Source: Bryobacter sp. CoA8 C33 (GTDB lineage: Bacteria > Acidobacteriota > Terriglobia > Bryobacterales > Bryobacteraceae). Taken from it: DNA of 64,000 bases. This document shows, in pieces, positions 1 to 64,000 of this stretch. The stretch is from NCBI GenBank assembly GCA_019931185.1, contig JAINDK010000003.1, positions 1 through 64,000 of the forward strand. The letters run 5' to 3'. A program made the position numbers and the translations under genes. Within the stretch, counting starts at the first letter, position 1, and each line of letters opens with the position of its first letter. The notes beneath the pieces were generated by a model, which saw only the letters and a list, made by a program, of their open reading frames with translations, did not search any database and had not been told where the DNA came from.

Positions 1-125
1 CCGACCAGCCGCCTCTTTTCCTGCCCAGCGACTCCTCCACCGAAGGACAACCCCATTTGACCAAGCAGGAAAAACTGCGTCAAAAGCGAATCATTATGCG
101 GGTCCCCAATCCCGCTCCGGCCTAA
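1..125 (+). CDS. C-terminal end of an unidentified protein (5' cut by window edge)
   Basis: The frame beginning at base 3 is open to a TAA at 123-125 and gives a polar 40-residue tail containing the lysine/arginine-rich stretch TKQEKLRQKRIIMRVP. Nothing upstream is visible, so the family cannot be named. The tail lies 43 bases before the GTG start of the CRTAC1 gene on the same strand, so the two could share a transcript. It could also be chance openness, because only about 40 codons are seen. Confidence 0.4.
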   Translation, partial: DQPPLFLPSDSSTEGQPHLTKQEKLRQKRIIMRVPNPAPA

Positions 126-168
126 TTTGGACAGGAGTGATCCAGGGTTATGCTAAAGTCGCGAATAA

Positions 169-1833
169 GTGAAAGCGATCGTCTCCCTCGTCCTTGCAGC
201 CGTCTTACTATGGGCACAAGGCATGGCTACCACAAATCGGCGCGCGGAGCGGCAGCGTCCGCTGCCGGCCAGGCTAACGGCGCCAATGGTGGAATTTGTC
301 GATATTGCTCAGGATGCCGGGCTTGCGGCTGCCAATTTGACCACCGCCGCTCCTGCCCAAAAGTTTATTGTCGAAACCACGGGGAACGGGGTAGCGATTT
401 TGGATTTCGATCAGGATGGCCTACTTGACATCTTTCTACCTGTTGCCAGCCAGTCGGTGGATCGCATTCGTCCGCGGCCGCAGCAGCTGTATCGCAATCT
501 GGGAAATCTGAAGTTTGAGGATGTGACAGCGCGGAGCGGGATTCCGGCGCTCGCTTGGACTCAGGGCGCTTGCGCGGGGGACTTCGATCAAGATGGGCGA
601 ACGGATCTGTTGATCACGCAATGGGGCACCAACGTACTTTTACGTAATCAAGGGGGCTATTTCGCCGACCAATCGGGTCAGCGCTTACCCCAAACTGGGC
701 CGCGCTGGTCTACCGGTTGTGCGTTTCTCGATTATGACCGCGATGGAGATCTGGATCTCTTCATTGCGAATTATCTCCGCTTCGACGCCAAGACCGTGGC
801 AAAGCCAGGCGACAAGAATCAGTGCCAATGGAAGGGGATACCAGTGGTTTGCGGTCCGCGTGGTCTGCCCGGGGAATCCATGACGCTTTATCGCAACGAT
901 GCCGGAAGATTCACGGATGTAAGCCGGTCTGCCGGAGTCGAAACCGCGCCCAACTACTACGGCTTCACGGTGCTTACGGCGGATTTTGACAATGATGGAT
1001 TCACCGATGTGTATGTTGCTTGCGATTCGGTTTCGAGTCTTCTTTTCCACAACAAGGGGAACGGAAGCTTTGAAGAAATCGGTTTGGTGTCAGGTTCGGC
1101 GCTGAATGAGGATGGACGGGAACAAGCCGGCATGGGAGCGACTGCAGCTGATTTTGATAACGATGGACTGCTCGATATCTTCAAAACGAATTTTTCTGAT
1201 GATACGCCGACCTTGTACCGGAATATGGGTAAATTACAGTTTCAGGATGTAACTTCTCAAGCAGGTTTAGCCGTGCATACGAAACTACTCGGATGGGGCG
1301 CTGCGTTTCTGGATGTGGATCACGATGGTTGGAAAGATTTGTTGTATGTGAACGGCCATGTTTATCCCGGAGTGGACGGCACCAAAATCGGAGAAACGTT
1401 CCGCCAACCCCGCAGTCTTTTCTGGAACCGGGGCGACCAGCAGTTTTACGCCCTCGAGGGGGGGGGAGGAATCACGATGCCTCACGCTTCGCGCGGCTTG
1501 GCGACGGCCGACTTTGATAACGACGGCACGTTGGAGGCGGTGATTGTGAATTTGCATGAGAGGCCGAGTCTGCTGCGGAATCGCACACCCGGCAGGGGGA
1601 ATTGGCTGATAGTCGATGTCCCGGCCGGTGCTCAAGTCCGCGTCACCACTAGCATCCACACTCAGTTGGAGGAGGCCCGCAGCGGTGGGTTTCATATTTC
1701 AAGTGGTGACCCCCGGGTGCATTTTGGTCTCGGAAAAGCGACACAGGCTCGGGTTACGGTTCGGTGGCCTGACGGGCGAGCGCCGTTAACAGTTGAGACA
1801 AAGGCGAATCGGATACTCAAATTGCGACCGTGA
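169..1833 (+). CDS. CRTAC1-family secreted protein (FG-GAP/VCBS repeats plus ASPIC/UnbV domain)
   Basis: The 554-residue product starts at GTG with a signal peptide (about residues 1-20, hydrophobic VSLVLAAVLLWAQG). At least six calcium-binding repeat motifs of the type DFDxDGxxD follow (LDFDQDGLLDIF, DFDQDGRTDLL, DYDRDGDLDLF, DFDNDGFTDVY, DFDNDGLLDIF, DVDHDGWKDLL), consistent with an extracellular beta-propeller. The last 90 or so residues resemble the ASPIC/UnbV module, including the VHFGLG and VRWPDG motifs. Acidobacteria and Planctomycetes carry many such proteins, thought to bind surfaces or glycans, but the substrate is unknown. No strong Shine-Dalgarno sequence is visible just before the GTG; an ACAGGAGTGA string lies about 30 bases upstream. 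Confidence 0.88.
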   Translation: MKAIVSLVLAAVLLWAQGMATTNRRAERQRPLPARLTAPMVEFVDIAQDAGLAAANLTTAAPAQKFIVETTGNGVAILDFDQDGLLDIFLPVASQSVDRIRPRPQQLYRNLGNLKFEDVTARSGIPALAWTQGACAGDFDQDGRTDLLITQWGTNVLLRNQGGYFADQSGQRLPQTGPRWSTGCAFLDYDRDGDLDLFIANYLRFDAKTVAKPGDKNQCQWKGIPVVCGPRGLPGESMTLYRNDAGRFTDVSRSAGVETAPNYYGFTVLTADFDNDGFTDVYVACDSVSSLLFHNKGNGSFEEIGLVSGSALNEDGREQAGMGATAADFDNDGLLDIFKTNFSDDTPTLYRNMGKLQFQDVTSQAGLAVHTKLLGWGAAFLDVDHDGWKDLLYVNGHVYPGVDGTKIGETFRQPRSLFWNRGDQQFYALEGGGGITMPHASRGLATADFDNDGTLEAVIVNLHERPSLLRNRTPGRGNWLIVDVPAGAQVRVTTSIHTQLEEARSGGFHISSGDPRVHFGLGKATQARVTVRWPDGRAPLTVETKANRILKLRP

Positions 1834-2075
1834 CCTCGAGGGCGCAGTTTGCCTCGCACTCGATAGCGAGCCTGTGTGGGTGCGGCACAAACAGAGCCGA
1901 TCGATTGGAACCCGAAACTGCTCTACTGCATTCGACATTCAGTGTGTCGAGGCCAAAGGTCCTGATCCCAAATTCCGCCGTCGATTGTCCGCTCGGTCCG
2001 GGGCGTTCACGGGCCACAAGCCGATCCCCAAGGCACTCCAAGGAGGTTCTTTGATTTCGTTGCGCCGGGAGCCTG

Positions 2076-3383
2076 CTAGTCGTAGTATTCAAGCCCGAGG
2101 TGGGTGATGAGATCTTCTCCGCGCATCCAGCGGAGTGTGTTTTTCAATTTCATGAGCTGGATGAAGATGTCGTGTTCCGGGTAGAGCCCAGGGGCGGTCA
2201 TAGGGGCTTTGAAGTAAAAGCTCAGCCATTCCTGGACTCCTTTCATGCCGGCGCGTTGGGCGAGGTCGAGAAACAGAACGAGGTCGAGAACGAGGGGGGC
2301 GGCGAGGATGGAGTCGCGGCAAAGGAAGTCAATCTTGATCTGCATCGGGTAGCCGAGCCAGCCGAAGATGTCTATGTTGTCCCAACCTTCTTTTTCGTCG
2401 CCGCGTGGCGGGTAATAGTTGATGCGGACGGAGTGGAAAAGATCTTTGTACAGATCCGGGTAAAGGTTAGGCTGGAGGATCTGGTCGAGAACGCTGAGTT
2501 TTGTTTCTTCCTTGGTCTTGAAGGAGCCGGGATCATCGAGCACTTCGCCATCACGGTTTCCGAGGATGTTGGTGGAAAACCAGCCGGAGCAGCCGAGCAT
2601 CCGCGCCTTCAGCCCCGGGGCGAGCAGAGTTTTCATGTAGGTCTGGCCGGTTTTAAAGTCCTTCCCGCAGACGGGAACGTTGCGGTCCCTAGCGAGGGCG
2701 AGCAAGGCGGGGATGTCATGAGTGAGGTTCGGGGCGCCATTAGCAAAGGGAACGCCGGATTGCAGGGCGGCGTAGGCGTAAACCTGACTCGGCGCAATGT
2801 CGGGGTCGTTCTTGGCGAGCCCCTGCTCGAAGGCGGTGAGCGTCTGATGAACCTTGGCGGGACGGCGGAAGACTTCGGTTGAACCGCACCAGATCATAAC
2901 CAAACGATCGCAGCGGTTCGATTCGCGGAAGGTGCGCATGTCTTCAATGAGCTGTTCGGCCTTATCGCGGAGAGAGCCCTTGGTCTTGACGTTGGGCCCG
3001 TCAATGCGTTTGACGTAGTTCCGGTCGAAGACAGCCTTCATGGGCTGGATCTTGCGCAGGCTGGGTTTCAACTTCCGGAGCAGATCGGGCTCGAGCACAC
3101 CGGCGTTGACAGCGGCCTCATAGGCGTTGTCCTCGAAGATGTCCCAACCACCGAATACGAGTTGGTTGAGGCCGGCGAGCGGGACAAAGTCGCGGATGAG
3201 GGGGGTGCGGTTATCAGTACGTTTCCCGAGGCGAACAGTACCCAACTGGGTGAGGGAACCAACCGGGGCGCCGTAGCCTTTGCGGACGGCTTCGACGCCA
3301 GCCATGAAGGTGGTGGAAACCGCGCCGATTCCAGGCGTCAGGATCCCGAGTTTACCCCTTGCCGGGGCGATTTGGATCGACAT
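2076..3383 (-). CDS. ino1: myo-inositol-1-phosphate synthase
   Basis: The 435-residue protein matches the inositol-3-phosphate synthase family, which converts glucose 6-phosphate to myo-inositol 1-phosphate using bound NAD. Supporting stretches are the N-terminal nucleotide-binding region (GILTPGIGAVSTTFMAG), FGGWDIFEDN, the conserved GCSGWFSTNILGNRDG block and the C-terminal NTLRWMRGEDL. Length fits the shorter prokaryotic type. The product could feed inositol phospholipids or soluble inositol solutes; no such downstream gene is next to it. It stands alone, divergent from the ATPase gene at 3491. The ATG at 3383 lacks an obvious Shine-Dalgarno sequence. Confidence 0.88.
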   Translation of the reverse strand: MSIQIAPARGKLGILTPGIGAVSTTFMAGVEAVRKGYGAPVGSLTQLGTVRLGKRTDNRTPLIRDFVPLAGLNQLVFGGWDIFEDNAYEAAVNAGVLEPDLLRKLKPSLRKIQPMKAVFDRNYVKRIDGPNVKTKGSLRDKAEQLIEDMRTFRESNRCDRLVMIWCGSTEVFRRPAKVHQTLTAFEQGLAKNDPDIAPSQVYAYAALQSGVPFANGAPNLTHDIPALLALARDRNVPVCGKDFKTGQTYMKTLLAPGLKARMLGCSGWFSTNILGNRDGEVLDDPGSFKTKEETKLSVLDQILQPNLYPDLYKDLFHSVRINYYPPRGDEKEGWDNIDIFGWLGYPMQIKIDFLCRDSILAAPLVLDLVLFLDLAQRAGMKGVQEWLSFYFKAPMTAPGLYPEHDIFIQLMKLKNTLRWMRGEDLITHLGLEYYD

Positions 3384-3450
3384 ACAGGCAGATTAGAAGG
3401 ATCAGACGAGCAGGAGCAAGAAATCGGCTCATCCGGTACGCGGGAATGTG

Positions 3451-3493
3451 TTGATAGACATGCAATAACAATTTGTAAAAATGAAATTGCATG
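3451..3493 (+). promoter_or_regulatory. candidate sigma-70 promoter overlapped by an 8-bp inverted repeat; possible leaderless start
   Basis: TTGATA (3451-3456) and TGTAAA (3474-3479) are 17 bases apart, a fair match to -35 and -10 boxes. Transcription would begin near 3486-3491, right at the ATG at 3491, and no ribosome-binding site precedes that ATG, so the mRNA may be leaderless. A perfect inverted repeat, CATGCAAT (3459-3466) and ATTGCATG (3486-3493), brackets the -10 box and start codon and could be an operator. This is inference from sequence pattern only. Confidence 0.4.
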
Positions 3494-4492
3494 CTTTTTC
3501 GCGCCCTGACAATTCCCCTGCACCGGGCGGTGCAAGCCGGCGGCAGTGTTCTATTGCAGGGCCCTCGGTCAGCGGGCAAGACGACGCTGCTGCGGCGGGA
3601 GTTTCCCGGGCACATCTATGTTTCGCTCGAGGACGCGCGGGACCGGAGCGCGGCGCGTGCCGATCCGGGCGCGTTTCTGGCTCGATTGCGGGGGCCATCG
3701 ATACTCGACGATCTGCATCGCGCGCCAGAATTGCAGGACCATCTGGCGCGGCGACGCGCGCCTTGGCCGCTATTGCTTGCGTCTTCGCGGCGCCTCGATC
3801 TGCCGCTGCCGACACTGGAATTGCATCCACCAACGCTGGCTGAACGGCAGCGGCGGGCGCCGCTGAGGTTGGCGATGCTGGGCCGCTATCTGCCAGCGGT
3901 CTCCGGCGGGCCAGCGGCGCCATGGCCTCATCGCAATCCGTTTTTGGAGCGCGACATTCCGGCGATTGTACAAGTGCGCGATGCCGATCGCTTTGAGGAA
4001 TTTTGGGCTGCGGCGCGAACGCGGACAGCGCTGCCGCTCGATCAACAGGCACTCGCGCGGGAAGCGGGAGTGTCGCATCGGACCGTGGTGCGATGGTTGG
4101 CAGCGCTGGACGCCTGCTTTCTGACGCTGCGGCTCGCTCCGGCTGACCTCGACTTTGGCCGGCGGCTGATTCGGGCCCCAAAGCTGCATTTCCTCGATGC
4201 GGAGGCCTTTGAGAGCGCCGTTGTTTCGGAACTGTACCGGAACGCGCGGCATGCGGGGGAGACTCCGGACTTGCGTTATTGGCGGGACTCGAACGGGTTG
4301 ACGGTGCCGCTTGTACTGCAGTCGGATGTGGCGGATCCCGTGCCAGTAGCGATAGCGGCACAGCCGACCGCGGCTGAGACAGACAGCGTGCGCCGCTGGA
4401 TGAAGTTGGCCGGTGTGCCGCATGGGGCGGTGATCGCGGAATCGGCGCGCCCGCACCGGCGGCTGCGTTGGTACTCGCGTGCGGTACTCTAG
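3491..4492 (+). CDS. AAA+ ATPase of the DUF4143 type
   Basis: The 333-residue product begins with a P-loop (LLQGPRSAGKTTLLRREFPG, about residues 21-40) and has a hydrophobic Walker B-like segment (SILDDLHRAPELQ). A helix-turn-helix-like stretch follows (LAREAGVSHRTVVRWLAAL), and a C-terminal region resembles the PD-(D/E)XK-like DUF4143 module, with a YWRDSNG motif. The order is that of the large, poorly understood AAA_14/DUF4143 ATPases. The protein is shorter than usual (about 380-450 residues) because the AAA part is reduced. It stands alone, divergent from ino1. The cellular role of the family is not known. Confidence 0.75.
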   Translation: MLFRALTIPLHRAVQAGGSVLLQGPRSAGKTTLLRREFPGHIYVSLEDARDRSAARADPGAFLARLRGPSILDDLHRAPELQDHLARRRAPWPLLLASSRRLDLPLPTLELHPPTLAERQRRAPLRLAMLGRYLPAVSGGPAAPWPHRNPFLERDIPAIVQVRDADRFEEFWAAARTRTALPLDQQALAREAGVSHRTVVRWLAALDACFLTLRLAPADLDFGRRLIRAPKLHFLDAEAFESAVVSELYRNARHAGETPDLRYWRDSNGLTVPLVLQSDVADPVPVAIAAQPTAAETDSVRRWMKLAGVPHGAVIAESARPHRRLRWYSRAVL

Positions 4493-4896
4493 GCGGCGGG
4501 TGGATAGATTCCGCCGCGTGCCCTTGCTTTCCTGTTTCTGAATCTTCTCCTGACTGCCGATTCGCTTACTGTGAAATCAGACATCGTTCATGGTAGGTAC
4601 TCCAGGGCTGCCTTGCTGTTTGATGTGTATTTGCCTGCCCAGCCGAATCGATACGGCATCCTGTGTGGTTCCCGGTTCAGGCTCGACGACACCGCCCGCC
4701 TACGCCGCGCCAGTGTTGAAATCGAACAGCCAGTCGAAGATGAAGGCGACGGCATGAGCGAATGCGCGGTAGACGGCTCTCAGCTCGAATTACCCTGCGT
4801 TGCTTCGCGTTCCTTACCCGGTGCCGGTCGAAAACATGCGGTGAGCCTTCGATCTCTTCGCCAACATGCGTGAGATTTGGCAGCCGTCCGGACTGA
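4493..4896. other. 404-bp stretch with no gene recognised
   Basis: No frame on either strand gives a recognisable family, and no strong ribosome-binding site is present. Open frames here look like antisense or chance openness. It may be decayed coding sequence continuous with the doubtful ORF that follows. Confidence 0.5.
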
Positions 4897-5361
4897 ATGG
4901 CATCCCCGGGAGGATCCTCCGGCGGCCATCTGGTGAACATGCTGAGAACGCTTGAAGATTTGCGTATTGCCGGCGATGCGGAGCCAGTGCAAAGGGAAAT
5001 CGCCAAGATGCTGTGCATGGTGGCGCGGACCGCGCCTGAGAATTCGCGGAATGGCGGCAATCGCTCTTTCCTGGTGGGCTTGGCGCATCCTCTGCCGACG
5101 GAGAAAAGCTCGTGTGAGGCTCGCCTGCATCTTGCTGCCTCGCCGGTCTCGCCCCGGAAGGAGATAGAGGCGAAGTTGCGGGCTCGGCCCATGGGCCCGC
5201 GTTTTCCGGGGCAAAAGATCCTTCCCGCCAGCTCGGTGAAATGGGGCGCTGTTTCTACGATCATCCTAGGAAGTCCTGATGCGGGCTGGGCTCGCTATGG
5301 CGCAAATTGGGATCGGAGGTCGTTTCGGCTCCGGCGGCAGGTGATGGCCGCAACCAGATAG
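4897..5361 (+). CDS. doubtful ORF, 154 codons, no family recognised
   Basis: The frame is open for 154 codons with G/C-rich third positions in its middle part, which hints at past coding use. No domain was recognised and no Shine-Dalgarno sequence precedes the ATG. It overlaps the 3' end of the convergent methyltransferase-like gene by 67 bases, which argues against an intact gene. The opposite strand is also widely open here. It may be a remnant of a lost gene or noise. Confidence 0.22.
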   Translation: MASPGGSSGGHLVNMLRTLEDLRIAGDAEPVQREIAKMLCMVARTAPENSRNGGNRSFLVGLAHPLPTEKSSCEARLHLAASPVSPRKEIEAKLRARPMGPRFPGQKILPASSVKWGAVSTIILGSPDAGWARYGANWDRRSFRLRRQVMAATR

Positions 5362-6200
5362 CTGCGTGGGCCCAGATTCCAAATCCAAGGGGGGGAAAGA
5401 GTTGGGGGCTCCTCCCAGAAAGAGACAAGCGGCGGGCTGTTGAGAAGGCGGCAAAGCTCAGACGGGTTGGTGCCGGGGAAGCATCGCTGCCGCCGCAGGA
5501 CGCTTTCCATGATGGCCGGGAGGGTGTGAGGCGGCGCCTTCAACAATTCCGGGTACGAATCGCTGGAGACGAAATCAGTAAACAGAAGAGCGACGCCCCC
5601 CGGTGCGGTGAGCGCCGCCAGGGTCCGCAGATGTTGCAGACGAATGAGTTCGGTGAGCGGCTGGAACTCGGGGCTGTCCTCACCGAGAGCGCGCTGGAAA
5701 ATGTCGAGTAACTGGGAGAGCAGACAGGTGGAAGCGACGGTGGTGAACTGTTGGGACAAGTAGGAAAAGGCAGGCAGATGGGAGAGCGCGGCGCGGAGGC
5801 GGGCAAAGGTTTGCGGGGAAGGGAATTGCGCGATTTCGTGACAGATTTCGAGTGCGCCGGTGAGATCGCAGGGAGAGAACGCGATGCGGTTCCGGCGTAC
5901 GGCGGCTGAAGGATCCGCTGTGTGGAATTGAAGAGTAACACCAGATTGCATAGCCTCGGCGTCGATGTCGACCAGATGGAGGCGATGAAAGGAGAGGGTG
6001 AGCCGGGCCAGGTCGAGATCATTGCAATTGCCGGCGCCGAGAATGCACAAGGAGGCCTCGCTTGGGGCGCAACTGGAGCCAATTGCTTCGAGCCGCGCGG
6101 TGATTTGCTCGCGATGGAAGGCGAAGGCGCGCCAATTGGCCTGAGAGGCCCGGTTGTAGAAGCGCTGGCGGAGGAAGGGGTTGACGGTCTGCGAATGCAT
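5295..6200 (-). CDS. class I SAM-dependent methyltransferase-like protein
   Basis: The 301-residue product has a glycine-rich motif I-like segment (LCILGAGNCNDLDL, about residues 50-63) and an acidic end of strand 2 (LHLVDIDAEAM), as in Rossmann-fold methyltransferases. A later strand-like segment (GGVALLFTDFVSSDSY) fits the second half of such a fold. The substrate is unknown. The ATG at 6200 is preferred over the in-frame TTG 12 bases upstream. It follows the pseudouridine synthase by 15 bases on the same strand, so the two are probably cotranscribed and an RNA substrate is possible, but this is only context. Confidence 0.68.
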   Translation of the reverse strand: MHSQTVNPFLRQRFYNRASQANWRAFAFHREQITARLEAIGSSCAPSEASLCILGAGNCNDLDLARLTLSFHRLHLVDIDAEAMQSGVTLQFHTADPSAAVRRNRIAFSPCDLTGALEICHEIAQFPSPQTFARLRAALSHLPAFSYLSQQFTTVASTCLLSQLLDIFQRALGEDSPEFQPLTELIRLQHLRTLAALTAPGGVALLFTDFVSSDSYPELLKAPPHTLPAIMESVLRRQRCFPGTNPSELCRLLNSPPLVSFWEEPPTLSPPWIWNLGPRSYLVAAITCRRSRNDLRSQFAP

Positions 6201-6215
6201 GATCGCCGGCAAGCT

Positions 6216-7136
6216 TTATTCTATCTTGCGGGCCTCCTGTGCGTGATGTGAGGGGAAGTGAGCAGGGAGGGGGGCCTCGAGATGGACAGCCTCTCCGGTG
6301 ACCGGGTGCGGGAAGTTGAGGTACTGGGCGTGGAGCAGATAGCCACCATCGCCCGGGAGGCCGGGCAGGTGATCGAAAGGTTGACCGCCGGGACCATAAA
6401 GTGGATCGCCAGCGAGGGGATGGCCGATCGACGCGAGATGGATTCGAATCTGGTGAGGGCGTCCGGAATGAAGGCGAACGGCAAATGTGGTGGCGCTTTG
6501 GCCTCGGGCGAGAACTGTTGCGGAGGAATACGCCGGCTTGCCGGCGGGGTGGGCGGCCCAAACGAAACCAGTTTTCGGGTGGGGTACGCGGCCGATGGGC
6601 GTCCGGATTTCGTAGGCATCCCGCAGGGCGGCGCCTTGTGCCCAGGCACGGTAGATTTTTTCGACATCCGGCTTATTCCAGCGAGCGGACAAAGCCGCGG
6701 CGGCAGATTGTGTTTTAGTGAACAGGACGATGCCAGTGGTAGCGCGGCCGAGGCGGTGGACGGGGTTCGCGCCGGGGATTTGCTTTTGGACGAGATGGAG
6801 AAGCGTGTTTTCGAGGAAGCCGCCGCCGGGAAGGGTGGGCAGGCCTCCTGGCTTGTTGACGGCCAAGAGGTGGGGGTCTTCCCAGAGAAGTTCAAAGTGC
6901 TGTGGCGTGGCCGGCTCGGTCCAGGGCGGACGGCGCCAGACTAGCGTTGCTCCGGTGGTGAGCAGCTCAGTGCCGGTGGCGGTGACTCCGTTGAGAGTCA
7001 ATTCGCCGTTGTCGAGCCGGAGCTGCCAATGTTCGGGACTGGTGTGGCGGTAAAGCGTTGCGAGGTGATGGAGAAGGAGTCGGCCTTCCTCAAGCCTGCT
7101 GATCCTGCTTGTGTAGGCGTAGCCCTGATTGCGCAT
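6216..7136 (-). CDS. RluA-family RNA pseudouridine synthase with HRLG in place of HRLD
   Basis: The 306-residue protein shows the RluA catalytic-domain pattern: LLAVNKPGGLPTLPGGG, PVHRLGRATTGIVLFTKT, VEKIYRAWAQG, and the late RPHQIRIHLASIGHPLAGD block with a substrate-site arginine. N-terminal residues 1-80 could be an S4-like RNA-binding part. The family uses the aspartate of HRLD for catalysis; here the codon at that position is GGC, giving HRLGRATTG. A subgroup with HRLGRGTSG exists to my recollection, including plant members, so the protein need not be dead. The RNA target cannot be told. It is the upstream partner of the methyltransferase-like gene. Confidence 0.85.
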   Translation of the reverse strand: MRNQGYAYTSRISRLEEGRLLLHHLATLYRHTSPEHWQLRLDNGELTLNGVTATGTELLTTGATLVWRRPPWTEPATPQHFELLWEDPHLLAVNKPGGLPTLPGGGFLENTLLHLVQKQIPGANPVHRLGRATTGIVLFTKTQSAAAALSARWNKPDVEKIYRAWAQGAALRDAYEIRTPIGRVPHPKTGFVWAAHPAGKPAYSSATVLARGQSATTFAVRLHSGRPHQIRIHLASIGHPLAGDPLYGPGGQPFDHLPGLPGDGGYLLHAQYLNFPHPVTGEAVHLEAPLPAHFPSHHAQEARKIE

Positions 7137-7179
7137 TGAGGTCAGCAGAGGGGATTGGCTGCCTGGCCGGGGGCGCTAC

Positions 7180-8259
7180 TCAATTCAACTTTCCCCGGCC
7201 CGCGATGGCCCAGCTGATTTCCACTTCGCCATTGCGGTGGCCCCATGCCTGTTCATGGAGGTTCATCACGACGCAGACATGGTTCATGAGGATCTCGAGC
7301 TTGTCGCCGACGCGGAAGCCGCGCGCGCACTTCGTAACATCGATAAAGCCATGTTCCTCGTTCATCTTCTGAAAGAGCGCCCCGGGGGCGTTGAGCACTT
7401 TGCCAAAGGTCACACCAGGGTCGTTCAACAAGCGGTCGGAGGAAAAAGTCTTTGAGCCTCCATCGACCAGCACTTGGCCTGGGTAAGCGGTGGAGATCAC
7501 GGTCACGATCACGGTTGCCGCGCAATCCTCCATCGTGCAAGCGCCGCTGCGAATCGTATTGCGGTCGTTGAAAATGTAGGTGCCAGGGCGGATTTCGTTC
7601 ATGGCCTCGATCCGGTGTGAGTGCCACATCGTGGGCGTGGACCCGCCGGAAACCAGCCTTGGCTCGTGTCCCGCGCGTCGTAATTCTTCCACCTTCTCAC
7701 TGACCAGAACATTGAGCGTCTCAATCCTGCCCATACCCTCCTCACCCAACTCCTTGATGTGGCCCGGGTAAAAGGAAATGCCATCATATTCGATGTTCGG
7801 CAACTGCCGGATGCGCCCGACCAGTCCGAGAAGGTCCTCCGGGGCTACGCCCACGCGGTGCAAGCCCGCATCCATTTCCACCAGGACCCGGGCCTTGACC
7901 CCCGCTTCCGACAGCGATTGAGCGGCCTCGTAGGAATCGAGAGCCACGGTTAACCGCACCTGCCGGGACAGGTGTTTGAGCCGCTCCATCTTGGCGGCGC
8001 CAATGGTGGGAAAAGCGATCAGCAGGTCGGGTGAGCCGGCACCGAGCATGACCTCGGCCTCGGTTGGCTTGGCGACGGTGAGCCCGACGGCGCCGAGGTC
8101 CAATTGCTTTCGTCCGAGCAAGGGGCTCTTGTGGGTTTTGGTGTGCGGACGAACTCGCAATTCATGCTCGCGGGCATAGTCGGCCATGCGCCGCAGATTG
8201 GACTCCATCCGGTTGAGGTCAACGGCCAGCGCCGGAGTGTCAAGGTCAAAGAGTTTCAC
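7180..8259 (-). CDS. D-threonine aldolase / D-serine dehydratase-like PLP enzyme (fold-type III)
   Basis: The 359-residue product fits the DSD1 / low-specificity D-threonine aldolase family. The N-terminal alanine-racemase-like barrel carries the PLP-binding lysine motif RPHTKTHK (about residues 38-45), a later barrel strand gives VLVEMDAGLHRVGV, and SGGSTPTMW forms the phosphate-binding part. The C-terminal domain (NHVCVVMNLHEQAWGHRNG) holds the metal-ligand H-x-C-like residues of the family. It would cleave beta-hydroxy-D-amino acids to glycine and an aldehyde, or dehydrate D-serine; the two cannot be separated by eye. It starts at GTG and follows the secreted protein gene by 4 bases. Confidence 0.85.
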   Translation of the reverse strand: MKLFDLDTPALAVDLNRMESNLRRMADYAREHELRVRPHTKTHKSPLLGRKQLDLGAVGLTVAKPTEAEVMLGAGSPDLLIAFPTIGAAKMERLKHLSRQVRLTVALDSYEAAQSLSEAGVKARVLVEMDAGLHRVGVAPEDLLGLVGRIRQLPNIEYDGISFYPGHIKELGEEGMGRIETLNVLVSEKVEELRRAGHEPRLVSGGSTPTMWHSHRIEAMNEIRPGTYIFNDRNTIRSGACTMEDCAATVIVTVISTAYPGQVLVDGGSKTFSSDRLLNDPGVTFGKVLNAPGALFQKMNEEHGFIDVTKCARGFRVGDKLEILMNHVCVVMNLHEQAWGHRNGEVEISWAIAGRGKLN

Positions 8260-8263
8260 GGGA

Positions 8264-8929
8264 TTACTTAAATTCGACGTCGATGCGACCGGCCAATCCG
8301 CGGTAGAGCAAGATGATGTGTTTCGTCTTGTGCTTGCCGTCGATCGGAAAGTAAAGCAGGCCCTTGGTGGGGGTCTTGACTTCGCCCGCCGGAAGTTCTT
8401 TTTCCTCCAGCGTTTTCTTCATCGGGTTTTCTTTTTCTTTTGTATTTGTGTTTTCAGTCGCATCCGGGGTGTCGATGGAGCTTGTTGCGTTGCCGATGCC
8501 GCCGCCCTGACCGGGCAGCATGACGGGTCTCCCGCCGGCGGGACCCTGCCAGACCGGGCCATTGTTCTGGCCCATGATGCCGCTGCTTGGCCCGGGCTTC
8601 GACTTCAGCACGAGGCCACCCGTGCCCAGCAATTGGGCAGGCGCGAAGGGTTTCGTCCTTTGTCCGTCGTCGGTGGTCAGGAGTTGAAAATCATCGCGGT
8701 CGACTTGGAAGCCTTCTTCGGTGCGCGGCTTCAAGAGCACCTCGACCACGAAAACGTAACCGTTGAGAGCGTCCCCGAGGATCTGCTTGACGGCGGTCTG
8801 ATTGGCGTGGACGGTGGCGATGATCTCCACGCGGTCACTGGCGCCGCGGGCCGTTGCCACGCGTGGTTCTTCATTCTTGGCTGCGAGTAGGGCCAGAGCA
8901 GTGAGAGCCAGCACAAACGGTATTTTCAT
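8264..8929 (-). CDS. secreted hypothetical protein
   Basis: The 221-residue product begins with a typical signal peptide ([20 protein letters not shown]). The mature part has a beta-rich N-terminal half ([32 protein letters not shown]), a glycine/proline/asparagine-rich low-complexity middle (about residues 110-165) and a C-terminal half ending in [16 protein letters not shown]. No family was recognised. Its ATG overlaps the stop of the upstream hydrolase gene by 4 bases, so translation is likely coupled and the protein probably belongs to that operon. Confidence 0.7.
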
Positions 8930-9786
8930 TTATCTCTCCCCAAAAACATAAGGACGCTGCGTGTGACCTTGGCGGTTGCGTCCTGTTGTACAAAGTGGCC
9001 GGCCTCCGGGATGGTCACCAGCGTGAGATCCTCGACCCAGTCCCAGGTGCCATTGAGCGCCGGGCTGAGCAGTGCCCGGTCCTGGAGTCCATGAATGAGC
9101 AGCACGGGCATGGTCAGTTTGCGCGTATCCGAACTGGCGGTATAGGGGGGGCGGGGGTAATTGCGCTGATAAAAAGCCATCATCGCCTCCAGGCTAGAGC
9201 GCTCAAATGCCTCCACGTAGAGCTTGCGGACCGCCTCGTCCTTGACCCACCCGGCGAGCGATTGGGCCGTGAGGGTGCGGTGCGAGTCCGGTTCTTGAAA
9301 GCGGCGTGCATACTCGCTGGCCCGCTGCTGCTCCGGATTGTTGGCCAACTCCCGGCTTAACCCGCGAGGGTGAGGCAGATTGAGAACGATGAGCCGCTCA
9401 ACCATTTGTGGCGCATTCAACGCGACCTGCCAGGCGATCGCTCCACCCCAGTCGTGCCCCATCACGATCGCTTTTTGCCGGCCTTCGGCCCGGATCACGC
9501 TGAGAACGTCCCCTACAAGCAGCCTCATATCGTAACTCTCACTCCCGGCGGGCTTATCCGACAGGTTGTACCCTCTTAAGTCCATGGCAACGGCACGGTA
9601 GCCGGCCGCGGCAAGCGACTCCATTTGGCTTCGCCAGGTGTACCAGAAATCGGGAAAGCCGTGGACCATGACCACGAGGGGAGCATCCGTTTTGCCCGCG
9701 CTCGCATAGTGAATTTTGACCCCTCCCGAGTCTGCCGTCCCGTGCTCGAATTGGAGGGCGGCGAAGGCGAGTATGAGAGAAATCAT
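8926..9786 (-). CDS. secreted alpha/beta hydrolase, epoxide-hydrolase type
   Basis: The 286-residue protein has a short hydrophobic N-terminus ([13 protein letters not shown]), then the alpha/beta-hydrolase pattern [13 protein letters not shown] (oxyanion HG), the nucleophile elbow GHDWGG with an aspartate nucleophile, and the late catalytic residues in [11 protein letters not shown] and [11 protein letters not shown]. An aspartate nucleophile and HGFPDFW are typical of epoxide hydrolases and haloalkane dehalogenases. The cap region contains the paired tyrosines expected for epoxide opening, but the substrate is not known. It lies 7 bases after zapA on the same strand. Confidence 0.85.
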
Positions 9787-9793
9787 GGCGCTG

Positions 9794-10078
9794 TTATTTT
9801 AGCTCTTCATCGAGCAGGTGCAGCAGATCGGTGAGCTTCTGCCGCGCCTCGGGAACCTGCTTAATCACATTCAACTCCATGCTCAGCCGGTCCAATTCGT
9901 CCGCCATGTGCAGACAAGCCAAAACCGCGGCCCGATTGCTTTCAATCACGCCGCGGTTGGCAATTTCCTTCATCAACTCGTCGACCCGCTCGGCCAGACG
10001 AACGACCCGCTCGGGATTGTCCTCCGAGCGGACCGTGTAGGTTTGTCCGTAAATGGTTACTTGAACCGGTTGGGACAA
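9794..10078 (-). CDS. zapA: cell division protein ZapA
   Basis: The 94-residue product matches ZapA, which binds and bundles FtsZ at the division ring. The N-terminal beta part ([19 protein letters not shown]) and the following helix ([15 protein letters not shown], then [13 protein letters not shown]) are characteristic, and the C-terminal helix would form the dimer/tetramer coiled coil. It starts at TTG, with a GGGAG sequence just upstream. It follows the small coiled-coil gene by 11 bases, so the pair is likely one transcript from the ribosomal-protein genes. Confidence 0.9.
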
Positions 10079-10089
10079 GTGCGCACTCC

Positions 10090-10320
10090 CTAATCCTGAT
10101 TCGGCAATTCCATCTGATCCAGAAGTTTGGAGATGCGGGAAGCTGCTGTCTTATTCTTGTTCCTGGCAGCCGATAATTCCCCGTTCAGGCGGTCAATTTC
10201 TTTTTGTAAAGCAGCCTTCTCCTTGCGCAATTGGCCCACAGCCTCGAGCGCCTTGACCACTCGTTCCTCAAGTTGGGAGAGAAGATCGGCTTCCTGTTCT
10301 GAAAAAAGCTCTTCCGCCAT
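10090..10320 (-). CDS. small coiled-coil protein, possibly ZapB-like
   Basis: The 76-residue product is almost entirely a predicted coiled coil, with heptads through LSQLEERVVKALEAVGQL, ALQKEIDRLNGEL and ISKLLDQME. An AAGGAGA ribosome-binding site precedes the ATG. It sits between rplT (12 bases away) and zapA (11 bases away). Small coiled-coil genes directly before zapA occur in many bacteria and have been proposed as ZapB-like or FtsB-like division partners, so that is the likely role, but length and heptads alone do not prove it. Confidence 0.65.
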   Translation of the reverse strand: MAEELFSEQEADLLSQLEERVVKALEAVGQLRKEKAALQKEIDRLNGELSAARNKNKTAASRISKLLDQMELPNQD

Positions 10321-10332
10321 GGTAGTTCTCCT

Positions 10333-10722
10333 TTACGCCTTCGCCGCCTTCGGCAGCGGAGTTGACGCTGGCAGAGCTGCTTTAGCCTTTTCGACGAGAG
10401 CGGTGAACGCCGACGTATCCAAGGTCGCAATATCGCTCAGAACCTTTCGATTCAGATCGATCCCGGCCTTCTTCAAGCCGTCCATGAAGCGGGAGTAGCT
10501 TAGACCGTTGGCTTTGGCCGCGGCGTTGATGCGAACGATCCAGAGGCTGCGAAAATCACGCTTCTTGCGGCGGCGGCCCACATACCCATATTTCAGGGCC
10601 TTTTCCACCGCTTCCTGAGCGGCGCGGTTCAGTTTCGATTTAGTCAGGAAGTAGCCTTCGGCTAACTTCATTGTTTTGTGGCGGTAGTCGCGACGACCAG
10701 TACCACGTTTTACTCTTGGCAC
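10333..10722 (-). CDS. rplT: 50S ribosomal protein L20
   Basis: The 129-residue protein starts at GTG (10720-10722) with a good AAGGAG about 6 bases upstream. A longer in-frame extension upstream lacks any site and is not part of L20. The N-terminal basic extension ([20 protein letters not shown]) and the globular core ([40 protein letters not shown]) are standard for L20. The C-terminal tail is alanine/proline/lysine-rich. L20 binds 23S rRNA early in 50S assembly and represses its own operon in other bacteria. It follows rpmI by about 90 bases. Confidence 0.95.
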
Positions 10723-10811
10723 GTTTGTTCTCCTTGCATGGTTTGAATCATCCAATCGCCGGGCATGGCGGGCACGTGCATTGGGCGCCGCTCGCACCGG
10801 CAGGCAACAAG

Positions 10812-11009
10812 CTAGGCGTAGGGCAGCATGCTGCTCACGGCGTCGTGGTTGGCGGAGCTAACGGTTCCCGCTTGGCCCAGACGGCGTTTGTTCGCATTGG
10901 ACTTGCCAGCGAACAGGTGGCGGGCATTCGCCTTGCCCCGCTTGAAGGCGCCCGAGGCGGTCTTCTTGAAGCGCTTGGCGGCGCCCTTGTGGGTTTTGAG
11001 CTTCGGCAT
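10812..11009 (-). CDS. rpmI: 50S ribosomal protein L35
   Basis: The 65-residue protein begins with [20 protein letters not shown], the L35 signature, and continues with a basic helical part ([20 protein letters not shown]). The ATG at 11009 has an AAGGAAT site upstream; an in-frame extension of 28 codons upstream is not L35-like and crosses the terminator hairpin. It is the first gene of the rpmI-rplT unit. infC, which usually precedes it, is absent here and a sulfatase gene takes that place. Confidence 0.95.
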
Positions 11010-11040
11010 CGAAGTATTCCTTTTGGATTGAGCAGACAAG

Positions 11041-11066
11041 AAAAAAGGCCGCAGGGGCCTGCGACC
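11041..11066 (-). terminator. intrinsic terminator or attenuator between the sulfatase gene and rpmI
   Basis: On the minus strand GGTCGCAG pairs with CTGCGGCC (8 bp with one G-T pair) around a 4-base loop (11047-11066), and six T residues follow (11046-11041). It lies after the sulfatase stop and 32 bases before the L35 start. It either ends the EF-G-like/sulfatase transcript or acts as a leader attenuator for the ribosomal-protein operon. Confidence 0.75.
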
Positions 11067-11079
11067 CTTATCTACCTTC

Positions 11080-12384
11080 CTAAATCCTAACACGATCTTC
11101 GGCCAGCCGGCCAGCCAGACGGGCAGCCACGTCCCCTTCCCGCCCGGCTACGTCATACATCTCCCCAGGGTCCCGCTCTAGGTGGAATAACTCTCCCTTC
11201 TCCTCGCCCGCCTGCCGATACTTCCACGGGCCCTCCCGCACGGCCTCCAGCTTGGCTCCCAGAAAGTACAAATAGTCCGTTCGCGGGCTTTTTCCGGTTC
11301 GTGCTTCGAGCAGCGGCAACAGATTGTGCCCGTCATGGACACGCCCTTCCGGCATCGCCAAGCCGGCGGCCGCTGACAGGGTAGGGAAGTAATCGAGCGT
11401 GGAGACCATCTCGCTCGACACCTGCCCAGCCGGAATCCGGCCTGTCCAGCGCGCCAGGAACGGTACGCGGTGCCCCCCTTCCCAAGTCGTTCCCTTCGCT
11501 CCGCGGAGCAGGCTTTTGGATCCGGTGTCCCATGGCTCCACGCCTTTGGCCAGCATCCGCGAGGGCAGGTCGTGCCATGGTCCGTTATCGCTGGCGAACA
11601 AGACGAGCGTTTCGCGGTCGAGTCCGCGCAGGTTGAGCTCCCGCAAAATGTCTCCGATGACGGCATCGAGAGTCTCGATTGTGTCTCCATACAGACCAGC
11701 TCGGCTCCGGCCCCGCCGTTCCGCCGGCGCGCTGACGGGCAGGTGCGGCATTGCGAAAGGCAGGTAAAGGAAAAATGGATTTCGGCCCGCTTCGCGGATA
11801 AAGCGGATTGCCTCCTGTCCGTAGCGCTCCGTCAACCGGGACTGATCCTCGACCCCCTCCACCGGCTCATTGTTGCGCCACAACTGGAGGGGCTTCTCCG
11901 TCTTCACCCACGGCGGAATCATATCGTTGCTGTACAAAAGTCCGAAATACTCGTCAAAGCCCCGCTGCCGGGGTAGATAGCTTCGCGAATTGTGGCCGAG
12001 ATGCCATTTGCCGATGGCCATGGTCCGGTAGCCCGCGCCCTGCAAATGCTGGGAGAGGGTGATTTCACTGAGGGGGAGACCACCGGCGGAATCGGGGCCG
12101 AGGTTTCCCGGCAGGCCCGCCCGCTTGGCATAGCGTCCGGTCAGCAAACCAGCGCGCGAGGGCGTGCAGACGCTGGCGGCGGCATAGCCGCTTGTGAAGC
12201 GCATCCCCTGCTGCGCCATGCGGTCGAGATGAGGCGTGCGGATGTTGGGATGACCGTAACAGCCAAGGTCTCCATATCCCATGTCATCGGCGAAGAGCAC
12301 GATGAAATTCGGCTTGCGGGGACCCCGGCCCGGAACGGCTTGTTGCAGCCCGGCCAGACTCCCAAGTAGTTCGCGGCGATTCAC
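11080..12384 (-). CDS. formylglycine-dependent sulfatase
   Basis: The 434-residue product has the sulfatase metal site ([20 protein letters not shown], about residues 24-43) and the modification motif [12 protein letters not shown], whose cysteine is converted to formylglycine. It also has AIGKWHLGH and the later metal-binding SDNGPWHD. The N-terminus [12 protein letters not shown] resembles the short leader common on acidobacterial/planctomycete exported sulfatases but is not a clear signal peptide. It would remove sulfate esters, probably from polysaccharides. It starts at GTG, 9 bases after the EF-G-like gene. At 434 residues it is at the short end of arylsulfatase lengths. Confidence 0.9.
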
Positions 12385-12393
12385 TCGCCTATC

Positions 12394-14304
12394 TTACTCG
12401 TCCTCGTTGAGGTGCGTCACGGTTGCATTGGCGATGATCTTCTCGGCCTGCTCGCGGGGGACGAAATCGTAATGATCAAACTCCATGGCGAAAGTGGCGC
12501 GGCCTTGCGTCATTGCGGTGAGATCGTTCTGATAGCTGAGCATTTCGGCCATGGGCACCATCGCGCGGATCATCTGCGTGCCGGCGTTCACTTCCATGCC
12601 CGCCACACGTCCGCGCCGCGAATTCAGGTCTCCCAGCAGGTCGCCGGCGTACTCGACCGGAGTCTGGACTTCGACTTTCATCACCGGCTCGAGCAGCGCT
12701 GGCTTGGCCTGCGCCATGGCAGCCCGGAATGCCTTCCGGCCAGCCATCTTGAAGCTCATTTCGTTGGAGTCGACCTCATGATAGCTGCCATCGTAGAGGG
12801 TGACCTTGAAATCGACCATCGGGTAACCCGCGAGCCAACCCTGCGCCGCCGCTTCCTGGATGCCCTTTTCCACAGCGGGAACGTACTGCTTCGGGACGGA
12901 CCCGCCGAAGGTTGCGTTGACAAACTCAAAGTTCCCGCCTCTCTCGATGGGCTCGATCTTGACCTTGCAATCGCCAAACTGACCGTGGCCACCGGACTGC
13001 TTCTTATGCCGGCCCTGCGCGTCGGCAAAACCGCGAATGGTTTCGCGGTAGGCGATCTTCGGCGCCCGCAGTTCCACGTCGACTTGATAGCGTTTGCGTA
13101 GCCGCGCTACGATCACCTCAACATGCTGCTGTCCATTCCCGGCCAAGAGAAACTCCTTGGTTTGCGGGTCGCGGTAAAAACGCAGGCTTGGGTCTTCCTC
13201 GAGCACCTTGTGCATTGCGACGCCCAGGCGGTCTTCGTCATTTCGTGTCTTGGCCACAATGGCATAGGCGATTGCCGGCTCGCTCATTGGCACGCGCGGC
13301 CAGAGCATGCCCGCTGTCTTGTCGGACAAGGAATCGCCGGTCAGCGTGTCCTTGAGTTTCGTTACCACCCCAATATCCCCGGCCGCCAGTTCGGCCACCT
13401 CCACCATCTGCTTGCCGAAGGGTGTGCTGAGATGCGCGAAGCGCTCATCCTGGCCGGATCGCGCGTTGATCAGATGCCTGTCGTTCTTGAGCTTGCCGCG
13501 CATGACCCGAAAGTAAGTCACTCTTCCCGCAAACGCATCGGCCATTGTCTTGAAGATGAATACACTGGGCGCGCCCTCGGTCTCGACAACGCCGCGGTCG
13601 GCCGGCGACGGCAGGGATTCGATGATGAAACTCAACAATTCGCGCACTCCCTGGTCCGCGGTGGCGCTCACACCCAGGATCGGAAACAGACGCCGGCTGA
13701 CGATCTCGTGGCGCATGCCGGCGGTCATGTGCTCCGGGCTTAGCTGTCCCGCTTCAAAATACTCCTGCATCAGCGCATCGTCATCTTCAGCGATCATCTC
13801 GACCAGTTCGTCGCGGGCTTCCACACTGCAGCACCGGCGTCCGAAACGCTCGCGGATCGCATTGACTACATTGCCGAAATTGGCTCGTTCCTGATCGAGC
13901 TTTGATACGACGAAGACAACTGGTAAATCGAATTCGGCAGCAAAGTTCCACGCTTTCTCCGTTTGCACCTGCACTCCCGCCACTCCGTCGACCACTAGCA
14001 GCATGGCATCCACCGCGGGCAGACACAGCCGTGCGTCGGGCATGAAAGTGTTCAGTCCCGGTGTGTCCAGCAAATTGATCTTCCGCTTGTTGTACTCGAG
14101 AGCTACCAAACCTGTAGTGATGGAGTGTTTTCGCGACACTTCCTCCTCATCGAAGTCCGTGATGGTTGCGCCCTCTTCCGTTCGAAGCAGGCGTGCGGTT
14201 GCGCCGCCGGCAAACAGCATCGCCGATACGAGCGTGGTCTTGCCCGCGTGCGCGTGTCCCGCCAGTGCTACATTCCTCAGCTCGGATGTACTGTAATGAC
14301 GCAT
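12394..14304 (-). CDS. elongation factor G-like translational GTPase
   Basis: The start is the ATG at 14304, preceded by AAAGGAGGGG; the longer open frame upstream is not EF-G sequence. The 636-residue protein has G1 GHAHAGKTT (about 17-25), G3 DTPG and G4 SKLD in place of the usual NKxD. Domain II follows, then domain IV (IAYRETIRG) with HKKQSGGHGQFGD, and a C-terminal domain V (LNSRRGRVAGME). It is shorter than canonical EF-G (about 690) and resembles the paralog group annotated EF-G-like or EF-G2, whose role is uncertain. A true fusA normally sits in the str operon, and no rpsL/rpsG is near. Confidence 0.87.
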   Translation of the reverse strand: MRHYSTSELRNVALAGHAHAGKTTLVSAMLFAGGATARLLRTEEGATITDFDEEEVSRKHSITTGLVALEYNKRKINLLDTPGLNTFMPDARLCLPAVDAMLLVVDGVAGVQVQTEKAWNFAAEFDLPVVFVVSKLDQERANFGNVVNAIRERFGRRCCSVEARDELVEMIAEDDDALMQEYFEAGQLSPEHMTAGMRHEIVSRRLFPILGVSATADQGVRELLSFIIESLPSPADRGVVETEGAPSVFIFKTMADAFAGRVTYFRVMRGKLKNDRHLINARSGQDERFAHLSTPFGKQMVEVAELAAGDIGVVTKLKDTLTGDSLSDKTAGMLWPRVPMSEPAIAYAIVAKTRNDEDRLGVAMHKVLEEDPSLRFYRDPQTKEFLLAGNGQQHVEVIVARLRKRYQVDVELRAPKIAYRETIRGFADAQGRHKKQSGGHGQFGDCKVKIEPIERGGNFEFVNATFGGSVPKQYVPAVEKGIQEAAAQGWLAGYPMVDFKVTLYDGSYHEVDSNEMSFKMAGRKAFRAAMAQAKPALLEPVMKVEVQTPVEYAGDLLGDLNSRRGRVAGMEVNAGTQMIRAMVPMAEMLSYQNDLTAMTQGRATFAMEFDHYDFVPREQAEKIIANATVTHLNEDE

Positions 14305-14428
14305 CGTCTGGTCCCCTCCTTTGGGGCCTGCCAATGGCGTATCACAACGAATCGCCGGTGTGAAGCGATAAATCGTTCCGATTTCCGCATGGCTTTTCTT
14401 CGGTGATGGCTTATGGTAATTTCGCGAC

Positions 14429-17400
14429 ATGAATCTGCCATGCCGGAGCCTGTGCCTGCTGTTTCTATCCGCGTGTCCGCTTTTCGGACAAACCGCAACC
14501 GGTACGCTCGAAGGCGTGGTTTCTGATCCCAGCGGAGCCGTCATCGCTGGCGCCGCCATCACCATCACCTCACAACAAACCAATGTCTCTGTCGGCCTCG
14601 AAACCAATTCCGTGGGCGCCTTTGTGCGGCCCTTCCTCCTGCCCGGCCTTTACACCGTCAGCGTGGAGAAACAAGGCTTCCAGCGCTATAGCCAGACCGA
14701 TGTCCGGCTCAACGTGCAGGCGACTGTGACGCTGAACATTACCCTCCCGGTTGGCGACGTCGGCTCAAAAATCGAAATCACTGCCTCGAGTGCCCAATTG
14801 GCCACCTCTTCCTCCACCGTATCCACGGTGATTGGGAACAAGGCCATCATGGACCTTCCCCTCAATGCCCGCAATCCCTTCGCCCTGGCGAGTCTCGTAC
14901 CAGGCGTGATCCCCGGCGGCGGCTCAACGCCCTGGATCAGCGGCGGGCGCAATGCCTCGAGTGAGATCACCATCGATGGCACCTCGATCATCCTGCCCGA
15001 GAACAATGTCGGCATCAACACCATTGCCTACACACCACCAGTCGACAGCGTTCAGGAATTCTCAATTGTCACCAATGCGCTCGCGGCGGAATATGGACGG
15101 ACTGGTGGCGGCACCCTCAACGTCTCGACCCGCTCCGGCGGCAACCAGCTTCGCGGTACGGCCTTTAACTTCTTGCGTAACTCCAAGCTCGATTCGAACA
15201 ATTTCTTTTCCAATCGCAATCGCGTCCCGCTTGCCGCTTTTCAGCGTAACCAGTTCGGCGGCACACTGGGTGGCCCGGTGAATTTGCCAGGGCTTTACAA
15301 GGGTAAGGACCGCACCTTCTTTTTCATCAGCGAGCAAAGCACCATCCAGCGAACGGCGAGCCTCTTTACGACCACGGTCCCCACGGCCGCCTGGGTGAAT
15401 GGCGATTTTTCCGAGCTCCGTAACGCCTCAGGCCTGCCCATCCAGATCTTCGACCCGCTCACGGCCGCCAATGACGGCTCCGGCAACTTCGTGCGCCAGC
15501 AGTTTCCCAGCAATATCATCCCCAGCAGCCGCATGGATCCAGTCGCCCTGCGCACCCGGTCCTTCTTCCGTGCCCCCAATCAGTTGCCCACCAATCAGTT
15601 CACCAACGCCAACAACTTTTTCAGCGCGGGCAAGGCTCCTTCGAGCCAGCATCAGTTCGATACCCGCCTCGATCACAACTTCAGTTCAAAACTCACCATG
15701 TTCGGCCGTTTTTCTTACAACATCAGCCAGAGCTCGCCCGTCAATTTCTTTGATAATCCCGGCACTCCCGCGGGCGACGGCCCGAGTAAAACGAACAATT
15801 GGAACAGCACCATCAATGCCAACTACACGCAAAGCCCCACGCTTATCTTCAATGCCAATTATGGCTTCGGCCGATTCAACAATCAGCGCAGCCCGTTTTC
15901 TCAGGGTTTTGACATGACCCAACTCGGATTCCCGGCGGGGCTTCGCGACCAGGCCGCGACGCAGAATCTGGAGTTTCCGCGCTTTGATATCGCTGGTGTC
16001 ACCTCACTCGGCCAAGCCACTTTCACTACGCTTCGCTTCATACCCTACTCGCATGTGCTGGCCGGGTCGGCCACCAAAGTCCTCACCCGCCACACCATCA
16101 AGATCGGGGCGGAGTGGCGCAAGCTCTTCCTGAATTTTCTCCAGTTGGGCCAACCCTCCGGCCAGTACAGCTTCAACCAGGGGTTCACCCAGCGGAACCC
16201 CGTCCAGGCCTCAGCCACCCAGGGTTTCGGCATGGCCAGCTTCCTTCTTGGCGCCACCGCCAGCGGCACTCTGCAGCACGATGTCGCTCCCGCCAGTTCC
16301 AGCGTTTATTGGGGCCTCTACATCCAGGACGACTTCCGCGTTACCAAGCGCCTGACGCTCAATCTTGGTCTCCGCTACGATGTCGACCTCCCCCGTACTG
16401 AGCGCTACAACCGCTACAGTTACTTCGACATCACGGCGAACAGCCCGATTGCCGGCCTCGTTCCGGGCCTGCCCAATCTCAAGGGCGCCATGCGCTTTGT
16501 TAACGCCGAAAATCGCTTTCAGGCGCCTGTGGACCGCAATAACTGGAGTCCCCGCTTTGGCTTTGCCTTCAAACTCAATGAAAAAACGGTGATGCGGGGT
16601 GCATATGCCCTGATGTATGCGGGATCGATGATGCAGGCGGCGGGATCCTCGGGCACCGCCGGCATGGAGGGCTTCCGCGGTTCTACCGGTATGCTCACCA
16701 CGCTCGACGGCGGACGCACCGTCAACGCCTATCTACGCAATCCCTTCCCCGCCGGATACAACCTTCCCCTCGGTTCCTCGGACGGCCCCAATTCCGGCTC
16801 TTCCACCAACATTGGCCTCGGCGTCGGCGAGAGCTTTTTCAATAACTGGGTCAACCCTGTGATCCAACAGTGGAATTTCAATCTTCAGCGGGAACTCCCC
16901 GGCAGTCTCATCGTCGAAGCGGGCTACCTCGCTAGCAAGGGTAACCATCTGATCGACGGCGAAGGCTCGATGACTTACAACCAACTGCCAGCCAGTTTCG
17001 GCGATCTGGGTAATGCCCTGCTCGATCAGCTTGACAATCCGTTCTTTGGCATCATCACCAACCCGACTTCGGCGCTTTCCCAACCTCGTGTCACCCGCTC
17101 CCAGTTGCTGCGCCCCTTTCCCCAATACACGAGTGTCAATGCGTTTCGCAAGCCCCAGGCCAACTCGATCTATCATGCGTTCACGCTCCGCGTTGAAAAA
17201 CGCTTCTCGAACGGCCTCAGCTTTCTCACCAGCTACACTGCTGGCAAGTTGATTGACGACGCCAGCCAGACCGTGACCTTCCTTGGCCAGGCGGGCAACA
17301 AACAGGATTTCTATAACCGGCGCGCCGAGCGATCCATCTCCACGCAGGATGTGCCCTCGCGCTTCGTCTTTAGCGGCAACTACGACCTGCCATTCGGCAA

Positions 17401-17908
17401 GGGACGCCGGTTCTTCAGCAAAACCAATCGCGCGGGCGAAGCAATTCTCGGGGGATGGCAGGTGAACGGAATCCTGACGCTCCAGCGGGGTACTCCAGTG
17501 TTGATCACCCAAAACGTGAACAACACCAATCTCGGCTCCGCCGGCCAACGGCCTAACAACAATGGATCCTCCGGGAAGAGAACCGGGCTCTCCCGCGATG
17601 ATCAGATCCGCCAGTGGTTTGATACCAGCGTATTCAGCTTCGCTCCGGCATTCCGCTTCGGCAATGTCTCCCGCACTTCGCCCGACATCCGCAACCCTGG
17701 CCTGAAAACTGTCGATTTGTCGCTGTTCAAGAATTTCCGCCTGCTGGAGCGCGTCATGCTGCAGTTTCGCGCTGAAGCCTTCAATATGACGAACACCTTG
17801 CAATTGGGGGCGCCGAACGCTCAGCTTGGTTCGGGCCAGACGGGGGTCATTGGCGGCACGGCTGTCGGCCCTCGCCAGGTCCAGATGGCCCTCCGCCTCA
17901 GCTTCTGA
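14429..17908 (+). CDS. Oar-like TonB-dependent outer-membrane receptor
   Basis: The 1159-residue protein has a signal peptide (about 1-20, ending LFGQ) and a carboxypeptidase-regulatory-like beta-sandwich (GTLEGVVSDPSGAVIAGA, about 25-110). A plug domain follows (around MDLPLNARNPFALASLVPGV, then DGTSII), then a long beta-barrel ending in the aromatic residue of VQMALRLSF, as needed for barrel assembly. This architecture is greatly expanded in Solibacter-like Acidobacteria and is assumed to import large organic substrates. It is divergent from the EF-G-like gene and lies 26 bases before the DUF1592 gene, suggesting cotranscription and a shared substrate. Confidence 0.9.
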   Translation: MNLPCRSLCLLFLSACPLFGQTATGTLEGVVSDPSGAVIAGAAITITSQQTNVSVGLETNSVGAFVRPFLLPGLYTVSVEKQGFQRYSQTDVRLNVQATVTLNITLPVGDVGSKIEITASSAQLATSSSTVSTVIGNKAIMDLPLNARNPFALASLVPGVIPGGGSTPWISGGRNASSEITIDGTSIILPENNVGINTIAYTPPVDSVQEFSIVTNALAAEYGRTGGGTLNVSTRSGGNQLRGTAFNFLRNSKLDSNNFFSNRNRVPLAAFQRNQFGGTLGGPVNLPGLYKGKDRTFFFISEQSTIQRTASLFTTTVPTAAWVNGDFSELRNASGLPIQIFDPLTAANDGSGNFVRQQFPSNIIPSSRMDPVALRTRSFFRAPNQLPTNQFTNANNFFSAGKAPSSQHQFDTRLDHNFSSKLTMFGRFSYNISQSSPVNFFDNPGTPAGDGPSKTNNWNSTINANYTQSPTLIFNANYGFGRFNNQRSPFSQGFDMTQLGFPAGLRDQAATQNLEFPRFDIAGVTSLGQATFTTLRFIPYSHVLAGSATKVLTRHTIKIGAEWRKLFLNFLQLGQPSGQYSFNQGFTQRNPVQASATQGFGMASFLLGATASGTLQHDVAPASSSVYWGLYIQDDFRVTKRLTLNLGLRYDVDLPRTERYNRYSYFDITANSPIAGLVPGLPNLKGAMRFVNAENRFQAPVDRNNWSPRFGFAFKLNEKTVMRGAYALMYAGSMMQAAGSSGTAGMEGFRGSTGMLTTLDGGRTVNAYLRNPFPAGYNLPLGSSDGPNSGSSTNIGLGVGESFFNNWVNPVIQQWNFNLQRELPGSLIVEAGYLASKGNHLIDGEGSMTYNQLPASFGDLGNALLDQLDNPFFGIITNPTSALSQPRVTRSQLLRPFPQYTSVNAFRKPQANSIYHAFTLRVEKRFSNGLSFLTSYTAGKLIDDASQTVTFLGQAGNKQDFYNRRAERSISTQDVPSRFVFSGNYDLPFGKGRRFFSKTNRAGEAILGGWQVNGILTLQRGTPVLITQNVNNTNLGSAGQRPNNNGSSGKRTGLSRDDQIRQWFDTSVFSFAPAFRFGNVSRTSPDIRNPGLKTVDLSLFKNFRLLERVMLQFRAEAFNMTNTLQLGAPNAQLGSGQTGVIGGTAVGPRQVQMALRLSF

Positions 17909-17934
17909 CCTGTTGATACACTCAGGGCTGGTTC

Positions 17935-20889
17935 ATGTTGCTCTCTTTTCTGGCTCCACTTGTCCTACTCGCCGCGACGCCCCCGTCTTCACTCGAGCGG
18001 CGCTTTCAAACCAGCGTCAAGCCCTTTCTTGCCCAGCATTGCCTTGGTTGTCATAGCGGTGCTGCTCCCGCGGCCCAATTGGACCTTGGTGCTTACAAAA
18101 CGCTGCCTGACGTGACCCGCGATCATCCCCGTTGGGCGCTGGTTGCCGAGCGGCTCAAGACCGGCGACATGCCGCCCAAACCCATGGCCACACCACCGGA
18201 GGCCGACCGCCACTCCGTCATTCATTGGGTCGATGCCGTGCGCGCGGCCGAAGCCCGCAAGCGCGCCGGTGATCCGGGTATCGTGCTGGCCCGCCGGCTG
18301 ACGAACGCTGAATACGACAATGCCATTCGCGACCTGACTGGCGTTGACATTCGTCCAACCCGCGAATTTCCCGTTGATCCGGCCAACCCGGAAGGCTTTG
18401 ACAACTCGGGCGAGAGCCTGACCATGTCGCCCTCGCTGCTCAATAAGTACCTGCAAGCGGCTCGCACCGTCGCCAATCAGATGGTGCTGACGCCGGACTC
18501 GATCGCTTTCGCCTCTCACCCGATGCTGGTTGAGACCGACCGCGAGAAATACGCCATCCAGCGGATCGTCGATTTCTACAAACGCCAGCCCACCGATTAC
18601 GCCGATTACTTCCTTGCCGCTTGGCGCCAGAAGCATCGTCTTTTGCTCGGTCCCACTCTCGATCAGGTCAGCCCCGGGTACTTGCTCCGGATCCGCCAGG
18701 CCCTGGAAGCACAGTCGGAAACGGTTGGCCCACTCGCTGAGCTGCGGAAGATGTGGCGAGCTTTACCCGTGCCGGGCAAAGGCCAGGCCGATCTCGCCCG
18801 TCCGGCCGCGATCGCCATGCGCGACTATGTTACCCGGGTGCGCGCGCTCATTGCGAAACACTACACGGCCCCCATCGTCAAAACCCTCAGCACCACGTCG
18901 CAGCCGCTGATGAACTGGAAGCTCAATCTCTTCGCCGATAACCGCCGTGACTTCGACCGCACCGCTCTGCTGGTCGAGGGCGAACCGCCCCCGCAAGTTC
19001 CGGAAGCCCCGCGGCCAGGCACCTTTTTCGTCCGCACCCCAATTGACATCGTCGCCCGCCAAGCACTCGCCACACTGATCAAGGCCCGTCTGGCCGACCC
19101 CGAACCGCTACGTGTGCCTGCCGGCCAGCGCGCGGCTTATGAGGCGGCCTTTTCCCTTTTCGCCAACCTCTTTCCCGACGCCTTTTACATCTCCGAGCGT
19201 GGCCGTTTTTTCCCTGATAACACTAAGGATAAAGGCAGGCTGCTCAGTGCCGGCTTCCACAATGTCATGGGCTATTTCCGGGATGATAAGCCGCTCCAGG
19301 AATTGATTCTCGATGCGCGTGGACGCGCTGAGCTAAATCGGCTTTGGGACGAGTTCGATTTTATCGCCGACCATTCTCTACGCACCTACGTCCAGTACTA
19401 TTTCAACCAGAGTGGCGAGATCCTAGGCAACGGGCGCGAGTCCGGCTCTGTCCGTCCTTCGGACAAAGCCGTTTCGGCGGAACCGATTATCCTGAGTCTG
19501 CGCGACGCCTACGTCGCCAAGGCTCAGTCCGACCCCGAAAACGATCCGGTCGCCGTTAAGGCCATCAACGTTCATTTCGCCCGCGTCAATCAAACGCTTC
19601 GCGCCATGGAGCGTTCCCGCGCTGCAAGCGAATCGAAACACCTGGAAGCATTGCTCGATTTTGCCGCTCGTGCCTGGCGCCGCCCACTTACCGCGCAGCA
19701 GCGCGCCGAACTGCTCGCCTTTTACCGGCAAATGCGCGAATCAAGCGGCCTCACCCACGAAGAAGCCGTGCGCGACTCTTTGGTCTCTATCCTCATGAGC
19801 CCCGATTATTGCTACCGCATCGATCTGCTTTCAACTCGCGCGCCGGTGGAGCCGCTCAGTTCCCATGCTCTAGCCAGTCGGCTCAGCTTCTTTCTCTGGT
19901 CGAGCCCTCCAGACAAAACCCTGCTCCGGCTGGCCTCCCAGGGCAGCCTCCGTCAACCCGCCGTGCTCTCGGCCCAAATTCGCCGCATGCTCAAGGACGA
20001 GCGCGCCCGCCGCTTCGCCACCGAATTCGCCGGACACTGGCTCGACTTCCGCCGCTTCGAGCAGCACAATGCCGTCGACCGTCAGCGCTTCCCGTCATTT
20101 GACCAGGAACTCCGCGCCGCCATGTTCGAGGAACCTATTCGCTTGCTCGATCACGTTGTCCGCTCCGGCGCGCCTCTACTGGACTTGCTCTACGGCGATT
20201 ACACCTTCGTCAATCCCGCACTGGCCAAACACTATGGCATTCCCATCGAGGACTCGGATTGGACTCGCGTGGATAACGCCTCCCGCTTCGGCCGTGGTGG
20301 CCTGCTGCCCATGGCTGTGTTCTTGACGCAAAACTCTCCGGGCCTGCGCACGAGTCCGGTAAAACGTGGCTACTGGGTTGCCAAGCGCATCCTGGGCGAG
20401 GTCATTCCACCTCCGCCCGCTTCCGTTCCGGAACTGCCCGCCGATGAGGCCAAGGCCGACCGGCCGCTGCGCGAGATGCTAGCCCAGCATCGCGCGAATC
20501 CGGCCTGTGCCGGCTGCCACTCGCGCTTTGATTCCTTTGGCTTGGTCTTTGAAGGCTATGGCCCGATCGGTGAGCAGCGCTCGAACGATCTGGCCGGGCG
20601 CGCGGTCGATACCGCCGCCACTTTCCCTGGCGGCATGGAAGGTTCTGGCCCGGCCGGTCTGCGCCAGTATATCCGCGACCATCGACAAGCTGGCTTTCTC
20701 AAACAGTTTTGCCGTAAGCTGCTTGCCTACTCCCTGGGCCGCTCGCTTTTGCTCTCCGACGAAATTACAATCGAGTTGATGAACCGCCGCCTGGCCGCCT
20801 CCAATTACAGCTTCGCCGCGCTGGTCGAAACGATTGTCAGCAGTCCTCAATTCCTCAATAAACGTGGAGTCCCTCATGAATCTGACTAA
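17935..20889 (+). CDS. DUF1592/DUF1595/DUF1588/DUF1587/DUF1585 protein with planctomycete-type cytochrome c domain
   Basis: The 984-residue product starts with a signal peptide (LLSFLAPLVLLAAT), followed by a cytochrome-like CLGCH heme motif near residue 37. The DUF1587 block (RRLTNAEYDNAIRDLTGVDI) and the DUF1595/DUF1592/DUF1588 regions follow, with a second heme-type motif CAGCHSRFDSFG before the C-terminal DUF1585. Families of this type always travel with a DUF1552 partner, and here that partner overlaps its 3' end by 14 bases. The biochemical role is not established. Its position after a TonB receptor suggests work on an imported polymer or its products at the periplasmic face. Confidence 0.88.
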   Translation: MLLSFLAPLVLLAATPPSSLERRFQTSVKPFLAQHCLGCHSGAAPAAQLDLGAYKTLPDVTRDHPRWALVAERLKTGDMPPKPMATPPEADRHSVIHWVDAVRAAEARKRAGDPGIVLARRLTNAEYDNAIRDLTGVDIRPTREFPVDPANPEGFDNSGESLTMSPSLLNKYLQAARTVANQMVLTPDSIAFASHPMLVETDREKYAIQRIVDFYKRQPTDYADYFLAAWRQKHRLLLGPTLDQVSPGYLLRIRQALEAQSETVGPLAELRKMWRALPVPGKGQADLARPAAIAMRDYVTRVRALIAKHYTAPIVKTLSTTSQPLMNWKLNLFADNRRDFDRTALLVEGEPPPQVPEAPRPGTFFVRTPIDIVARQALATLIKARLADPEPLRVPAGQRAAYEAAFSLFANLFPDAFYISERGRFFPDNTKDKGRLLSAGFHNVMGYFRDDKPLQELILDARGRAELNRLWDEFDFIADHSLRTYVQYYFNQSGEILGNGRESGSVRPSDKAVSAEPIILSLRDAYVAKAQSDPENDPVAVKAINVHFARVNQTLRAMERSRAASESKHLEALLDFAARAWRRPLTAQQRAELLAFYRQMRESSGLTHEEAVRDSLVSILMSPDYCYRIDLLSTRAPVEPLSSHALASRLSFFLWSSPPDKTLLRLASQGSLRQPAVLSAQIRRMLKDERARRFATEFAGHWLDFRRFEQHNAVDRQRFPSFDQELRAAMFEEPIRLLDHVVRSGAPLLDLLYGDYTFVNPALAKHYGIPIEDSDWTRVDNASRFGRGGLLPMAVFLTQNSPGLRTSPVKRGYWVAKRILGEVIPPPPASVPELPADEAKADRPLREMLAQHRANPACAGCHSRFDSFGLVFEGYGPIGEQRSNDLAGRAVDTAATFPGGMEGSGPAGLRQYIRDHRQAGFLKQFCRKLLAYSLGRSLLLSDEITIELMNRRLAASNYSFAALVETIVSSPQFLNKRGVPHESD

Positions 20890-22174
20890 ATCCATTGCCC
20901 GGCGTGCTGTTCTGCGCGGCGTCGGCGTCACCATGGCGCTGCCTTGGCTTGAGTCCCTCGAGGCCTCCACGAGTTTCCCCAAGCGCTTCGCCGTCCTGTT
21001 CATGGGTAATGGCGTCAACGAGGAACACTGGTCCGCAACCGGTGAGGGCGCGAACCTCTCTCTCAGTAAGACCCTCTCCGTCCTGGAACCGATTAAGGCA
21101 AAGATCAACGTCATCGACGGCCTCTATCTCAAAATGGCCACCGGACAGGGCATCCACCCCGCCCAAACGGGCAGCCTGCTCTCCGGTGCGCGCATCGCCA
21201 AGGGTCCGATCATTCACGCCGGCACCACAATCGATCAGGTCATCGCCAATCACGTTGGCCAGGACACGGCCCAGCAATCTCTCGTTCTCGCCTGCGAGCA
21301 ACCGATGACCGGCTACCACGAGACGAATTTTTCGATGGCCTACAGTTCTCATCTTTCCTGGCAGACCGCGGACTCGCCGGTCCCCAACGAGGTCTACCCT
21401 TCGCTCGCCTGGGACAGCCTGTTTGAGAACCGCGGTAGCCTGCGCAACTTAAGTATTCTGGACCGCGTAAAGGAGCGTGCCGCTACGCTTGGCCGCCGCG
21501 TCAGCGCACCCGATAAAGCCAAGCTGGATGAATATCTCACGAGCGTGCGCGAAGTGGAGCGGCGCATCGAATCGACGCGCAAATCCAAGGATGCCGCCGA
21601 GGACCGCGCTAAAGGCCTAAACCGCCCCGCCTGGACCATGGACCGCCCCGCCAACGGGCTTCCCGAAGACCTGCGCGAGCATGCCCGCCTCATGTGCGAC
21701 ATCATCGCGATTGCCTTCCAGACCGATAAGACGCGCGTCGCCACCCTGCTGCTGGCCCGCGACCTCTCGGCCCTTTATTACCCCTGGCTGAGCGTCAAGG
21801 AAGGTCACCATGCCGCCTCGCACGATAATCTCAGCGAAGGCTATGAACGCATTACCCGCTTCCATCTTGGCCAGCTTGCGTATCTGGCGCAAAAGCTCGA
21901 TGCCATGCCCGAAGGTGACGGTACGGTGCTCGATCACTCCTGTCTGATGTGGATCAATAATCTTTGGTCCGGCCGCAAGCACGAGAATCACCGGCTTCCA
22001 CTTGTGCTTGCCGGCGGTCTGAGCGGTTCGCTCCAAACCGGCCGTGCCCTCAATTACCTCAAGGACGGCAACGATAACCGCAAGCTTTGCAGCCTCTATC
22101 TCTCGCTGCTCGACCGCATGGGTGTGCGGCTCGACCAGTTTGGGGATGCGACAACCCGGCTCGCGAACCTATAG
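20876..22174 (+). CDS. DUF1552 domain protein, partner of the DUF1592 protein
   Basis: The start chosen is the ATG at 20876 (MNLTKSIARRAVLRGVGVTM), with GGAG a few bases upstream inside the end of the preceding gene; the 14-base overlap implies translational coupling. The N-terminus contains a basic, twin-arginine-like segment (IARRAVLRGVGVTMALPWL), which may be an export signal. The remaining 400 residues match the DUF1552 family, distantly like the alkaline-phosphatase/sulfatase fold DUF1501 group (MGNGVNEEHW, GTTIDQVIANHVG, GDGTVLDHSCLMWINNLW). Its 3' end overlaps the convergent oxidoreductase gene by 6 bases. Confidence 0.88.
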   Translation: MNLTKSIARRAVLRGVGVTMALPWLESLEASTSFPKRFAVLFMGNGVNEEHWSATGEGANLSLSKTLSVLEPIKAKINVIDGLYLKMATGQGIHPAQTGSLLSGARIAKGPIIHAGTTIDQVIANHVGQDTAQQSLVLACEQPMTGYHETNFSMAYSSHLSWQTADSPVPNEVYPSLAWDSLFENRGSLRNLSILDRVKERAATLGRRVSAPDKAKLDEYLTSVREVERRIESTRKSKDAAEDRAKGLNRPAWTMDRPANGLPEDLREHARLMCDIIAIAFQTDKTRVATLLLARDLSALYYPWLSVKEGHHAASHDNLSEGYERITRFHLGQLAYLAQKLDAMPEGDGTVLDHSCLMWINNLWSGRKHENHRLPLVLAGGLSGSLQTGRALNYLKDGNDNRKLCSLYLSLLDRMGVRLDQFGDATTRLANL

Positions 22175-23299
22175 AGAGTGCCCGGTCGGCGGATGCCCTG
22201 CCTCATCGCGATCGCGCAGAAACTCGCGCACGCTCAAGGGAAACAGGGGCGGTCTTACATTTTCCGGGCCCCAGCCGCACATCCACTCAAGCGCCGGTCC
22301 GCATATTCTTGCCTGGCACGCACCCATTCCGCAGCGGGCCTCGAGCCGCGCCTGGCGCTTTCCGCCCATCGTCGCGATGCGTCCCCACCGTACATCCTCG
22401 CATCGGCACACGATCGTTTCCGCTGTTGCCAGGGCGCGCAGTTCCTCCCGCAGCGCAAAGGTTTTGGCTAGTGCGCTGGCAAATGCCCCCCAGTTGCCAG
22501 TCACCCGTTGCCGCGCTCCCGCCGCCCTGCCCTCAGCCTCGGCTTTCTCCACACCACCAATTCCGGTCATCTCTCCCACCGCATACACTCCCTCGACACT
22601 GGTCCTCTGCCAATCGTCCACCGCCACCAACCCGCCATTCATCCGGCATCCCAACAAGCGCGCCAACTCGCCATTGGCCACTAATCCGAAGCCGCAAGCC
22701 ACGTAATCGCAATTTATCTTGCTGCCATCGGAAAGTGTAACTCCGCCCTCCCATGCTTCTACCGGCCACAATCCCGCCCGATAGCCCGAAGTCGCATATC
22801 CCACGGCCTCGAAGATCTTTGACGGCCAGCGCCACAACCCCAAGCCAAAGGTCAACAACTTCTCCCAGGGCGCCTGCTCTGCTACCCGCGGCACTTCCGC
22901 GCCGGCTTTGCGCAAATTCGCTGCGACCGCAAGCAATAGCGGACCACTGCCGCATACCACCACCCGCTTGCCCTGAATGGCCAGACCTTGTTTGACCAGT
23001 GCCTGTAATCCCCCCGCGCCCACCACATGCGGCATTGTCCAGCCAGGGAAGGGAAGCAGCAACTCCCTGGCCCCGCAGGCTAAGATCAGCCGCTTGGCCT
23101 CTCCCCGCCACTCCGTTAGCGTGTGCCCCAAGCCTAGCTCCACTCCCTCGAGGCGCAGATCTTCGCGTCCCCGCCAGATCTGCCCGCCGAGACCCGGGTT
23201 ATCGTCCAACAGCAATACGCGTTCCCCCTGGTCCCGCGCTGCTCGCGCCGCCGCCATGCCGGCCGGACCCCCTCCCACCACGATCAGGTCATACTGCAT
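22169..23299 (-). CDS. D-hydroxyproline dehydrogenase alpha-like subunit (FAD/NAD(P) oxidoreductase with [2Fe-2S] site)
   Basis: The 376-residue product has the N-terminal dinucleotide motif VVGGGPAGMAAARAA and a second one (VVVCGSGPLLLAVAANL, about 113-130). It then has YAVGEMTGIGG and a C-terminal BFD-like iron-sulfur part with CRCED and CGMGACQARICG. This layout is that of opine oxidase subunit A and the alpha subunit of heteromeric D-hydroxyproline dehydrogenase. It is the last gene of the five-gene operon. Its ATG lies 11 bases inside the ferredoxin-like gene. With the beta and gamma subunits it would oxidise cis-4-hydroxy-D-proline to 1-pyrroline-4-hydroxy-2-carboxylate. The pathway assignment rests on the neighbours. 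Confidence 0.85.
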   Translation of the reverse strand: MQYDLIVVGGGPAGMAAARAARDQGERVLLLDDNPGLGGQIWRGREDLRLEGVELGLGHTLTEWRGEAKRLILACGARELLLPFPGWTMPHVVGAGGLQALVKQGLAIQGKRVVVCGSGPLLLAVAANLRKAGAEVPRVAEQAPWEKLLTFGLGLWRWPSKIFEAVGYATSGYRAGLWPVEAWEGGVTLSDGSKINCDYVACGFGLVANGELARLLGCRMNGGLVAVDDWQRTSVEGVYAVGEMTGIGGVEKAEAEGRAAGARQRVTGNWGAFASALAKTFALREELRALATAETIVCRCEDVRWGRIATMGGKRQARLEARCGMGACQARICGPALEWMCGWGPENVRPPLFPLSVREFLRDRDEAGHPPTGHSL

Positions 23300-23525
23300 C
23301 CGTCACCACCTCCATCCCCTCCCGCACCGGCATCTGACAACTCCGCAGCGGCCCCTCCCCATCCACCCACAGCCGGCACTCAAAACAGACACCCATCCCG
23401 CAAACAGGTCCCCGCGGCTCTCCCGTTACGCTTCGCCGCGCCGCCAAGCCAAGATTCATCACCACAGCCGCCACGCTCATCCCGGCCTGTACCTCTACCT
23501 CCTGCCCATTGACGCGGATCTTCAT
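23289..23525 (-). CDS. D-hydroxyproline dehydrogenase gamma-like subunit ([2Fe-2S] ferredoxin-like)
   Basis: The 78-residue protein starts at the ATG at 23525 (MKIRVNGQEVEVQAGMSV), which overlaps the upstream TGA in an ATGA; the upstream in-frame extension is antisense-like and rejected. Cluster ligands are in PVCGMGVCFECRLW (C-x4-C-x2-C) with a further cysteine in PLRSCQMP. This short ferredoxin fold is the third subunit of opine-oxidase-type and D-hydroxyproline dehydrogenases. It transfers electrons between the FAD subunits encoded on either side of it. Confidence 0.87.
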   Translation of the reverse strand: MKIRVNGQEVEVQAGMSVAAVVMNLGLAARRSVTGEPRGPVCGMGVCFECRLWVDGEGPLRSCQMPVREGMEVVTDAV

Positions 23526-24595
23526 GCGAACCTCCCCGGCGCGTAATCCGCCGCCCGCAAGGCGGTTCCCCGTCCCATCACCAGGTCCGCCAAAAGTTCC
23601 GCCGTTCCGAGGCACGTCGTAATCCCCAATCCTTCATGCCCGGTGGCCAGCCAGGTCCGGCTGCAATTCCTTGCCAAGCCAATGATCGGCAGCTTGTCTG
23701 GCGTCGCCGCCCGAAATCCGGCCCAAACCCGGATCAACTGCATCGCCGCGAGCCCCGGTAAATACTCCACCGCCCGCCGCAACATCCGCTCCAATATATG
23801 ACGCTCCACTCCGCCGTCCTCCACGCCATATTGCCGGCTGCTGCCGATCAGCAATTGGCCCGTCCTTCGCGGCTGCACGTTGAAGGCCACACTTTCAGTC
23901 GAGTCTCCGTGTGCGCTTTTCAGATAACCAAGCTCAATCAGTTGATGGCGTATCGCCCCCGGATAACGGTCGGTGATCGCCAGATGCCCCTTGCGTGGCT
24001 TCACCTCGAGTCCTGGAGTGAGTTTGGCCGCCCACGCTCCCGTCGCGCACAGCACGATGTCCCCCTCGAGCCTCTCGCCGCCGCGGAGCTCTACCCACCC
24101 ATCCCCCAAGGTGAGCACTTCGGCCTTCTTCCTTTCGATGCCTCGCCCCAGCCACGCTGCCGCGCACGGTGCATAGATCACGCTATCGCCCGGCACCAGA
24201 AAGCCTCCCGCCATCCCCGCCCGCAGCCCCCGCTCCGCCTCGTACAGTCGCCGCGCGTCCAATAGTTCCGCTTCCACGCCCCGTTCCCGATAATAGGCCA
24301 ACTTACCGCGCACCGCCTCCAATTCTTCCTCGTCGGCGGCTACCCACAACGTGCCGCAGCGCTCAAACTCCACTTCGTCCGGCAACTCCATCGCATCCCA
24401 CAGATCCCGGCTCCGCCTTGTCAATGCAAACTGTGCTTCGCTATCGTCCATCACCACCACGTGCCCCATACCCGCGGCCGTCGCGCCGCTGCCCATCACG
24501 TCACGCTCCACGATCACGCAGTGGAAGCCCTCCCGCTCGAGTTGCCGCGCGCAAGCGGCACCTACAATCCCTCCGCCTACCACCACAGCCCTCAC
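23522..24595 (-). CDS. D-hydroxyproline dehydrogenase beta-like subunit (DAO-family FAD oxidoreductase)
   Basis: The D-amino-acid-oxidase-family flavoprotein begins VRAVVVGGGIVGAACARQLE, with the FAD-binding GxGxxG-like motif at the extreme N-terminus. The GTG at 24595 overlaps the epimerase stop as GTGA and matches the operon's pattern, so I prefer it to the TTG 18 bases upstream; the product is 357 residues. The C-terminus has the second FAD signature (TWLATGHEGLGITTCLGTAE). It is the catalytic amino-acid-oxidising subunit of the predicted heteromeric dehydrogenase. Sarcosine or glycine oxidase activity is the alternative by family, but the epimerase next door favours hydroxyproline. Confidence 0.86.
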   Translation of the reverse strand: MRAVVVGGGIVGAACARQLEREGFHCVIVERDVMGSGATAAGMGHVVVMDDSEAQFALTRRSRDLWDAMELPDEVEFERCGTLWVAADEEELEAVRGKLAYYRERGVEAELLDARRLYEAERGLRAGMAGGFLVPGDSVIYAPCAAAWLGRGIERKKAEVLTLGDGWVELRGGERLEGDIVLCATGAWAAKLTPGLEVKPRKGHLAITDRYPGAIRHQLIELGYLKSAHGDSTESVAFNVQPRRTGQLLIGSSRQYGVEDGGVERHILERMLRRAVEYLPGLAAMQLIRVWAGFRAATPDKLPIIGLARNCSRTWLATGHEGLGITTCLGTAELLADLVMGRGTALRAADYAPGRFA

Positions 24596-25527
24596 CGGCG
24601 AATCCCCCAACAAAATGGGTCCGTTTCATCGAGCAGCAACCAACCGTCGGCATTTACCCAGGCCCGCCCGGTGATGACCGGACGGATCCGTTCGCCTTCC
24701 CACTCGTAGCTTCCCTGAAATTCACTGCCGACGATGCTTTCCTGGCGCCATGTTTCGCCGGGCAAAAGCTTGCCGTCGGCGGCAAGACACGCCAGCTTCG
24801 CACTCGTCCCCGTACCGCAGGGAGAGCGGTCATAGGCGCCCCCGGGACAAAGCACAAAGTTGCGGCTATCCCCGCCCGCCTCGCCCGCCGCGAAAAGTTC
24901 GATGTGGTCAATCTCCGCTCCGTCCTCTCCGGTGATGCCCTCGCGCTCGAGCGCCCGCCGGATCCTCTGCGTCACCTCCGTCCAGTGTCCGGCATCCTCG
25001 AGGCGCAGTCTCCCGGCCAGACCTTCGACCAGATAAAACCAGTTGCCGCCCCACGCCACATCGCCCTTCACTTGCCCGAAACCGTCTACTTCCACGCTCA
25101 CACCCCGGCGGTACCGGTAGCTGGGTACGTTCGCGATCGACACCTCGCCGGCTGCCGCCAGTTGCGCGGTCACGGTTCCTACCGGCGTCTCGATCCGGTG
25201 TTGCCCGGTGGAAACGCGCCCGAGATATTCGAGCACCTTCACCAGGCCGATGGCCCCATGTCCGCACATGCCGAGATAGCCGACGTTGTTGAAGAAAATC
25301 ACCCCCGCTCTGGCGCTGGTCTCCTCCGGCTCCATCAGCAGCGCCCCCACCATCACGTCGCTGCCTCGTGGTTCGTTCACCACCGCGCTGCGAAACCCGT
25401 CATGCTTGGCGCGAAACCGCTCCAGGCGCTCCGCTATGCTGCCGCCACCCAGATCCGGCCCACCTTCCACCACGACTCGCGTCGGCTCGCCTCCAGTGTG
25501 CGAGTCGATTACTCGCACACGCCTCAC
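24592..25527 (-). CDS. 4-hydroxyproline 2-epimerase (proline racemase family)
   Basis: The 311-residue protein has the family signature DSHTGGEPTRVV at its N-terminus and both catalytic cysteines, in GYLGMCGHGAIG (about residue 90) and DRSPCGTGTSAK (about residue 237). Two cysteines indicate a racemase/epimerase rather than the dehydratase branch, where one is threonine. It would convert trans-4-hydroxy-L-proline to cis-4-hydroxy-D-proline. It starts with a GTG that overlaps the DapA-like gene's TGA (GTGA), and its own TGA overlaps the next GTG. The residues around the cysteines look like the hydroxyproline group rather than proline racemase, but this was judged by eye. Confidence 0.88.
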   Translation of the reverse strand: MRRVRVIDSHTGGEPTRVVVEGGPDLGGGSIAERLERFRAKHDGFRSAVVNEPRGSDVMVGALLMEPEETSARAGVIFFNNVGYLGMCGHGAIGLVKVLEYLGRVSTGQHRIETPVGTVTAQLAAAGEVSIANVPSYRYRRGVSVEVDGFGQVKGDVAWGGNWFYLVEGLAGRLRLEDAGHWTEVTQRIRRALEREGITGEDGAEIDHIELFAAGEAGGDSRNFVLCPGGAYDRSPCGTGTSAKLACLAADGKLLPGETWRQESIVGSEFQGSYEWEGERIRPVITGRAWVNADGWLLLDETDPFCWGIRR

Positions 25528-26420
25528 AGCTTCGGCCTCGTTGCGATTGCCGCGCGGATCACCCGCAGCACTTCTTCGCGTTCGCTCCCTTCCACTCGCA
25601 GTCTCGGCGCTCGCGTCTTCTCACTGCCCAGCCCCACCTCGGCCATGCACATCTTGATGTACTGCACGAGCTTGACCTTGGTATCAAGATGCAGCAGCGG
25701 CGTGTACCAACGGTACAGCTCGAGCGCTTGCGCCCATCGGCCCGCTAAACAGTGTTCCCACAGCACACGGTTCTCGTCGGGAAATGCATTGACCAGCCCG
25801 GATACCCAACCGGCCGCGCCGAGCATTGCGCACTCGAGCACCAGATCATCGACGCCGCTGAACAGGATGTAACGGTCCCCCAGCGCATTCTTTAAATCCG
25901 TAATCCGGCGTGGATCCCCGCTCGATTCCTTGATCGCCACCAGGGTAGTTTCGTCGGCCAGTTCGGTGAAACAGTCCGGCGTCAGATCCACGAAATAGCT
26001 GGGGGGATTGTTATAGACCATGATGGGCAATCCGCTGGCCCGCGCCACCGTCCGGAAGTGCGCAATCGCTTCGCGCCGGTCCGCCTTGTAGATCATCGCG
26101 GGCAGCACCATCAGACCGTCAATACCCACCTTCTCGCAATCCGCCGCATATTCAGCCGCCTGCCTTGTTGTGATCTCCGCCACTCCACTGAGCACTGGAA
26201 TCCGCCCCCCCACGACGGCCTTCATCTCCCGCAGTACCGCGAGCTTTTCGTCATGCCGCAGCGCCGTGTTTTCCCCCACGCTCCCCAGCAGGATCACCCC
26301 ATGGATTCCGCTGGCGATCATCTGCTCCAGGTGTCGCGCCGTCCCGGCAAAATCAATCGACTCGTCCTCGTGAAACTGCGTCGTCAGCGCCGGGTATACT
26401 CCATGCCAATTTGCCTTCAT
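25524..26420 (-). CDS. DapA-family lyase, probable 1-pyrroline-4-hydroxy-2-carboxylate deaminase
   Basis: The 298-residue product has the dihydrodipicolinate synthase/N-acetylneuraminate lyase fold signatures GSVGENTALRHDEKL, the catalytic tyrosine in IMVYNNPPSYF (about 137) and the Schiff-base lysine in LVAIKESSGDPRRI (about 164). In hydroxyproline operons this family member deaminates 1-pyrroline-4-hydroxy-2-carboxylate to 2-oxoglutarate semialdehyde. It is the first gene of the operon, with a clear GGAGG ribosome-binding site before the ATG at 26420. The final dehydrogenase making 2-oxoglutarate is not in the window. By sequence alone it could be another DapA-type aldolase. Confidence 0.85.
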   Translation of the reverse strand: MKANWHGVYPALTTQFHEDESIDFAGTARHLEQMIASGIHGVILLGSVGENTALRHDEKLAVLREMKAVVGGRIPVLSGVAEITTRQAAEYAADCEKVGIDGLMVLPAMIYKADRREAIAHFRTVARASGLPIMVYNNPPSYFVDLTPDCFTELADETTLVAIKESSGDPRRITDLKNALGDRYILFSGVDDLVLECAMLGAAGWVSGLVNAFPDENRVLWEHCLAGRWAQALELYRWYTPLLHLDTKVKLVQYIKMCMAEVGLGSEKTRAPRLRVEGSEREEVLRVIRAAIATRPKL

Positions 26421-26539
26421 TCGATCCTCCGCTTGCCAACTGAAGCTTCAGGCGCGCCAACTTCTTACAGCGCCAAGATCTCAGGATATATGCTGCCTGC
26501 CAGATCCACCAACTCATTCGCTGCGATAAGCTAATCGGC

Positions 26540-26962
26540 ATGAAATTCCGATTATTCCTCCCCGCCCTGTTTGCCGCCGTTTCTCTGTTCGGCGCCTCGC
26601 AGGAGGACGAATTGAGGGCCACGATCGAAAAGTGGAAAACCGCTGTCATCAACAAAGACCGCGCCACGATTGAAAAGCATACGGCCCCGAACGTCACCTA
26701 TTCCCATTCGAACGCCCTCATGGAAAACCGCGATCAGATGCTCGCTGCCTTCCTCTCCCCCGATATGGTCTATAAGGCCATGGACATGGCCGACACCAGC
26801 TACCGCTTCGCCGCCAATGTTGGCATTGTCCAAACGAAAATGACCGTTCGCAACGTGCAAAAGGGCGAACCCAAGACAACGCCGCTTTCCGTTCTGATGG
26901 TCTGGGTAAAAGAAAAAGGCGACTGGCGTCTCATGGCCCGCCAGACTACCCGGCTGCCATAG
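26540..26962 (+). CDS. secreted SnoaL/NTF2-like (DUF4440) protein
   Basis: The 140-residue product has a signal peptide (MKFRLFLPALFAAVSLFGAS) and a single NTF2-like cone-shaped domain (ELRATIEKWKTAVINKDRAT at the start, GDWRLMARQTTRL at the end). Members are small ligand-binding or enzyme-like pockets of unpredictable function. It is divergent from the hydroxyproline operon with 119 bases between them, and it is followed 23 bases later by the BON-domain gene. Their shared export signals suggest a periplasmic pair, but no joint function is known. Confidence 0.8.
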   Translation: MKFRLFLPALFAAVSLFGASQEDELRATIEKWKTAVINKDRATIEKHTAPNVTYSHSNALMENRDQMLAAFLSPDMVYKAMDMADTSYRFAANVGIVQTKMTVRNVQKGEPKTTPLSVLMVWVKEKGDWRLMARQTTRLP

Positions 26963-26985
26963 TTCCCGCTAGAATTGGGGGTGCC

Positions 26986-27594
26986 ATGACACGACGCATC
27001 TTTCTTCTTGCCTCCGTGGCTACCCCTTTATTGCCCCAAAAGACGGAAGCCGAACTTGTTGCCCGCATCCGCCGCGAACTCCTCTCCCTGCCTTACTACG
27101 GCTGCTTCGACTTTCTCACCTTCAAGCTGGAGGGAACGGCCGTCACCCTCGGCGGCTACGCCATGCGCCCCACTCTCAAGGAGGATGCCGCCCGCGTTCT
27201 TGATGGCATCGAACGCATCTCCAAGGTCGAGAATGAAATTGAAGTTTTGCCGCTCTCTCCCAACGACGACAAACTCCGCTGGGCCGTCTTCCGGGCTCTT
27301 TACCGGGACCCCGTTCTGAGCCGTTACGCTCCCGGCGGCGGCATCACCGGACCCTTCTCCCGCCGCCGCGGCGGCGCCTTTTTCGGCGGACCCTTCGAGC
27401 GCTGGCCCATGCCAGCCGGCACACTCGAGCCCCTCGGCGCCTTTCCCATCCACATCATTATCAAGGACGGCAATTGCATTCTTGTCGGCGTCGTTGCCAC
27501 CAAAGCCGACGCGGATCGCGCCAATATCCTTGCCAATGGTGTCGCCGGCTTGTTCAGCGTGAAGAACCTGATCACCGTCGAAAAGCAAAAATAG
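26986..27594 (+). CDS. secreted BON-domain protein
   Basis: The 202-residue product has a short export signal (MTRRIFLLASVATPLLPQ). The first BON-like domain is visible in GTAVTLGGYAMRPTLKEDAARVL and ISKVENEIEVLP, and a second incomplete one in IHIIIKDGNCILVGVVATKADADRANI followed by VKNLITVE. BON domains bind phospholipid or help stabilise envelope proteins. A glycine/arginine/phenylalanine-rich linker (about residues 110-135) joins them. It ends 4 bases before the stop of the convergent ctaA gene. Confidence 0.8.
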   Translation: MTRRIFLLASVATPLLPQKTEAELVARIRRELLSLPYYGCFDFLTFKLEGTAVTLGGYAMRPTLKEDAARVLDGIERISKVENEIEVLPLSPNDDKLRWAVFRALYRDPVLSRYAPGGGITGPFSRRRGGAFFGGPFERWPMPAGTLEPLGAFPIHIIIKDGNCILVGVVATKADADRANILANGVAGLFSVKNLITVEKQK

Positions 27595-27597
27595 TCG

Positions 27598-28467
27598 CTA
27601 CTCCAGCCAAACCGCCACCACGCATACCCATACCAACTGCGCTCCGAGCAAATGCGCCAATTGTAACCACTCCGGCGCGGCAAGCCAGATGTTAGCCAGT
27701 CCCATCACCGCTTGTAGGCCTACCAGGGCCACGGCTGCCGTCGTCCAGCCTGTCTTCATCCGTCTTCCCAGCCAGCCCATCACCCCAATAACGATCGCCG
27801 CGGTCAGGGCCGCCACCACCGGGTGCACAATCCGCAAGCGGACCAGGAAGTGCTGGCTCGCCGACAGTTCTTCCTTCACCTTGGCGATTAACTCGGGCCC
27901 CAGCGCGGGTTGCGACGGAAACAGCGTATCGCCCAGCGCTGTCACCGCACCCGTCGCATTCGTCATCACCAGGGCCGCCATCACCGCGTAAATTAGCCGC
28001 CCTGCTACTCCCGTCCGCCCTCCCGCGCCTGTCGCCCGTACCGCCGTGGCCACGGCGCAGAGCATCAATAGCATCGTGTTCACCAGATGCAGCGAGATCA
28101 CCACCGCCCGGCTCAGGGAAGCATCGTTGTCCACCAATTCTTTCTTCACTAGCACCGCGCCAATCAAGCCTTCCACCAGCAGAAAGAAAAACATGCCCAA
28201 CGCCCATCTCAGGGCTGCGGACCGGCTCCGCCAAGCCCACAGCACGATCCCAAGCCCCCATAATCCGCTCAACCCGCTTGTCAGCCTGTGTGTGAATTCG
28301 ATCATCGTTTTGATTCCCGGCTCGACAGGTATCACCACTCCCTGACAGGTCGGCCAGTGGTTCCCGCATCCAGCCCCCGAACCGGAAATCCGCACCCAGG
28401 CCCCAAACAGAATCACGAAGATCAGGTAGCCACAAAACGCCCAGCTAACCCGTCCAAGCCCGCTCAT
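27598..28467 (-). CDS. ctaA: heme A synthase (COX15/CtaA family)
   Basis: The start is the ATG at 28467, which forms an ATGA overlap with the rlmN stop; the 34-codon extension upstream lies inside rlmN. The 289-residue membrane protein has about eight hydrophobic helices and the family residues: [15 protein letters not shown] (loop with two cysteines), [25 protein letters not shown] and [10 protein letters not shown], giving the four conserved histidines. It would oxidise heme O to heme A for cytochrome oxidase. No cytochrome oxidase genes are nearby. Confidence 0.9.
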
Positions 28468-29501
28468 GCTCCGGCTCCAATTCGCACGAGTTTTTCTGGT
28501 TCGTTCATCCGTTTCAGTTGTCCACACGCCGCATAGATGTCGCGCCCGCGCGGCTTGCGCACATAACAAAGTAAGCTGCGCATCAGAATCCGCTGGAACC
28601 TTTCCACCCGTCCCGGCTCTGGTGTCTCATAAGGGATACCAGGACCCGGGTTCAAGGGAATCAGATTCACCTTTGCCGGTAATCCTTCGAGCAGGCTCAC
28701 GACGCGCGCCGCATCCTCGTCGCTGTCGTTCACCCCCCGCAGTAGCACGTACTCAAAAAAGATATGCTCTTTCGGCTTCAGCGGAAAACGGCGGCATGCC
28801 TCAATCAGGTCCGCCAAATGCCACTTCTTCGTGATCGGCATAACCTCCTGCCGCTGCTCCTCATGCGAAGCGTTGAGGCTAATGGCGAGCCTCGGCCGGA
28901 TCGTGGCCCGCCCCAGCTCCTCGATTTTGGGCACCAGGCCCGACGTCGACAGGCAGATGCGCCGCTCTCCCATTCCCACCCCGCGCTGATCGACCAGAAT
29001 GCGCGTTGCCTTCAGCACATTCTCCAGGTTCATCAGCGGCTCGCCCTGCCCCATGAGAACGATGTTCATGGTCCGGCTTTTCGGGGCCAAGCCATGACGC
29101 CGCATCACATGCAGCACTTGACCCACGATTTCCCCAGCAGTGAGATTGCGCTCCAGTCCCATCAGCGCCGTCAGGCAAAACTTGCAGTCCACCGGGCATC
29201 CCACCTGGCTCGACACACAAATCGTGTCGCGGCTGCCTTCCGTCATAAAGACCGTCTCTACCGTCTTGCCGTCGCCCAGCTCCATTAGGTAACGTACTGT
29301 CCCATCGCCGCTTACATATCGTCCGGCCTCGCGCAATTGTCCCGCCCGCAACTCCCCACGGAGTTTCTCCGGCACCGCCTCCGGGCTGAATTCGCCCTGC
29401 CCATAGACGGCGCCGAAAAGATTCCGCGCATGATACTTGCCGTACTGCGGCGCCAGAGCGGCTTCCATATCGGCCAGCTCCATTCCGATTAACTCACCCA
29501 C
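28464..29501 (-). CDS. rlmN: 23S rRNA (adenine-2503-C2)-methyltransferase RlmN
   Basis: The 345-residue radical-SAM enzyme has the cluster motif GCPVDCKFC (C-x3-C-x2-C), [28 protein letters not shown], the asparagine-rich [13 protein letters not shown] and the C-terminal [11 protein letters not shown], which carries the second mechanistic cysteine. It methylates 23S rRNA A2503 and some tRNAs. It begins at GTG (29501), with an in-frame ATG 18 bases later as an alternative. Its stop overlaps the ctaA start. Confidence 0.95.
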
Positions 29502-29523
29502 AATCCCATTATCACCGTTGCCC

Positions 29524-30618
29524 CTACGCCCCGGCCAATAATTGCTCCCGGTGATATAGGCTCCCTAAATCCGCCAGAATGCGCAACAATAACAGGCGCG
29601 CTTCCTCCGCCAAGGCTCTCGATCGGGCCGCCACCGCCTCTCGCTGCAGCGCCGTCAGCGCCTCCGTGTGCAAACGCACGAAGTCATGCGGATCCACCCG
29701 CAGCCTCTTCAATTCCGTGGCGAACTCCGCCGCCTGTTCGAGTACCCGGCTCTGCTCTTCAAACACAGCCGCCTGCGGCGCCGCATCGAGCAATTTCTGG
29801 TATCTTTCAATCAGCGCTAAACGCACCTGCCGTTCCACCACGACCGTGCCCGCTTTCAGCATCGACTCGGCCGCCAACATTTTCTCGCGCCGCGCATTCA
29901 CTTCCTCCCGGCGCTCGGCCGAGACGTCCGTAACTGTCCACACATAATACCGCCCGGCCGTGTCCTCAAAGGGAAAACAACTCACGTTCAGCGCTTGCGC
30001 GCCCTCGATCCCCCCCGCGTGTTCGTAAGCCACATGCATCCCTGGTTCCGCATGAAGCCCCGGCAACAATTGCTCTATCTCCCGGCCCAGCATCCACTCC
30101 CTGGTCCGCGCGAAAAGATTCTCTCCCGCCGTGTTCACCGCCAGAATCCGTCCCTCCTGGTCGGACAGCACAATCCCTTCTGCCACGCTCTCAACAACCA
30201 ACCGGTACCGCTCTTCAGCCTCCACTCGTTCCGTCACGTCGATATGCTGAACGATCACAAACCGCTCACCATCCTCCACGGTCGAACTCAACAGCAATTT
30301 GAACCAACGTCGTCCCCCGGGCGTGTCACAAGGATACTCACAATCAAAACCCCGCCGATCCCCATTCAAAATACCCTCAATTGACTCGGCCACATCCGCC
30401 GCGCCCTGGTCCCCCTGCTCCGCCGAACGCCGGCAAATTTCTACATAATTCGCGCCTGACAGGCAGGCACTCGTTCCTTCATTCTGCTCGGCAAAGCGCC
30501 GCCACTCTCGATTTACGTAGATGATCTCCGCATTCCGGTTTAGAACCGCAATCTCCGCCGGGATCGCGTCCAACACGGCCGAAATCCACTCCGGCCGGGA
30601 CAACTGCTTATCGGGCAA
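29524..30618 (-). CDS. PAS-PAS protein with a KaiA/RsbU-like C-terminal helical domain
   Basis: The 364-residue soluble protein has a first PAS domain (about 10-125, [21 protein letters not shown]) with a PAC segment ending in [21 protein letters not shown] second PAS domain follows (about 138-235, [20 protein letters not shown]). After a helical linker the C-terminus (about 270-364) has the pattern [10 protein letters not shown] then [13 protein letters not shown], similar to the KaiA-like / RsbU N-terminal fold. No kinase, phosphatase or cyclase output domain is present, so it may act as a partner-switching sensor. It starts at TTG with AGGAAA upstream, 22 bases before rlmN. Confidence 0.72.
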
Positions 30619-30670
30619 TCTCTAATTTCCTTTTTCGCTTAATTGTACGTGGATTTGCGAATGAAACCGC

Positions 30671-32101
30671 CTACAAAAGAATTTCTTTTAATACATTTCC
30701 ATGCACATCGGTCAACCGCCGCTGCAATCCGTTGTGATACCACGTCAGCGACTTATGGTCGAGCCCCATCAAGTGAAGAATCGTCGCATGAAAATCATAG
30801 ATCGTCACCGGCTTCTCCACCGCCTTGTAGCCCATTTCATCCGTCGCCCCATAGCTGTAGCCGCGCTTCAGCCCCGGCCCCATCAGAAACGACGTAAAGC
30901 CTTCCGGGTTGTGGTCCCTTCCCCCTTCGCCAAGCCCCTGGCTGATCGGCAATCGTCCAAACTCGGTCGTAAACACCACCAGTGTTTCCTCCAGCAGCCC
31001 GCGCTGCTTCAAGTCGGCCAGCAGCGCTGCCGTGGGCCGGTCCAGGATCGCCGCATTCTTGTTGTGGTTCGCCACCAGATCCTCATGTGCATCCCAGTTC
31101 ACCCTCGGCTCGCCGAAGTGCCCTCCATTGTAAAGCTGCACACAACGTACCCCCTTTTCCACCAGCCTTCGCGCCAGCAAGCAGTTAAAGCCGTAGTCCC
31201 GCGTCACCGGGTCGTTCAAACCATACGCCTCTCGTGTCGCCTCGCTCTCTCCACTCAGGTCCGTCACCTCCGGCGCGCTCAATTGCATCCGCGCCGCCAA
31301 TTCATAAGCTCGTATGCGCGACACCAGCGCATCCTCTCCCGGGTTCGCCTTCAGGTGCTCTTCGTTCAATTCCCCGAGTAGGTCATAACTCGCCGCCTGA
31401 GCACTCGCACTCACCGCCGCGCCCGGCCGCAAATCGGCGATCGGCTCCTTCTGGTCGCCAAAGATCACCCCCTGATGCGCGGCCGGCAAAAATCCGTTCC
31501 CCCAGTTGGCCACTCCGCACGGCGGCAATCCCCGCCGGTCCGGTAGCACTACGAATGACGGCAGATTCCGGTTCTCCGTTCCGAGTCCGTAGCTGACCCA
31601 GGAGCCAATCGAAGGAAAGCCCTGAAAGATGAACCCTGTCGACATTTGAAAAATCGCCGGCCCGTGCGCATTGCTGCGCGACACCATCGAATGCAGAAAC
31701 GTCATGTCATCCACCAGCGCACCCATTCCCGGCAACAGGTCCGACACATACTTCCCGCTCTTACCCCGCGGCGTGAATTTCCACGGTGATTTCATCACCG
31801 TCCCGCGCTGCCCGAAGAATGGCGTAATCGCGTTCTCCCCCTTGGTTTCCTTACCATGATGCTTCACCAGTTGGGGCTTATAGTCAAACGAATCGATCGA
31901 GCTGAAGCCCCCGGGCAAGAAGATCATGATCACTTTCGTTGCCTTCGGCGAAAAATCCGGCTTCGGTTCACGCACCTTCACCGGGGCGGCCTCGGCCAGC
32001 ATCTGCGCCAGCGCCAGCCCGGCCAGCCCTCCGCCCATCTCCCACAATGCTTCTCTGCGGCTCAGCGGCCGGCTGCCTGCTTCACATCGCTTAGGGGACA
32101 T
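30671..32101 (-). CDS. DUF1501 domain protein, partner of the DUF1549/DUF1553 protein
   Basis: The ATG at 32101 (MSPKRCEAGSRPLSRREALW) overlaps the upstream gene by 11 bases, implying coupling; a longer open frame upstream lies wholly in the neighbour. The 476-residue protein has an N-terminal leader with LSRREALWEMGGGLAGLALA, a twin-arginine-like export signal. DUF1501 motifs follow: IMIFLPGGFSSIDSFDYKP, FLHSMVSRSNAHGPA, VQLYNGGHFGEPRVNWDAH, TTEFGRLP and DHNPEGFTSFLMG. The fold is related to sulfatases and phosphatases. It is always seen next to the cytochrome-domain partner; the function is not known. Confidence 0.9.
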   Translation of the reverse strand: MSPKRCEAGSRPLSRREALWEMGGGLAGLALAQMLAEAAPVKVREPKPDFSPKATKVIMIFLPGGFSSIDSFDYKPQLVKHHGKETKGENAITPFFGQRGTVMKSPWKFTPRGKSGKYVSDLLPGMGALVDDMTFLHSMVSRSNAHGPAIFQMSTGFIFQGFPSIGSWVSYGLGTENRNLPSFVVLPDRRGLPPCGVANWGNGFLPAAHQGVIFGDQKEPIADLRPGAAVSASAQAASYDLLGELNEEHLKANPGEDALVSRIRAYELAARMQLSAPEVTDLSGESEATREAYGLNDPVTRDYGFNCLLARRLVEKGVRCVQLYNGGHFGEPRVNWDAHEDLVANHNKNAAILDRPTAALLADLKQRGLLEETLVVFTTEFGRLPISQGLGEGGRDHNPEGFTSFLMGPGLKRGYSYGATDEMGYKAVEKPVTIYDFHATILHLMGLDHKSLTWYHNGLQRRLTDVHGNVLKEILL

Positions 32102-34640
32102 ACAAAAACTCATTCGTATTAAACAGCGCCCGCGCGTAGAGCGCCAATCCATGCCGCGCTATGAAGTCCCGCCCCAGTCTGGCCTCGCGTTCACTCGGCC
32201 GCCGGCCATACACCAACTCATAGGCCCTCTCGATCTGCCGGTCCCTTTGCGGCCCCGCCTCCTTCACCACGCGCTCGGCGAGCAACCCGGCCTGCCGCAG
32301 CACAAAGCCATTATTGAGCAGCGTCAGCGCCTGCACCGGCGTATTCGACACGCTTCGCTGCGGCGTTGCCACGCTCGGGTCCGGGCAATCAAAACTGTCC
32401 AGCAGAATTCTCTCCCCACCTCGCACCACAAACCGGTACACAGAACGCCGCCACACCTCCGGGCCATCGTTGTCGAGCGCTTCATAAATAAACGCTCCCC
32501 GGTCTTTCTTCTTCTGCAGCACAAACCCCGGGCCTCCCGCCGGCTCCAGCCGCAGTTGTCCGCTGACGGCAAGCATCGTGTCCCGTAGCGTCTCGGCGTC
32601 CATCCGCTTCAGCGGCATTCGCCACAACAGCCGGTTATCCGCATCCGCCGCGAACGCTTTCTCATTCATCGCCCCCGATCGCTGATACGCCTCGCTCAGC
32701 AGGATCTCCCGGTGCAACCACTTCAGACTCCATCCGTTCTCCATAAACCGCACTGCCAGCCAGTCCAATAGCTCCGGGTGGCTCGGCCGGTCTCCATTCA
32801 AACCAAAATCACTCGGCGTATTCACGATCCCATTGCCGAAATGCCAGTGCCACACCCGGTTTACAATCACCCTTGCCGTCAATGGATTCTTCTCGCTGGC
32901 AATCCAGTCCGCCAGACCCAGTCTTCTCTCCCGGTCCCCCGCTTCCCGGCTTAGGCCCATCCCCGGGTCCAGTTGCCTTACCGCGCTCAGTGCCCCAGGG
33001 CTGACTTGCTCCACCGGCTTTGCCACGCTCCCCCGCTCAAGCAAAAAAGCACGATCCATCGCCTTTGGCTTCGCGGCATAAATGCGCTCGGGCGGCGGTA
33101 TCCCCGCCAGTTCCGCCTCGATCCGCTTCCGCTCCGCCAGCAATTCCTTCCGCTCGGGCAACTCATCCTCGCGCACGCGTGGCATCTCCAACTCAAGGTC
33201 CCGCACATGGTCGAGCGAGGAACACAACTCCCGCCACTGCCCGTCCCCATCGAGCGCCTCCAGCCGGAATACCTTTGGCATCCCAACATTCCGCGCGGTC
33301 TTCCGGTCGCTCCACCATTCCACGCGCTCCACCGCCGCGCCGGCCGGGTTTGCCAGCTCCACCAGCACCGGCTCTTCCACGCTCGCCTTGCGCTCCGCCT
33401 TCCAACCATTCCACTGCAGTCCCGCCGGCTTCAACTCCAAATGCTCCAGCTGCGCCCGGTCCCCCTGCGCGCTCGTAATCACTAGCCGGAATTTCCGCGC
33501 CCGCGTCGATGCGAACTCATTCCAGTTCCACACCGGATTCAGCGGAATCCGCCGCCCACCTTTCCCCCGTTGTGCATCAAACGCCTGATAGCGCTCGAGC
33601 AGCAGCCGGGCCCGCGTCGGGTCTTCCACGGCGGCAATCCGCTGGTTTACTCCGGCCAGTCTCTCCCGGATCGGCTTCACCTTCGCTTCATACGCCGCCG
33701 CCTCGGCCTCACTGGCCACCTGTCTCGTCCCAAAAGTCACGCCCCCAAACACCGCCGTCAGCCGGTAAAAATCCTTGCTTGGAATCGGGTCAAATTTGTG
33801 GTCATGACACCGCGCGCAATTCACCGTCAACGCCTGAAACGTGTGGAACGTCGTCGTCGCCATATCGTCGAGCTCATCCACGCGCGCCGTCATCGCCAGC
33901 ACCTTGTCCTTGTTCAATTCCGCGCTCACTTGGTCCCAGGGCCCAGCCACCAGAAAGCCCGTCGCCGCCACGCCCCGCGCCTCTCCCGGATACATCAGGT
34001 CCCCGGCAATCTGCTCCTTCACGAACCGGTTGTAAGGCTTGTCCTGGAGCAACGACTCGATCACATAATCCCGATACGGCCAGGCATGAAAACGCTCGTA
34101 GTTATGTTCGCCACCATCGGTCTCCCCAAATCGCACCACATCCAGCCAGTGCCGCGCCCAGCGCTCGGCATAGCGCGGTGAAGCGAGCAGCTTTTCCACC
34201 GTTTCCCGGTAGCCCAACCCATAATCCTCCGGCTTCGGCGGCAAGCCGGTCAGATCAAAAAACAGCCTGCGGATCAGCGTCCGGTCGTCTGCCCTTGAGT
34301 TCGCTTCGATCCCGCGCACCCGCAACTTCTCCGCGATTGCTTCATCGATGGATGGCAGAGTCTCCTTCTTCGGGCTCATAAACGACCAGAATTCCCGCTT
34401 GTAGAGCAATGTCGGCGTACCGGCTTCGACCCACTGCCGGATTAATCCCAACTCTCCCGCCGTCAGCCGCCCCCCCGTCTTCGGCATTTTCCCGCTCTCC
34501 ACCATCGCCAACACCTTCGGACCCGCCTCGCTCAGCATCCGGGCTTGATGACAACCAAGGCATCGCGTGCCAACCAGTTCCTCCACTTGTGCTCCCATCG
34601 GGAGCACGAACAATGAGACCGTAAGCGCGACGATTCGCAT
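32091..34640 (-). CDS. DUF1549/DUF1553 protein with planctomycete-type cytochrome c domain
   Basis: The 849-residue product has a signal peptide (MRIVALTVSLFVLPMGAQ), a CLGCHQAR heme-type motif near residue 30, the DUF1549 block (LIRRLFFDLTGLPPKPEDY, RHWLDVVRFGETDGGEHNY) and a second CxxCH (CARCHDHKFDPI). A middle beta-rich region (about 330-470) resembles a carbohydrate-binding module. The C-terminal DUF1553 includes NPLTARVIVNRVWHWHFG. It is followed in coupled fashion by the DUF1501 gene. These pairs are typical of polysaccharide-degrading Planctomycetes, Verrucomicrobia and Bryobacterales. Confidence 0.9.
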   Translation of the reverse strand: MRIVALTVSLFVLPMGAQVEELVGTRCLGCHQARMLSEAGPKVLAMVESGKMPKTGGRLTAGELGLIRQWVEAGTPTLLYKREFWSFMSPKKETLPSIDEAIAEKLRVRGIEANSRADDRTLIRRLFFDLTGLPPKPEDYGLGYRETVEKLLASPRYAERWARHWLDVVRFGETDGGEHNYERFHAWPYRDYVIESLLQDKPYNRFVKEQIAGDLMYPGEARGVAATGFLVAGPWDQVSAELNKDKVLAMTARVDELDDMATTTFHTFQALTVNCARCHDHKFDPIPSKDFYRLTAVFGGVTFGTRQVASEAEAAAYEAKVKPIRERLAGVNQRIAAVEDPTRARLLLERYQAFDAQRGKGGRRIPLNPVWNWNEFASTRARKFRLVITSAQGDRAQLEHLELKPAGLQWNGWKAERKASVEEPVLVELANPAGAAVERVEWWSDRKTARNVGMPKVFRLEALDGDGQWRELCSSLDHVRDLELEMPRVREDELPERKELLAERKRIEAELAGIPPPERIYAAKPKAMDRAFLLERGSVAKPVEQVSPGALSAVRQLDPGMGLSREAGDRERRLGLADWIASEKNPLTARVIVNRVWHWHFGNGIVNTPSDFGLNGDRPSHPELLDWLAVRFMENGWSLKWLHREILLSEAYQRSGAMNEKAFAADADNRLLWRMPLKRMDAETLRDTMLAVSGQLRLEPAGGPGFVLQKKKDRGAFIYEALDNDGPEVWRRSVYRFVVRGGERILLDSFDCPDPSVATPQRSVSNTPVQALTLLNNGFVLRQAGLLAERVVKEAGPQRDRQIERAYELVYGRRPSEREARLGRDFIARHGLALYARALFNTNEFLYVP

Positions 34641-34979
34641 CGCCTATTACACTTATCACACGACCCGGCGCCGCATCTTCCAACCCAGCAGCAAAAGCGC
34701 TCTTCCCCTCATCGCCCACGAGCCCGGTGTACCCACAATCAGATCCTGTAAGTCCACCTTGCACAGCGCCACGATGCTCCCGTTTGGAGTGCCCACCCGA
34801 TCCAGTGCACTGTCCAGCAAATTCCATGCCGCGGTCAGATAGCCAGTGTCCGATCCTGCTAACCAAATTATGCACAGCAAGCGCAGCCTGACCGCTAAGC
34901 TTTGTGGCAACAGCGCATCCGCCATCGGCAGCCGGTGATTGTGCCAGTAATTTGGTCTTCGATATCTCTCCATTCGGCC

Positions 34980-35180
34980 CCGTTTGGCGCCGGGCCATCG
35001 CGCCATGAGTTGGTCGAAGCGATTGCGTTCCTGATACCGGGCCCCAAAGTGGATTTTGGTTTGCCCGCCGTGACGCGTAATCCTGGCGGCCAGATACAGC
35101 AGGCGCAAACGATTCGTGACAACAGTCCGATGCGTCAACTCGGGTACGGTGAGCGACTCTTCGCGCTCAAACAGCGCCAG
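34980..35180 (-). pseudogene. transposase C-terminal relic, probably IS1380-like
   Basis: A minus-strand segment reads ELTHRTVVTNRLRLLYLAAR followed by ITRHGGQTKIHFGARYQERN and a short RFDQLMARW tail. This pattern of basic strand, LYLAARI and a terminal arginine-rich segment is like the end of IS1380-family DDE transposases. No start or catalytic domain remains, since it abuts the truncated reverse transcriptase directly on its upstream side. The boundary on the left is uncertain; the frame stays open to 34656 but no longer looks like transposase. Confidence 0.5.
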
Positions 35181-35352
35181 CTAACCACCCGACGACAGCC
35201 GGTTCCAGAGCTTGTACAGGCTCCCGGTGAGCCGGGCCTCAAAGTCCTGGATCGACTGCCAGCCACCCCAGCCGCCCCTTGGTTGCCTTCACACGTTGAA
35301 AAGCCTCCCAGACAGCTGCCTTCGCCATATCAAATGGCTTTACCTTGTTCAT
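35181..35352 (-). pseudogene. group II intron reverse transcriptase (LtrA-type), N-terminal fragment with frame disruption
   Basis: From the ATG at 35352 the frame reads MNKVKPFDMAKAAVWEAFQR and VKATKG, the standard N-terminus of group II intron-encoded proteins. Around 35290 the frame is disrupted, probably by lost single bases. The adjacent frame then continues WQSIQDFEARLTGSLYKLWN RLSSGG before a TAG at 35181-35183. The homologous protein continues for another 350 or so residues, which are absent. The palm with YADD and the maturase domain are therefore gone. Confidence 0.72.
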
Positions 35353-36044
35353 GCGGCTCCTGCCGTTGCTGGGTTGCCGCCCGCCAAGGCTCGAATGCCA
35401 CAACCCCTTCGGTCCAGCGCCATTACAGCACCTTCGCCCCTACTACGGGTTGTTCTGCCCCTGTGTCCTCGCCTCGGTGCTCAGAGCCTGACGGGGATCA
35501 CCCCCTCGGCTTTCTCCCTTCGCATCGAAGCAATAAGTTCCCATGTTCCGTCAAAGAGCCTGATCCAGAGTCACGCCGCCTTCGAGCCGGATGCCGCCAA
35601 GGCCGGGCTTCAGGACTCCGCCATGACTGATCCCAGAGCGACCATCAGCCCCGGTTTCGACATCAACCATGCATTTTCGGCAGTTCATCGACGGTTCGCT
35701 TTCGCCCGTCTCTCTGGACCTTGCCTGATGGGATCACGTCCCTTCGTTTCCGCGACGCTCACCAACATCGCTCTTAACGGCAGCAACTCGCGGTGGTTTG
35801 AACCCTGATCCTGATCCCCGGCTTCGAGGGGCCCGCCCTCATCATCTCTCTCAGCTCCGCGACGGCCCAGCAGCTTGTCGGCGAACTCGGCTCGTCCATC
35901 CTGTCTCTTTCCAGCTGTTTTCAGTTCCTCGTGTGAAATTCGCGATACTTCCACTGGAACCGGCAACCGATGGCCTTTGTCAAACCCTCAGTTTATTCTC
36001 TTAACTTTATGCGGCCCATTGCCGCCACCGCGTTCGTGGCACAC
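35181..36044 (-). mobile_element. degenerate group II intron (5' ribozyme domains and start of the encoded reverse transcriptase)
   Basis: Minus-strand sequence from 36044 begins GTGTGCCACG, the GUGYG type of group II 5' end. The roughly 690 bases down to the reverse-transcriptase ATG at 35352 carry blocks I know from bacterial group II introns. Examples are ATGCGAAGGGAGAAAG (about 35510), CCCGTAGTAGGGGCGAAGG and CTGTAATGGCGCTGGACCGA shortly before the ORF. The encoded protein is truncated at 35181 and the 3' domains V and VI are missing, so the intron cannot splice. It appears inserted in an IS66 transposase gene. Identification rests on remembered sequence pattern, without folding. Confidence 0.72.
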
Positions 36045-36426
36045 GATGATGTGCGTACCTGTCGACCAGCATCCGCGCCAACAGTCACGGGCCATCCAGG
36101 CCACGATCGATCACCCTGCCCGGGGCAGGCGCCTGCACGATTCGCGAGCAGCATGAGCAGCTCAGCTTGGGCCGCACGATGCGAATCACCTTGAAGTAAC
36201 CCGGAACCAGGTCGAGCATCTCGCTGGTGTCTTCGCCCAGCCGTCGCAGCGCGCCACCACACTGGCTGCATTGCTGTTCGGCGGGGGCAATCGTCTGTTC
36301 TTCGCGGAGCAAGTCCGCCGGCAAAGGGCAGCGGGCAGGCAGGGACCGCGGCGCTGCGTCAGCGATGGGAGATGTTGCCGGACGGGCGGCTTCCGCCGTT
36401 TCCAGAGCCTCGAGGCGAAGTTCCCA
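36045..36426 (-). pseudogene. IS66-family transposase (TnpC) fragment
   Basis: The minus strand encodes an IS66 TnpC zinc-ribbon region: PADLLREEQTIAPAEQQCSQ then CGGALRRLGEDTSEMLDLVP, GYFKVIRIVRPKLSCSCCS and IVQAPAPGRVIDRGLDGP. An in-frame TGA (36085-36087) replaces the expected codon, after which LLARMLVDRYAHH matches the next IS66 block. Homology ends exactly where the group II intron begins (36044). Upstream it is bounded by a TAA at 36427-36429. It is therefore a dead, 5'-truncated IS66 interrupted by the intron. Confidence 0.8.
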
Positions 36427-36873
36427 TTAGTGCACTTCGCGCAGGGTCTTCTCTGACTTTGCCGCGATTGATCGAAAGTCACCTGACGAAGTGTAGTTTC
36501 AAACGAGAACGGTTTGGGCTGAGCTATGGGGTCCTGAATGACGCGCTCCATGGGCGCGGAGTGGATATTCCGCAGGGCTGCTCGGCAGGGCAAGGAGTGC
36601 GAAGCGGCGTCGGCGCGGAGCAAACCACTGACGCGCGAGGGGTAAGGCTTCTCGGCCAGCGGAGCACGATGCAGATGCAGCAGGCAGCTAGACGGGACGA
36701 GAGGCCCGGATGAATGGATGCTTTGGCAAAAGTCGCGGTGAAGGTTGAGAGTGATGCTCGCGATGGCAGGCAGTGAAGCGGCGAAGTCCCGCGCAGAAAC
36801 GAAAACAGCGCCAATGTGGAGGCACTGTTGCATGTTGATTCCACAACAAATTTCAATAAAGGAGAAGAACCAG
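36427..36873. other. 447-bp stretch with no gene, leading into the small ORF
   Basis: No recognisable coding family is seen on either strand. The left part probably still belongs to decayed mobile-element sequence. The last 60 bases are A/T-richer and lead to the AAAGGAG site of the small ORF, so they may hold its promoter, but no convincing -35/-10 pair was found. Confidence 0.45.
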
Positions 36874-37044
36874 ATGACGTATATCAATGGCCCGGTTCAT
36901 GAGACTGCGGAGATCCCGCCGGTGGCGACGATCAAATTTGCTGACGGCACGCCTTCGGTGGCCAGTCGTGGAGGTTTGGCGCCTTATCCATCGCCTTGGT
37001 CTCGCATGCCGGATTGCAACGGCGCGAGGGTCCGGCATGGTTAG
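36874..37044 (+). CDS. small ORF of 56 codons with strong ribosome-binding site
   Basis: An AAAGGAG (36858-36864) lies 9 bases before the ATG, one of the best ribosome-binding sites in the window. The predicted peptide is unlike anything I recognise. Residues 1-34 are mildly acidic and end in a double glycine (PSVASRGG). The remaining 22 residues (LAPYPSPWSRMPDCNGARVR HG) contain one cysteine and a net positive charge. Its stop overlaps the convergent TolC-like gene's stop by 4 bases. It could be a secreted peptide precursor, a fragment of a lost gene, or chance; the longer in-frame extension upstream lacks a site. Confidence 0.45.
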   Translation: MTYINGPVHETAEIPPVATIKFADGTPSVASRGGLAPYPSPWSRMPDCNGARVRHG

Positions 37045-38291
37045 GGGAGGGCCGTGCGGACGTCGCCGTAGGCGAAGGCGAGTTGGGCAAGGGCGAGTTG
37101 GGCCTGGTACCGGCAGCGGATTTCGAGGTCTTCGGCGGTGGCGAGGGCTTCCTGGGCAGTGACTGTGTCGAGCGTCGTGGCGAGGCCGGACTGGTAGCGC
37201 AGGGAGGTAAGCTCAAGAACCTGACGGGCGGAGCGGGCTGCGGCGGCAGCGGTGGCTTCGGCGCGGGTTTGGGCAGCGAAGGAGGTCTGGGCCTGTGCGG
37301 CCTGGCGGGCGGCTGCGAGTTGGAGCCGCTGCACCTCCTGTTTGGCCTGTTCGAGGCGGAGGGTGGTGGAGCGGATTTCGGCCTCGAGGCGGCCGCTGGT
37401 CCAGAGGGGGATCTGGAGGGTAGCGCCGATGTTGTAAGTGGCGATGGCAGCGTCGGGTCCGGCGCCGAGGAGGCCGTAGTCGGCGAGGGCGGTGAGTTGA
37501 GGCCAGCGGGCGCGGCGGGCGCGGACGAGATCCTGTTCGGCGGCTTTGACACGGTCGCGGGCGGCTTGGATATCAGGCCGTTGGGCGGAAGACTCGAGGG
37601 AGGTCAGGCGGAGCTTAGGTTCGGCGAGCTCGCCAGGCAGGGGGGAGGCGAGGAGTTCTTCGAGTGCGGGTCGAAGGACGGCGAGGTCCTGTTCGGCCGC
37701 GATCTGTTCGGTTTGTTCAACTTCGCGCCGCTGGCGGTGGCGAGCAAGGTCCAGTTGGGATGCGGCCCCGGCTTTTTCGCGTTCGATCGTTTGAGCGAGG
37801 AGAGATTCGGCGGTTTGGAGACGAGCCCCAGCGGCGCGGAGGCGGCTTTGGGCCTGGAAGGTTTCGAGGAAGAGTGAGATAACGGCGGCCTGGGTCTGTT
37901 CGCGGACAGCTTCGACGTCGCGGGCGGCGGCCGATTCGGAATGGCGGGCGGCGCGGACGGAGGCGAGCAGGGGGAGGTCGACCACTTTTTGGGAGACGAC
38001 GGGGCGAGCGTTGAAGGTGCGGAAGGGGCCGATGCGGGAGGGAAAGCCAGGGAAGAGGAGGCCGATGCCCTGCAGGTTGTTGGTCTGGCGGGTAGCCGAG
38101 ACGAGGAGGTCTGCCTGGGGGAGGTGACCGGCGCGGAGAGCGTCGGTTTGGGCGCGGCGCTCGAGGACGCGGAGGCGGGAGAGTTGGATGCCTGGGTTTT
38201 GTTTGGCGGCAAGCTCGAGGGCGGACTCGAGGGTGAGGGTTTGGGCGGCGAGGCCAGCGGCGGCCAAGAGCAGGAAAGAAAGTGAGCGCAT
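37041..38291 (-). CDS. TolC-like outer-membrane efflux protein
   Basis: The start is the ATG at 38291, 1 base after the membrane-fusion gene's stop; the much longer frame upstream is antisense shadow. The 416-residue product has a signal peptide (MRSLSFLLLAAAGLAAQ), then LTLESALELAAKQNPGIQLS, the typical OEP start. It has two long alpha-helical hairpin repeats rich in alanine, glutamine and arginine, with the second repeat starting near RARRARWPQLTALADYGLLG. It would form the trimeric outer-membrane channel of the exporter encoded just upstream and is the last gene of that operon. Confidence 0.88.
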   Translation of the reverse strand: MRSLSFLLLAAAGLAAQTLTLESALELAAKQNPGIQLSRLRVLERRAQTDALRAGHLPQADLLVSATRQTNNLQGIGLLFPGFPSRIGPFRTFNARPVVSQKVVDLPLLASVRAARHSESAAARDVEAVREQTQAAVISLFLETFQAQSRLRAAGARLQTAESLLAQTIEREKAGAASQLDLARHRQRREVEQTEQIAAEQDLAVLRPALEELLASPLPGELAEPKLRLTSLESSAQRPDIQAARDRVKAAEQDLVRARRARWPQLTALADYGLLGAGPDAAIATYNIGATLQIPLWTSGRLEAEIRSTTLRLEQAKQEVQRLQLAAARQAAQAQTSFAAQTRAEATAAAAARSARQVLELTSLRYQSGLATTLDTVTAQEALATAEDLEIRCRYQAQLALAQLAFAYGDVRTALP

Positions 38292-38292
38292 G

Positions 38293-39318
38293 TTAGCCTC
38301 CGATGGTGGCGTCGACGCGAAGCCCGATGGGAAGTTCGGTGCCCGGGGCGAGGTCGATGAGGGTTTCGAGGATTTTGGTGTCGACGCGTTCCGAGGGTTC
38401 GTCGGTGCGGATGTTCTTACGGCCGAGGATACGTCCGACGCTGCTGACGACGCCGGTGAATGCTTTGTCCCCGTAGGCGGTGGCGCGGAGGGTGACCTTT
38501 TGGCCGACAGCGACGCGAGCGGCGTCGGTTTCGTCAACGTCGACGCGGACGCGGAGCCGGGAAGTGTCGCCCAGGACGAGGATGGGGGACGACATTTGGG
38601 TGGAAACGCTTTCGCCAGTGCGTTTGCGTTTGCGGAGGACGAAGCCGTTGAGGGGAGAGAGGATAACGGTGCGGGCGAGTTGGGCGCGGGCTTCGGCGAA
38701 GCGTGCTTCGGCGGCGGCGAGTTCGGCTTCGGCGCGGCGGATTTCTTCTTCGCGGGTGGGAGCGCTGATGAGATTGGCGCGCTGAGTGGTGGCTTCGAGG
38801 CGGGCTTGGGCGACGGCGAAGTCGCGTTCGGCGACTTCGAATTCGCTGCGCGAGATGGCGCCACGGTCGAGGAGGAAGCGGCGGCGGTCGCGTTCAGCGC
38901 GGGTTTGTTCGAGGACGGCGCGGGCTTCGCCGGCGAAGGCGGCGGATTCGTTGCGTTCCTGGGGCCGGGCGCCGTTGCGGAGGCGGTCGAGTTCGGCGCG
39001 GCGTTCGGCGAGGGCGGCGGCGGCGAGTTGGACGCGTGCGGAGAAGTCGGCATTGGCAAGGGTAGCGAGGATTTGTCCGCGCCGGACGGGTTGGCCTTCT
39101 TCGACGAGGACAGCGGTGAGGCGGCCGTCGATCTCGGTGCCGATGGCGACCTCCTCAGAGACGGGTTCGACGCGTCCCGGAGCAACGATGGCGAAGCGGA
39201 CGGGTTGGGGAGGAGGTGTGGCCGCTGCTGGTTGAGTGGGCTCGGCGGTACGGCGGAAGAGGAAAAAGCCGAGGGCGGCGAGTAAGAGGAGGCTGAAGAG
39301 CCCGATGTACTTTTTCAT
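38293..39318 (-). CDS. HlyD/DevB-like periplasmic adaptor (membrane-fusion protein)
   Basis: The 341-residue protein has one N-terminal membrane helix (YIGLFSLLLLAALGFFLF) and a split biotinyl-lipoyl-like domain (GRVEPVSEEVAIGTEIDGRL near 48-67 and TVILSPLNGFVLRK near 220-233). A long coiled-coil hairpin rich in alanine, glutamate and arginine lies between the halves, and a C-terminal beta-barrel starts near LRVRVDVDETDAARVAVGQ. This is the layout of DevB/MacA-type adaptors. Its ATG overlaps the ATPase gene's TGA by 4 bases. It links the inner-membrane ABC part to the TolC-like channel. Confidence 0.9.
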   Translation of the reverse strand: MKKYIGLFSLLLLAALGFFLFRRTAEPTQPAAATPPPQPVRFAIVAPGRVEPVSEEVAIGTEIDGRLTAVLVEEGQPVRRGQILATLANADFSARVQLAAAALAERRAELDRLRNGARPQERNESAAFAGEARAVLEQTRAERDRRRFLLDRGAISRSEFEVAERDFAVAQARLEATTQRANLISAPTREEEIRRAEAELAAAEARFAEARAQLARTVILSPLNGFVLRKRKRTGESVSTQMSSPILVLGDTSRLRVRVDVDETDAARVAVGQKVTLRATAYGDKAFTGVVSSVGRILGRKNIRTDEPSERVDTKILETLIDLAPGTELPIGLRVDATIGG

Positions 39319-40028
39319 GCGATATCTCCTGGGGTGGGGCGGATGTGACGACGCAGTTCGTCGGAGCCGACACGGCCGTCTTCGATCGTGACGATGCGGT
39401 CGCAGTAGTCGAGGACCCGGGGGTCGTGGGTGACAATAACGACGGCGCGGTTGTTTTGGCGGGCGAGTCCGCTGAGGATTTCAAGTACTTTGCGTCCGCT
39501 GACGGAATCGAGGGCAGCCGTCGGTTCATCGGCGAGGAGGATGCGCGGATGGCCGGCGAGGGCGCGGGCGATAGAGACGCGCTGTTTTTGGCCGCCGGAG
39601 AGGTCGGCGGGGTAGGCGTTGCGCTTGTCGGCGAGGCCGACCGATTCGAGCAGGTTGGCCGCGGCGCGGGCGGGTTGAGGCACATGTTTGAGTTTGCACA
39701 TGATGGCGACGTTCTCTTCGGCGGTGAGGGCGGGGAAGAGGTTGAAACCCTGGAAGATGAAGCCGAACAGATCGCGGCGAAGGGCGGGCCGCTGGCTTTC
39801 GGACATCCCGACGATTTCACGGCCGTCGATGCGGACGCTGCCAGAGGTGGCGCTAAGGATGCCGCCCAGGACGGAGATGAGGGTGGTTTTGCCCGAGCCG
39901 GAGGGTCCCATGAGGACGAGGACCTGACCGGCGTGGATGTCGAGGGACACATCGTTGAGGGCGCGGAAGCGGTTGGCGCCGGAGCCGTATTCCTTGACGA
40001 GGTGGGAGACGGAGACAAGTGGCTGCAT
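39315..40028 (-). CDS. ABC transporter ATPase, DevA/LolD/MacB class
   Basis: The 237-residue ATPase has Walker A GPSGSGKTTL (about 41-50), the Q-loop region FGFIFQGFNLFP, the signature LSGGQKQRVSIARAL and Walker B ILLADEPTAALDS, followed by the H-loop VIVTHDPRVLDYCD. It belongs to the lipoprotein/macrolide/DevA-type ATPases that work with FtsX-like permeases, which change shape in the periplasm rather than carrying substrate through a pore. It follows the permease gene by 9 bases. Confidence 0.93.
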   Translation of the reverse strand: MQPLVSVSHLVKEYGSGANRFRALNDVSLDIHAGQVLVLMGPSGSGKTTLISVLGGILSATSGSVRIDGREIVGMSESQRPALRRDLFGFIFQGFNLFPALTAEENVAIMCKLKHVPQPARAAANLLESVGLADKRNAYPADLSGGQKQRVSIARALAGHPRILLADEPTAALDSVSGRKVLEILSGLARQNNRAVVIVTHDPRVLDYCDRIVTIEDGRVGSDELRRHIRPTPGDIA

Positions 40029-40037
40029 GGGAGTGTC

Positions 40038-41162
40038 CTAGCCGCGGAAGACCATGGCGGGGTCGATGGTGGTGGCTTTGCGGATAGAGAGCAGGCTGGC
40101 GCTCATACACATAAAGAGCGTGAGGCCGAAGATGCCGAGGGCGACGGGCCAGGGGAGTTTGATCAGCAGGTCGGTGTCAGCGGTGGAGTGGACTATGGCG
40201 AGGGCGACCGAGATACCGAGGACGTAACCCATGACGGCGGCGAGGGTGGACTGGAGAATGATGACCTGATAGATCTGGCCGTTGGTGGCCCCCATGGCCT
40301 TGAGGGTGCCGAACTCTTTGAGATGGTCGATGGTGGCGGCATAGATGGTTTGGGCGACAACGACGATGCCGACGAGGAGTCCAAGCATGGCCCCCATGAG
40401 GGTGGTGGTACCGGCGCCGGTGCCGAAGACCCAGTAGTTGCGGGTGCGGGAGAGGATTTCGTCGCGGGTGAAGACTTCGATACCCGGGATAGTGGCCAGC
40501 AGGCCGGTCTTAATTGCGTTGCGGTCGGCGCCAGCGGCGGTGCGGAGCAGGATGAAAATGGTTTCCTCCTCCCGCATGGGGATGTAGTTTTGGGCGTTTT
40601 TGAAGCTCGTGAATACGTAGGGGGCGGTGGTGAAGGAGCGGATACCGTGCGTGAAGCCGACGATGCGGGCGCGTTTGCCATTGATTTCCAGCGTTTCCCC
40701 GATGTTGTGGACGCCGAGTTTCCTTTTGTAGAGGTCGTCGATGATGACGGTATCTTCGCCGCGGAGGTCTTCGACGCGTCCGGCAACGAGGTTCCAGGGG
40801 CCGCCCATGCCGGAGTCGAGGTCGAAGCCGGCGATTTGGCAGGTTTCAAAGGCGCCGTTGGGGAGCTTCCAGTTAACGAAGAAGATGCTGAAGTTGGCAG
40901 TGTGGGTGACGCCAGGGACCTGGAGAGCTTTCCAGCGCTTGGCTTCCTGGATGGGGGAGCCGCCGTTGACATGGGGGATGCCGGGGGCGGAAATCCAGAG
41001 GTCGGCTGAGTTGTTTTCGACGATGTTGGCGGCGGTATCGAGGAAGCCGAGGAACATGCCGAACTGGATGGCGATGAGGACGAGGGCGAAGACGATACCG
41101 GTGAGGGTAACGATGAGGCGGACGCGATCGTAGAAGAGGTTTTTCCAGGCTAAAATACCCAT
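40038..41162 (-). CDS. FtsX-like ABC permease, DevC type
   Basis: The 374-residue protein has one N-terminal helix (LIVTLTGIVFALVLIAIQFG, about 15-35), a large periplasmic MacB-type domain (about 40-250) and three C-terminal helices (GTTTLMGAMLGLLVGIVVV, VIILQSTLAAVMGYVLGI, LGIFGLTLFMCMSASLLSI). An N-terminal LAWKNLFYDRVRL and the four-helix layout fit DevC of the DevBCA exporter. The upstream region holds a strong promoter overlapped by a palindrome. It is the first gene of the four-gene exporter operon. Confidence 0.9.
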   Translation of the reverse strand: MGILAWKNLFYDRVRLIVTLTGIVFALVLIAIQFGMFLGFLDTAANIVENNSADLWISAPGIPHVNGGSPIQEAKRWKALQVPGVTHTANFSIFFVNWKLPNGAFETCQIAGFDLDSGMGGPWNLVAGRVEDLRGEDTVIIDDLYKRKLGVHNIGETLEINGKRARIVGFTHGIRSFTTAPYVFTSFKNAQNYIPMREEETIFILLRTAAGADRNAIKTGLLATIPGIEVFTRDEILSRTRNYWVFGTGAGTTTLMGAMLGLLVGIVVVAQTIYAATIDHLKEFGTLKAMGATNGQIYQVIILQSTLAAVMGYVLGISVALAIVHSTADTDLLIKLPWPVALGIFGLTLFMCMSASLLSIRKATTIDPAMVFRG

Positions 41163-41185
41163 AATTGCTGTCCAATCGAAAAAAC

Positions 41186-41226
41186 TGAACTATGTTCATG
41201 ATTTGACCGTAAACAGGAATTGTCAA
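41186..41226 (-). promoter_or_regulatory. promoter of the exporter operon with an overlapping 13-bp palindrome
   Basis: On the minus strand a consensus TTGACA (41226-41221) is followed after 17 bases by AATCAT (41203-41198), a 4-of-6 match to a -10 box. A perfect inverted repeat, TGAAC-TAT-GTTCA (41186-41198), begins at the -10 box and covers the predicted start of transcription. That position suits a repressor site, and the TetR gene 80 bases upstream is the obvious candidate regulator. The link is inference. Confidence 0.55.
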
Positions 41227-41279
41227 GTTCTTATGAGCATCGTTCGGAAAAAATTTTGCGGGGGCTGAAGGGAAAGGAA

Positions 41280-41909
41280 TCAGGGGGTGGCGGGGGACTG
41301 CAAACCTTTTGTAATGAGATCGATACTGCGCTGGATCATGAATTCTATCGAGGGCCAGGGCAAGTTATAGCGACCATGGTCATTGATGAGGATGGAGGTG
41401 GTACCGTGAATGTGGGACCAGACGATCAGGGCGTCGGAGGCGGGGTCGGTGGTGGCGGGGAAGTGTCCGGCCTGCTGGCCGCCGGCGATAATGCGGACAA
41501 GGTGCTCGAGGGCTTGGCGGCCGAGAAGGTTGGATTCGGCGGATTCGGTGAAGGAATCGGAGGCGACGTTGCCAAAGACGAGGCGGTACTGGTGGGGGTA
41601 CTCGATGCCGAACTCGATGTAGCAACGGATGCCGGCGGCGAGGGGGGCGCCGGGGGAGGGGAATTTTTGTTCGATCTGGTGGAGGCGATCGATAAGGACT
41701 TCGAAGGTTTCGACGCAGATGGCATCGACGATTTCGATTTTGTTCTTGAAGTAAAGGTAGATGGTGGAGGGGGCGTATTCGATGCGGTCGGCGATGGCGC
41801 GCATGGTGACGCTGTCGAAGCCGTCTTTGAGGAAGAGTTCGGTGGCTGCCTGCAGAATTTTTTGACGGAGCGCATCTTTTTCGCGGGCGCGGCGTTCAGA
41901 GGTTCCCAT
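41280..41909 (-). CDS. TetR/AcrR-family regulator
   Basis: The ATG at 41909 (MGTSERRAREKDALRQKILQ) is preferred, with a GGGGG stretch upstream; a longer frame exists. The 209-residue protein has the TetR helix-turn-helix (AATELFLKDGFDSVTMRAIA, then YAPSTIYLYFKNKIEIVDA) and an all-helical ligand/dimer domain. It is transcribed in the same direction as, and directly before, the exporter operon, with 117 bases between that include a palindrome at the promoter. It most likely represses the exporter until an inducer binds. Confidence 0.88.
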   Translation of the reverse strand: MGTSERRAREKDALRQKILQAATELFLKDGFDSVTMRAIADRIEYAPSTIYLYFKNKIEIVDAICVETFEVLIDRLHQIEQKFPSPGAPLAAGIRCYIEFGIEYPHQYRLVFGNVASDSFTESAESNLLGRQALEHLVRIIAGGQQAGHFPATTDPASDALIVWSHIHGTTSILINDHGRYNLPWPSIEFMIQRSIDLITKGLQSPATP

Positions 41910-42078
41910 TACCCCCAAGTGTTTGCCGATTCCTGAAGGATTGTCAAACTCGAGTCCTGTCTCATGCAAGATGAGACTGAAGCAGTTCCCGGATGTTTCT
42001 TGACGCCAGCGCGGATGGGAGATTTCAAGCGCGGGAGCGCCCTGAGATTTACCGCAGGGTGGAAATCACTTTAGGACA

Positions 42079-42910
42079 TCATAATTGTCTGGAATGGCGA
42101 TTGAGCCACTGTTCGACCTTTGGATGCTTGTGCGCGAAGTAGTTGTCGGCGATGAAATGGAAATCCTTCCCGGACGGTGTGGCATCATCCAGCAGCCGCA
42201 AGAACTTGATTCACTCCTGATGCCGAAGCCGCTGTTGGCAGAGACTGATCACTTTGCCGCTGGCGGCATTCAGCGCCGCAAAAAGCGTAGTTGTTCCATG
42301 GCGCCTGTAATCGTGCGTCATCGTTCTGGCCCGGCCGGATTTCATTGGTAGGTCCGGTTGGGTGCGATCCAAGGCCTGCACTTGGCCCTTCTTGTCCACA
42401 CAAAGAACAATGGTCTGGTCCTCAGGATTGAGGTAAAGCCCCACGATGGCTTCTAGCTTCTGGCCGAAGTTCGGGTCCTTGCTCAGCTTGAAGGACTCAA
42501 TCCGATCCGGCTTCAGGCCATGGGCATGCCAAATGCGAAGAACGCTCGAGTCGCTGATGCCGACCACCGCCGCCATGCTGCGCGTACTCCAGTGCGTGGC
42601 GTTGGCTGGCTTTTCCTGGGTAGTCAGGCGCACAATCTCCGCAATGGCCTCACGCGGAATGCTGGGGGCGCTGCGCATCCTCTTCCAGGCCTGCGATGCC
42701 TTTGTCCAGAAACCGCTTCCGCCAACCGGCCACCTTCTTGGGGGTGACAAAAAGTCGCGAACTGATCTCCGTATCCTGCACTCCGGCGTCAGCCAGCAGC
42801 AAGATACGAGCTCTTTCCGCCATCCGCACTGGCGTCTTGCGGCCATTAGCCCAAGCCGGCAAGGTCGCCTTTTCTTCCGTGCTCAGTTCAACTTTGGGCG
42901 CAACTCGCAT
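42079..42910 (-). pseudogene. IS630-family transposase pseudogene
   Basis: From an ATG at 42910 the first frame encodes the helix-turn-helix part (APKVELSTEEKATLPAWANG, ILLLADAGVQDTEISSRLF) down to EEDAQRP. Near 42655 the reading frame changes and continues PSIPREAIAEIVRLTTQEKP, DPNFGQKLEAIVGLYLNPED, IVLCVDKKGQVQALDRTQP and the DDE-type core. A TGA at 42211-42213 interrupts RLRHQE-IKFLRLLDDATP where tryptophan is expected. The frame then reads IADNYFAHKHPKVEQWLNRH and stops at 42079, before the last catalytic glutamate region. So it has one frameshift, one nonsense codon and a 3' truncation. Confidence 0.85.
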
Positions 42911-42980
42911 CGAGAGTCCAACTACTCGATTAGTGAGATGCGCGAATCGCTCTTCCCGTCGCAACTTCTGAAGCACTACC

Positions 42981-43922
42981 CTAAATGGGCTGGGCGTTGC
43001 GGCGGACGAAATCGTCGACGGGATGGGGGCCGGGGAGGATGTGGTGGTAGGCCTCGGCGTATTGCAGGCCGTGGGCGGCGCCCAGGTTGCGGTCGCGCTC
43101 GAGGACGAATTGGCGGATGTAATTGCGGTTGGCTGTGCGGTCGTCGCCGTCGAGGAGGGGGAGTCGACGGCCCTCGGCCGCGAGGCGCCGCTTGAGGCGA
43201 ACGCCCGCGTTGCCGGCGGGACCTTGGGCAAGGTTGAGGAGGTTCGCGTCGATTTTGCGGTCGAGCCAGGGTTCGATGTCGACTATGCGGTTGATGCGTT
43301 GCTGGAAGCGGGCGAAGTAGTATTTCTCCTGGACGGCCTGTGGCTTGAGGCCCGCGTAGAAGTGTTCGGGGTAATCCTTGTCGCCGCCGGCCATCCAGCA
43401 GGAGGCTTCGACGCATTGGGCGGTGACGTAATGATCGGGGTTTTCCTCGTAGTGGCTGGAGGGATCGTAGGAGATGATGATGTCGACTTTGAGGAGGCGG
43501 AAGAGGTAGATGAAGCGGGCCTTGAGTTCGGCGCGGGAGGTATTGTCCATGTTGTGGTTGGGGTAATTGAGGTCGAAGGTGGCTTTGGCGCCCATGAGTT
43601 CGGCGAGGGCCTGATTGTCACGGTCGTTGGCGAGAACGGTTTCCGGGACGCGGCCGGGGCCGGCGGAGTCATCGTTGGTGACGCGGATGAGGTAGGATGT
43701 GCAGCCCTCGTCGGCGAGTTTTGCCCAGAGGCCGGTAGCGAAGATGGGGAGGTCGTCGGAATGGGGCTGAATGGCGGCGACGACTTGGCCGGCGCGGGGT
43801 TTGCCGTCGCGCTTGCGTTCGATCACGAGGGGGCCATCGGCGTGGAAGTCGCGCGGAGAAGGGGCTTGGGCCTCGAGAGCGGCCGCCGCAGCGGGCAGGG
43901 AGAGGAAGGATCGCCGGTGCAT
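42981..43922 (-). CDS. secreted PIG-L/LmbE-family deacetylase
   Basis: The 313-residue product has a short signal sequence (MHRRSFLSLPAAAAALEAQ). The PIG-L metal-binding motif appears as AIQPHSDDLPIFATG (about 49-63), the PHxDD variant of AHPDDE. Further family parts are VTNDDSAG, DIIISYDPSSHYEENPDHY (metal histidine in the second half) and VQEKYYFARFQ. The family removes acetyl groups from GlcNAc-type sugars or conjugates. It stands alone, with the dead IS630 70 bases downstream of its stop. No sugar-conjugate pathway is adjacent. Confidence 0.85.
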   Translation of the reverse strand: MHRRSFLSLPAAAAALEAQAPSPRDFHADGPLVIERKRDGKPRAGQVVAAIQPHSDDLPIFATGLWAKLADEGCTSYLIRVTNDDSAGPGRVPETVLANDRDNQALAELMGAKATFDLNYPNHNMDNTSRAELKARFIYLFRLLKVDIIISYDPSSHYEENPDHYVTAQCVEASCWMAGGDKDYPEHFYAGLKPQAVQEKYYFARFQQRINRIVDIEPWLDRKIDANLLNLAQGPAGNAGVRLKRRLAAEGRRLPLLDGDDRTANRNYIRQFVLERDRNLGAAHGLQYAEAYHHILPGPHPVDDFVRRNAQPI

Positions 43923-44111
43923 GCGGTTATTTTGTCAGATGGGAGATGCCGCGGCTCGAGTGGAGGGGGAGTCTTGATTAAGGGATACGAGGCAGCATGG
44001 AGCAGGACGAAGAACAGGAGCGGGACCGGCCCGCGTGAAGCAGCGCTTTGCCGAGGCGGTCCCCGAGGGAGAGAGAAAGAGGCTAGGCCGGCGGGAAGGC
44101 TCCTGCCGTAA

Positions 44112-46217
44112 TTAGGTGCGGAAGCGGCGAGCAGCGAGTTCGAGCTGATCGGAGACGGTGGTCATTTCCTCGATGCTGGTGCGGAGCGCCTCGCCGGTGG
44201 CGGCGATTTCGCCGGCGGCGCGGTTGACGACAACGATATCGCGAGCGATCTCGTTGGAGGCTTGGGAGCTTTCGGCAACGCGGTTGCTCGCTTCCTGGAC
44301 GCCTTCGGAGGCTTGGGAGATGCTGCGAGCAATCTCCTTGGTGGCGGTGGCCTGCTCTTCGATGGCGGCGGCGATGGAGGTCACGATGGAGTTTACCTCG
44401 CCGACGACGGCAAAGACGCGTTCGACATCGGCAATGCCTTGATTGGTGGCGGTTTGAACGGTGCTGATGCGCTGGCGGATGTCCTCGGTGGCGGCAGCGG
44501 TTTGTTGGGCGAGGGTTTTGATCTCATTGGCGACGACGGCGAAGCCTTTACCAGCGGCGCCAGCACGGGCGGCTTCGATCGTGGCGTTGAGGGCAAGCAG
44601 GTTCGTTTGCGAGGAGATTTCGTTGATGACCTCGGTGACGCGGCCGATTTCGCGAGCGGCCTGACCGAGTTGTTGGATCTGACCGGTGACATGCATGGCC
44701 TGCTGTGTGGCGCCGGCGGTGATGGAGCGGGCCTGCTCGGAATTGCTGGCGATCTCGCTGATGGTGGCGGTCATCTGGCTGGTGGCGCAGGAGACGGCCT
44801 CGAGGCTTTGGTTGGCGAGAGCCATACCGGCGGCGACAGAGCTGACATTGGAACTCATCTCTTCGGTGGCGGCGGCGACCATCTGGGCTTTGTCGGAAGC
44901 ATCGCGGGAGCCGACCTTGACGGACTCGGAAGCTTCGACGAGGCCGGAGGAGGCGACGGTGAGCGAACCGATGCCGGAGCGAATTTCGCCGATCATGGAG
45001 CGGAGAGTGGTGAGCATGGAGCCGATCGATCGGCTGAGCTGGCCGATTTCGTCACCTCGCGCCTCAAATTCGGCGGGCAATTCCTGGGAGAGATCGCCTT
45101 GGGCAACGTTCTCCAAGTGGCTGACGGTAAGAGTAAGAGGTTGAGTGATACTCCTGAGAACGAACCAGAATAAGAGGCTGGCAATGAGAACGGAGCAAAG
45201 AGAGCCGATGATCAAAGTCCAGCGGTAGACCACATAGCCGTGGATGCGAGACTGAAGGACGGCATCGAGTTCGTTGACCGTTTTGGCGGCGAGATCGACG
45301 GTGGCGGCACCTGCCTCATCAAAGCCTGCCTGGAGATCGGCTCGGGAAATGCGTTTACCTTCGGCCAAGGCGTTGAATTGATTGAGCAAGGCGGTGAGAC
45401 TTCGTTCGTAGTGCGCCTTGGCAGGTTGAACTTCGGGTTTAAGCGACGGGCTGACGCCGCGTTTGGCCTTGGCGTTTTCACGGAAAGCGATGTCTAGATC
45501 TCCTACAATACGGTCGTAGTCGGATTCCTTGAGTGTGGCGGCGAAGATAGCCATTTGGGTGCGGCTGGAGGGCGGGACACCGCCTTGGGAATGGAGTAAC
45601 GGCATGACGTAGAGAGCGGCGGTGCGAAGTCTTGCCAGGGATTGTGCGGCGACCAGGGAGGTGACGTCCATCAGGTAGTAACTGTCCATGTCGGGATCGA
45701 GGGTTAGGTTGGACATATCACCGGCGCGCATGATGGCAGCACGCACGTCGGCGATCAGGGAATCCCCGGTGTCAATCCAGATCTTGGAGCGTGGCTGGGC
45801 GGATTGGTCCTTAAGCGTCTGCCATTTGGTGCGCAACTGGCCGATGCGGAGCGGCTCGAGTTGAGCTTCCTTGAGGGCCGCGGCCCCGAAGCCAAGGCCT
45901 TCGCCAACGGTGCTTTCGAGTTTATCCATTTTCCCGAGTAGGTCGTCTACTTCCTGCTGTTTCGTGGCAGGGGCGCAATCGTGGCCAGCGGAATTGGCTA
46001 GTACGCAGACCTGGTAGTCGCCGACTGCCTTGACCAAGCGAACGAGGGGGCGCTGGTATTTGTTACCGTCAATTTCCATTGAGGAAAAAAGGATGTCACT
46101 CGAGAGTTGGTCGAGATTGAAATAAAACAGCACGCCTAACGGCAAGGCAAAAAGCCCAACGCTAGAGAGCGTGCGCTGGCTGATGCTCAGATTCTTCAAG
46201 AGGCGGCTAATACTCAT
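44112..46217 (-). CDS. methyl-accepting chemotaxis protein
   Basis: The 701-residue receptor has a membrane helix near residues 18-33, a large extracytoplasmic helical sensor (about 35-325) and a second membrane helix ([20 protein letters not shown]). A HAMP domain follows ([20 protein letters not shown]), then a signalling domain with the tip sequence [21 protein letters not shown], diagnostic for chemotaxis receptors, and [20 protein letters not shown]. The ligand is unknown. No che genes are adjacent, so it is an orphan receptor. The start at 46217 leaves a short cytoplasmic N-terminus ([11 protein letters not shown]). Confidence 0.92.
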
Positions 46218-46996
46218 TACGGTTCTCGCTTTCGTACAGGTGATGGATTGTTGTGGCCAGTAAGCGACCCTGGATCCTTAGCTCTGCCCTGGATCCTTAG
46301 CTCTGCCCTGAATACGCTCGACTGACAAGAGGGGGCCTCGCGGCCGTGACGGCGGCGGAATGCTGTCAGGCGGGGAGCGGGAGAGGCAGCGGATTGTGCA
46401 GGGAAGGAAACCAGGACAAGCAAATCCCAGGGATGCGGATTCCTCAGCGGATGCGCCGGAGCGCTGGGGAGAACTTCGCGGTCCTCAACAGGGAAGCGGC
46501 AACTCCCATGGCGAGGTCTAGCGGCACCGCGGCAAGGAGTAAGCCCCGTACTGGGAAAGATAAGGATCTTGCCGTAGGAAGGGACGACGAGCAGCGAGGC
46601 CGCAAGCGGGATTGGCCCGGGCGTGACAGGGCCTGGGAACGTTGCCTGATGGGGATAAGGTGCTCGAGGGGTGGATCGCAATCCGTACCCTGCGACGAGG
46701 CTGTCCAGCAAAATCGGCATGGTTGAATCGAAGGCAGTGGGGAATCTCCGAGTTGAATCAGGTCATCCCCCCACGGGAAGCATATCGGCGGCAAATTGCG
46801 AAGTATCATGAATTGCTAACCGAAAATCTCTAATGTGCTATTTCCAATCTTGGGAAGGATAATTTACAGTCTGATTCAGGATTCTCCTGACAAAGAACTC
46901 TAGGAGCGGGTTGTTTGCCTGCTGGCAGTGGCGTGGCCAGGGAGGGGGGCGAACAGAATGTTCGCGGCAGCTTGAGTTCGCTTACACTGGAGAGCA
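46218..46996. other. 779-bp gene-poor stretch between the receptor and amidohydrolase genes
   Basis: No frame on either strand gives a recognisable protein; the longest open frames are proline/arginine-rich and lack ribosome-binding sites. The only structured element seen is the 19-bp tandem repeat listed separately. Promoters for the two flanking divergent genes should lie here, but none was convincing by eye. Confidence 0.55.
46268..46310. repeat. 19-bp direct tandem repeat, two full copies plus 5 bases
   Basis: The unit CCCTGGATCCTTAGCTCTG occurs at 46268-46286 and again, without change, at 46287-46305, followed by the first five bases of a third copy (CCCTG, 46306-46310). It lies 50 bases upstream of the chemotaxis-receptor start, so it could affect expression by length variation or be a simple duplication. 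Confidence 0.9.
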
Positions 46997-48604
46997 ATGA
47001 TGAGCAGACTGGTTGTATTGGCATGGATGGCGGGTGTGATGGCATGGGGGCAGGGGCCCGCGCTTGAGGAGTTAAAGAAGGAAGCGATTGCCGGGGTGGA
47101 GGCGCGCTCGAAGATGGTGCAGGAGATCGTGGACATGGTCTTCAGCTTTGGGGAGTTGGGTTTTCAGGAAGTGGAGACTTCGAGATACCTGACGGGGATC
47201 CTAGAAAAGAATGGATTTCGGGTGCAACGAGGGGTGGCAGGAATCCCGACGGCCTGGGTGGCCAGCTGGGGGGAAGCCAAGCCGGTGATTGGGTTTATTA
47301 CGGATCTGGACGGGATTCCGCGGGCATCGCAGAAGCCGGGAGTGGCCTATCATGATCCGTTGATCGAGGGGGCGCCGGGTCATGGAGAGGGGCACAATTC
47401 GGGCAATGCGGTAAACGTGGTGGCGGCGCTGGTGTTGAAAGAAATGATGGTGAAGTACAAGATCGCGGGCCAGATTAAAATTCTCCCGGGAGTGGCCGAA
47501 GAACTGGTGGCGACGAAGGCGTTCTATGTCCGCGCGGGGCTATTGAAGGATGTGGACATCATGCTGGGCTGCCATGTAGGGAGGGAATTGGCGACGAGCT
47601 ACGGGCATCCGGCGATCAACAGCGGACTGGTGAGCGTGCAATACACCTTCAAAGGGGAGGCAGCGCACGCGGCCGGGGCACCGTGGAAGGGCCGGAGCGC
47701 ACTCGATGGAGTGGAGCTGATGAATGTGATGTGGAACTACAAGCGGGAGCATCTGCGGCCGGAGCAGCGCTCGCACTACGTGATCATCAATGGGGGGGAC
47801 CAGCCGAACGTGGTGCCCTCGGAGGCGACAGTTTGGTATTTCTTTCGGGAGCAGGATTTTCCGCGGATCAAGGAACTACATGAATTTGGTTCGACGATGG
47901 CGAAGGCGGCTGCGCTGGCCTCGGGCACGACGTATACGCAGAAGGTGGTAGGTTCGGCGTGGCCGAATCATTTCAACAAGACGGTGGCCGAGGTGCAGCA
48001 CAAGAATATAGAAACGGTGGGGATGCCGAAGTGGACGGAAGCCGACCAGACGCTGTCGCGGGAACTGCAACGGGAACTGGGAGTGGCGAAAGTGGATCCG
48101 TTACCGGAGAAGGTGAAGGCGCTCGAAGCGGCAGGGCCGTGGAGGGGAGGTGGCAGCGACGATGTGGGCGACATCAGTTGGGTGGTGCCGATGACGTATT
48201 TGCGGTATCCGGCGAATATTCCGAACTTACCCGGGCATCACTGGGCCGATGCCGTGTCGATGGCGACGCCAATTGCGCATAAAGGGTCGACGGTGGGGGC
48301 GAAGGTGCAGGCGGCGACAGCGCTTGATTTTCTGTTGCGGCCGGAATTAGTCGAGCAGGCCTGGAAGTATTTTCGCGAGGTGCAGACCAAGGACCTGCGG
48401 TATCAGCCGCTGATCAGCGACAGCGATCAGCCCGCGATTGAGTTGAATGCCGACAAGATGGCGCGCTATCGGGACCAGATGAAGAAGTTTTATTACGATC
48501 CGGGGAAGTACGGAACTTATTTGGAGCAACTGGGCATTGCCTATCCGACGGTGTTGAACAAAGGGCCAGGGAATAAGCCTGGAGCGCCGGCGCAGTTGCC
48601 TTGA
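46997..48604 (+). CDS. secreted M20-family amidohydrolase (AbgB-like)
   Basis: The 535-residue product has a signal peptide (LVVLAWMAGVMAWGQG). The M20D fold follows: FGELGFQEVETSRYL near the start, GEGHNSGNAVNVVAALVLK (metal histidine region), ILPGVAEELVATKAF (catalytic glutamates), MLGCHVGRELATSYG, and the lid domain with FKGEAAHAAGAPWKGRSALD. The pattern is closest to p-aminobenzoyl-glutamate hydrolase subunit B-like amidohydrolases, which cleave amide-linked amino acids. The C-terminal 60 residues are an extension. The partner subunit A gene is not in the window. Confidence 0.88.
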   Translation: MMSRLVVLAWMAGVMAWGQGPALEELKKEAIAGVEARSKMVQEIVDMVFSFGELGFQEVETSRYLTGILEKNGFRVQRGVAGIPTAWVASWGEAKPVIGFITDLDGIPRASQKPGVAYHDPLIEGAPGHGEGHNSGNAVNVVAALVLKEMMVKYKIAGQIKILPGVAEELVATKAFYVRAGLLKDVDIMLGCHVGRELATSYGHPAINSGLVSVQYTFKGEAAHAAGAPWKGRSALDGVELMNVMWNYKREHLRPEQRSHYVIINGGDQPNVVPSEATVWYFFREQDFPRIKELHEFGSTMAKAAALASGTTYTQKVVGSAWPNHFNKTVAEVQHKNIETVGMPKWTEADQTLSRELQRELGVAKVDPLPEKVKALEAAGPWRGGGSDDVGDISWVVPMTYLRYPANIPNLPGHHWADAVSMATPIAHKGSTVGAKVQAATALDFLLRPELVEQAWKYFREVQTKDLRYQPLISDSDQPAIELNADKMARYRDQMKKFYYDPGKYGTYLEQLGIAYPTVLNKGPGNKPGAPAQLP

Positions 48605-48653
48605 GGGTTGATATGCTGAATGCGCGCAAGGCGAGAGGAGGGAGGAGGAACGT

Positions 48654-49499
48654 ATGAATCAGGTACTTACCTATGCGGCCTTGTTGGGGGTATTCGCGGT
48701 TTTGTTCGTGCTAGGGCGGCTGATTCTGAACCACTGGTCGCGCACGGAGGCCGACAATGACACGGCGGTGCTGGCGGGCGCGGGCAATATGGCAGTGGCG
48801 CTGCGGCATGGCAGTTTTTATATCGCGCTGGGGATTGCCTTGATCTCGACGATTGGGTTGGCGGGGCAGGCGGGATCCTGGGGGCTGATGCTGGTCGAGG
48901 AGTTTGGCTGGGGGTTGGGGATTCTGGGGGCGCTGACGATGTCTTTGTGGGTCAACGAGAGATTTGTCCTGCCGCTGGTGAACAATTCCGAGGCGCTGGG
49001 GGAGGGCAATGAAGCGGTGGGGGTGGTCGAGGCTGGATCGCTGCTGGGCACGGCGTTCATCATGACGGGCACGCTGCATGGGAGCGGGCCGGTGGTGGCG
49101 ACGGTGGTGTTTTTTGTCTTGGGACAGATGCTGATGCTGACGATGGTGCGGCTTTATGACTGGAGCCGTCCAGTGGACTATCAGGCTGAGGTTGGAAGCA
49201 AGCGAAATCTGGCGGCGGCCGTTTTGCTATTTGGCAAGATTGTGGCAATTTCGCTGGTGATCCGGAATGCGATCACGGGGAGTTCGACGGGGTGGATCAG
49301 CGATTTGACGGGGAGTCTGGTGAGTTTCGCGGTGGGATTTGCTGCACTGGCCGGAGTGGAGTATCTTGTGGACCGGGTTTTGTTTCCGGGGGTAAACGTC
49401 GATGAGATGGTGCGGTCGGGTAAGGCGGCGCCGATGGTGCTGCTGGCGGCGATCTCGATTGCAACGGCGTTGTTTGTTACGGCAGTGTCCCCGTATTAG
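48654..49499 (+). CDS. DUF350-family integral membrane protein
   Basis: The 281-residue product has eight predicted membrane helices arranged as two DUF350 repeats. Helices include [59 protein letters not shown] and [23 protein letters not shown]350 (YjfL-type) proteins have no settled function. A GGAGGAGGAA sequence 4 bases before the ATG gives a strong start. It lies 49 bases after the amidohydrolase and 35 bases before the DUF1080 gene, so the three may be one transcript. Confidence 0.8.
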
Positions 49500-49534
49500 A
49501 GGCGGTGGGCTGAGGCGGAAGCCCGACTTGCTGT

Positions 49535-50317
49535 ATGATGATGCGCATGTTTCCCCGATTGGCCCAAGTGGCAATGATGATGATGATCGCCTCGACACTG
49601 CCGGGGCAGCCTCCCGCGGGGGGGCCGCCGCCGGGCGCGAAACCCCGGGGCGGAGGATTGCGATTTCCGGACCCGATCGTGATCGACGACAAGGCGGGCT
49701 TTGAGCCGATTTTTGATGGCACGTTAAAGAACTGGGACGGGGATCCGGCGTTTTGGCGCGTGGAAAACAACACGATTGTCGGCGAAACGACGACGGAAAA
49801 CCCGCTGAAGATGAACACCTTTCTGATCTACCGCGGAGACAAGCCGAAGGACTTTGAGCTAAAGCTGGAGTTCCGGATGAACAACACGAATAGCGGTGTG
49901 CAGTATCGGAGCGTAGAGTTGCCGGAGGTGGGCAAGTGGGTGTTAAAGGGCTATCAGGCGGATATGGATTTTGTGAACACATTCACCGGCATGTTGTATG
50001 AGGAGCGGGGCCGGGGGATCTTGGCGCTGCGCGGGCAACTGACCTACACCGAGACGGGCAAGGCTCCGCGGGTGATCGGCCAACTGATGGACGGCACGGC
50101 GCTCAAGGGGCATGTGAATGTAAATGGCTGGAATCAGTTTCACATCATCGCGCGGGGCAACCGGGTGACGCATGTGTTGAACGGGCAGGTGACAGCGGAA
50201 CTGGTGGATGACGATGTGGATAAGCGCAGCCTGGAAGGATTAATCGGATTGCAAATTCACACGGGGCCTCCGATGAAAGTGGAGTTCCGGAACCTGTATT
50301 TGAAGAAGTTGCCATAG
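49535..50317 (+). CDS. secreted DUF1080 (3-keto-disaccharide hydrolase-type) protein
   Basis: The 260-residue product has an N-terminal export signal ([18 protein letters not shown]), a proline/glycine-rich linker and one DUF1080 beta-sandwich domain. Its motifs are [53 protein letters not shown] and [20 protein letters not shown]. The family is concanavalin-like and includes 3-keto-beta-disaccharide hydrolases. It faces the Gfo/Idh/MocA gene, a family that often makes 3-keto sugars, so the two could act in one pathway despite opposite strands. Confidence 0.88.
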
Positions 50318-50334
50318 GGGCGGTGCAGGAACAA

Positions 50335-50364
50335 AATCCCGTCCCCCTTCGGACGGACGGGATT
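50335..50364. terminator. 10-bp perfect inverted repeat between convergent genes
   Basis: AATCCCGTCC (50335-50344) and GGACGGGATT (50355-50364) form a perfect 10-bp stem around a 10-base loop. It lies 17 bases after the DUF1080 stop and 23 bases after the end of the convergent oxidoreductase gene. There is an AAAA run before it, which would be a short U run for minus-strand transcripts; the plus side lacks a T run. It probably helps to end transcription from one or both sides. Confidence 0.6.
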
Positions 50365-50387
50365 CGATGAGGGGCGTTGGTCAGCAA

Positions 50388-51746
50388 CTAGGAGCGGAAG
50401 GGTTTGTCGGAAACCTTCCAGGTCTTTTCGTCGAAGTACATGACCTTGCCTTCGCGGAAGCTGCGAACGGCCATCGTGATGAGAACCTGCGCCCGGGCGC
50501 CGGTTTCGGCGTCGAGTTGAGGTTTTTGGCGGGTGCGCATGCAACTGAGGAAGTTATTGACGTGGGCCTGCATGGTGTTGTTTTCCTTGACGGGAATCTG
50601 GATTTCGTCCTCGCCCTTGAATTTTTCCTCGAGTTCGGGGACGACCCACTTGCCGCGGCTCTTTTCTGCCTTGAGGGTAATAAACGGAGAGTAGCCTTCA
50701 AACCGTCCGTGTTCGACCATGGTAAGAGTGGCACCATGACCGCGGATTAAGCCAGGGATATGCTGGGAATTGGCCATGGAGGCGCTCAAGACAAGGGAGT
50801 GACCCTTGGGGTATTCGCCAATGAGGCTGAAGGTGTCGGGAACTTCGCGGTCCGGCCTGGAGGGGTCTTCGGGAAGTTTGTCGAAAGAATAGATACCACC
50901 GCCGGAGACGACCTTGGAGGGGAACTGCGGTTCACCCCAGCAAATGTTCATGGGGGCGACGACGTGGTAGTAAAGATCAGTGGCAATCCCACCGGAGTAA
51001 TCCCAATATTTGCGGAAGCGGAAGAAACGGTCGGCGCCCATATCCTTGACCCAATCGCGCTTCTGGGCTGGACCGAGCCACATTTTCCAATCGATGAAGT
51101 TTTCGCCCTTTCCATCGGGGCCGGCCTCCTTGTCGATGGGCCAGTTCCACTCGCCTTCGATTGAATTACGATGATAACTGCCTTGGCTGAGAAGGATCTT
51201 GCCGAGCATGCCATCGGCAATCACCTTACGCGCCTGAGCCCACTGGTCGCCGGAGGTGGTTTGGGAGCCAACTTGGAGAACGCGTTTGGTTTCGCGGACG
51301 GTCTCGGTGAGCCGACGGGCTTCCTCGATGGTGTGGCACATGGGTTTTTCGAGGTAGACGTCTTTACCCTTATCCATTGCTTCGAGGGCGATCGTGGCGT
51401 GCCAATGGTCGGGGGTGGCGACGATGACGGCATCCACATCGGAGCGGGTTAGGATCTCGCGATAGTCAAGTGTGCCGTCGCACTGGAATGCTTCCTTGCC
51501 GCGGTTGACCCGTTTTTGGTAAACGTCGCAGACGCCGACAATCTGAGCATTCGCTTCTGCCTTGCCTGCTTTGTTGAATTCACGGGCGACATAGAAGCCA
51601 CGGCCGCCGGCGCCAATCACGGCAACGTTGATGCGGTCGTTGGCGCCGAGGACACGGCCTGAGGGCTTGGCGGCGAAGGCGCTGGAGGCGCTGAGGGCTC
51701 CGGTACTCACGAGGAAAGAACGGCGATTGAGGAACTCGTTGGGCAT
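50388..51746 (-). CDS. secreted Gfo/Idh/MocA-family oxidoreductase
   Basis: The ATG at 51746 ([20 protein letters not shown]) gives a twin-arginine-like export signal, [19 protein letters not shown]; a GTG 18 bases upstream is an alternative. The 452-residue protein has the Rossmann motif [15 protein letters not shown] (about 42-56), [20 protein letters not shown], the [11 protein letters not shown] block that holds the catalytic lysine, and a C-terminal alpha/beta domain. These NAD(P)-dependent enzymes act on sugars or sugar derivatives. The secreted form is common in Bryobacterales. The bound cofactor would travel with the folded protein. Confidence 0.9.
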
Positions 51747-52260
51747 AAAAGGAAAAAACCTCACGATAGTCTATCGCGTAATTTCTTCTAGTTCAAAGCA
51801 GGATTTCCGTAAGCGTCGGTTTTGCCTTCAAATACCCACAATCTCCCAGGGGGCCGGGGAAGTGTCAATAGTTTTGTGTAAGCCAGTTCTTCCTGGTTAG
51901 TTGCCCTTGTCAAGAACCATGCCGGATGGGGGCCTCCGCCGCAGGGCTTCGCTTCCCTACGCCCTGCTGCTACGGCCCTCATCCGGCGCGCCCTATGCAG
52001 CCCGGGCGGCTTCCCACTAATCCTCGTTCCCCATTCGGGTGCCTCCTGGGCGAGCTCGCAAGTCTCTATCGCCTGCATGACCTCACACTGTTATAACCCA
52101 ATGTTCTTCGCTGCACGATGGTCGATCTCATCCCAAGATCGCCCCTCATCAGGCTTCCAATCACCCCCAGCGTGCATCATTTAGGCACTATTCTGCGTCC
52201 CCCGCCAATCACCCCTCAGCGGCTCGCCCCCAGAGTCTGATCAAAACTCGCCAGCATCGT
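51747..52260. other. 514-bp stretch with no gene recognised
   Basis: The region contains the promoter side of the oxidoreductase gene and G/C-rich sequence without a recognisable protein. The stretch at about 51900-52080 is open on the minus strand and gives an arginine/glycine-rich product that looks like mobile-element flank, but I cannot name it. It continues into the transposase-like tail and broken surface gene on the plus strand. Confidence 0.45.
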
Positions 52261-52401
52261 CTTGACACTAACCAAAAAGAGTACGATGCGACAATATTTC
52301 AAGACCAAGAGCGCAAAACGCAGGTCCGAAAGCGGGCCAAATTATTGTTGCAAGCCAAAGAGTTCGGTCTTCAACTCGTGCCCGTGGAGGTTGTTTCTTA
52401 G
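52261..52401 (+). pseudogene. possible transposase C-terminal relic
   Basis: The frame ending at a TAG at 52399-52401 reads DATIFQDQERKTQVRKRAKL and LLQAKEFGLQLVPVEVVS. A basic helix followed by a G-x-x-L-x-P ending resembles the tails of several DDE transposase families. The sequence upstream no longer looks like protein. The family cannot be fixed from 45 residues. Confidence 0.28.
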
Positions 52402-52539
52402 GAGAGCCCGCTTCCGTCTCTCCGACTATTGCGATTCTGCTAAACCTAAACCTAGCTGTCCAGTGCTTTTTCGTCTCATCCCTCCCTTTCACGCTCCGCA
52501 TCGCGACTCCTTTTCCCCTCGCTCTATCTGGTCGCCTCT

Positions 52540-53094
52540 CTCTTTCCTTTGCTCCAGACAGCATTCACAATGCTGATGACCCCAACATCCTGTTTGGCAA
52601 TAACAACCGTATCATCGATTTCACGATTCCTGCCCGCGCCACTGCCATCACGATTCCGGCCACTTCAACGGCTATTGCCACCGGTACCTTGGCTGGCACC
52701 ATCCGCGTTGCGTCAACTCTCAGTATTGCGGGTGCCAGCTTAGTCGGCCCCAATCGTACTGTCCTCATCCCTCGCGCCCCTCCCACGATCCCCAACATCC
52801 ACTTGACCCGTCCCGCTTGTACGCCTGAAGTCCGCGCCGAACGCTTCACAAATACCCGCATGCTCTCGGATGCCCGGCTCTCCTTCACCGCTGGCTCCAA
52901 CCTGGACCTCTCCACCTCCACGGCTACCGTGAATGATATCCGCCTGGCTCGCCAGCGATGCCCGTAATTCCTTCGCTGGGCAGTTCGCCCTCACCCTTCC
53001 CTTTACCGTTTCGGGCGAATCCGCCAATATCACCGGTGTCAGCCTAATCCTGGTCAACGGCGAGGGTCCTTCCCCTGCGTCCAACTCAAACTAA
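52540..53094 (+). pseudogene. remnant of a secreted beta-sandwich surface protein, C-terminal part
   Basis: One frame reads DDPNILFGNNNRIIDFTIPA and ATAITIPATSTAIATGTLAG, and later LSFTAGSNLDLSTSTATVND. Near 52940 the frame changes and continues AWLASDARNSFAGQFALTLP, FTVSGESANITGVSLILVNG and EGPSPASNSN to a TAA at 53092-53094. In the middle (about 52730-52860) the translation loses sense, suggesting more frame errors. The pattern is that of the repeated beta-sandwich ends of large Solibacter-type extracellular proteins. The N-terminal bulk is missing. Confidence 0.6.
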
Positions 53095-53248
53095 TCTGCC
53101 TTCGCTCAGACTCCTCAGTGCTCAAAGTCCCGGTTTTATTTCCGCGGAAAAGCTTGTGCCTGGCCCTCCGTTCACCTCGGCCGCCTCCTCTTGGATTTCG
53201 TCTCATACCGGAATCTCTATTTCACAAGCTGCACTCTTCGGATGGAAC

Positions 53249-53277
53249 TTGACATTAACTGTAGTTAAATAAACAAT
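53249..53277 (+). promoter_or_regulatory. promoter of the second TonB receptor with a palindrome between its boxes
   Basis: A consensus TTGACA (53249-53254) is followed after 17 bases by AACAAT (53272-53277), a 4-of-6 match to a -10 box. Inside the spacer lies the near-perfect palindrome TTAACT-GT-AGTTAA (53255-53268). A regulator bound there would block RNA polymerase. The region is A/T-rich compared with its surroundings. The predicted start of transcription is about 13 bases before the ATG at 53297, leaving only a short leader with no good ribosome-binding site. Confidence 0.5.
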
Positions 53278-53296
53278 TAGAGTAGCAGTTATTCTA

Positions 53297-55639
53297 ATGC
53301 GATTGTCCGCAGTTTCTTTTCTCTTCTGCTCCCTTCTCGCCGCCCAAAGTGGTGCTCTTGTTGAAGTGGCTGTCGTCGATCCCGCCGGTGCACCCATTCC
53401 GCGGGCCACCGTAACGCTCGACCTTGTCTCCGGCGGTACGCCCTCCTCCCGTCTCACCTCCTCAACTGGCCTCGCCCGCTGGTCTGGCCTCGCCTGGCAA
53501 CATTATCGTCTTCATGCTTCCGCTCCGGGCTTTATGGCCACCTCCGCCTCGGTCAGTCTCCGCTCCAATGTGCCGGTGCGGCTTACCCTCTCGCTGCCGC
53601 TCCTTGCTTTTTCCCAAACGCTTCTCGTGACGGAGTCTTCCTCGCTGCCCCCCGTTGACCCCGAACAAACCGGCTCACGCACACTCATCTCGCGCGAATC
53701 CATCGACCAACTCGCGCGTCCCGGCGCCAGCCGCGGCATCGAGCAAGTCCTTGCCACTTTCCCTGGCTTTGCTCCCAATGCTAATGGCGCGATCCATCCT
53801 CGCGGCGCTCATAATCAGCTCACTTACATCATCGACGGCATGCCGGTCTCCGACCAACTCGGCGGCGCATTCGCCAACTCCATCGACCCCGCTCTCGTCG
53901 AAACACTGGAGCTTTACACCGGCAACATCCCCGCCGAGTACGGCAATAAGGTCTCCGCTGTTGCCCAAATCACCACCCGCTCCGGCCAAGGCCTTGGCCG
54001 CCGCTTCTCCGGCAACCTCAATACGCAGACTGCCCAGTTCGATAACCTCAATCAAACCCTCCAGTTGGCCGGCGAGTCCGGCCGCCTCGCCTGGTCCACG
54101 CTCCTGCTCGGCGTCAAGTCCAACCGCTATCTCGACAGCGTCTCACTCGACAATCTCCACAATGGCGGCAACAGTCAACGCTTCTTCACCCGCCTCGACT
54201 ATCAGGCCAGTTCCCGCGACATCCTTCGCCTCGCTCTCATGGGCGGCCGCTCCCGCTTTGCAAGCGCCAACTTGCGATCCCAACACGCCAACCTCATGAA
54301 CCAGCGACAGGCCCTGGATGATTCGAGCCTCGCCGCCACCTGGCTCCGCACCCTCGATGCCAGCTCCACGATCGAGTCTCATTTCAGCTTTCGTCCCAGC
54401 CGCGCCCGCCTCTTGCCCAGTCCCGGCGATACCCCGGTCACTGCCTGGCAGGACCGCCGCGCCGCCACTCTCACCCTCAATTCCCGCTACTCCAAAATTC
54501 TCCACCGTCACAACCTTCGCTTTGGCCTCGACTATCAGACCTACCCCCTCACCGAGTCCTTCCGCTTCGCCGTCACTCACTCTGGCTTTGAACCCGAACT
54601 CCCTACCCGCGCCTTCTCCTTCCACGATTCCGCCCGCGGTTCGATGCGCAGCGCCTTCTTCCAGGATCAACTGCGCTGGGGCCGTTTCACCGCCACTCTC
54701 GGTCTCCGCTATGATTCCTACCGCTTCCTTGTCAACGGCGCCCAGTGGCAGCCACGCCTTGGGCTCGCGTATCACCTCCGCGAGACGAACACGGTCTTCC
54801 GCGCCTCCTACAATCGCCTCTACCAGACTCCTCCGAACGAAAATCTGCTCCTGTCCTCTTCCCCCACAGCCGCCAGGCTCGCGCCGCCGCTCGTGCGCGA
54901 AACCTTTGGCGATGCCGCGCCCCGCCTCCGTCCCGAGCGGCAAAACTTCTACGAGATCGGCTTCCAGCAGGGCGTCCGCTCCTGGTTCACTGTCTCCGGC
55001 GCCTTCTACCATAAGTCCGCCACCGACCAGCAGGACAACAATAACTTCTTCAATACCGGCATCATTTTTCCTATCACGCTTTCCCGCATCCGTGTCAATG
55101 GCGCTGAAGGCCGCATCGAAATCCGCCCCCGCCGCCGCTGGTCCGCCAACTTGAGCCTCACTCACGCCCGCGCCGTCTCCACGCCCCCTTTTACCGGTGG
55201 CCTCTATCTCGGCAACGAAGCCGTCATTGCTCTTTCCGCCGGCCCTTTCCTAATCGATCACGATCAGGTACTCGGTGCCTCCGGTCTCCTGGCCTACACC
55301 CATCCCAAAGGCTTCTTCGCGAACCTGACCCTGCGCTACGATTCCGGTCTCGTCGCCAACCCTTCAGACCCCGCCGAAGTCGCCGCTGACCCCGACTTTG
55401 CCGATCTTCTTCCTTACGTTAACCTCACCTCCCACCCCGCCCGCGTCCGCCCTCGCACCCTCTCCGATGTCGTTCTCGGCTACCGCCACAAGCCCGCCGA
55501 CACCACCCGCTGGGAATTCGCCCTTCAGGCTACCAACCTTACCAACCAAACTGCTCTTTATTCCTTTCAGAGCATCTTCACCGGCACCCGTGTCGTGCAA
55601 CCCCGCACCCTTGGCCTCCGCTACCGCTTTTTCTTTTAA
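53297..55639 (+). CDS. TonB-dependent outer-membrane receptor with carboxypeptidase-regulatory domain
   Basis: The 780-residue receptor has a signal peptide (RLSAVSFLFCSLLAAQSG) and a carboxypeptidase-regulatory-like sandwich (about 20-95, VEVAVVDPAGAPIPRATVTL). Its plug includes GIEQVLATFPGFAPNANGAI and QLTYIIDGMPVSDQLGGAFA. The barrel of about 540 residues ends in the aromatic GLRYRFFF. It is shorter than the receptor at 14429 and has a more classic plug. No enzyme or transporter genes follow, so the ligand cannot be guessed. It is read alone and convergent with polX. Confidence 0.88.
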   Translation: MRLSAVSFLFCSLLAAQSGALVEVAVVDPAGAPIPRATVTLDLVSGGTPSSRLTSSTGLARWSGLAWQHYRLHASAPGFMATSASVSLRSNVPVRLTLSLPLLAFSQTLLVTESSSLPPVDPEQTGSRTLISRESIDQLARPGASRGIEQVLATFPGFAPNANGAIHPRGAHNQLTYIIDGMPVSDQLGGAFANSIDPALVETLELYTGNIPAEYGNKVSAVAQITTRSGQGLGRRFSGNLNTQTAQFDNLNQTLQLAGESGRLAWSTLLLGVKSNRYLDSVSLDNLHNGGNSQRFFTRLDYQASSRDILRLALMGGRSRFASANLRSQHANLMNQRQALDDSSLAATWLRTLDASSTIESHFSFRPSRARLLPSPGDTPVTAWQDRRAATLTLNSRYSKILHRHNLRFGLDYQTYPLTESFRFAVTHSGFEPELPTRAFSFHDSARGSMRSAFFQDQLRWGRFTATLGLRYDSYRFLVNGAQWQPRLGLAYHLRETNTVFRASYNRLYQTPPNENLLLSSSPTAARLAPPLVRETFGDAAPRLRPERQNFYEIGFQQGVRSWFTVSGAFYHKSATDQQDNNNFFNTGIIFPITLSRIRVNGAEGRIEIRPRRRWSANLSLTHARAVSTPPFTGGLYLGNEAVIALSAGPFLIDHDQVLGASGLLAYTHPKGFFANLTLRYDSGLVANPSDPAEVAADPDFADLLPYVNLTSHPARVRPRTLSDVVLGYRHKPADTTRWEFALQATNLTNQTALYSFQSIFTGTRVVQPRTLGLRYRFFF

Positions 55640-55730
55640 CCTTCCCAAAAACAATGAAAGCCCCGGGCTCACGCCTTTTCAACGCCCGCTCCGCCTGCTT
55701 TTCGAGTTTCCCCCGGTCCGCCGCTCGCCA

Positions 55731-57473
55731 TCACACCTTCCGCTTCAACACCCTCCGCTCAAAATCTCCTTTTGTGAGCGTGTTCAATACATCTCCCCTC
55801 TCGAGCCACCCCCTTCGCGCCATCTTCACCCCATACTTCATGTTCAGAAAATGCCGCGGGTGATGCGCATCGGTTGAAATCGTAAACCTTACCCCCTTCG
55901 CCTTCGCCGCGCGAATCAATTGCGCATGCAGGTCCAACCGCTCCGGGCTCGCATTGATCTCCATCGCCACGCCCTTTTCCGCCGCGCGCGCCGCGATCTT
56001 CTCAAACGCATACCCATACGCATCCCGTTGCAGCAGCACCCGCCCCGTCGGATGCCCGACCACCTTCACAAAAGGGTTTTCGAGCGCCGCCAACAACCTC
56101 TCCGTCATTGCCCCCTCATCGAGATTCATATGACTGTGCACGCTGCCCACGACAAAATCCAACTGCTCCAGCGCCTCATCGTCGAGATCCATCCGCCCAT
56201 CCTTCAAGATGTCGCACTCGATTCCCGCATACACCTTCAATCCAAACTCTTCCACCTCGATTCCCCGCACCATCTCCGCGAAGGCAATCGCCCTCTTCTC
56301 ATCAAGCCCATTTGCCATCGCCAACGCCTTCGAATGGTCCGTGATCACGATGTACTCATAGCCAAGTTCCCGCGCCGTCCGGGCCATCTCCTCGAGCGTC
56401 CCCCGTCCATCGCTCTCGCGCGTGTGCATATGCAGGTCCCCGCGGATATCGTCCAACTCGATCAGCCTCGGTAGCCTCCCGTGTTCAGCCGCCTCGATCT
56501 CACCGGAATTCTCCCGCAACTCCGGAGCAATCCAGTCCAGTCCGAGGGCCCGGTAAATTTCCTCTTCCGTGGCGGCCGCGACAATCTCCCCCGTCGCCTC
56601 CCGCGCCAGTGCATACTCGTTGAGCGTATAGCCCATTCTTACGGCCCGCGTCCGCAGACTCACGTTATGCTCCTTCGAGCCCGTGAAGTATTGCAGCGCC
56701 GCCCCAAAACTCTCCTCTGGCAGTGCCCGCACATCCACCTGTATCCCCTCTACTCCCACCCGGGCCGAAGCTTTATTCTCCCCCTTGGCCAGCATCTCCT
56801 CCACCTTGCCCCAGCCCGCGAACACATCCAGTGCCTCCACCGCCCTAGGGCCCGCCACCAGTATGTCCACGTCTCCCACCGTTTCCTTACCCCGCCGCAA
56901 GCTCCCCGCTGCACTCACCCGCGTGATCCCCTCCCGTCCCACGAACAGCTCCATCACTTCCTCCGCCGTCCCACTGGCAAAGTCGATCAAGAATCGGCCC
57001 GAACTCCGCCGGTACAGCGCAATCGATTTCAGGATCTTCTCCTCAAGCTTCACCCCCATTCGCGGAATATTCCGCAGTTTTTGCTCCCGGCTCAAGCGCT
57101 CCAAATCATCAATGGTCGTAACCCGGAACTGCTCTATCAATAGCTTGATCGATTTCGGCCCCAGCCCCTGTATCTTCAGCATTTCAAGCGCCGTCGGCGG
57201 ATACTTTTCCATCATCTCGTCACGCCGTTCAAAACTGCCCCGCTCGCGTATCTCCCCGAGAATCGCCGCAATGCCCTTGCCGATGCCGGCAATGTCGGTG
57301 ACCTTCCGGGATGCGTCGCCCACGATTTCCAGAACACTTTCCGGATGCCCCTCGATCGTCGATGCCGCGTTGCGATAGCTGCGGATCCGGAAGGCGTCCT
57401 CGCCCGCAATTTCCATCAGGTCCGCTGTCTCGGCTAGCAGTTTCGCCACGTGCTGGTTATCCATGCTTCTCAT
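55731..57473 (-). CDS. polX: DNA polymerase/3'-5' exonuclease PolX
   Basis: The start chosen is the ATG at 57473, overlapping the efflux gene's TGA in an ATGA; an in-frame ATG 9 bases later is possible. The 580-residue protein has helix-hairpin-helix DNA-binding parts (IAGIGKGIAAILGEI, IQGLGPKSIKLLIEQF) and the polymerase X catalytic motif GSLRRGKETVGDVDIL with its acidic pair. The third acidic residue lies in IQVDVRALPEE. The C-terminal PHP nuclease domain has DLHMHTRESDG, ITDHSKALAMANG, GSVHSHMN and STDAHHPRHF. It is a base-excision-repair-type gap-filling polymerase. Length is normal. Confidence 0.93.
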   Translation of the reverse strand: MRSMDNQHVAKLLAETADLMEIAGEDAFRIRSYRNAASTIEGHPESVLEIVGDASRKVTDIAGIGKGIAAILGEIRERGSFERRDEMMEKYPPTALEMLKIQGLGPKSIKLLIEQFRVTTIDDLERLSREQKLRNIPRMGVKLEEKILKSIALYRRSSGRFLIDFASGTAEEVMELFVGREGITRVSAAGSLRRGKETVGDVDILVAGPRAVEALDVFAGWGKVEEMLAKGENKASARVGVEGIQVDVRALPEESFGAALQYFTGSKEHNVSLRTRAVRMGYTLNEYALAREATGEIVAAATEEEIYRALGLDWIAPELRENSGEIEAAEHGRLPRLIELDDIRGDLHMHTRESDGRGTLEEMARTARELGYEYIVITDHSKALAMANGLDEKRAIAFAEMVRGIEVEEFGLKVYAGIECDILKDGRMDLDDEALEQLDFVVGSVHSHMNLDEGAMTERLLAALENPFVKVVGHPTGRVLLQRDAYGYAFEKIAARAAEKGVAMEINASPERLDLHAQLIRAAKAKGVRFTISTDAHHPRHFLNMKYGVKMARRGWLERGDVLNTLTKGDFERRVLKRKV

Positions 57474-58342
57474 TCTCCGCGGGGCGCCGGCTCTATGTGC
57501 ACCAACACATCGGCTACCCAATTCACTCTTTGCTTCACCGCTGCCCGTACCGCCCCGGATATCTCATGGGCTTCCCGCACGCTCAACTCCGGCGCCACCT
57601 CCAGGTGCAGGTCCACGTGGTATTGAAATCCCGTTTTGCGCGCCCTGCACTTTTCCACCCCCAGCGTCCCATCCACTCCCAGCGCCGCCCGCCGTATCTC
57701 CTCAAGCATGCCCGCCGGCGGCATCGTGTCCAGTAACTCCCAACTCGATTGCCGCAACACGCCAAACCCCAAATACACTACCAGTCCCGCGATCAACAAC
57801 CCCCCGATCCGGTCGGCCTGCCCAAATGCCCCCGGCACTGCTATGTTCATCCCCAACGCCACCAACGCGATCGTACCCGACAAAACGTCCAGCCAGTCAT
57901 TGGCCGCATCCGCCTCCATCGCTGCCGAACGAAATTCCCATGCCGCCTTGCGCTTCTTCCGCACCAGCAATAGCTTTACCGCGATCGACACCACCAGCGG
58001 CGCCACCGCCAGCGCATGCGGCGCCTCCTTCGCTTCCCCCATCTGCTCGATCGCCTGCCGCCCCAGCAAGACCCCGCTTGCAATCAGAAACGCTCCGATT
58101 GCCTGCCCAGCGAGAATCTCCACCCGTCCATGCCCATAGGGATGATTCTCATCCGCCGGCTCCGCCGCGATTCTTAATCCCAGCCACAAGATCATGCTCG
58201 CGACTACATCCCCCGCGCTCTCAATCCCGTCCGCCACCAGGGAAAAGGAATGCGTATACCAACCCAACCCCACCTTGCTGATTGCCAGCACGATTCCTGT
58301 CCCCACGCTCCACTGCGCCAGCCTGAGTGCCCCCTGCGTCAT
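57470..58342 (-). CDS. cation diffusion facilitator family metal-efflux protein
   Basis: The 290-residue protein has about six membrane helices and the CDF metal-site pattern: LVADGIESAGDVVASMILWL in helix 2 and AANDWLDVLSGTIALVAL in helix 5. A cytoplasmic C-terminal domain follows, with a late VDLHLEVAPELSVREAHEI ferredoxin-like fold. Metal specificity (Zn, Fe, Mn or Cd) cannot be told. Helix 2 has E instead of the usual H/D at one ligand position, which may change the metal. It is coupled to polX by a 4-base overlap. Confidence 0.88.
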   Translation of the reverse strand: MTQGALRLAQWSVGTGIVLAISKVGLGWYTHSFSLVADGIESAGDVVASMILWLGLRIAAEPADENHPYGHGRVEILAGQAIGAFLIASGVLLGRQAIEQMGEAKEAPHALAVAPLVVSIAVKLLLVRKKRKAAWEFRSAAMEADAANDWLDVLSGTIALVALGMNIAVPGAFGQADRIGGLLIAGLVVYLGFGVLRQSSWELLDTMPPAGMLEEIRRAALGVDGTLGVEKCRARKTGFQYHVDLHLEVAPELSVREAHEISGAVRAAVKQRVNWVADVLVHIEPAPRGE

Positions 58343-58459
58343 ACCTACCTCAGTCTAACCTCTGTCCTTGTTGTACAATCCAGGTATTAGCGTGAAATCG
58401 ATTCGGGGATCCTTTTCATTCCGCTCGTTTTGCGCAAAAAATCAGATAGAGGCGACCGG

Positions 58460-58738
58460 ATGGAAAAGCTGGCACAACAGCAAAATATACAAGAGGCTTT
58501 CCTCAATAACGCCCGTAAAGATAAAACCTACTTGACCATTTATTTAATGAGCGGTGTCAAGCTTTCGGGCCGGATCAAGAGCTTCGACAAATACTCAGTC
58601 GTGCTCGAAGCTAACAGTCAGGAACAATTGATCTTCAAGCACGCCATATCCACCGTGGTGGTTTCCAAACAGGGTCACTCTTCTCCCCATGGTCCTTCCT
58701 CTTCACCACCCATCCCCATGGAGTCCAACGGGAACTGA
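58460..58738 (+). CDS. hfq: RNA chaperone Hfq
   Basis: The ATG at 58460 is used, with GAGG 6 bases upstream; an in-frame TTG 30 bases earlier has no site. The 92-residue protein has the Sm1 motif ([20 protein letters not shown]) and an Sm2 motif with [10 protein letters not shown] in place of YKHAIST, plus a proline/serine-rich tail. It would form a hexamer pairing small RNAs with mRNA. It ends directly before the TTG start of hflX, as in the conserved hfq-hflX unit. Confidence 0.94.
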
Positions 58739-60040
58739 TTGTCCGAGGTTGCTATTCTCGTCGGTGTAGAACTGCGGCGGTCCAAACAGACACTCGCCGC
58801 CATCGACGATTTGTCTCCGGCCGAATCCCTGGCTGAACTTCGTGCTCTCGCCGAAAGCGCCGGTGCGGTGGTCGCCGCCTCGATTCTCCAAAGCCGTGAT
58901 AAAGCCGATCAGGCTACCTTGGTAGGGTCTGGCAAGCTGGGCGAAATCGAAAGCCTGGTCGCTGGTCTCAGCGCCGATACCGTTCTCTTCGACGCCGAGC
59001 TCACTCCCACCCAACAACGCAATCTCGAACGCGCCCTTGGCGTTAAGGTCCTCGACCGCACCCAACTCATCCTCGATATCTTTGCCTCGCGCGCCCGCAC
59101 CCGCGAAGGCCAACTCCAAGTGGAATTGGCTCAACTCAACTACCTTATGCCCCGCCTCGCCGGCCGCGGCATTGCTATGTCCCGCTTGGGCGGAGGGATC
59201 GGCACCCGCGGTCCCGGCGAAACACAACTCGAGGCCGATCGGCGCAAGATCGCCCGCCGCATCCAGTCCATTAAATCGGATCTCGATAAAGTCCGCGCCG
59301 CTCGCGGTATCCAGCGCAAACAGCGCCAAGCCGTTCCCCTCGCCACCGTCGCCCTCGTCGGTTATACCAACGCGGGCAAAAGCACCTTGTTCAATCGCCT
59401 CACCCAGGCTGGCGTCCTGGCTGATGCGAAGATGTTCGCCACTCTCGATCCCACCGTCCGCCACATCATTCTCCCCAGCCGTCGCAAGGTCTTGCTGGGC
59501 GATACCGTCGGCTTCATCCGTAAGCTTCCCACTACCCTGGTCGAGGCCTTCCGCGCCACGCTCGAGGAAGTCACCGACGCCGCTCTTCTCCTGCACGTCG
59601 TCGATGTCTCCAATCCGCATGCTCCCTCCTATGTCGAACACGTTCAGCAGGTCCTCGAGGAAATCAACGCCGGATCCACCCACCAGATCCTCGTCATGAA
59701 CAAGGCCGATCTCGTCGAAGATCCCCAGGACCAGATCACCCAAGCCCGCCGCATCCTCAAGGACTCCCAAGCCGAACTCAGCGTCATACCCGTCAGCGCC
59801 CAGACCGGGACCGGCATCGATCGGCTCCTCGATGCCATTGATGCCGCCCTCACCCTCGATCCCATCTGCCGCTCTCACTTCCTGATCCCCGCCGCCGATG
59901 GTCGCGCGCTTCATCTGCTCCACGAGCGCGCCGTCATCCTCTCCAGCCGTTATGTCGGCGATCAATGTGAAATCGTCGCCGATCTTCCCGCCAGCCTCCG
60001 CCGCGAACTCAAATCATTCGAGCTACCCACTTCCAACTGA
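58739..60040 (+). CDS. hflX: ribosome-associated GTPase HflX
   Basis: The 433-residue protein begins at a TTG that follows the hfq stop with no gap. The N-terminal HflX domain includes DQATLVGSGKLGEIESLVAG and the conserved GGIGTRGPGETQLE (about 157-170). The GTPase domain has G1 VGYTNAGKSTLFN, G3 LGDTVGFI and G4 MNKADLV. HflX splits and rescues stalled or heat-damaged ribosomes. The zero-gap start after hfq suggests reinitiation. A GGGAAC close to the TTG is at best a weak ribosome-binding site. Confidence 0.93.
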   Translation: MSEVAILVGVELRRSKQTLAAIDDLSPAESLAELRALAESAGAVVAASILQSRDKADQATLVGSGKLGEIESLVAGLSADTVLFDAELTPTQQRNLERALGVKVLDRTQLILDIFASRARTREGQLQVELAQLNYLMPRLAGRGIAMSRLGGGIGTRGPGETQLEADRRKIARRIQSIKSDLDKVRAARGIQRKQRQAVPLATVALVGYTNAGKSTLFNRLTQAGVLADAKMFATLDPTVRHIILPSRRKVLLGDTVGFIRKLPTTLVEAFRATLEEVTDAALLLHVVDVSNPHAPSYVEHVQQVLEEINAGSTHQILVMNKADLVEDPQDQITQARRILKDSQAELSVIPVSAQTGTGIDRLLDAIDAALTLDPICRSHFLIPAADGRALHLLHERAVILSSRYVGDQCEIVADLPASLRRELKSFELPTSN

Positions 60041-60070
60041 TTTCTCCCGCTGATATGCTCCCGACCTAGG

Positions 60071-61055
60071 TCTGCCCCAACCCACAACTGGTCTGGGATG
60101 CCATCCTTGGCCATCAACTCACTGATGCCCTTAAGGCCGGTGTTGAAATCGGCCTCTTCAACGCGCTCGGGGACGGCACCCAATCCGCTGCGCAAATCGC
60201 TTCCCGTGCCGGCGTCGCCGAACGGGCCATGCGGATCCTGTGTATTTCTCTGCTGGCGCGTGGTCTCCTCGACAAACAAGGTGATCTCTGCTGCCACACG
60301 CCCACCAGCGCCGTCTTTCTCGACCCCCGATCCCCGGCCACCATGGCGCCGGCTCTGCCTTTTCTCATGACCGACAAGATGCTCCTATCCTCCCGCCTCA
60401 TGACCGAAGCCATCCCCCCAAATCGCACCGCCCTGACCGAACCCTCGCCAGGGAAGAAGTTGCCGAATGGGTCACCCTCACCAAAACCATGCAACCCATG
60501 ATGCACGGCGCCGCTAGTTTCCTGGCAGCGCAACTGCTGGCTGACGGCCAAGCCCCCCGCAAGATGCTCCACATTGCCTCCAGCCATGGTCTCTTCGGCT
60601 TCGCTGTCGCCCAAGCCGCGCCGGATAGCGAAATCGTCGCCCCGCACTTTCCCAGTGTTCTCGAAGTCACCCCGGCCCATGCCCGCGCCGCTGGCATCCC
60701 CCTCACGCTCCTCCCCGGCAGCGCTTTCACTGCCGAACTCGGCTCCGCCTACGACGTCATCCTCGTGACCAATCTCTTTCACCACCTTCTCCATGAGCGG
60801 CAACTTTACCCTCATGCAACAATTCCGCTCCGCTCTGCGGCCGGGCGGCAAGTTGCTGATTCTCGAATTCGTCCCCAACGAAAATCGCGTCTCGTGCCTC
60901 CTTTGCCCTCACCATGCTGGTCCATACACCCGCCGGCGGCGCCTACACTTTCGCCGATCAAAATAACATGCTCGATCAAGCCGGATTCGGTACCAGCGGG
61001 ATCATCGACGTGCCGATGTCCGCCAATCGCCTGATTACCGCAATCGCTCCCCAGC
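60071..61055 (+). pseudogene. SAM-dependent O-methyltransferase pseudogene with several frameshifts
   Basis: Reading across frames recovers LVWDAILGHQLTDALKAGVE, IGLFNALGDGTQSAAQIASR and AGVAERAMRILCISLLARG (dimerisation/winged-helix part). It then gives EEVAEWVTLTKTMQPMMHGA, MLHIASSHGLFGFAVAQAAP (motif I), YDVILVTNLFHH, FRSALRPGGKLLILEFVPNE and AYTFADQNNMLDQAGFGTSG. At least four frame changes are needed (near 60084, 60430-60480, 60787 and 60900). No start codon remains where one is expected: AGGTCTGCC stands for ATG-TCT-GCC. The 3' part runs in frame into pgsA. The family is acetylserotonin O-methyltransferase-like. Confidence 0.82.
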
Positions 61056-61105
61056 ACTTGCTGCCCGCTCCCGTCCGTATTGTTATCCTGAGTGCCAGTG
61101 CTCGC

Positions 61106-61750
61106 GTGAATCTGCCAAATCTCCTCACTCTGGCTCGAATCTTCTTCGTGCCGCTGGTCGTTGCCGCGCTCGTTCAGGAAAAGCGCGTATATTCCCTCGG
61201 CTTGCCCTTTGATTTTGGCAACGAAATTCTCGCCCTTGCCATCTTTGCCGTCGCTGCCCTAACCGACCTCCTGGATGGCTATCTGGCCCGTAAGTGGAGT
61301 CAGATCACTACTCTCGGCATGCTGCTCGATCCCATTGCCGACAAACTCCTCATTTCCGCTTCCCTCATTGCTCTTGTCGAGGTAAAGGCCGTTCCGGCCT
61401 GGATGGTCATCCTCATCATTGGCCGCGATTTTGCCATCTCCGGCCTTCGCTCCATCGCCGTAACGGAAGGCTACCTCATCCCCGCAAGCGACCTCGGCAA
61501 GTCGAAAATGATCCTCCAGGTTCTTGGTGTCGGCGCCTCCATGGCTAGTCTCCGATTTCCTGCCTGGCAACAGCCAGCACATATCTTGATGTGGGGCGCC
61601 GTGCTCTTCACGCTTATCTCCGCCATCGATTACGCCCGCCAATTCTGGATCAAGATCGATATTCGCGTCAAACGCCGCCGCCGCCGCGAACTTCTCCTAC
61701 TCGAGCGCACGCGCCGCCGGGACTCCCGCGCTACCCTCACCAGCCGTTGA
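61106..61750 (+). CDS. pgsA: CDP-diacylglycerol-glycerol-3-phosphate 3-phosphatidyltransferase
   Basis: The 214-residue membrane protein starts most probably at the GTG at 61106 (VNLPNLLTLARIFFVPLVVA), as in other PgsA. The CDP-alcohol phosphatidyltransferase signature is complete: DLLDGYLARKWSQ, then TLGMLLDPIADKLL (D-G-x2-A-R-x8-G-x3-D-x3-D). It makes phosphatidylglycerol phosphate. The same frame is open upstream into the methyltransferase relic, so the true start is somewhat uncertain and no good ribosome-binding site is seen. The arginine-rich C-terminus overlaps the convergent rodZ-like gene by 54 bases. Confidence 0.9.
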   Translation: MNLPNLLTLARIFFVPLVVAALVQEKRVYSLGLPFDFGNEILALAIFAVAALTDLLDGYLARKWSQITTLGMLLDPIADKLLISASLIALVEVKAVPAWMVILIIGRDFAISGLRSIAVTEGYLIPASDLGKSKMILQVLGVGASMASLRFPAWQQPAHILMWGAVLFTLISAIDYARQFWIKIDIRVKRRRRRELLLLERTRRRDSRATLTSR

Positions 61751-62629
61751 AGTTGGGGAAACGGCAGGCTCCGCGCTTGGCGCTTTCGGCTTGTACTTCC
61801 AACCCTCCGGGCTCAATAACAAGGTCTTCACTTCACCCTTATTGCCGTAAGTGATCGGCTTCCCATTGTAGATCACATCCAGCGTTCCCGCGTTTCCCAC
61901 AATTAACTCCACCGAAGCCGCCGACACCGTTCGCTCCTGCCCCGGATCAAGCGTACCCCCATGAACCTTGTTGCCATCCGCTGTCAGCCGAATCCAGGTC
62001 ATCTCCCGAGCCCGCACCGTCAGCATAAATTTACCCGCCTCCGGTCCCGCCGCCACTGCCTCCGCCCGCTTTTCTTCCGGCTTTCTCTCCTCCGCCTTGC
62101 TCTCCGCGGGCACAACCGTCTCCACCGGCGCCGCTTTTTCCTCCACCACGGGTGGCTTGGCCGCGACCTCCACCGCCGCCGTCCCTTCGCTGCCCGGCTG
62201 GAAATTCCGCCACCCAAAATACGCTCCGCACAAAACCACTACAGCCGCCGCGAATACCAACCATCCTTTTGACATCCCATCGTCTTGCGGCGCACGCATC
62301 GGCTTGTCTTTCAGCGTATTGCGCAGCGCCGTCATCTGCTCATCCCCGGTCAATCCCAATAAGTCTCCGCTCGCCTCCGTCGTTTCCGCCGTGAACGCCG
62401 ACGTTATCGGCCGGATCTGCCGCTCTGCCTCCTCCGCATTCCACCCTAAATACTTCGCATACTGCCGCACAAACGCCCGGTAAAAAAACTCTCCCGGAAG
62501 CGAAGCATGATCGTCTGCCTCGATCGCTTCCAGGTAGCGCTGGTTGATGCGCGTATCGCTCGCGATCTTCTCGATGGCAATGTTTTGCCGTTCTCGCTCC
62601 AGTCGCAGCTTGACTCCAAGGGTCTGCAT
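61697..62629 (-). CDS. RodZ-like helix-turn-helix membrane protein
   Basis: The 310-residue protein has an N-terminal Xre-type domain (about 1-75, LGVKLRLERERQNIAIEKIA, DTRINQRYLEAIEADDHASL). A single membrane helix (GWLVFAAAVVVLCGAYFGW, about 120-138) follows, then a long proline/glutamate/alanine linker. The C-terminal DUF4115 beta domain (about 200-290) has FMLTVRAREMTWIRLTADG and KVHGGTLDPGQ. This is the RodZ plan, which links MreB to the envelope in cell-shape control. Its stop lies inside the 3' end of pgsA. No mreBCD is in the window. Confidence 0.85.
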   Translation of the reverse strand: MQTLGVKLRLERERQNIAIEKIASDTRINQRYLEAIEADDHASLPGEFFYRAFVRQYAKYLGWNAEEAERQIRPITSAFTAETTEASGDLLGLTGDEQMTALRNTLKDKPMRAPQDDGMSKGWLVFAAAVVVLCGAYFGWRNFQPGSEGTAAVEVAAKPPVVEEKAAPVETVVPAESKAEERKPEEKRAEAVAAGPEAGKFMLTVRAREMTWIRLTADGNKVHGGTLDPGQERTVSAASVELIVGNAGTLDVIYNGKPITYGNKGEVKTLLLSPEGWKYKPKAPSAEPAVSPTSTAGEGSAGVPAARALE

Positions 62630-62664
62630 GGGCTTCTGTGGGACGTTCCTTACCGATATAATAC

Positions 62665-63708
62665 ATGAGTTTGGGTGAAAAAGACTCTTTGCCAGCGATC
62701 ACCGTCATCGTGGTTAACTTGAATCGGATGAATCTTTTACGCGAGTGTCTCATTTCGCTCCGCCGCCAAAGCCTCCCCCCGGCGGAAGTGATCGTCGTCG
62801 ACAATGCCTCGACCGACGCCAGCCGCGACATGGTCGCCCGCGAATTTCCCGGCGTGCGCCTGCTCGCTCTCGACTCCAATCAGGGCTTCTGCGCCGCCAA
62901 CAACCTCGCCATCGCCATCGCCCAGGGCGATTTCATCGCTTTGCTCAACAATGACGCCACTGCCGAGCCCGGCTGGCTCGCCGCCCTCCTGGCCGCTACC
63001 GGCGCGAATCCCCGCGTCGGAATGGTCGCCTCCAAGATTCTCGTCGCCGGACGCCCCGGCATCATCGACAAGGTCGGCCACGGCATCTATCTCGATGGCC
63101 AGAATCGCGGCCGCGGCTCCGGTGAGCCCGACCACGGCCAATACGACCACCTCTCCGATGTCCTCTGGCCCGATGGCTGTGCCGCCCTCTACCGCCGCGA
63201 TATGCTCTCTCAAATCGGCGGCTTTGAAGAAGCCTTTTTCGCCTACGCCGACGATGCCGAACTCGGCCTCCGCGCCCGCTCCGCCGGTTGGATCACCCGC
63301 TTCGCGCCTCAGGCCATCGTCCACCATCACCGCGGCGCCACGCTCGGCAAATACAACCCCGCCCGCATCCGCCTCATCGAACGCAATCGCCTCTGGCTTG
63401 CTGTCATCCACTTCCCTCTCTGGCTTCTGCTTCTCAACCCTTTCTTCTACGCCCTCCGCCTCCTCTCCGGCGCCCTCGCTGCCCTGTCCGGCCAGGGCGA
63501 AGCCTCCCAGGTCTCCGGCCTTCGCGCCAAAATCTCTCTGGCCGGGACCCTTCTCGCCGCCGATTGGGAAGCCCTCCGCGGACTCGCTCCCATCTGGCGC
63601 AAGCGCCGCGCCTGGCGCGCCCGCCGCTCCTTCTCGGATCTCGAAGTCTTCCGCCTGCTCTGGCAGCACCGCCTCTCCCTTTCCGAATTAAGCCGCAACC
63701 TCGCCTGA
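62665..63708 (+). CDS. glycosyltransferase family 2
   Basis: The 347-residue protein opens with ITVIVVNLNRMNLLRECLIS (GT-A fold strand 1). It has VDNASTDASRDMVAREFPGV, the DxD-like LLNNDATAEPGWL and the acceptor-side DGCAALYRRDMLSQIGGFEE. EAFFAYADDAELGLRARSAG contains the catalytic ED-type base region. Near the C-terminus a hydrophobic pair (AVIHFPLWLLLLNPFFYALRL) may anchor it to the membrane. The pattern is close to rhamnosyltransferases of O-antigen or exopolysaccharide synthesis. It is divergent from rodZ and 3 bases before a methyltransferase gene, as in sugar-polymer clusters. Confidence 0.9.
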   Translation: MSLGEKDSLPAITVIVVNLNRMNLLRECLISLRRQSLPPAEVIVVDNASTDASRDMVAREFPGVRLLALDSNQGFCAANNLAIAIAQGDFIALLNNDATAEPGWLAALLAATGANPRVGMVASKILVAGRPGIIDKVGHGIYLDGQNRGRGSGEPDHGQYDHLSDVLWPDGCAALYRRDMLSQIGGFEEAFFAYADDAELGLRARSAGWITRFAPQAIVHHHRGATLGKYNPARIRLIERNRLWLAVIHFPLWLLLLNPFFYALRLLSGALAALSGQGEASQVSGLRAKISLAGTLLAADWEALRGLAPIWRKRRAWRARRSFSDLEVFRLLWQHRLSLSELSRNLA

Positions 63709-63711
63709 ATC

Positions 63712-64000
63712 ATGCCTCCCTCCCCTTCCCCCGCTCCCTCCAATGCTTGCCTTGCCTGCGGCTCTCCCGATTCCCACACTCTCTTTCATGCCTCGGACCG
63801 TCTCTACGCCACAACTGAAAAATCCTTCCTCGTCGTCGAGTGCGCCCGCTGCCGTCTTCTCCGCCTCTTCCCCAAACCCACGCCCGAGGAACTCTCCTCC
63901 TACTACCCCACCAACTACTGGCACGCGAATCCCGGTGACCAGATCACGGCGCTCGAAGACCTCTACCGCCGTTTCGTCTCCTGGGATCATGTCCGCTTTC
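63712..64000 (+). CDS. class I SAM methyltransferase, N-terminal part (3' cut by window edge)
   Basis: The visible 96 residues begin MPPSPSPAPSNACLACGSPD and contain a zinc-ribbon-like pair of motifs, CLACG and CARCRLLRLFPKPTPEELSS, followed by YYPTNYW. That arrangement introduces the C-methyltransferase-type proteins found in polysaccharide clusters, with the SAM domain expected beyond the window. It starts 3 bases after the glycosyltransferase stop, so the two are probably coupled. The catalytic part cannot be seen. Confidence 0.75.
   Translation, partial: MPPSPSPAPSNACLACGSPDSHTLFHASDRLYATTEKSFLVVECARCRLLRLFPKPTPEELSSYYPTNYWHANPGDQITALEDLYRRFVSWDHVRF

Follow-up and report, generated by a model that had tools for sequence, protein, structure and literature searches.

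How did a group II intron, an IS66 transposase gene and the tail of an unrelated transposase come to lie end to end on the minus strand of an acidobacterial genome, each of them broken? The window, the whole 64,000-nucleotide stretch analysed, comes from Bryobacter sp. CoA8 C33, for which the assembly is a 138-contig draft; the junctions described here are known from contigs alone and could include a misjoin. The original prediction, made from the sequence alone, proposed an intron nested in IS66 and cut by an IS1380-like tail. Our analysis supports, with a probability of about 0.9, a reading in which a mobile group II intron retrohomed into the IS66 transposase gene tnpC, was later hit by an IS256-family element and was joined by deletion to an IS1380 element, leaving the present remnant. 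The layers, all on the minus strand, are as follows.

36045-36459, minus strand: remnant of the IS66 transposase gene (tnpC), forming the 5' exon of the intron (PF13005; tblastn with intact TnpC)
36018-36044, minus strand: first 27 nt of the group II intron (GTGTGCCACGAAC...), a 5' end common to L003, L106 and L109
35867-36017, minus strand: left end of an IS256-family element (terminal sequence, leader and decayed transposase start) in intron domain I (matches in same-family genomes)
35182-35866, minus strand: remaining group II intron, comprising the rest of the ribozyme 5' domains and the start of the reverse transcriptase (RT) gene (homology to other introns)
35723-35840, minus strand: group-II-D1D4-2 core (RF01999, 87.9 bits, E 2.2e-16)
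35182-35352, minus strand: start of the intron-encoded RT/maturase, frameshifted and cut at 35182 (tblastn with the R. etli RT)
34863-35181, minus strand: 3' end of an IS1380 element with a C-terminal transposase remnant (copies in the same genome; NF033539 in the C24 copy)

Profile search identified the TnpC zinc finger (zf-IS66, PF13005, E 1.7e-17) in a minus-strand frame at 36085-36324. An intact same-family TnpC (L086) aligned by tblastn with positions 36459-36046 at 57.6% over 144 columns, and two other intact same-family sequences gave 54.9% (L087) and 53.2% (L088) against the remnant, which contains two in-frame stops and lacks both the residues before approximately 63 and everything past the DH motif. 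The DDE transposase domain (PF03050) was absent from the window, and for this reason the IS66 copy is regarded as a remnant; elsewhere in the genome no whole TnpC was found, just two partial DDE matches on contigs C72 and C2. The TnpC alignment ends at the H of the conserved motif DH|LPLYRQ, the second residue of the motif, position 36045 (C) is base 1 of the leucine codon, and the intron 5' end GTGTGCCACG reads on from 36044. This 5' end reads as the group II consensus GTGYG and is identical to the start of two related introns (L106 and L109). The predicted abrupt stop of TnpC homology at the intron border was thus recovered to the nucleotide.

Within the intron, RF01999 exceeded its cut-off of 36 bits and was the sole Rfam match at gathering threshold in the 64 kb window, which supplies the group II fold proposed as a check for the 5' region and, together with PF13005 and the tblastn stop at DH|L, bears out the nesting of a group II intron in an IS66 transposase gene. 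At the DNA level the window intron is 91% identical to an intron of another genome (G135) over 35866-35576, 79% identical to an R. aethiopicum intron over 35858-35188 (673 columns) and 78% identical to an R. etli intron; homology to other introns extends down to 35182 and then ends. The R. etli RT was matched by tblastn in two frames, with residues 1-29 (65.5%) at 35352-35266 and residues 33-56 (83.3%) at 35258-35187, placing a frameshift between 35266 and 35258. The RT remnant is about 56-58 residues long, so that no complete RT/maturase is encoded, in agreement with the disrupted frame of approximately 55 residues noted at the outset. Domains V-VI (RF00029) were found at three related loci (L106, L109 and L110) and were not found at the window locus (L031) or at L043; their absence from the window indicates a remnant rather than an intact intron.

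The same TnpC codon is occupied in other genomes. A junction pattern run over a collection of 84,980 genomes returned four stretches, and the junction pattern scan of viral contigs gave no match. In the Acidobacteriia MAG Umea_bin-03433 (L003/L108) the intron is preceded by ..SKYCDH|A and its homology is gone soon past the core, and in R. aethiopicum HBR26 the IS66 TnpC flanks the intron on both sides, with the RT in two frames. An Opitutia contig (L107) carries the exon motif GKYADH|C, but its upstream sequence lacks TnpC; the fourth stretch (L105) was discarded as a chance pattern match in which neither RT nor TnpC was found. Plasmid searches added R. gallicum, which has kept RT pieces and the 3' junction, and R. 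etli pRetNXC12d, where an intron lies at the same TnpC codon with IS66 accessory genes upstream. The R. etli intron is approximately 1858 nt long (its 3' end being inferred) and contains an open 419-aa RT frame, 72.3% identical in pairwise comparison to a 419-aa S. meliloti RT; after the intron TnpC resumes as LPLYRQ.

Every same-site copy seen uses the same codon, and this could be interpreted as a single entry into an ancestral IS66 followed by inheritance, the common site then reflecting shared descent and not re-use. Of the alternatives weighed here this is the best surviving, yet we consider it improbable. The introns share 78-79% of their DNA sequence, whereas the TnpC exons of the window and R. 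etli have only 58 of 133 residues (43.6%) in common; for the window and G163 the count is 16 of 55. Four intronless TnpC sequences share 83/136, 74/132, 77/132 and 58/135 residues with the window TnpC, so that three of them are nearer to it (56-61%) than is the R. etli exon and the fourth is equal (43.0%). Additionally, the 91%-identical intron of G135 lies outside IS66 behind a matching GACCACC, and L044 gave no TnpC hit. Because the introns are this alike and their exons have diverged, the window intron seems, on these identity values, to have moved between IS66 lines that were already distinct.

Re-use of one codon raises the matter of target recognition, which was addressed by scoring the pairing of the last seven exon bases with every column of an intron alignment, G-U pairs allowed, for introns with a known exon. 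The elements assigned in the window are listed below.

36045-36051, minus strand: IBS1 (CATCATC), exon bases -7 to -1, covarying with EBS1
35640-35646, minus strand: EBS1 (GATGGTC), 6 of 7 pairs with IBS1, from covariation over 14 introns and a further set
36054-36058, minus strand: candidate IBS2 (GTACG), among the best second pairings in the scan, 4 of 5 pairs
35669-35673, minus strand: candidate EBS2 (TGCAT), from the pairing scan, weaker than EBS1

From 35 intron loci, 12 without a clear 5' motif (leaving 23) and then 4 of insufficient length for alignment were removed, giving 19 aligned introns, 18 of which had letters at the EBS1 column and 14 of which were scored. Those left out of the 14 were L003 and L028, where intron homology is lost before the column, and L022 and L027, where the site is unknown. 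The scored introns carry seven target labels, with L015 (an IS66-like sequence outside IS66) kept apart and L006 labelled YADD with no RT found before it. At the EBS1 column (column 484) the mean was 6.57 of 7 pairs in comparison to a cross-target mean of 2.68, none of 20000 exon shuffles reached this score and the next best of 261 columns gave 4.57; the mean is 6.25 if L003 and L028 are counted in. Since these 14 introns had also served to choose the column and the shuffles ignore shared ancestry, a further set was aligned. Fifteen loci had a 5' end; 12 of them were used, the other three repeating earlier introns, and one of the 12 had no letters at the column. Six of the resulting 11 introns had 6-7 pairs and five had 3-5, with a mean of 5.36 in comparison to 2.95 across targets. 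Two other candidates for EBS1, a GATGATG noticed by eye beside the RF01999 core and column 312 (the best for eight introns with 6-base windows), were both outscored by column 484 when all target types were used.

The R. etli EBS1 (GGTGGTC) makes 7 of 7 pairs with GATCACC, and at exon base -2 a C-G pair in the rhizobia corresponds to T-A in the window, both sides having changed. Mismatches are present in the window, one in EBS1 and at least one in EBS2, which reaches 4 of 5 pairs at best. A second pairing involving exon bases -10 to -14 is likely, from the same scan, to represent EBS2-IBS2. The G163 copy has A at -1, where a leucine codon needs C or T, and shows no recognisable EBS1 (3/7). That the intron landed in IS66 by chance (ectopically), without recognising a target, could be argued from the related introns that occupy non-IS66 places (L015/L044, L006 and L124, all with no TnpC hit), but the window EBS1 pairs at 6 of 7 positions with its site and 5' junctions at this codon are found in three other genomes. 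Re-use of the site by relatives, taken with the EBS1 match, makes retrohoming likelier than chance insertion, which is rated lower still than inheritance from one ancestral entry.

Related introns were found in an assortment of other targets. On two Microvirga plasmids they lie within a transposase gene at WHVD or WHLD; one of these transposases (L110) matched the IS6 model NF033587 with an E value of 2.1e-25 but below its cut-off, and the other (L111) was judged by eye. In Caballeronia the interrupted frame resembles, by eye, an IS3 OrfB. Under stricter filters, 24 of 200 family genomes contained RF01999.

Several further loci are recorded as observations in their own right. In G195 (L009/L045) a related intron lies in an IS66 tnpB-like frame (KILYW|, by eye), and the RT gene of this intron is itself interrupted by a long reverse-strand frame resembling a serine recombinase (by eye). 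Seven related introns from the family or class (L002, L004, L010, L012, L028, L029 and L134) have 5' junctions directly behind the stop codon of outer-membrane genes; the host gene matched OMP_b-brl_4 (Pfam) in four of four tested, and three more end LKLxF*. The YADD (or YVDD) active-site motif of RTs other than their own is interrupted by related introns at L007, L014 and L023 and on S. meliloti pSymA (L114:759). RVT_1 was detected before the intron at L007, L014 and L023 and not at L006, and at L049 RT homology picks up again past the intron. At L008 a related intron lies in an FGE-sulfatase gene.

The suggested comparison with intact copies from the genome itself, meant to locate the exact insertion site, found no partner of the same type. 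No second RF01999 was present among the 150 of 335 candidates scored in the 5.05-Mb assembly, and at the DNA level the intron part matched nowhere else in the genome. The genome does carry a different group II intron (L145, C64:20694-21557 and around), with RF02005 at 171.2 bits and RF00029, which is apparently complete as judged from these matches; its RT, a 601-codon frame, is 38% identical to that of R. etli. A broken RT piece was also seen on contig C26.

Inside intron domain I lies a layer that the original prediction had missed. The segment at 36017-35867 (151 nt) follows intron nt 27 and is absent from all 18 other introns aligned. Of 237 same-family genomes, 12 contain matches to it, 16 in total, and 14 of these matches begin at the same edge to within 5 nt. 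At four of the five loci read (L063, L064, L067 and L082) the segment opens an element with a 402-403-codon frame, the frame at the fifth (L080) being 189 codons, and the L064 element encodes a 403-aa IS256 transposase (NF033543, E 7e-108; PF00872). Since the segment matches the starts of IS256-family elements and other introns do not have it, an IS256-family element is concluded to have entered domain I. The fragment ends exactly at the insertion point (35867/35866) with no target duplication by eye, and no intron bases are missing there by eye in comparison to G135. By eye, no right terminal repeat was found in the sequence beyond 35867, so that this element too is a remnant, the rest of it having been lost. 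That the 151-nt segment is instead a natural extension of domain I, as its location within the intron and the unseen right repeat and target duplication might suggest, is very improbable in view of the 18 introns that lack it and its match to element starts, four of five with a transposase frame of 402-403 codons.

At the other end of the locus, the unrelated IS1380-like tail was confirmed to abut the RT remnant. Positions 34863-35181 recur elsewhere in this genome at 90-97% identity, with a 46-nt contig-end piece at 100%, and the coding piece is 95-97% identical to three copies. Near 35000 the copy in the window lacks 46-74 nt that three other copies have. The C-terminus of the C24 copy matched NF033539 (E 7.6e-12; 44.6 bits, the whole-protein cut-off being 180), and the copy also matched PF13701. 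The junction between intron and IS1380 has no filler by eye and the IS1380 3' end faces outward; given this orientation, one deletion could explain the loss of domains V-VI, the 3' half of tnpC and the 5' half of IS1380, in place of several. Among the other copies in this genome, one (L032, C40:23100) is broken approximately 10 nt or less from the break of the window copy. At three others (L036, L039 and L040) the match covers only approximately 145 nt at the IS1380 3' end; two of these diverge at the same TTTCAA (by eye), and the three are possibly short non-autonomous derivatives.

The history that we infer would begin with retrohoming of the intron into IS66 tnpC, through pairing of EBS1 and probably EBS2 with the codons for Y-x-(D/H)-H|L-P-L-Y-R-Q, the insertion point falling between bases 1 and 2 of the leucine codon. 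An IS256-family element would then have entered the intron 27 nt from its 5' end, decay sparing only the left end of the element, and a separate deletion would have joined RT codon 56-58 to the interior of IS1380. That deletion would have taken away the rest of the intron (RT and domains V-VI) along with the 3' portion of tnpC and the 5' portion of IS1380. The fossil thus preserves a partial order of invasion, in which IS66 was followed by the intron and the intron by the IS256 hit and the IS1380-joining loss, these two in either sequence. The order first proposed, from IS66 to intron to truncation, therefore stands, as do the nesting and the disruption. The count of three dead layers has to be raised to four, and the loss of activity is to be read as an expectation, in that the present remnant should neither splice nor move.

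In a broader context, we lean towards viewing the locus, with considerable room for doubt, as a fossil of a cross-phylum intron group re-aimed many times through EBS1/EBS2 change at conserved codons, namely those of IS66 tnpC (DH|LPLYRQ), IS66 tnpB, IS6 and IS3 transposases, the YADD of other RTs and FGE-sulfatase, and at the base after the OMP_b-brl_4 stop, with the tnpC codon serving as a dedicated homing site. If this is true, a dedicated tnpC site would allow the intron to track one transposon family through Acidobacteriota and rhizobia and to disable it. With this locus IS66 joins the homing targets, at a defined codon used in both of these groups, and the relatives make up a naturally retargeted series, EBS1 covarying with target, that is useful for studying or engineering target choice.

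A close likeness to the window intron is the ltrA intron of R. etli pRetNXC12d (WP_198388374), 96.5% identical to the R. aethiopicum intron, which shares the IS66 tnpC codon and the 5' end; unlike the window copy, it has an open RT frame and domains V-VI, and no IS256 or IS1380 damage was seen in it. In the available portions of papers naming both group II introns and IS66, no intron in IS66 is described, which does not prove absence. The accessible part of one table (PMC8934634) lists a short RT call beside a zf-IS66 domain (AHX61471.1) that could be a similar intron/IS66 fusion. According to the available sections of PMC5894124, RmInt1 and RmInt2 of Sinorhizobium meliloti (class D / IIB3) have natural targets in insertion sequences, ISRm2011-2 and the inverted repeats of ISRm17, the RmInt1 IEP has no endonuclease domain, and both homing to insertion sequences and decay through 3'-end loss are known, as in the fragment FRE652 truncated in domain IV. 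ISRm17 was considered as a possible IS66 element and set aside, as it is named ISNCY in the accessible text of PMC10194956. The 419-aa RT of the R. etli relative resembles RmInt1 in having RVT_1 and GIIM domains only, without an endonuclease domain; unlike RmInt1 and RmInt2, the window intron targeted IS66 tnpC and not IS630 or ISRm17, resides in an acidobacterial host and carries IS256 and IS1380 layers. A further parallel is TeI of Thermosynechococcus elongatus, a single lineage comprising families with different EBS and targets that prefers mobile introns and insertion elements, as given in the available part of PMC2882425. To the extent of that account, both are one intron lineage split by EBS sequence and target; TeI is confined to one genome, whereas the targets of the window's relatives vary across bacterial phyla and include conserved protein motifs. 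The window intron itself is best read as a new, dead case of homing to IS66, of the previously known type in which RmInt1-like retrohoming is followed by decay.
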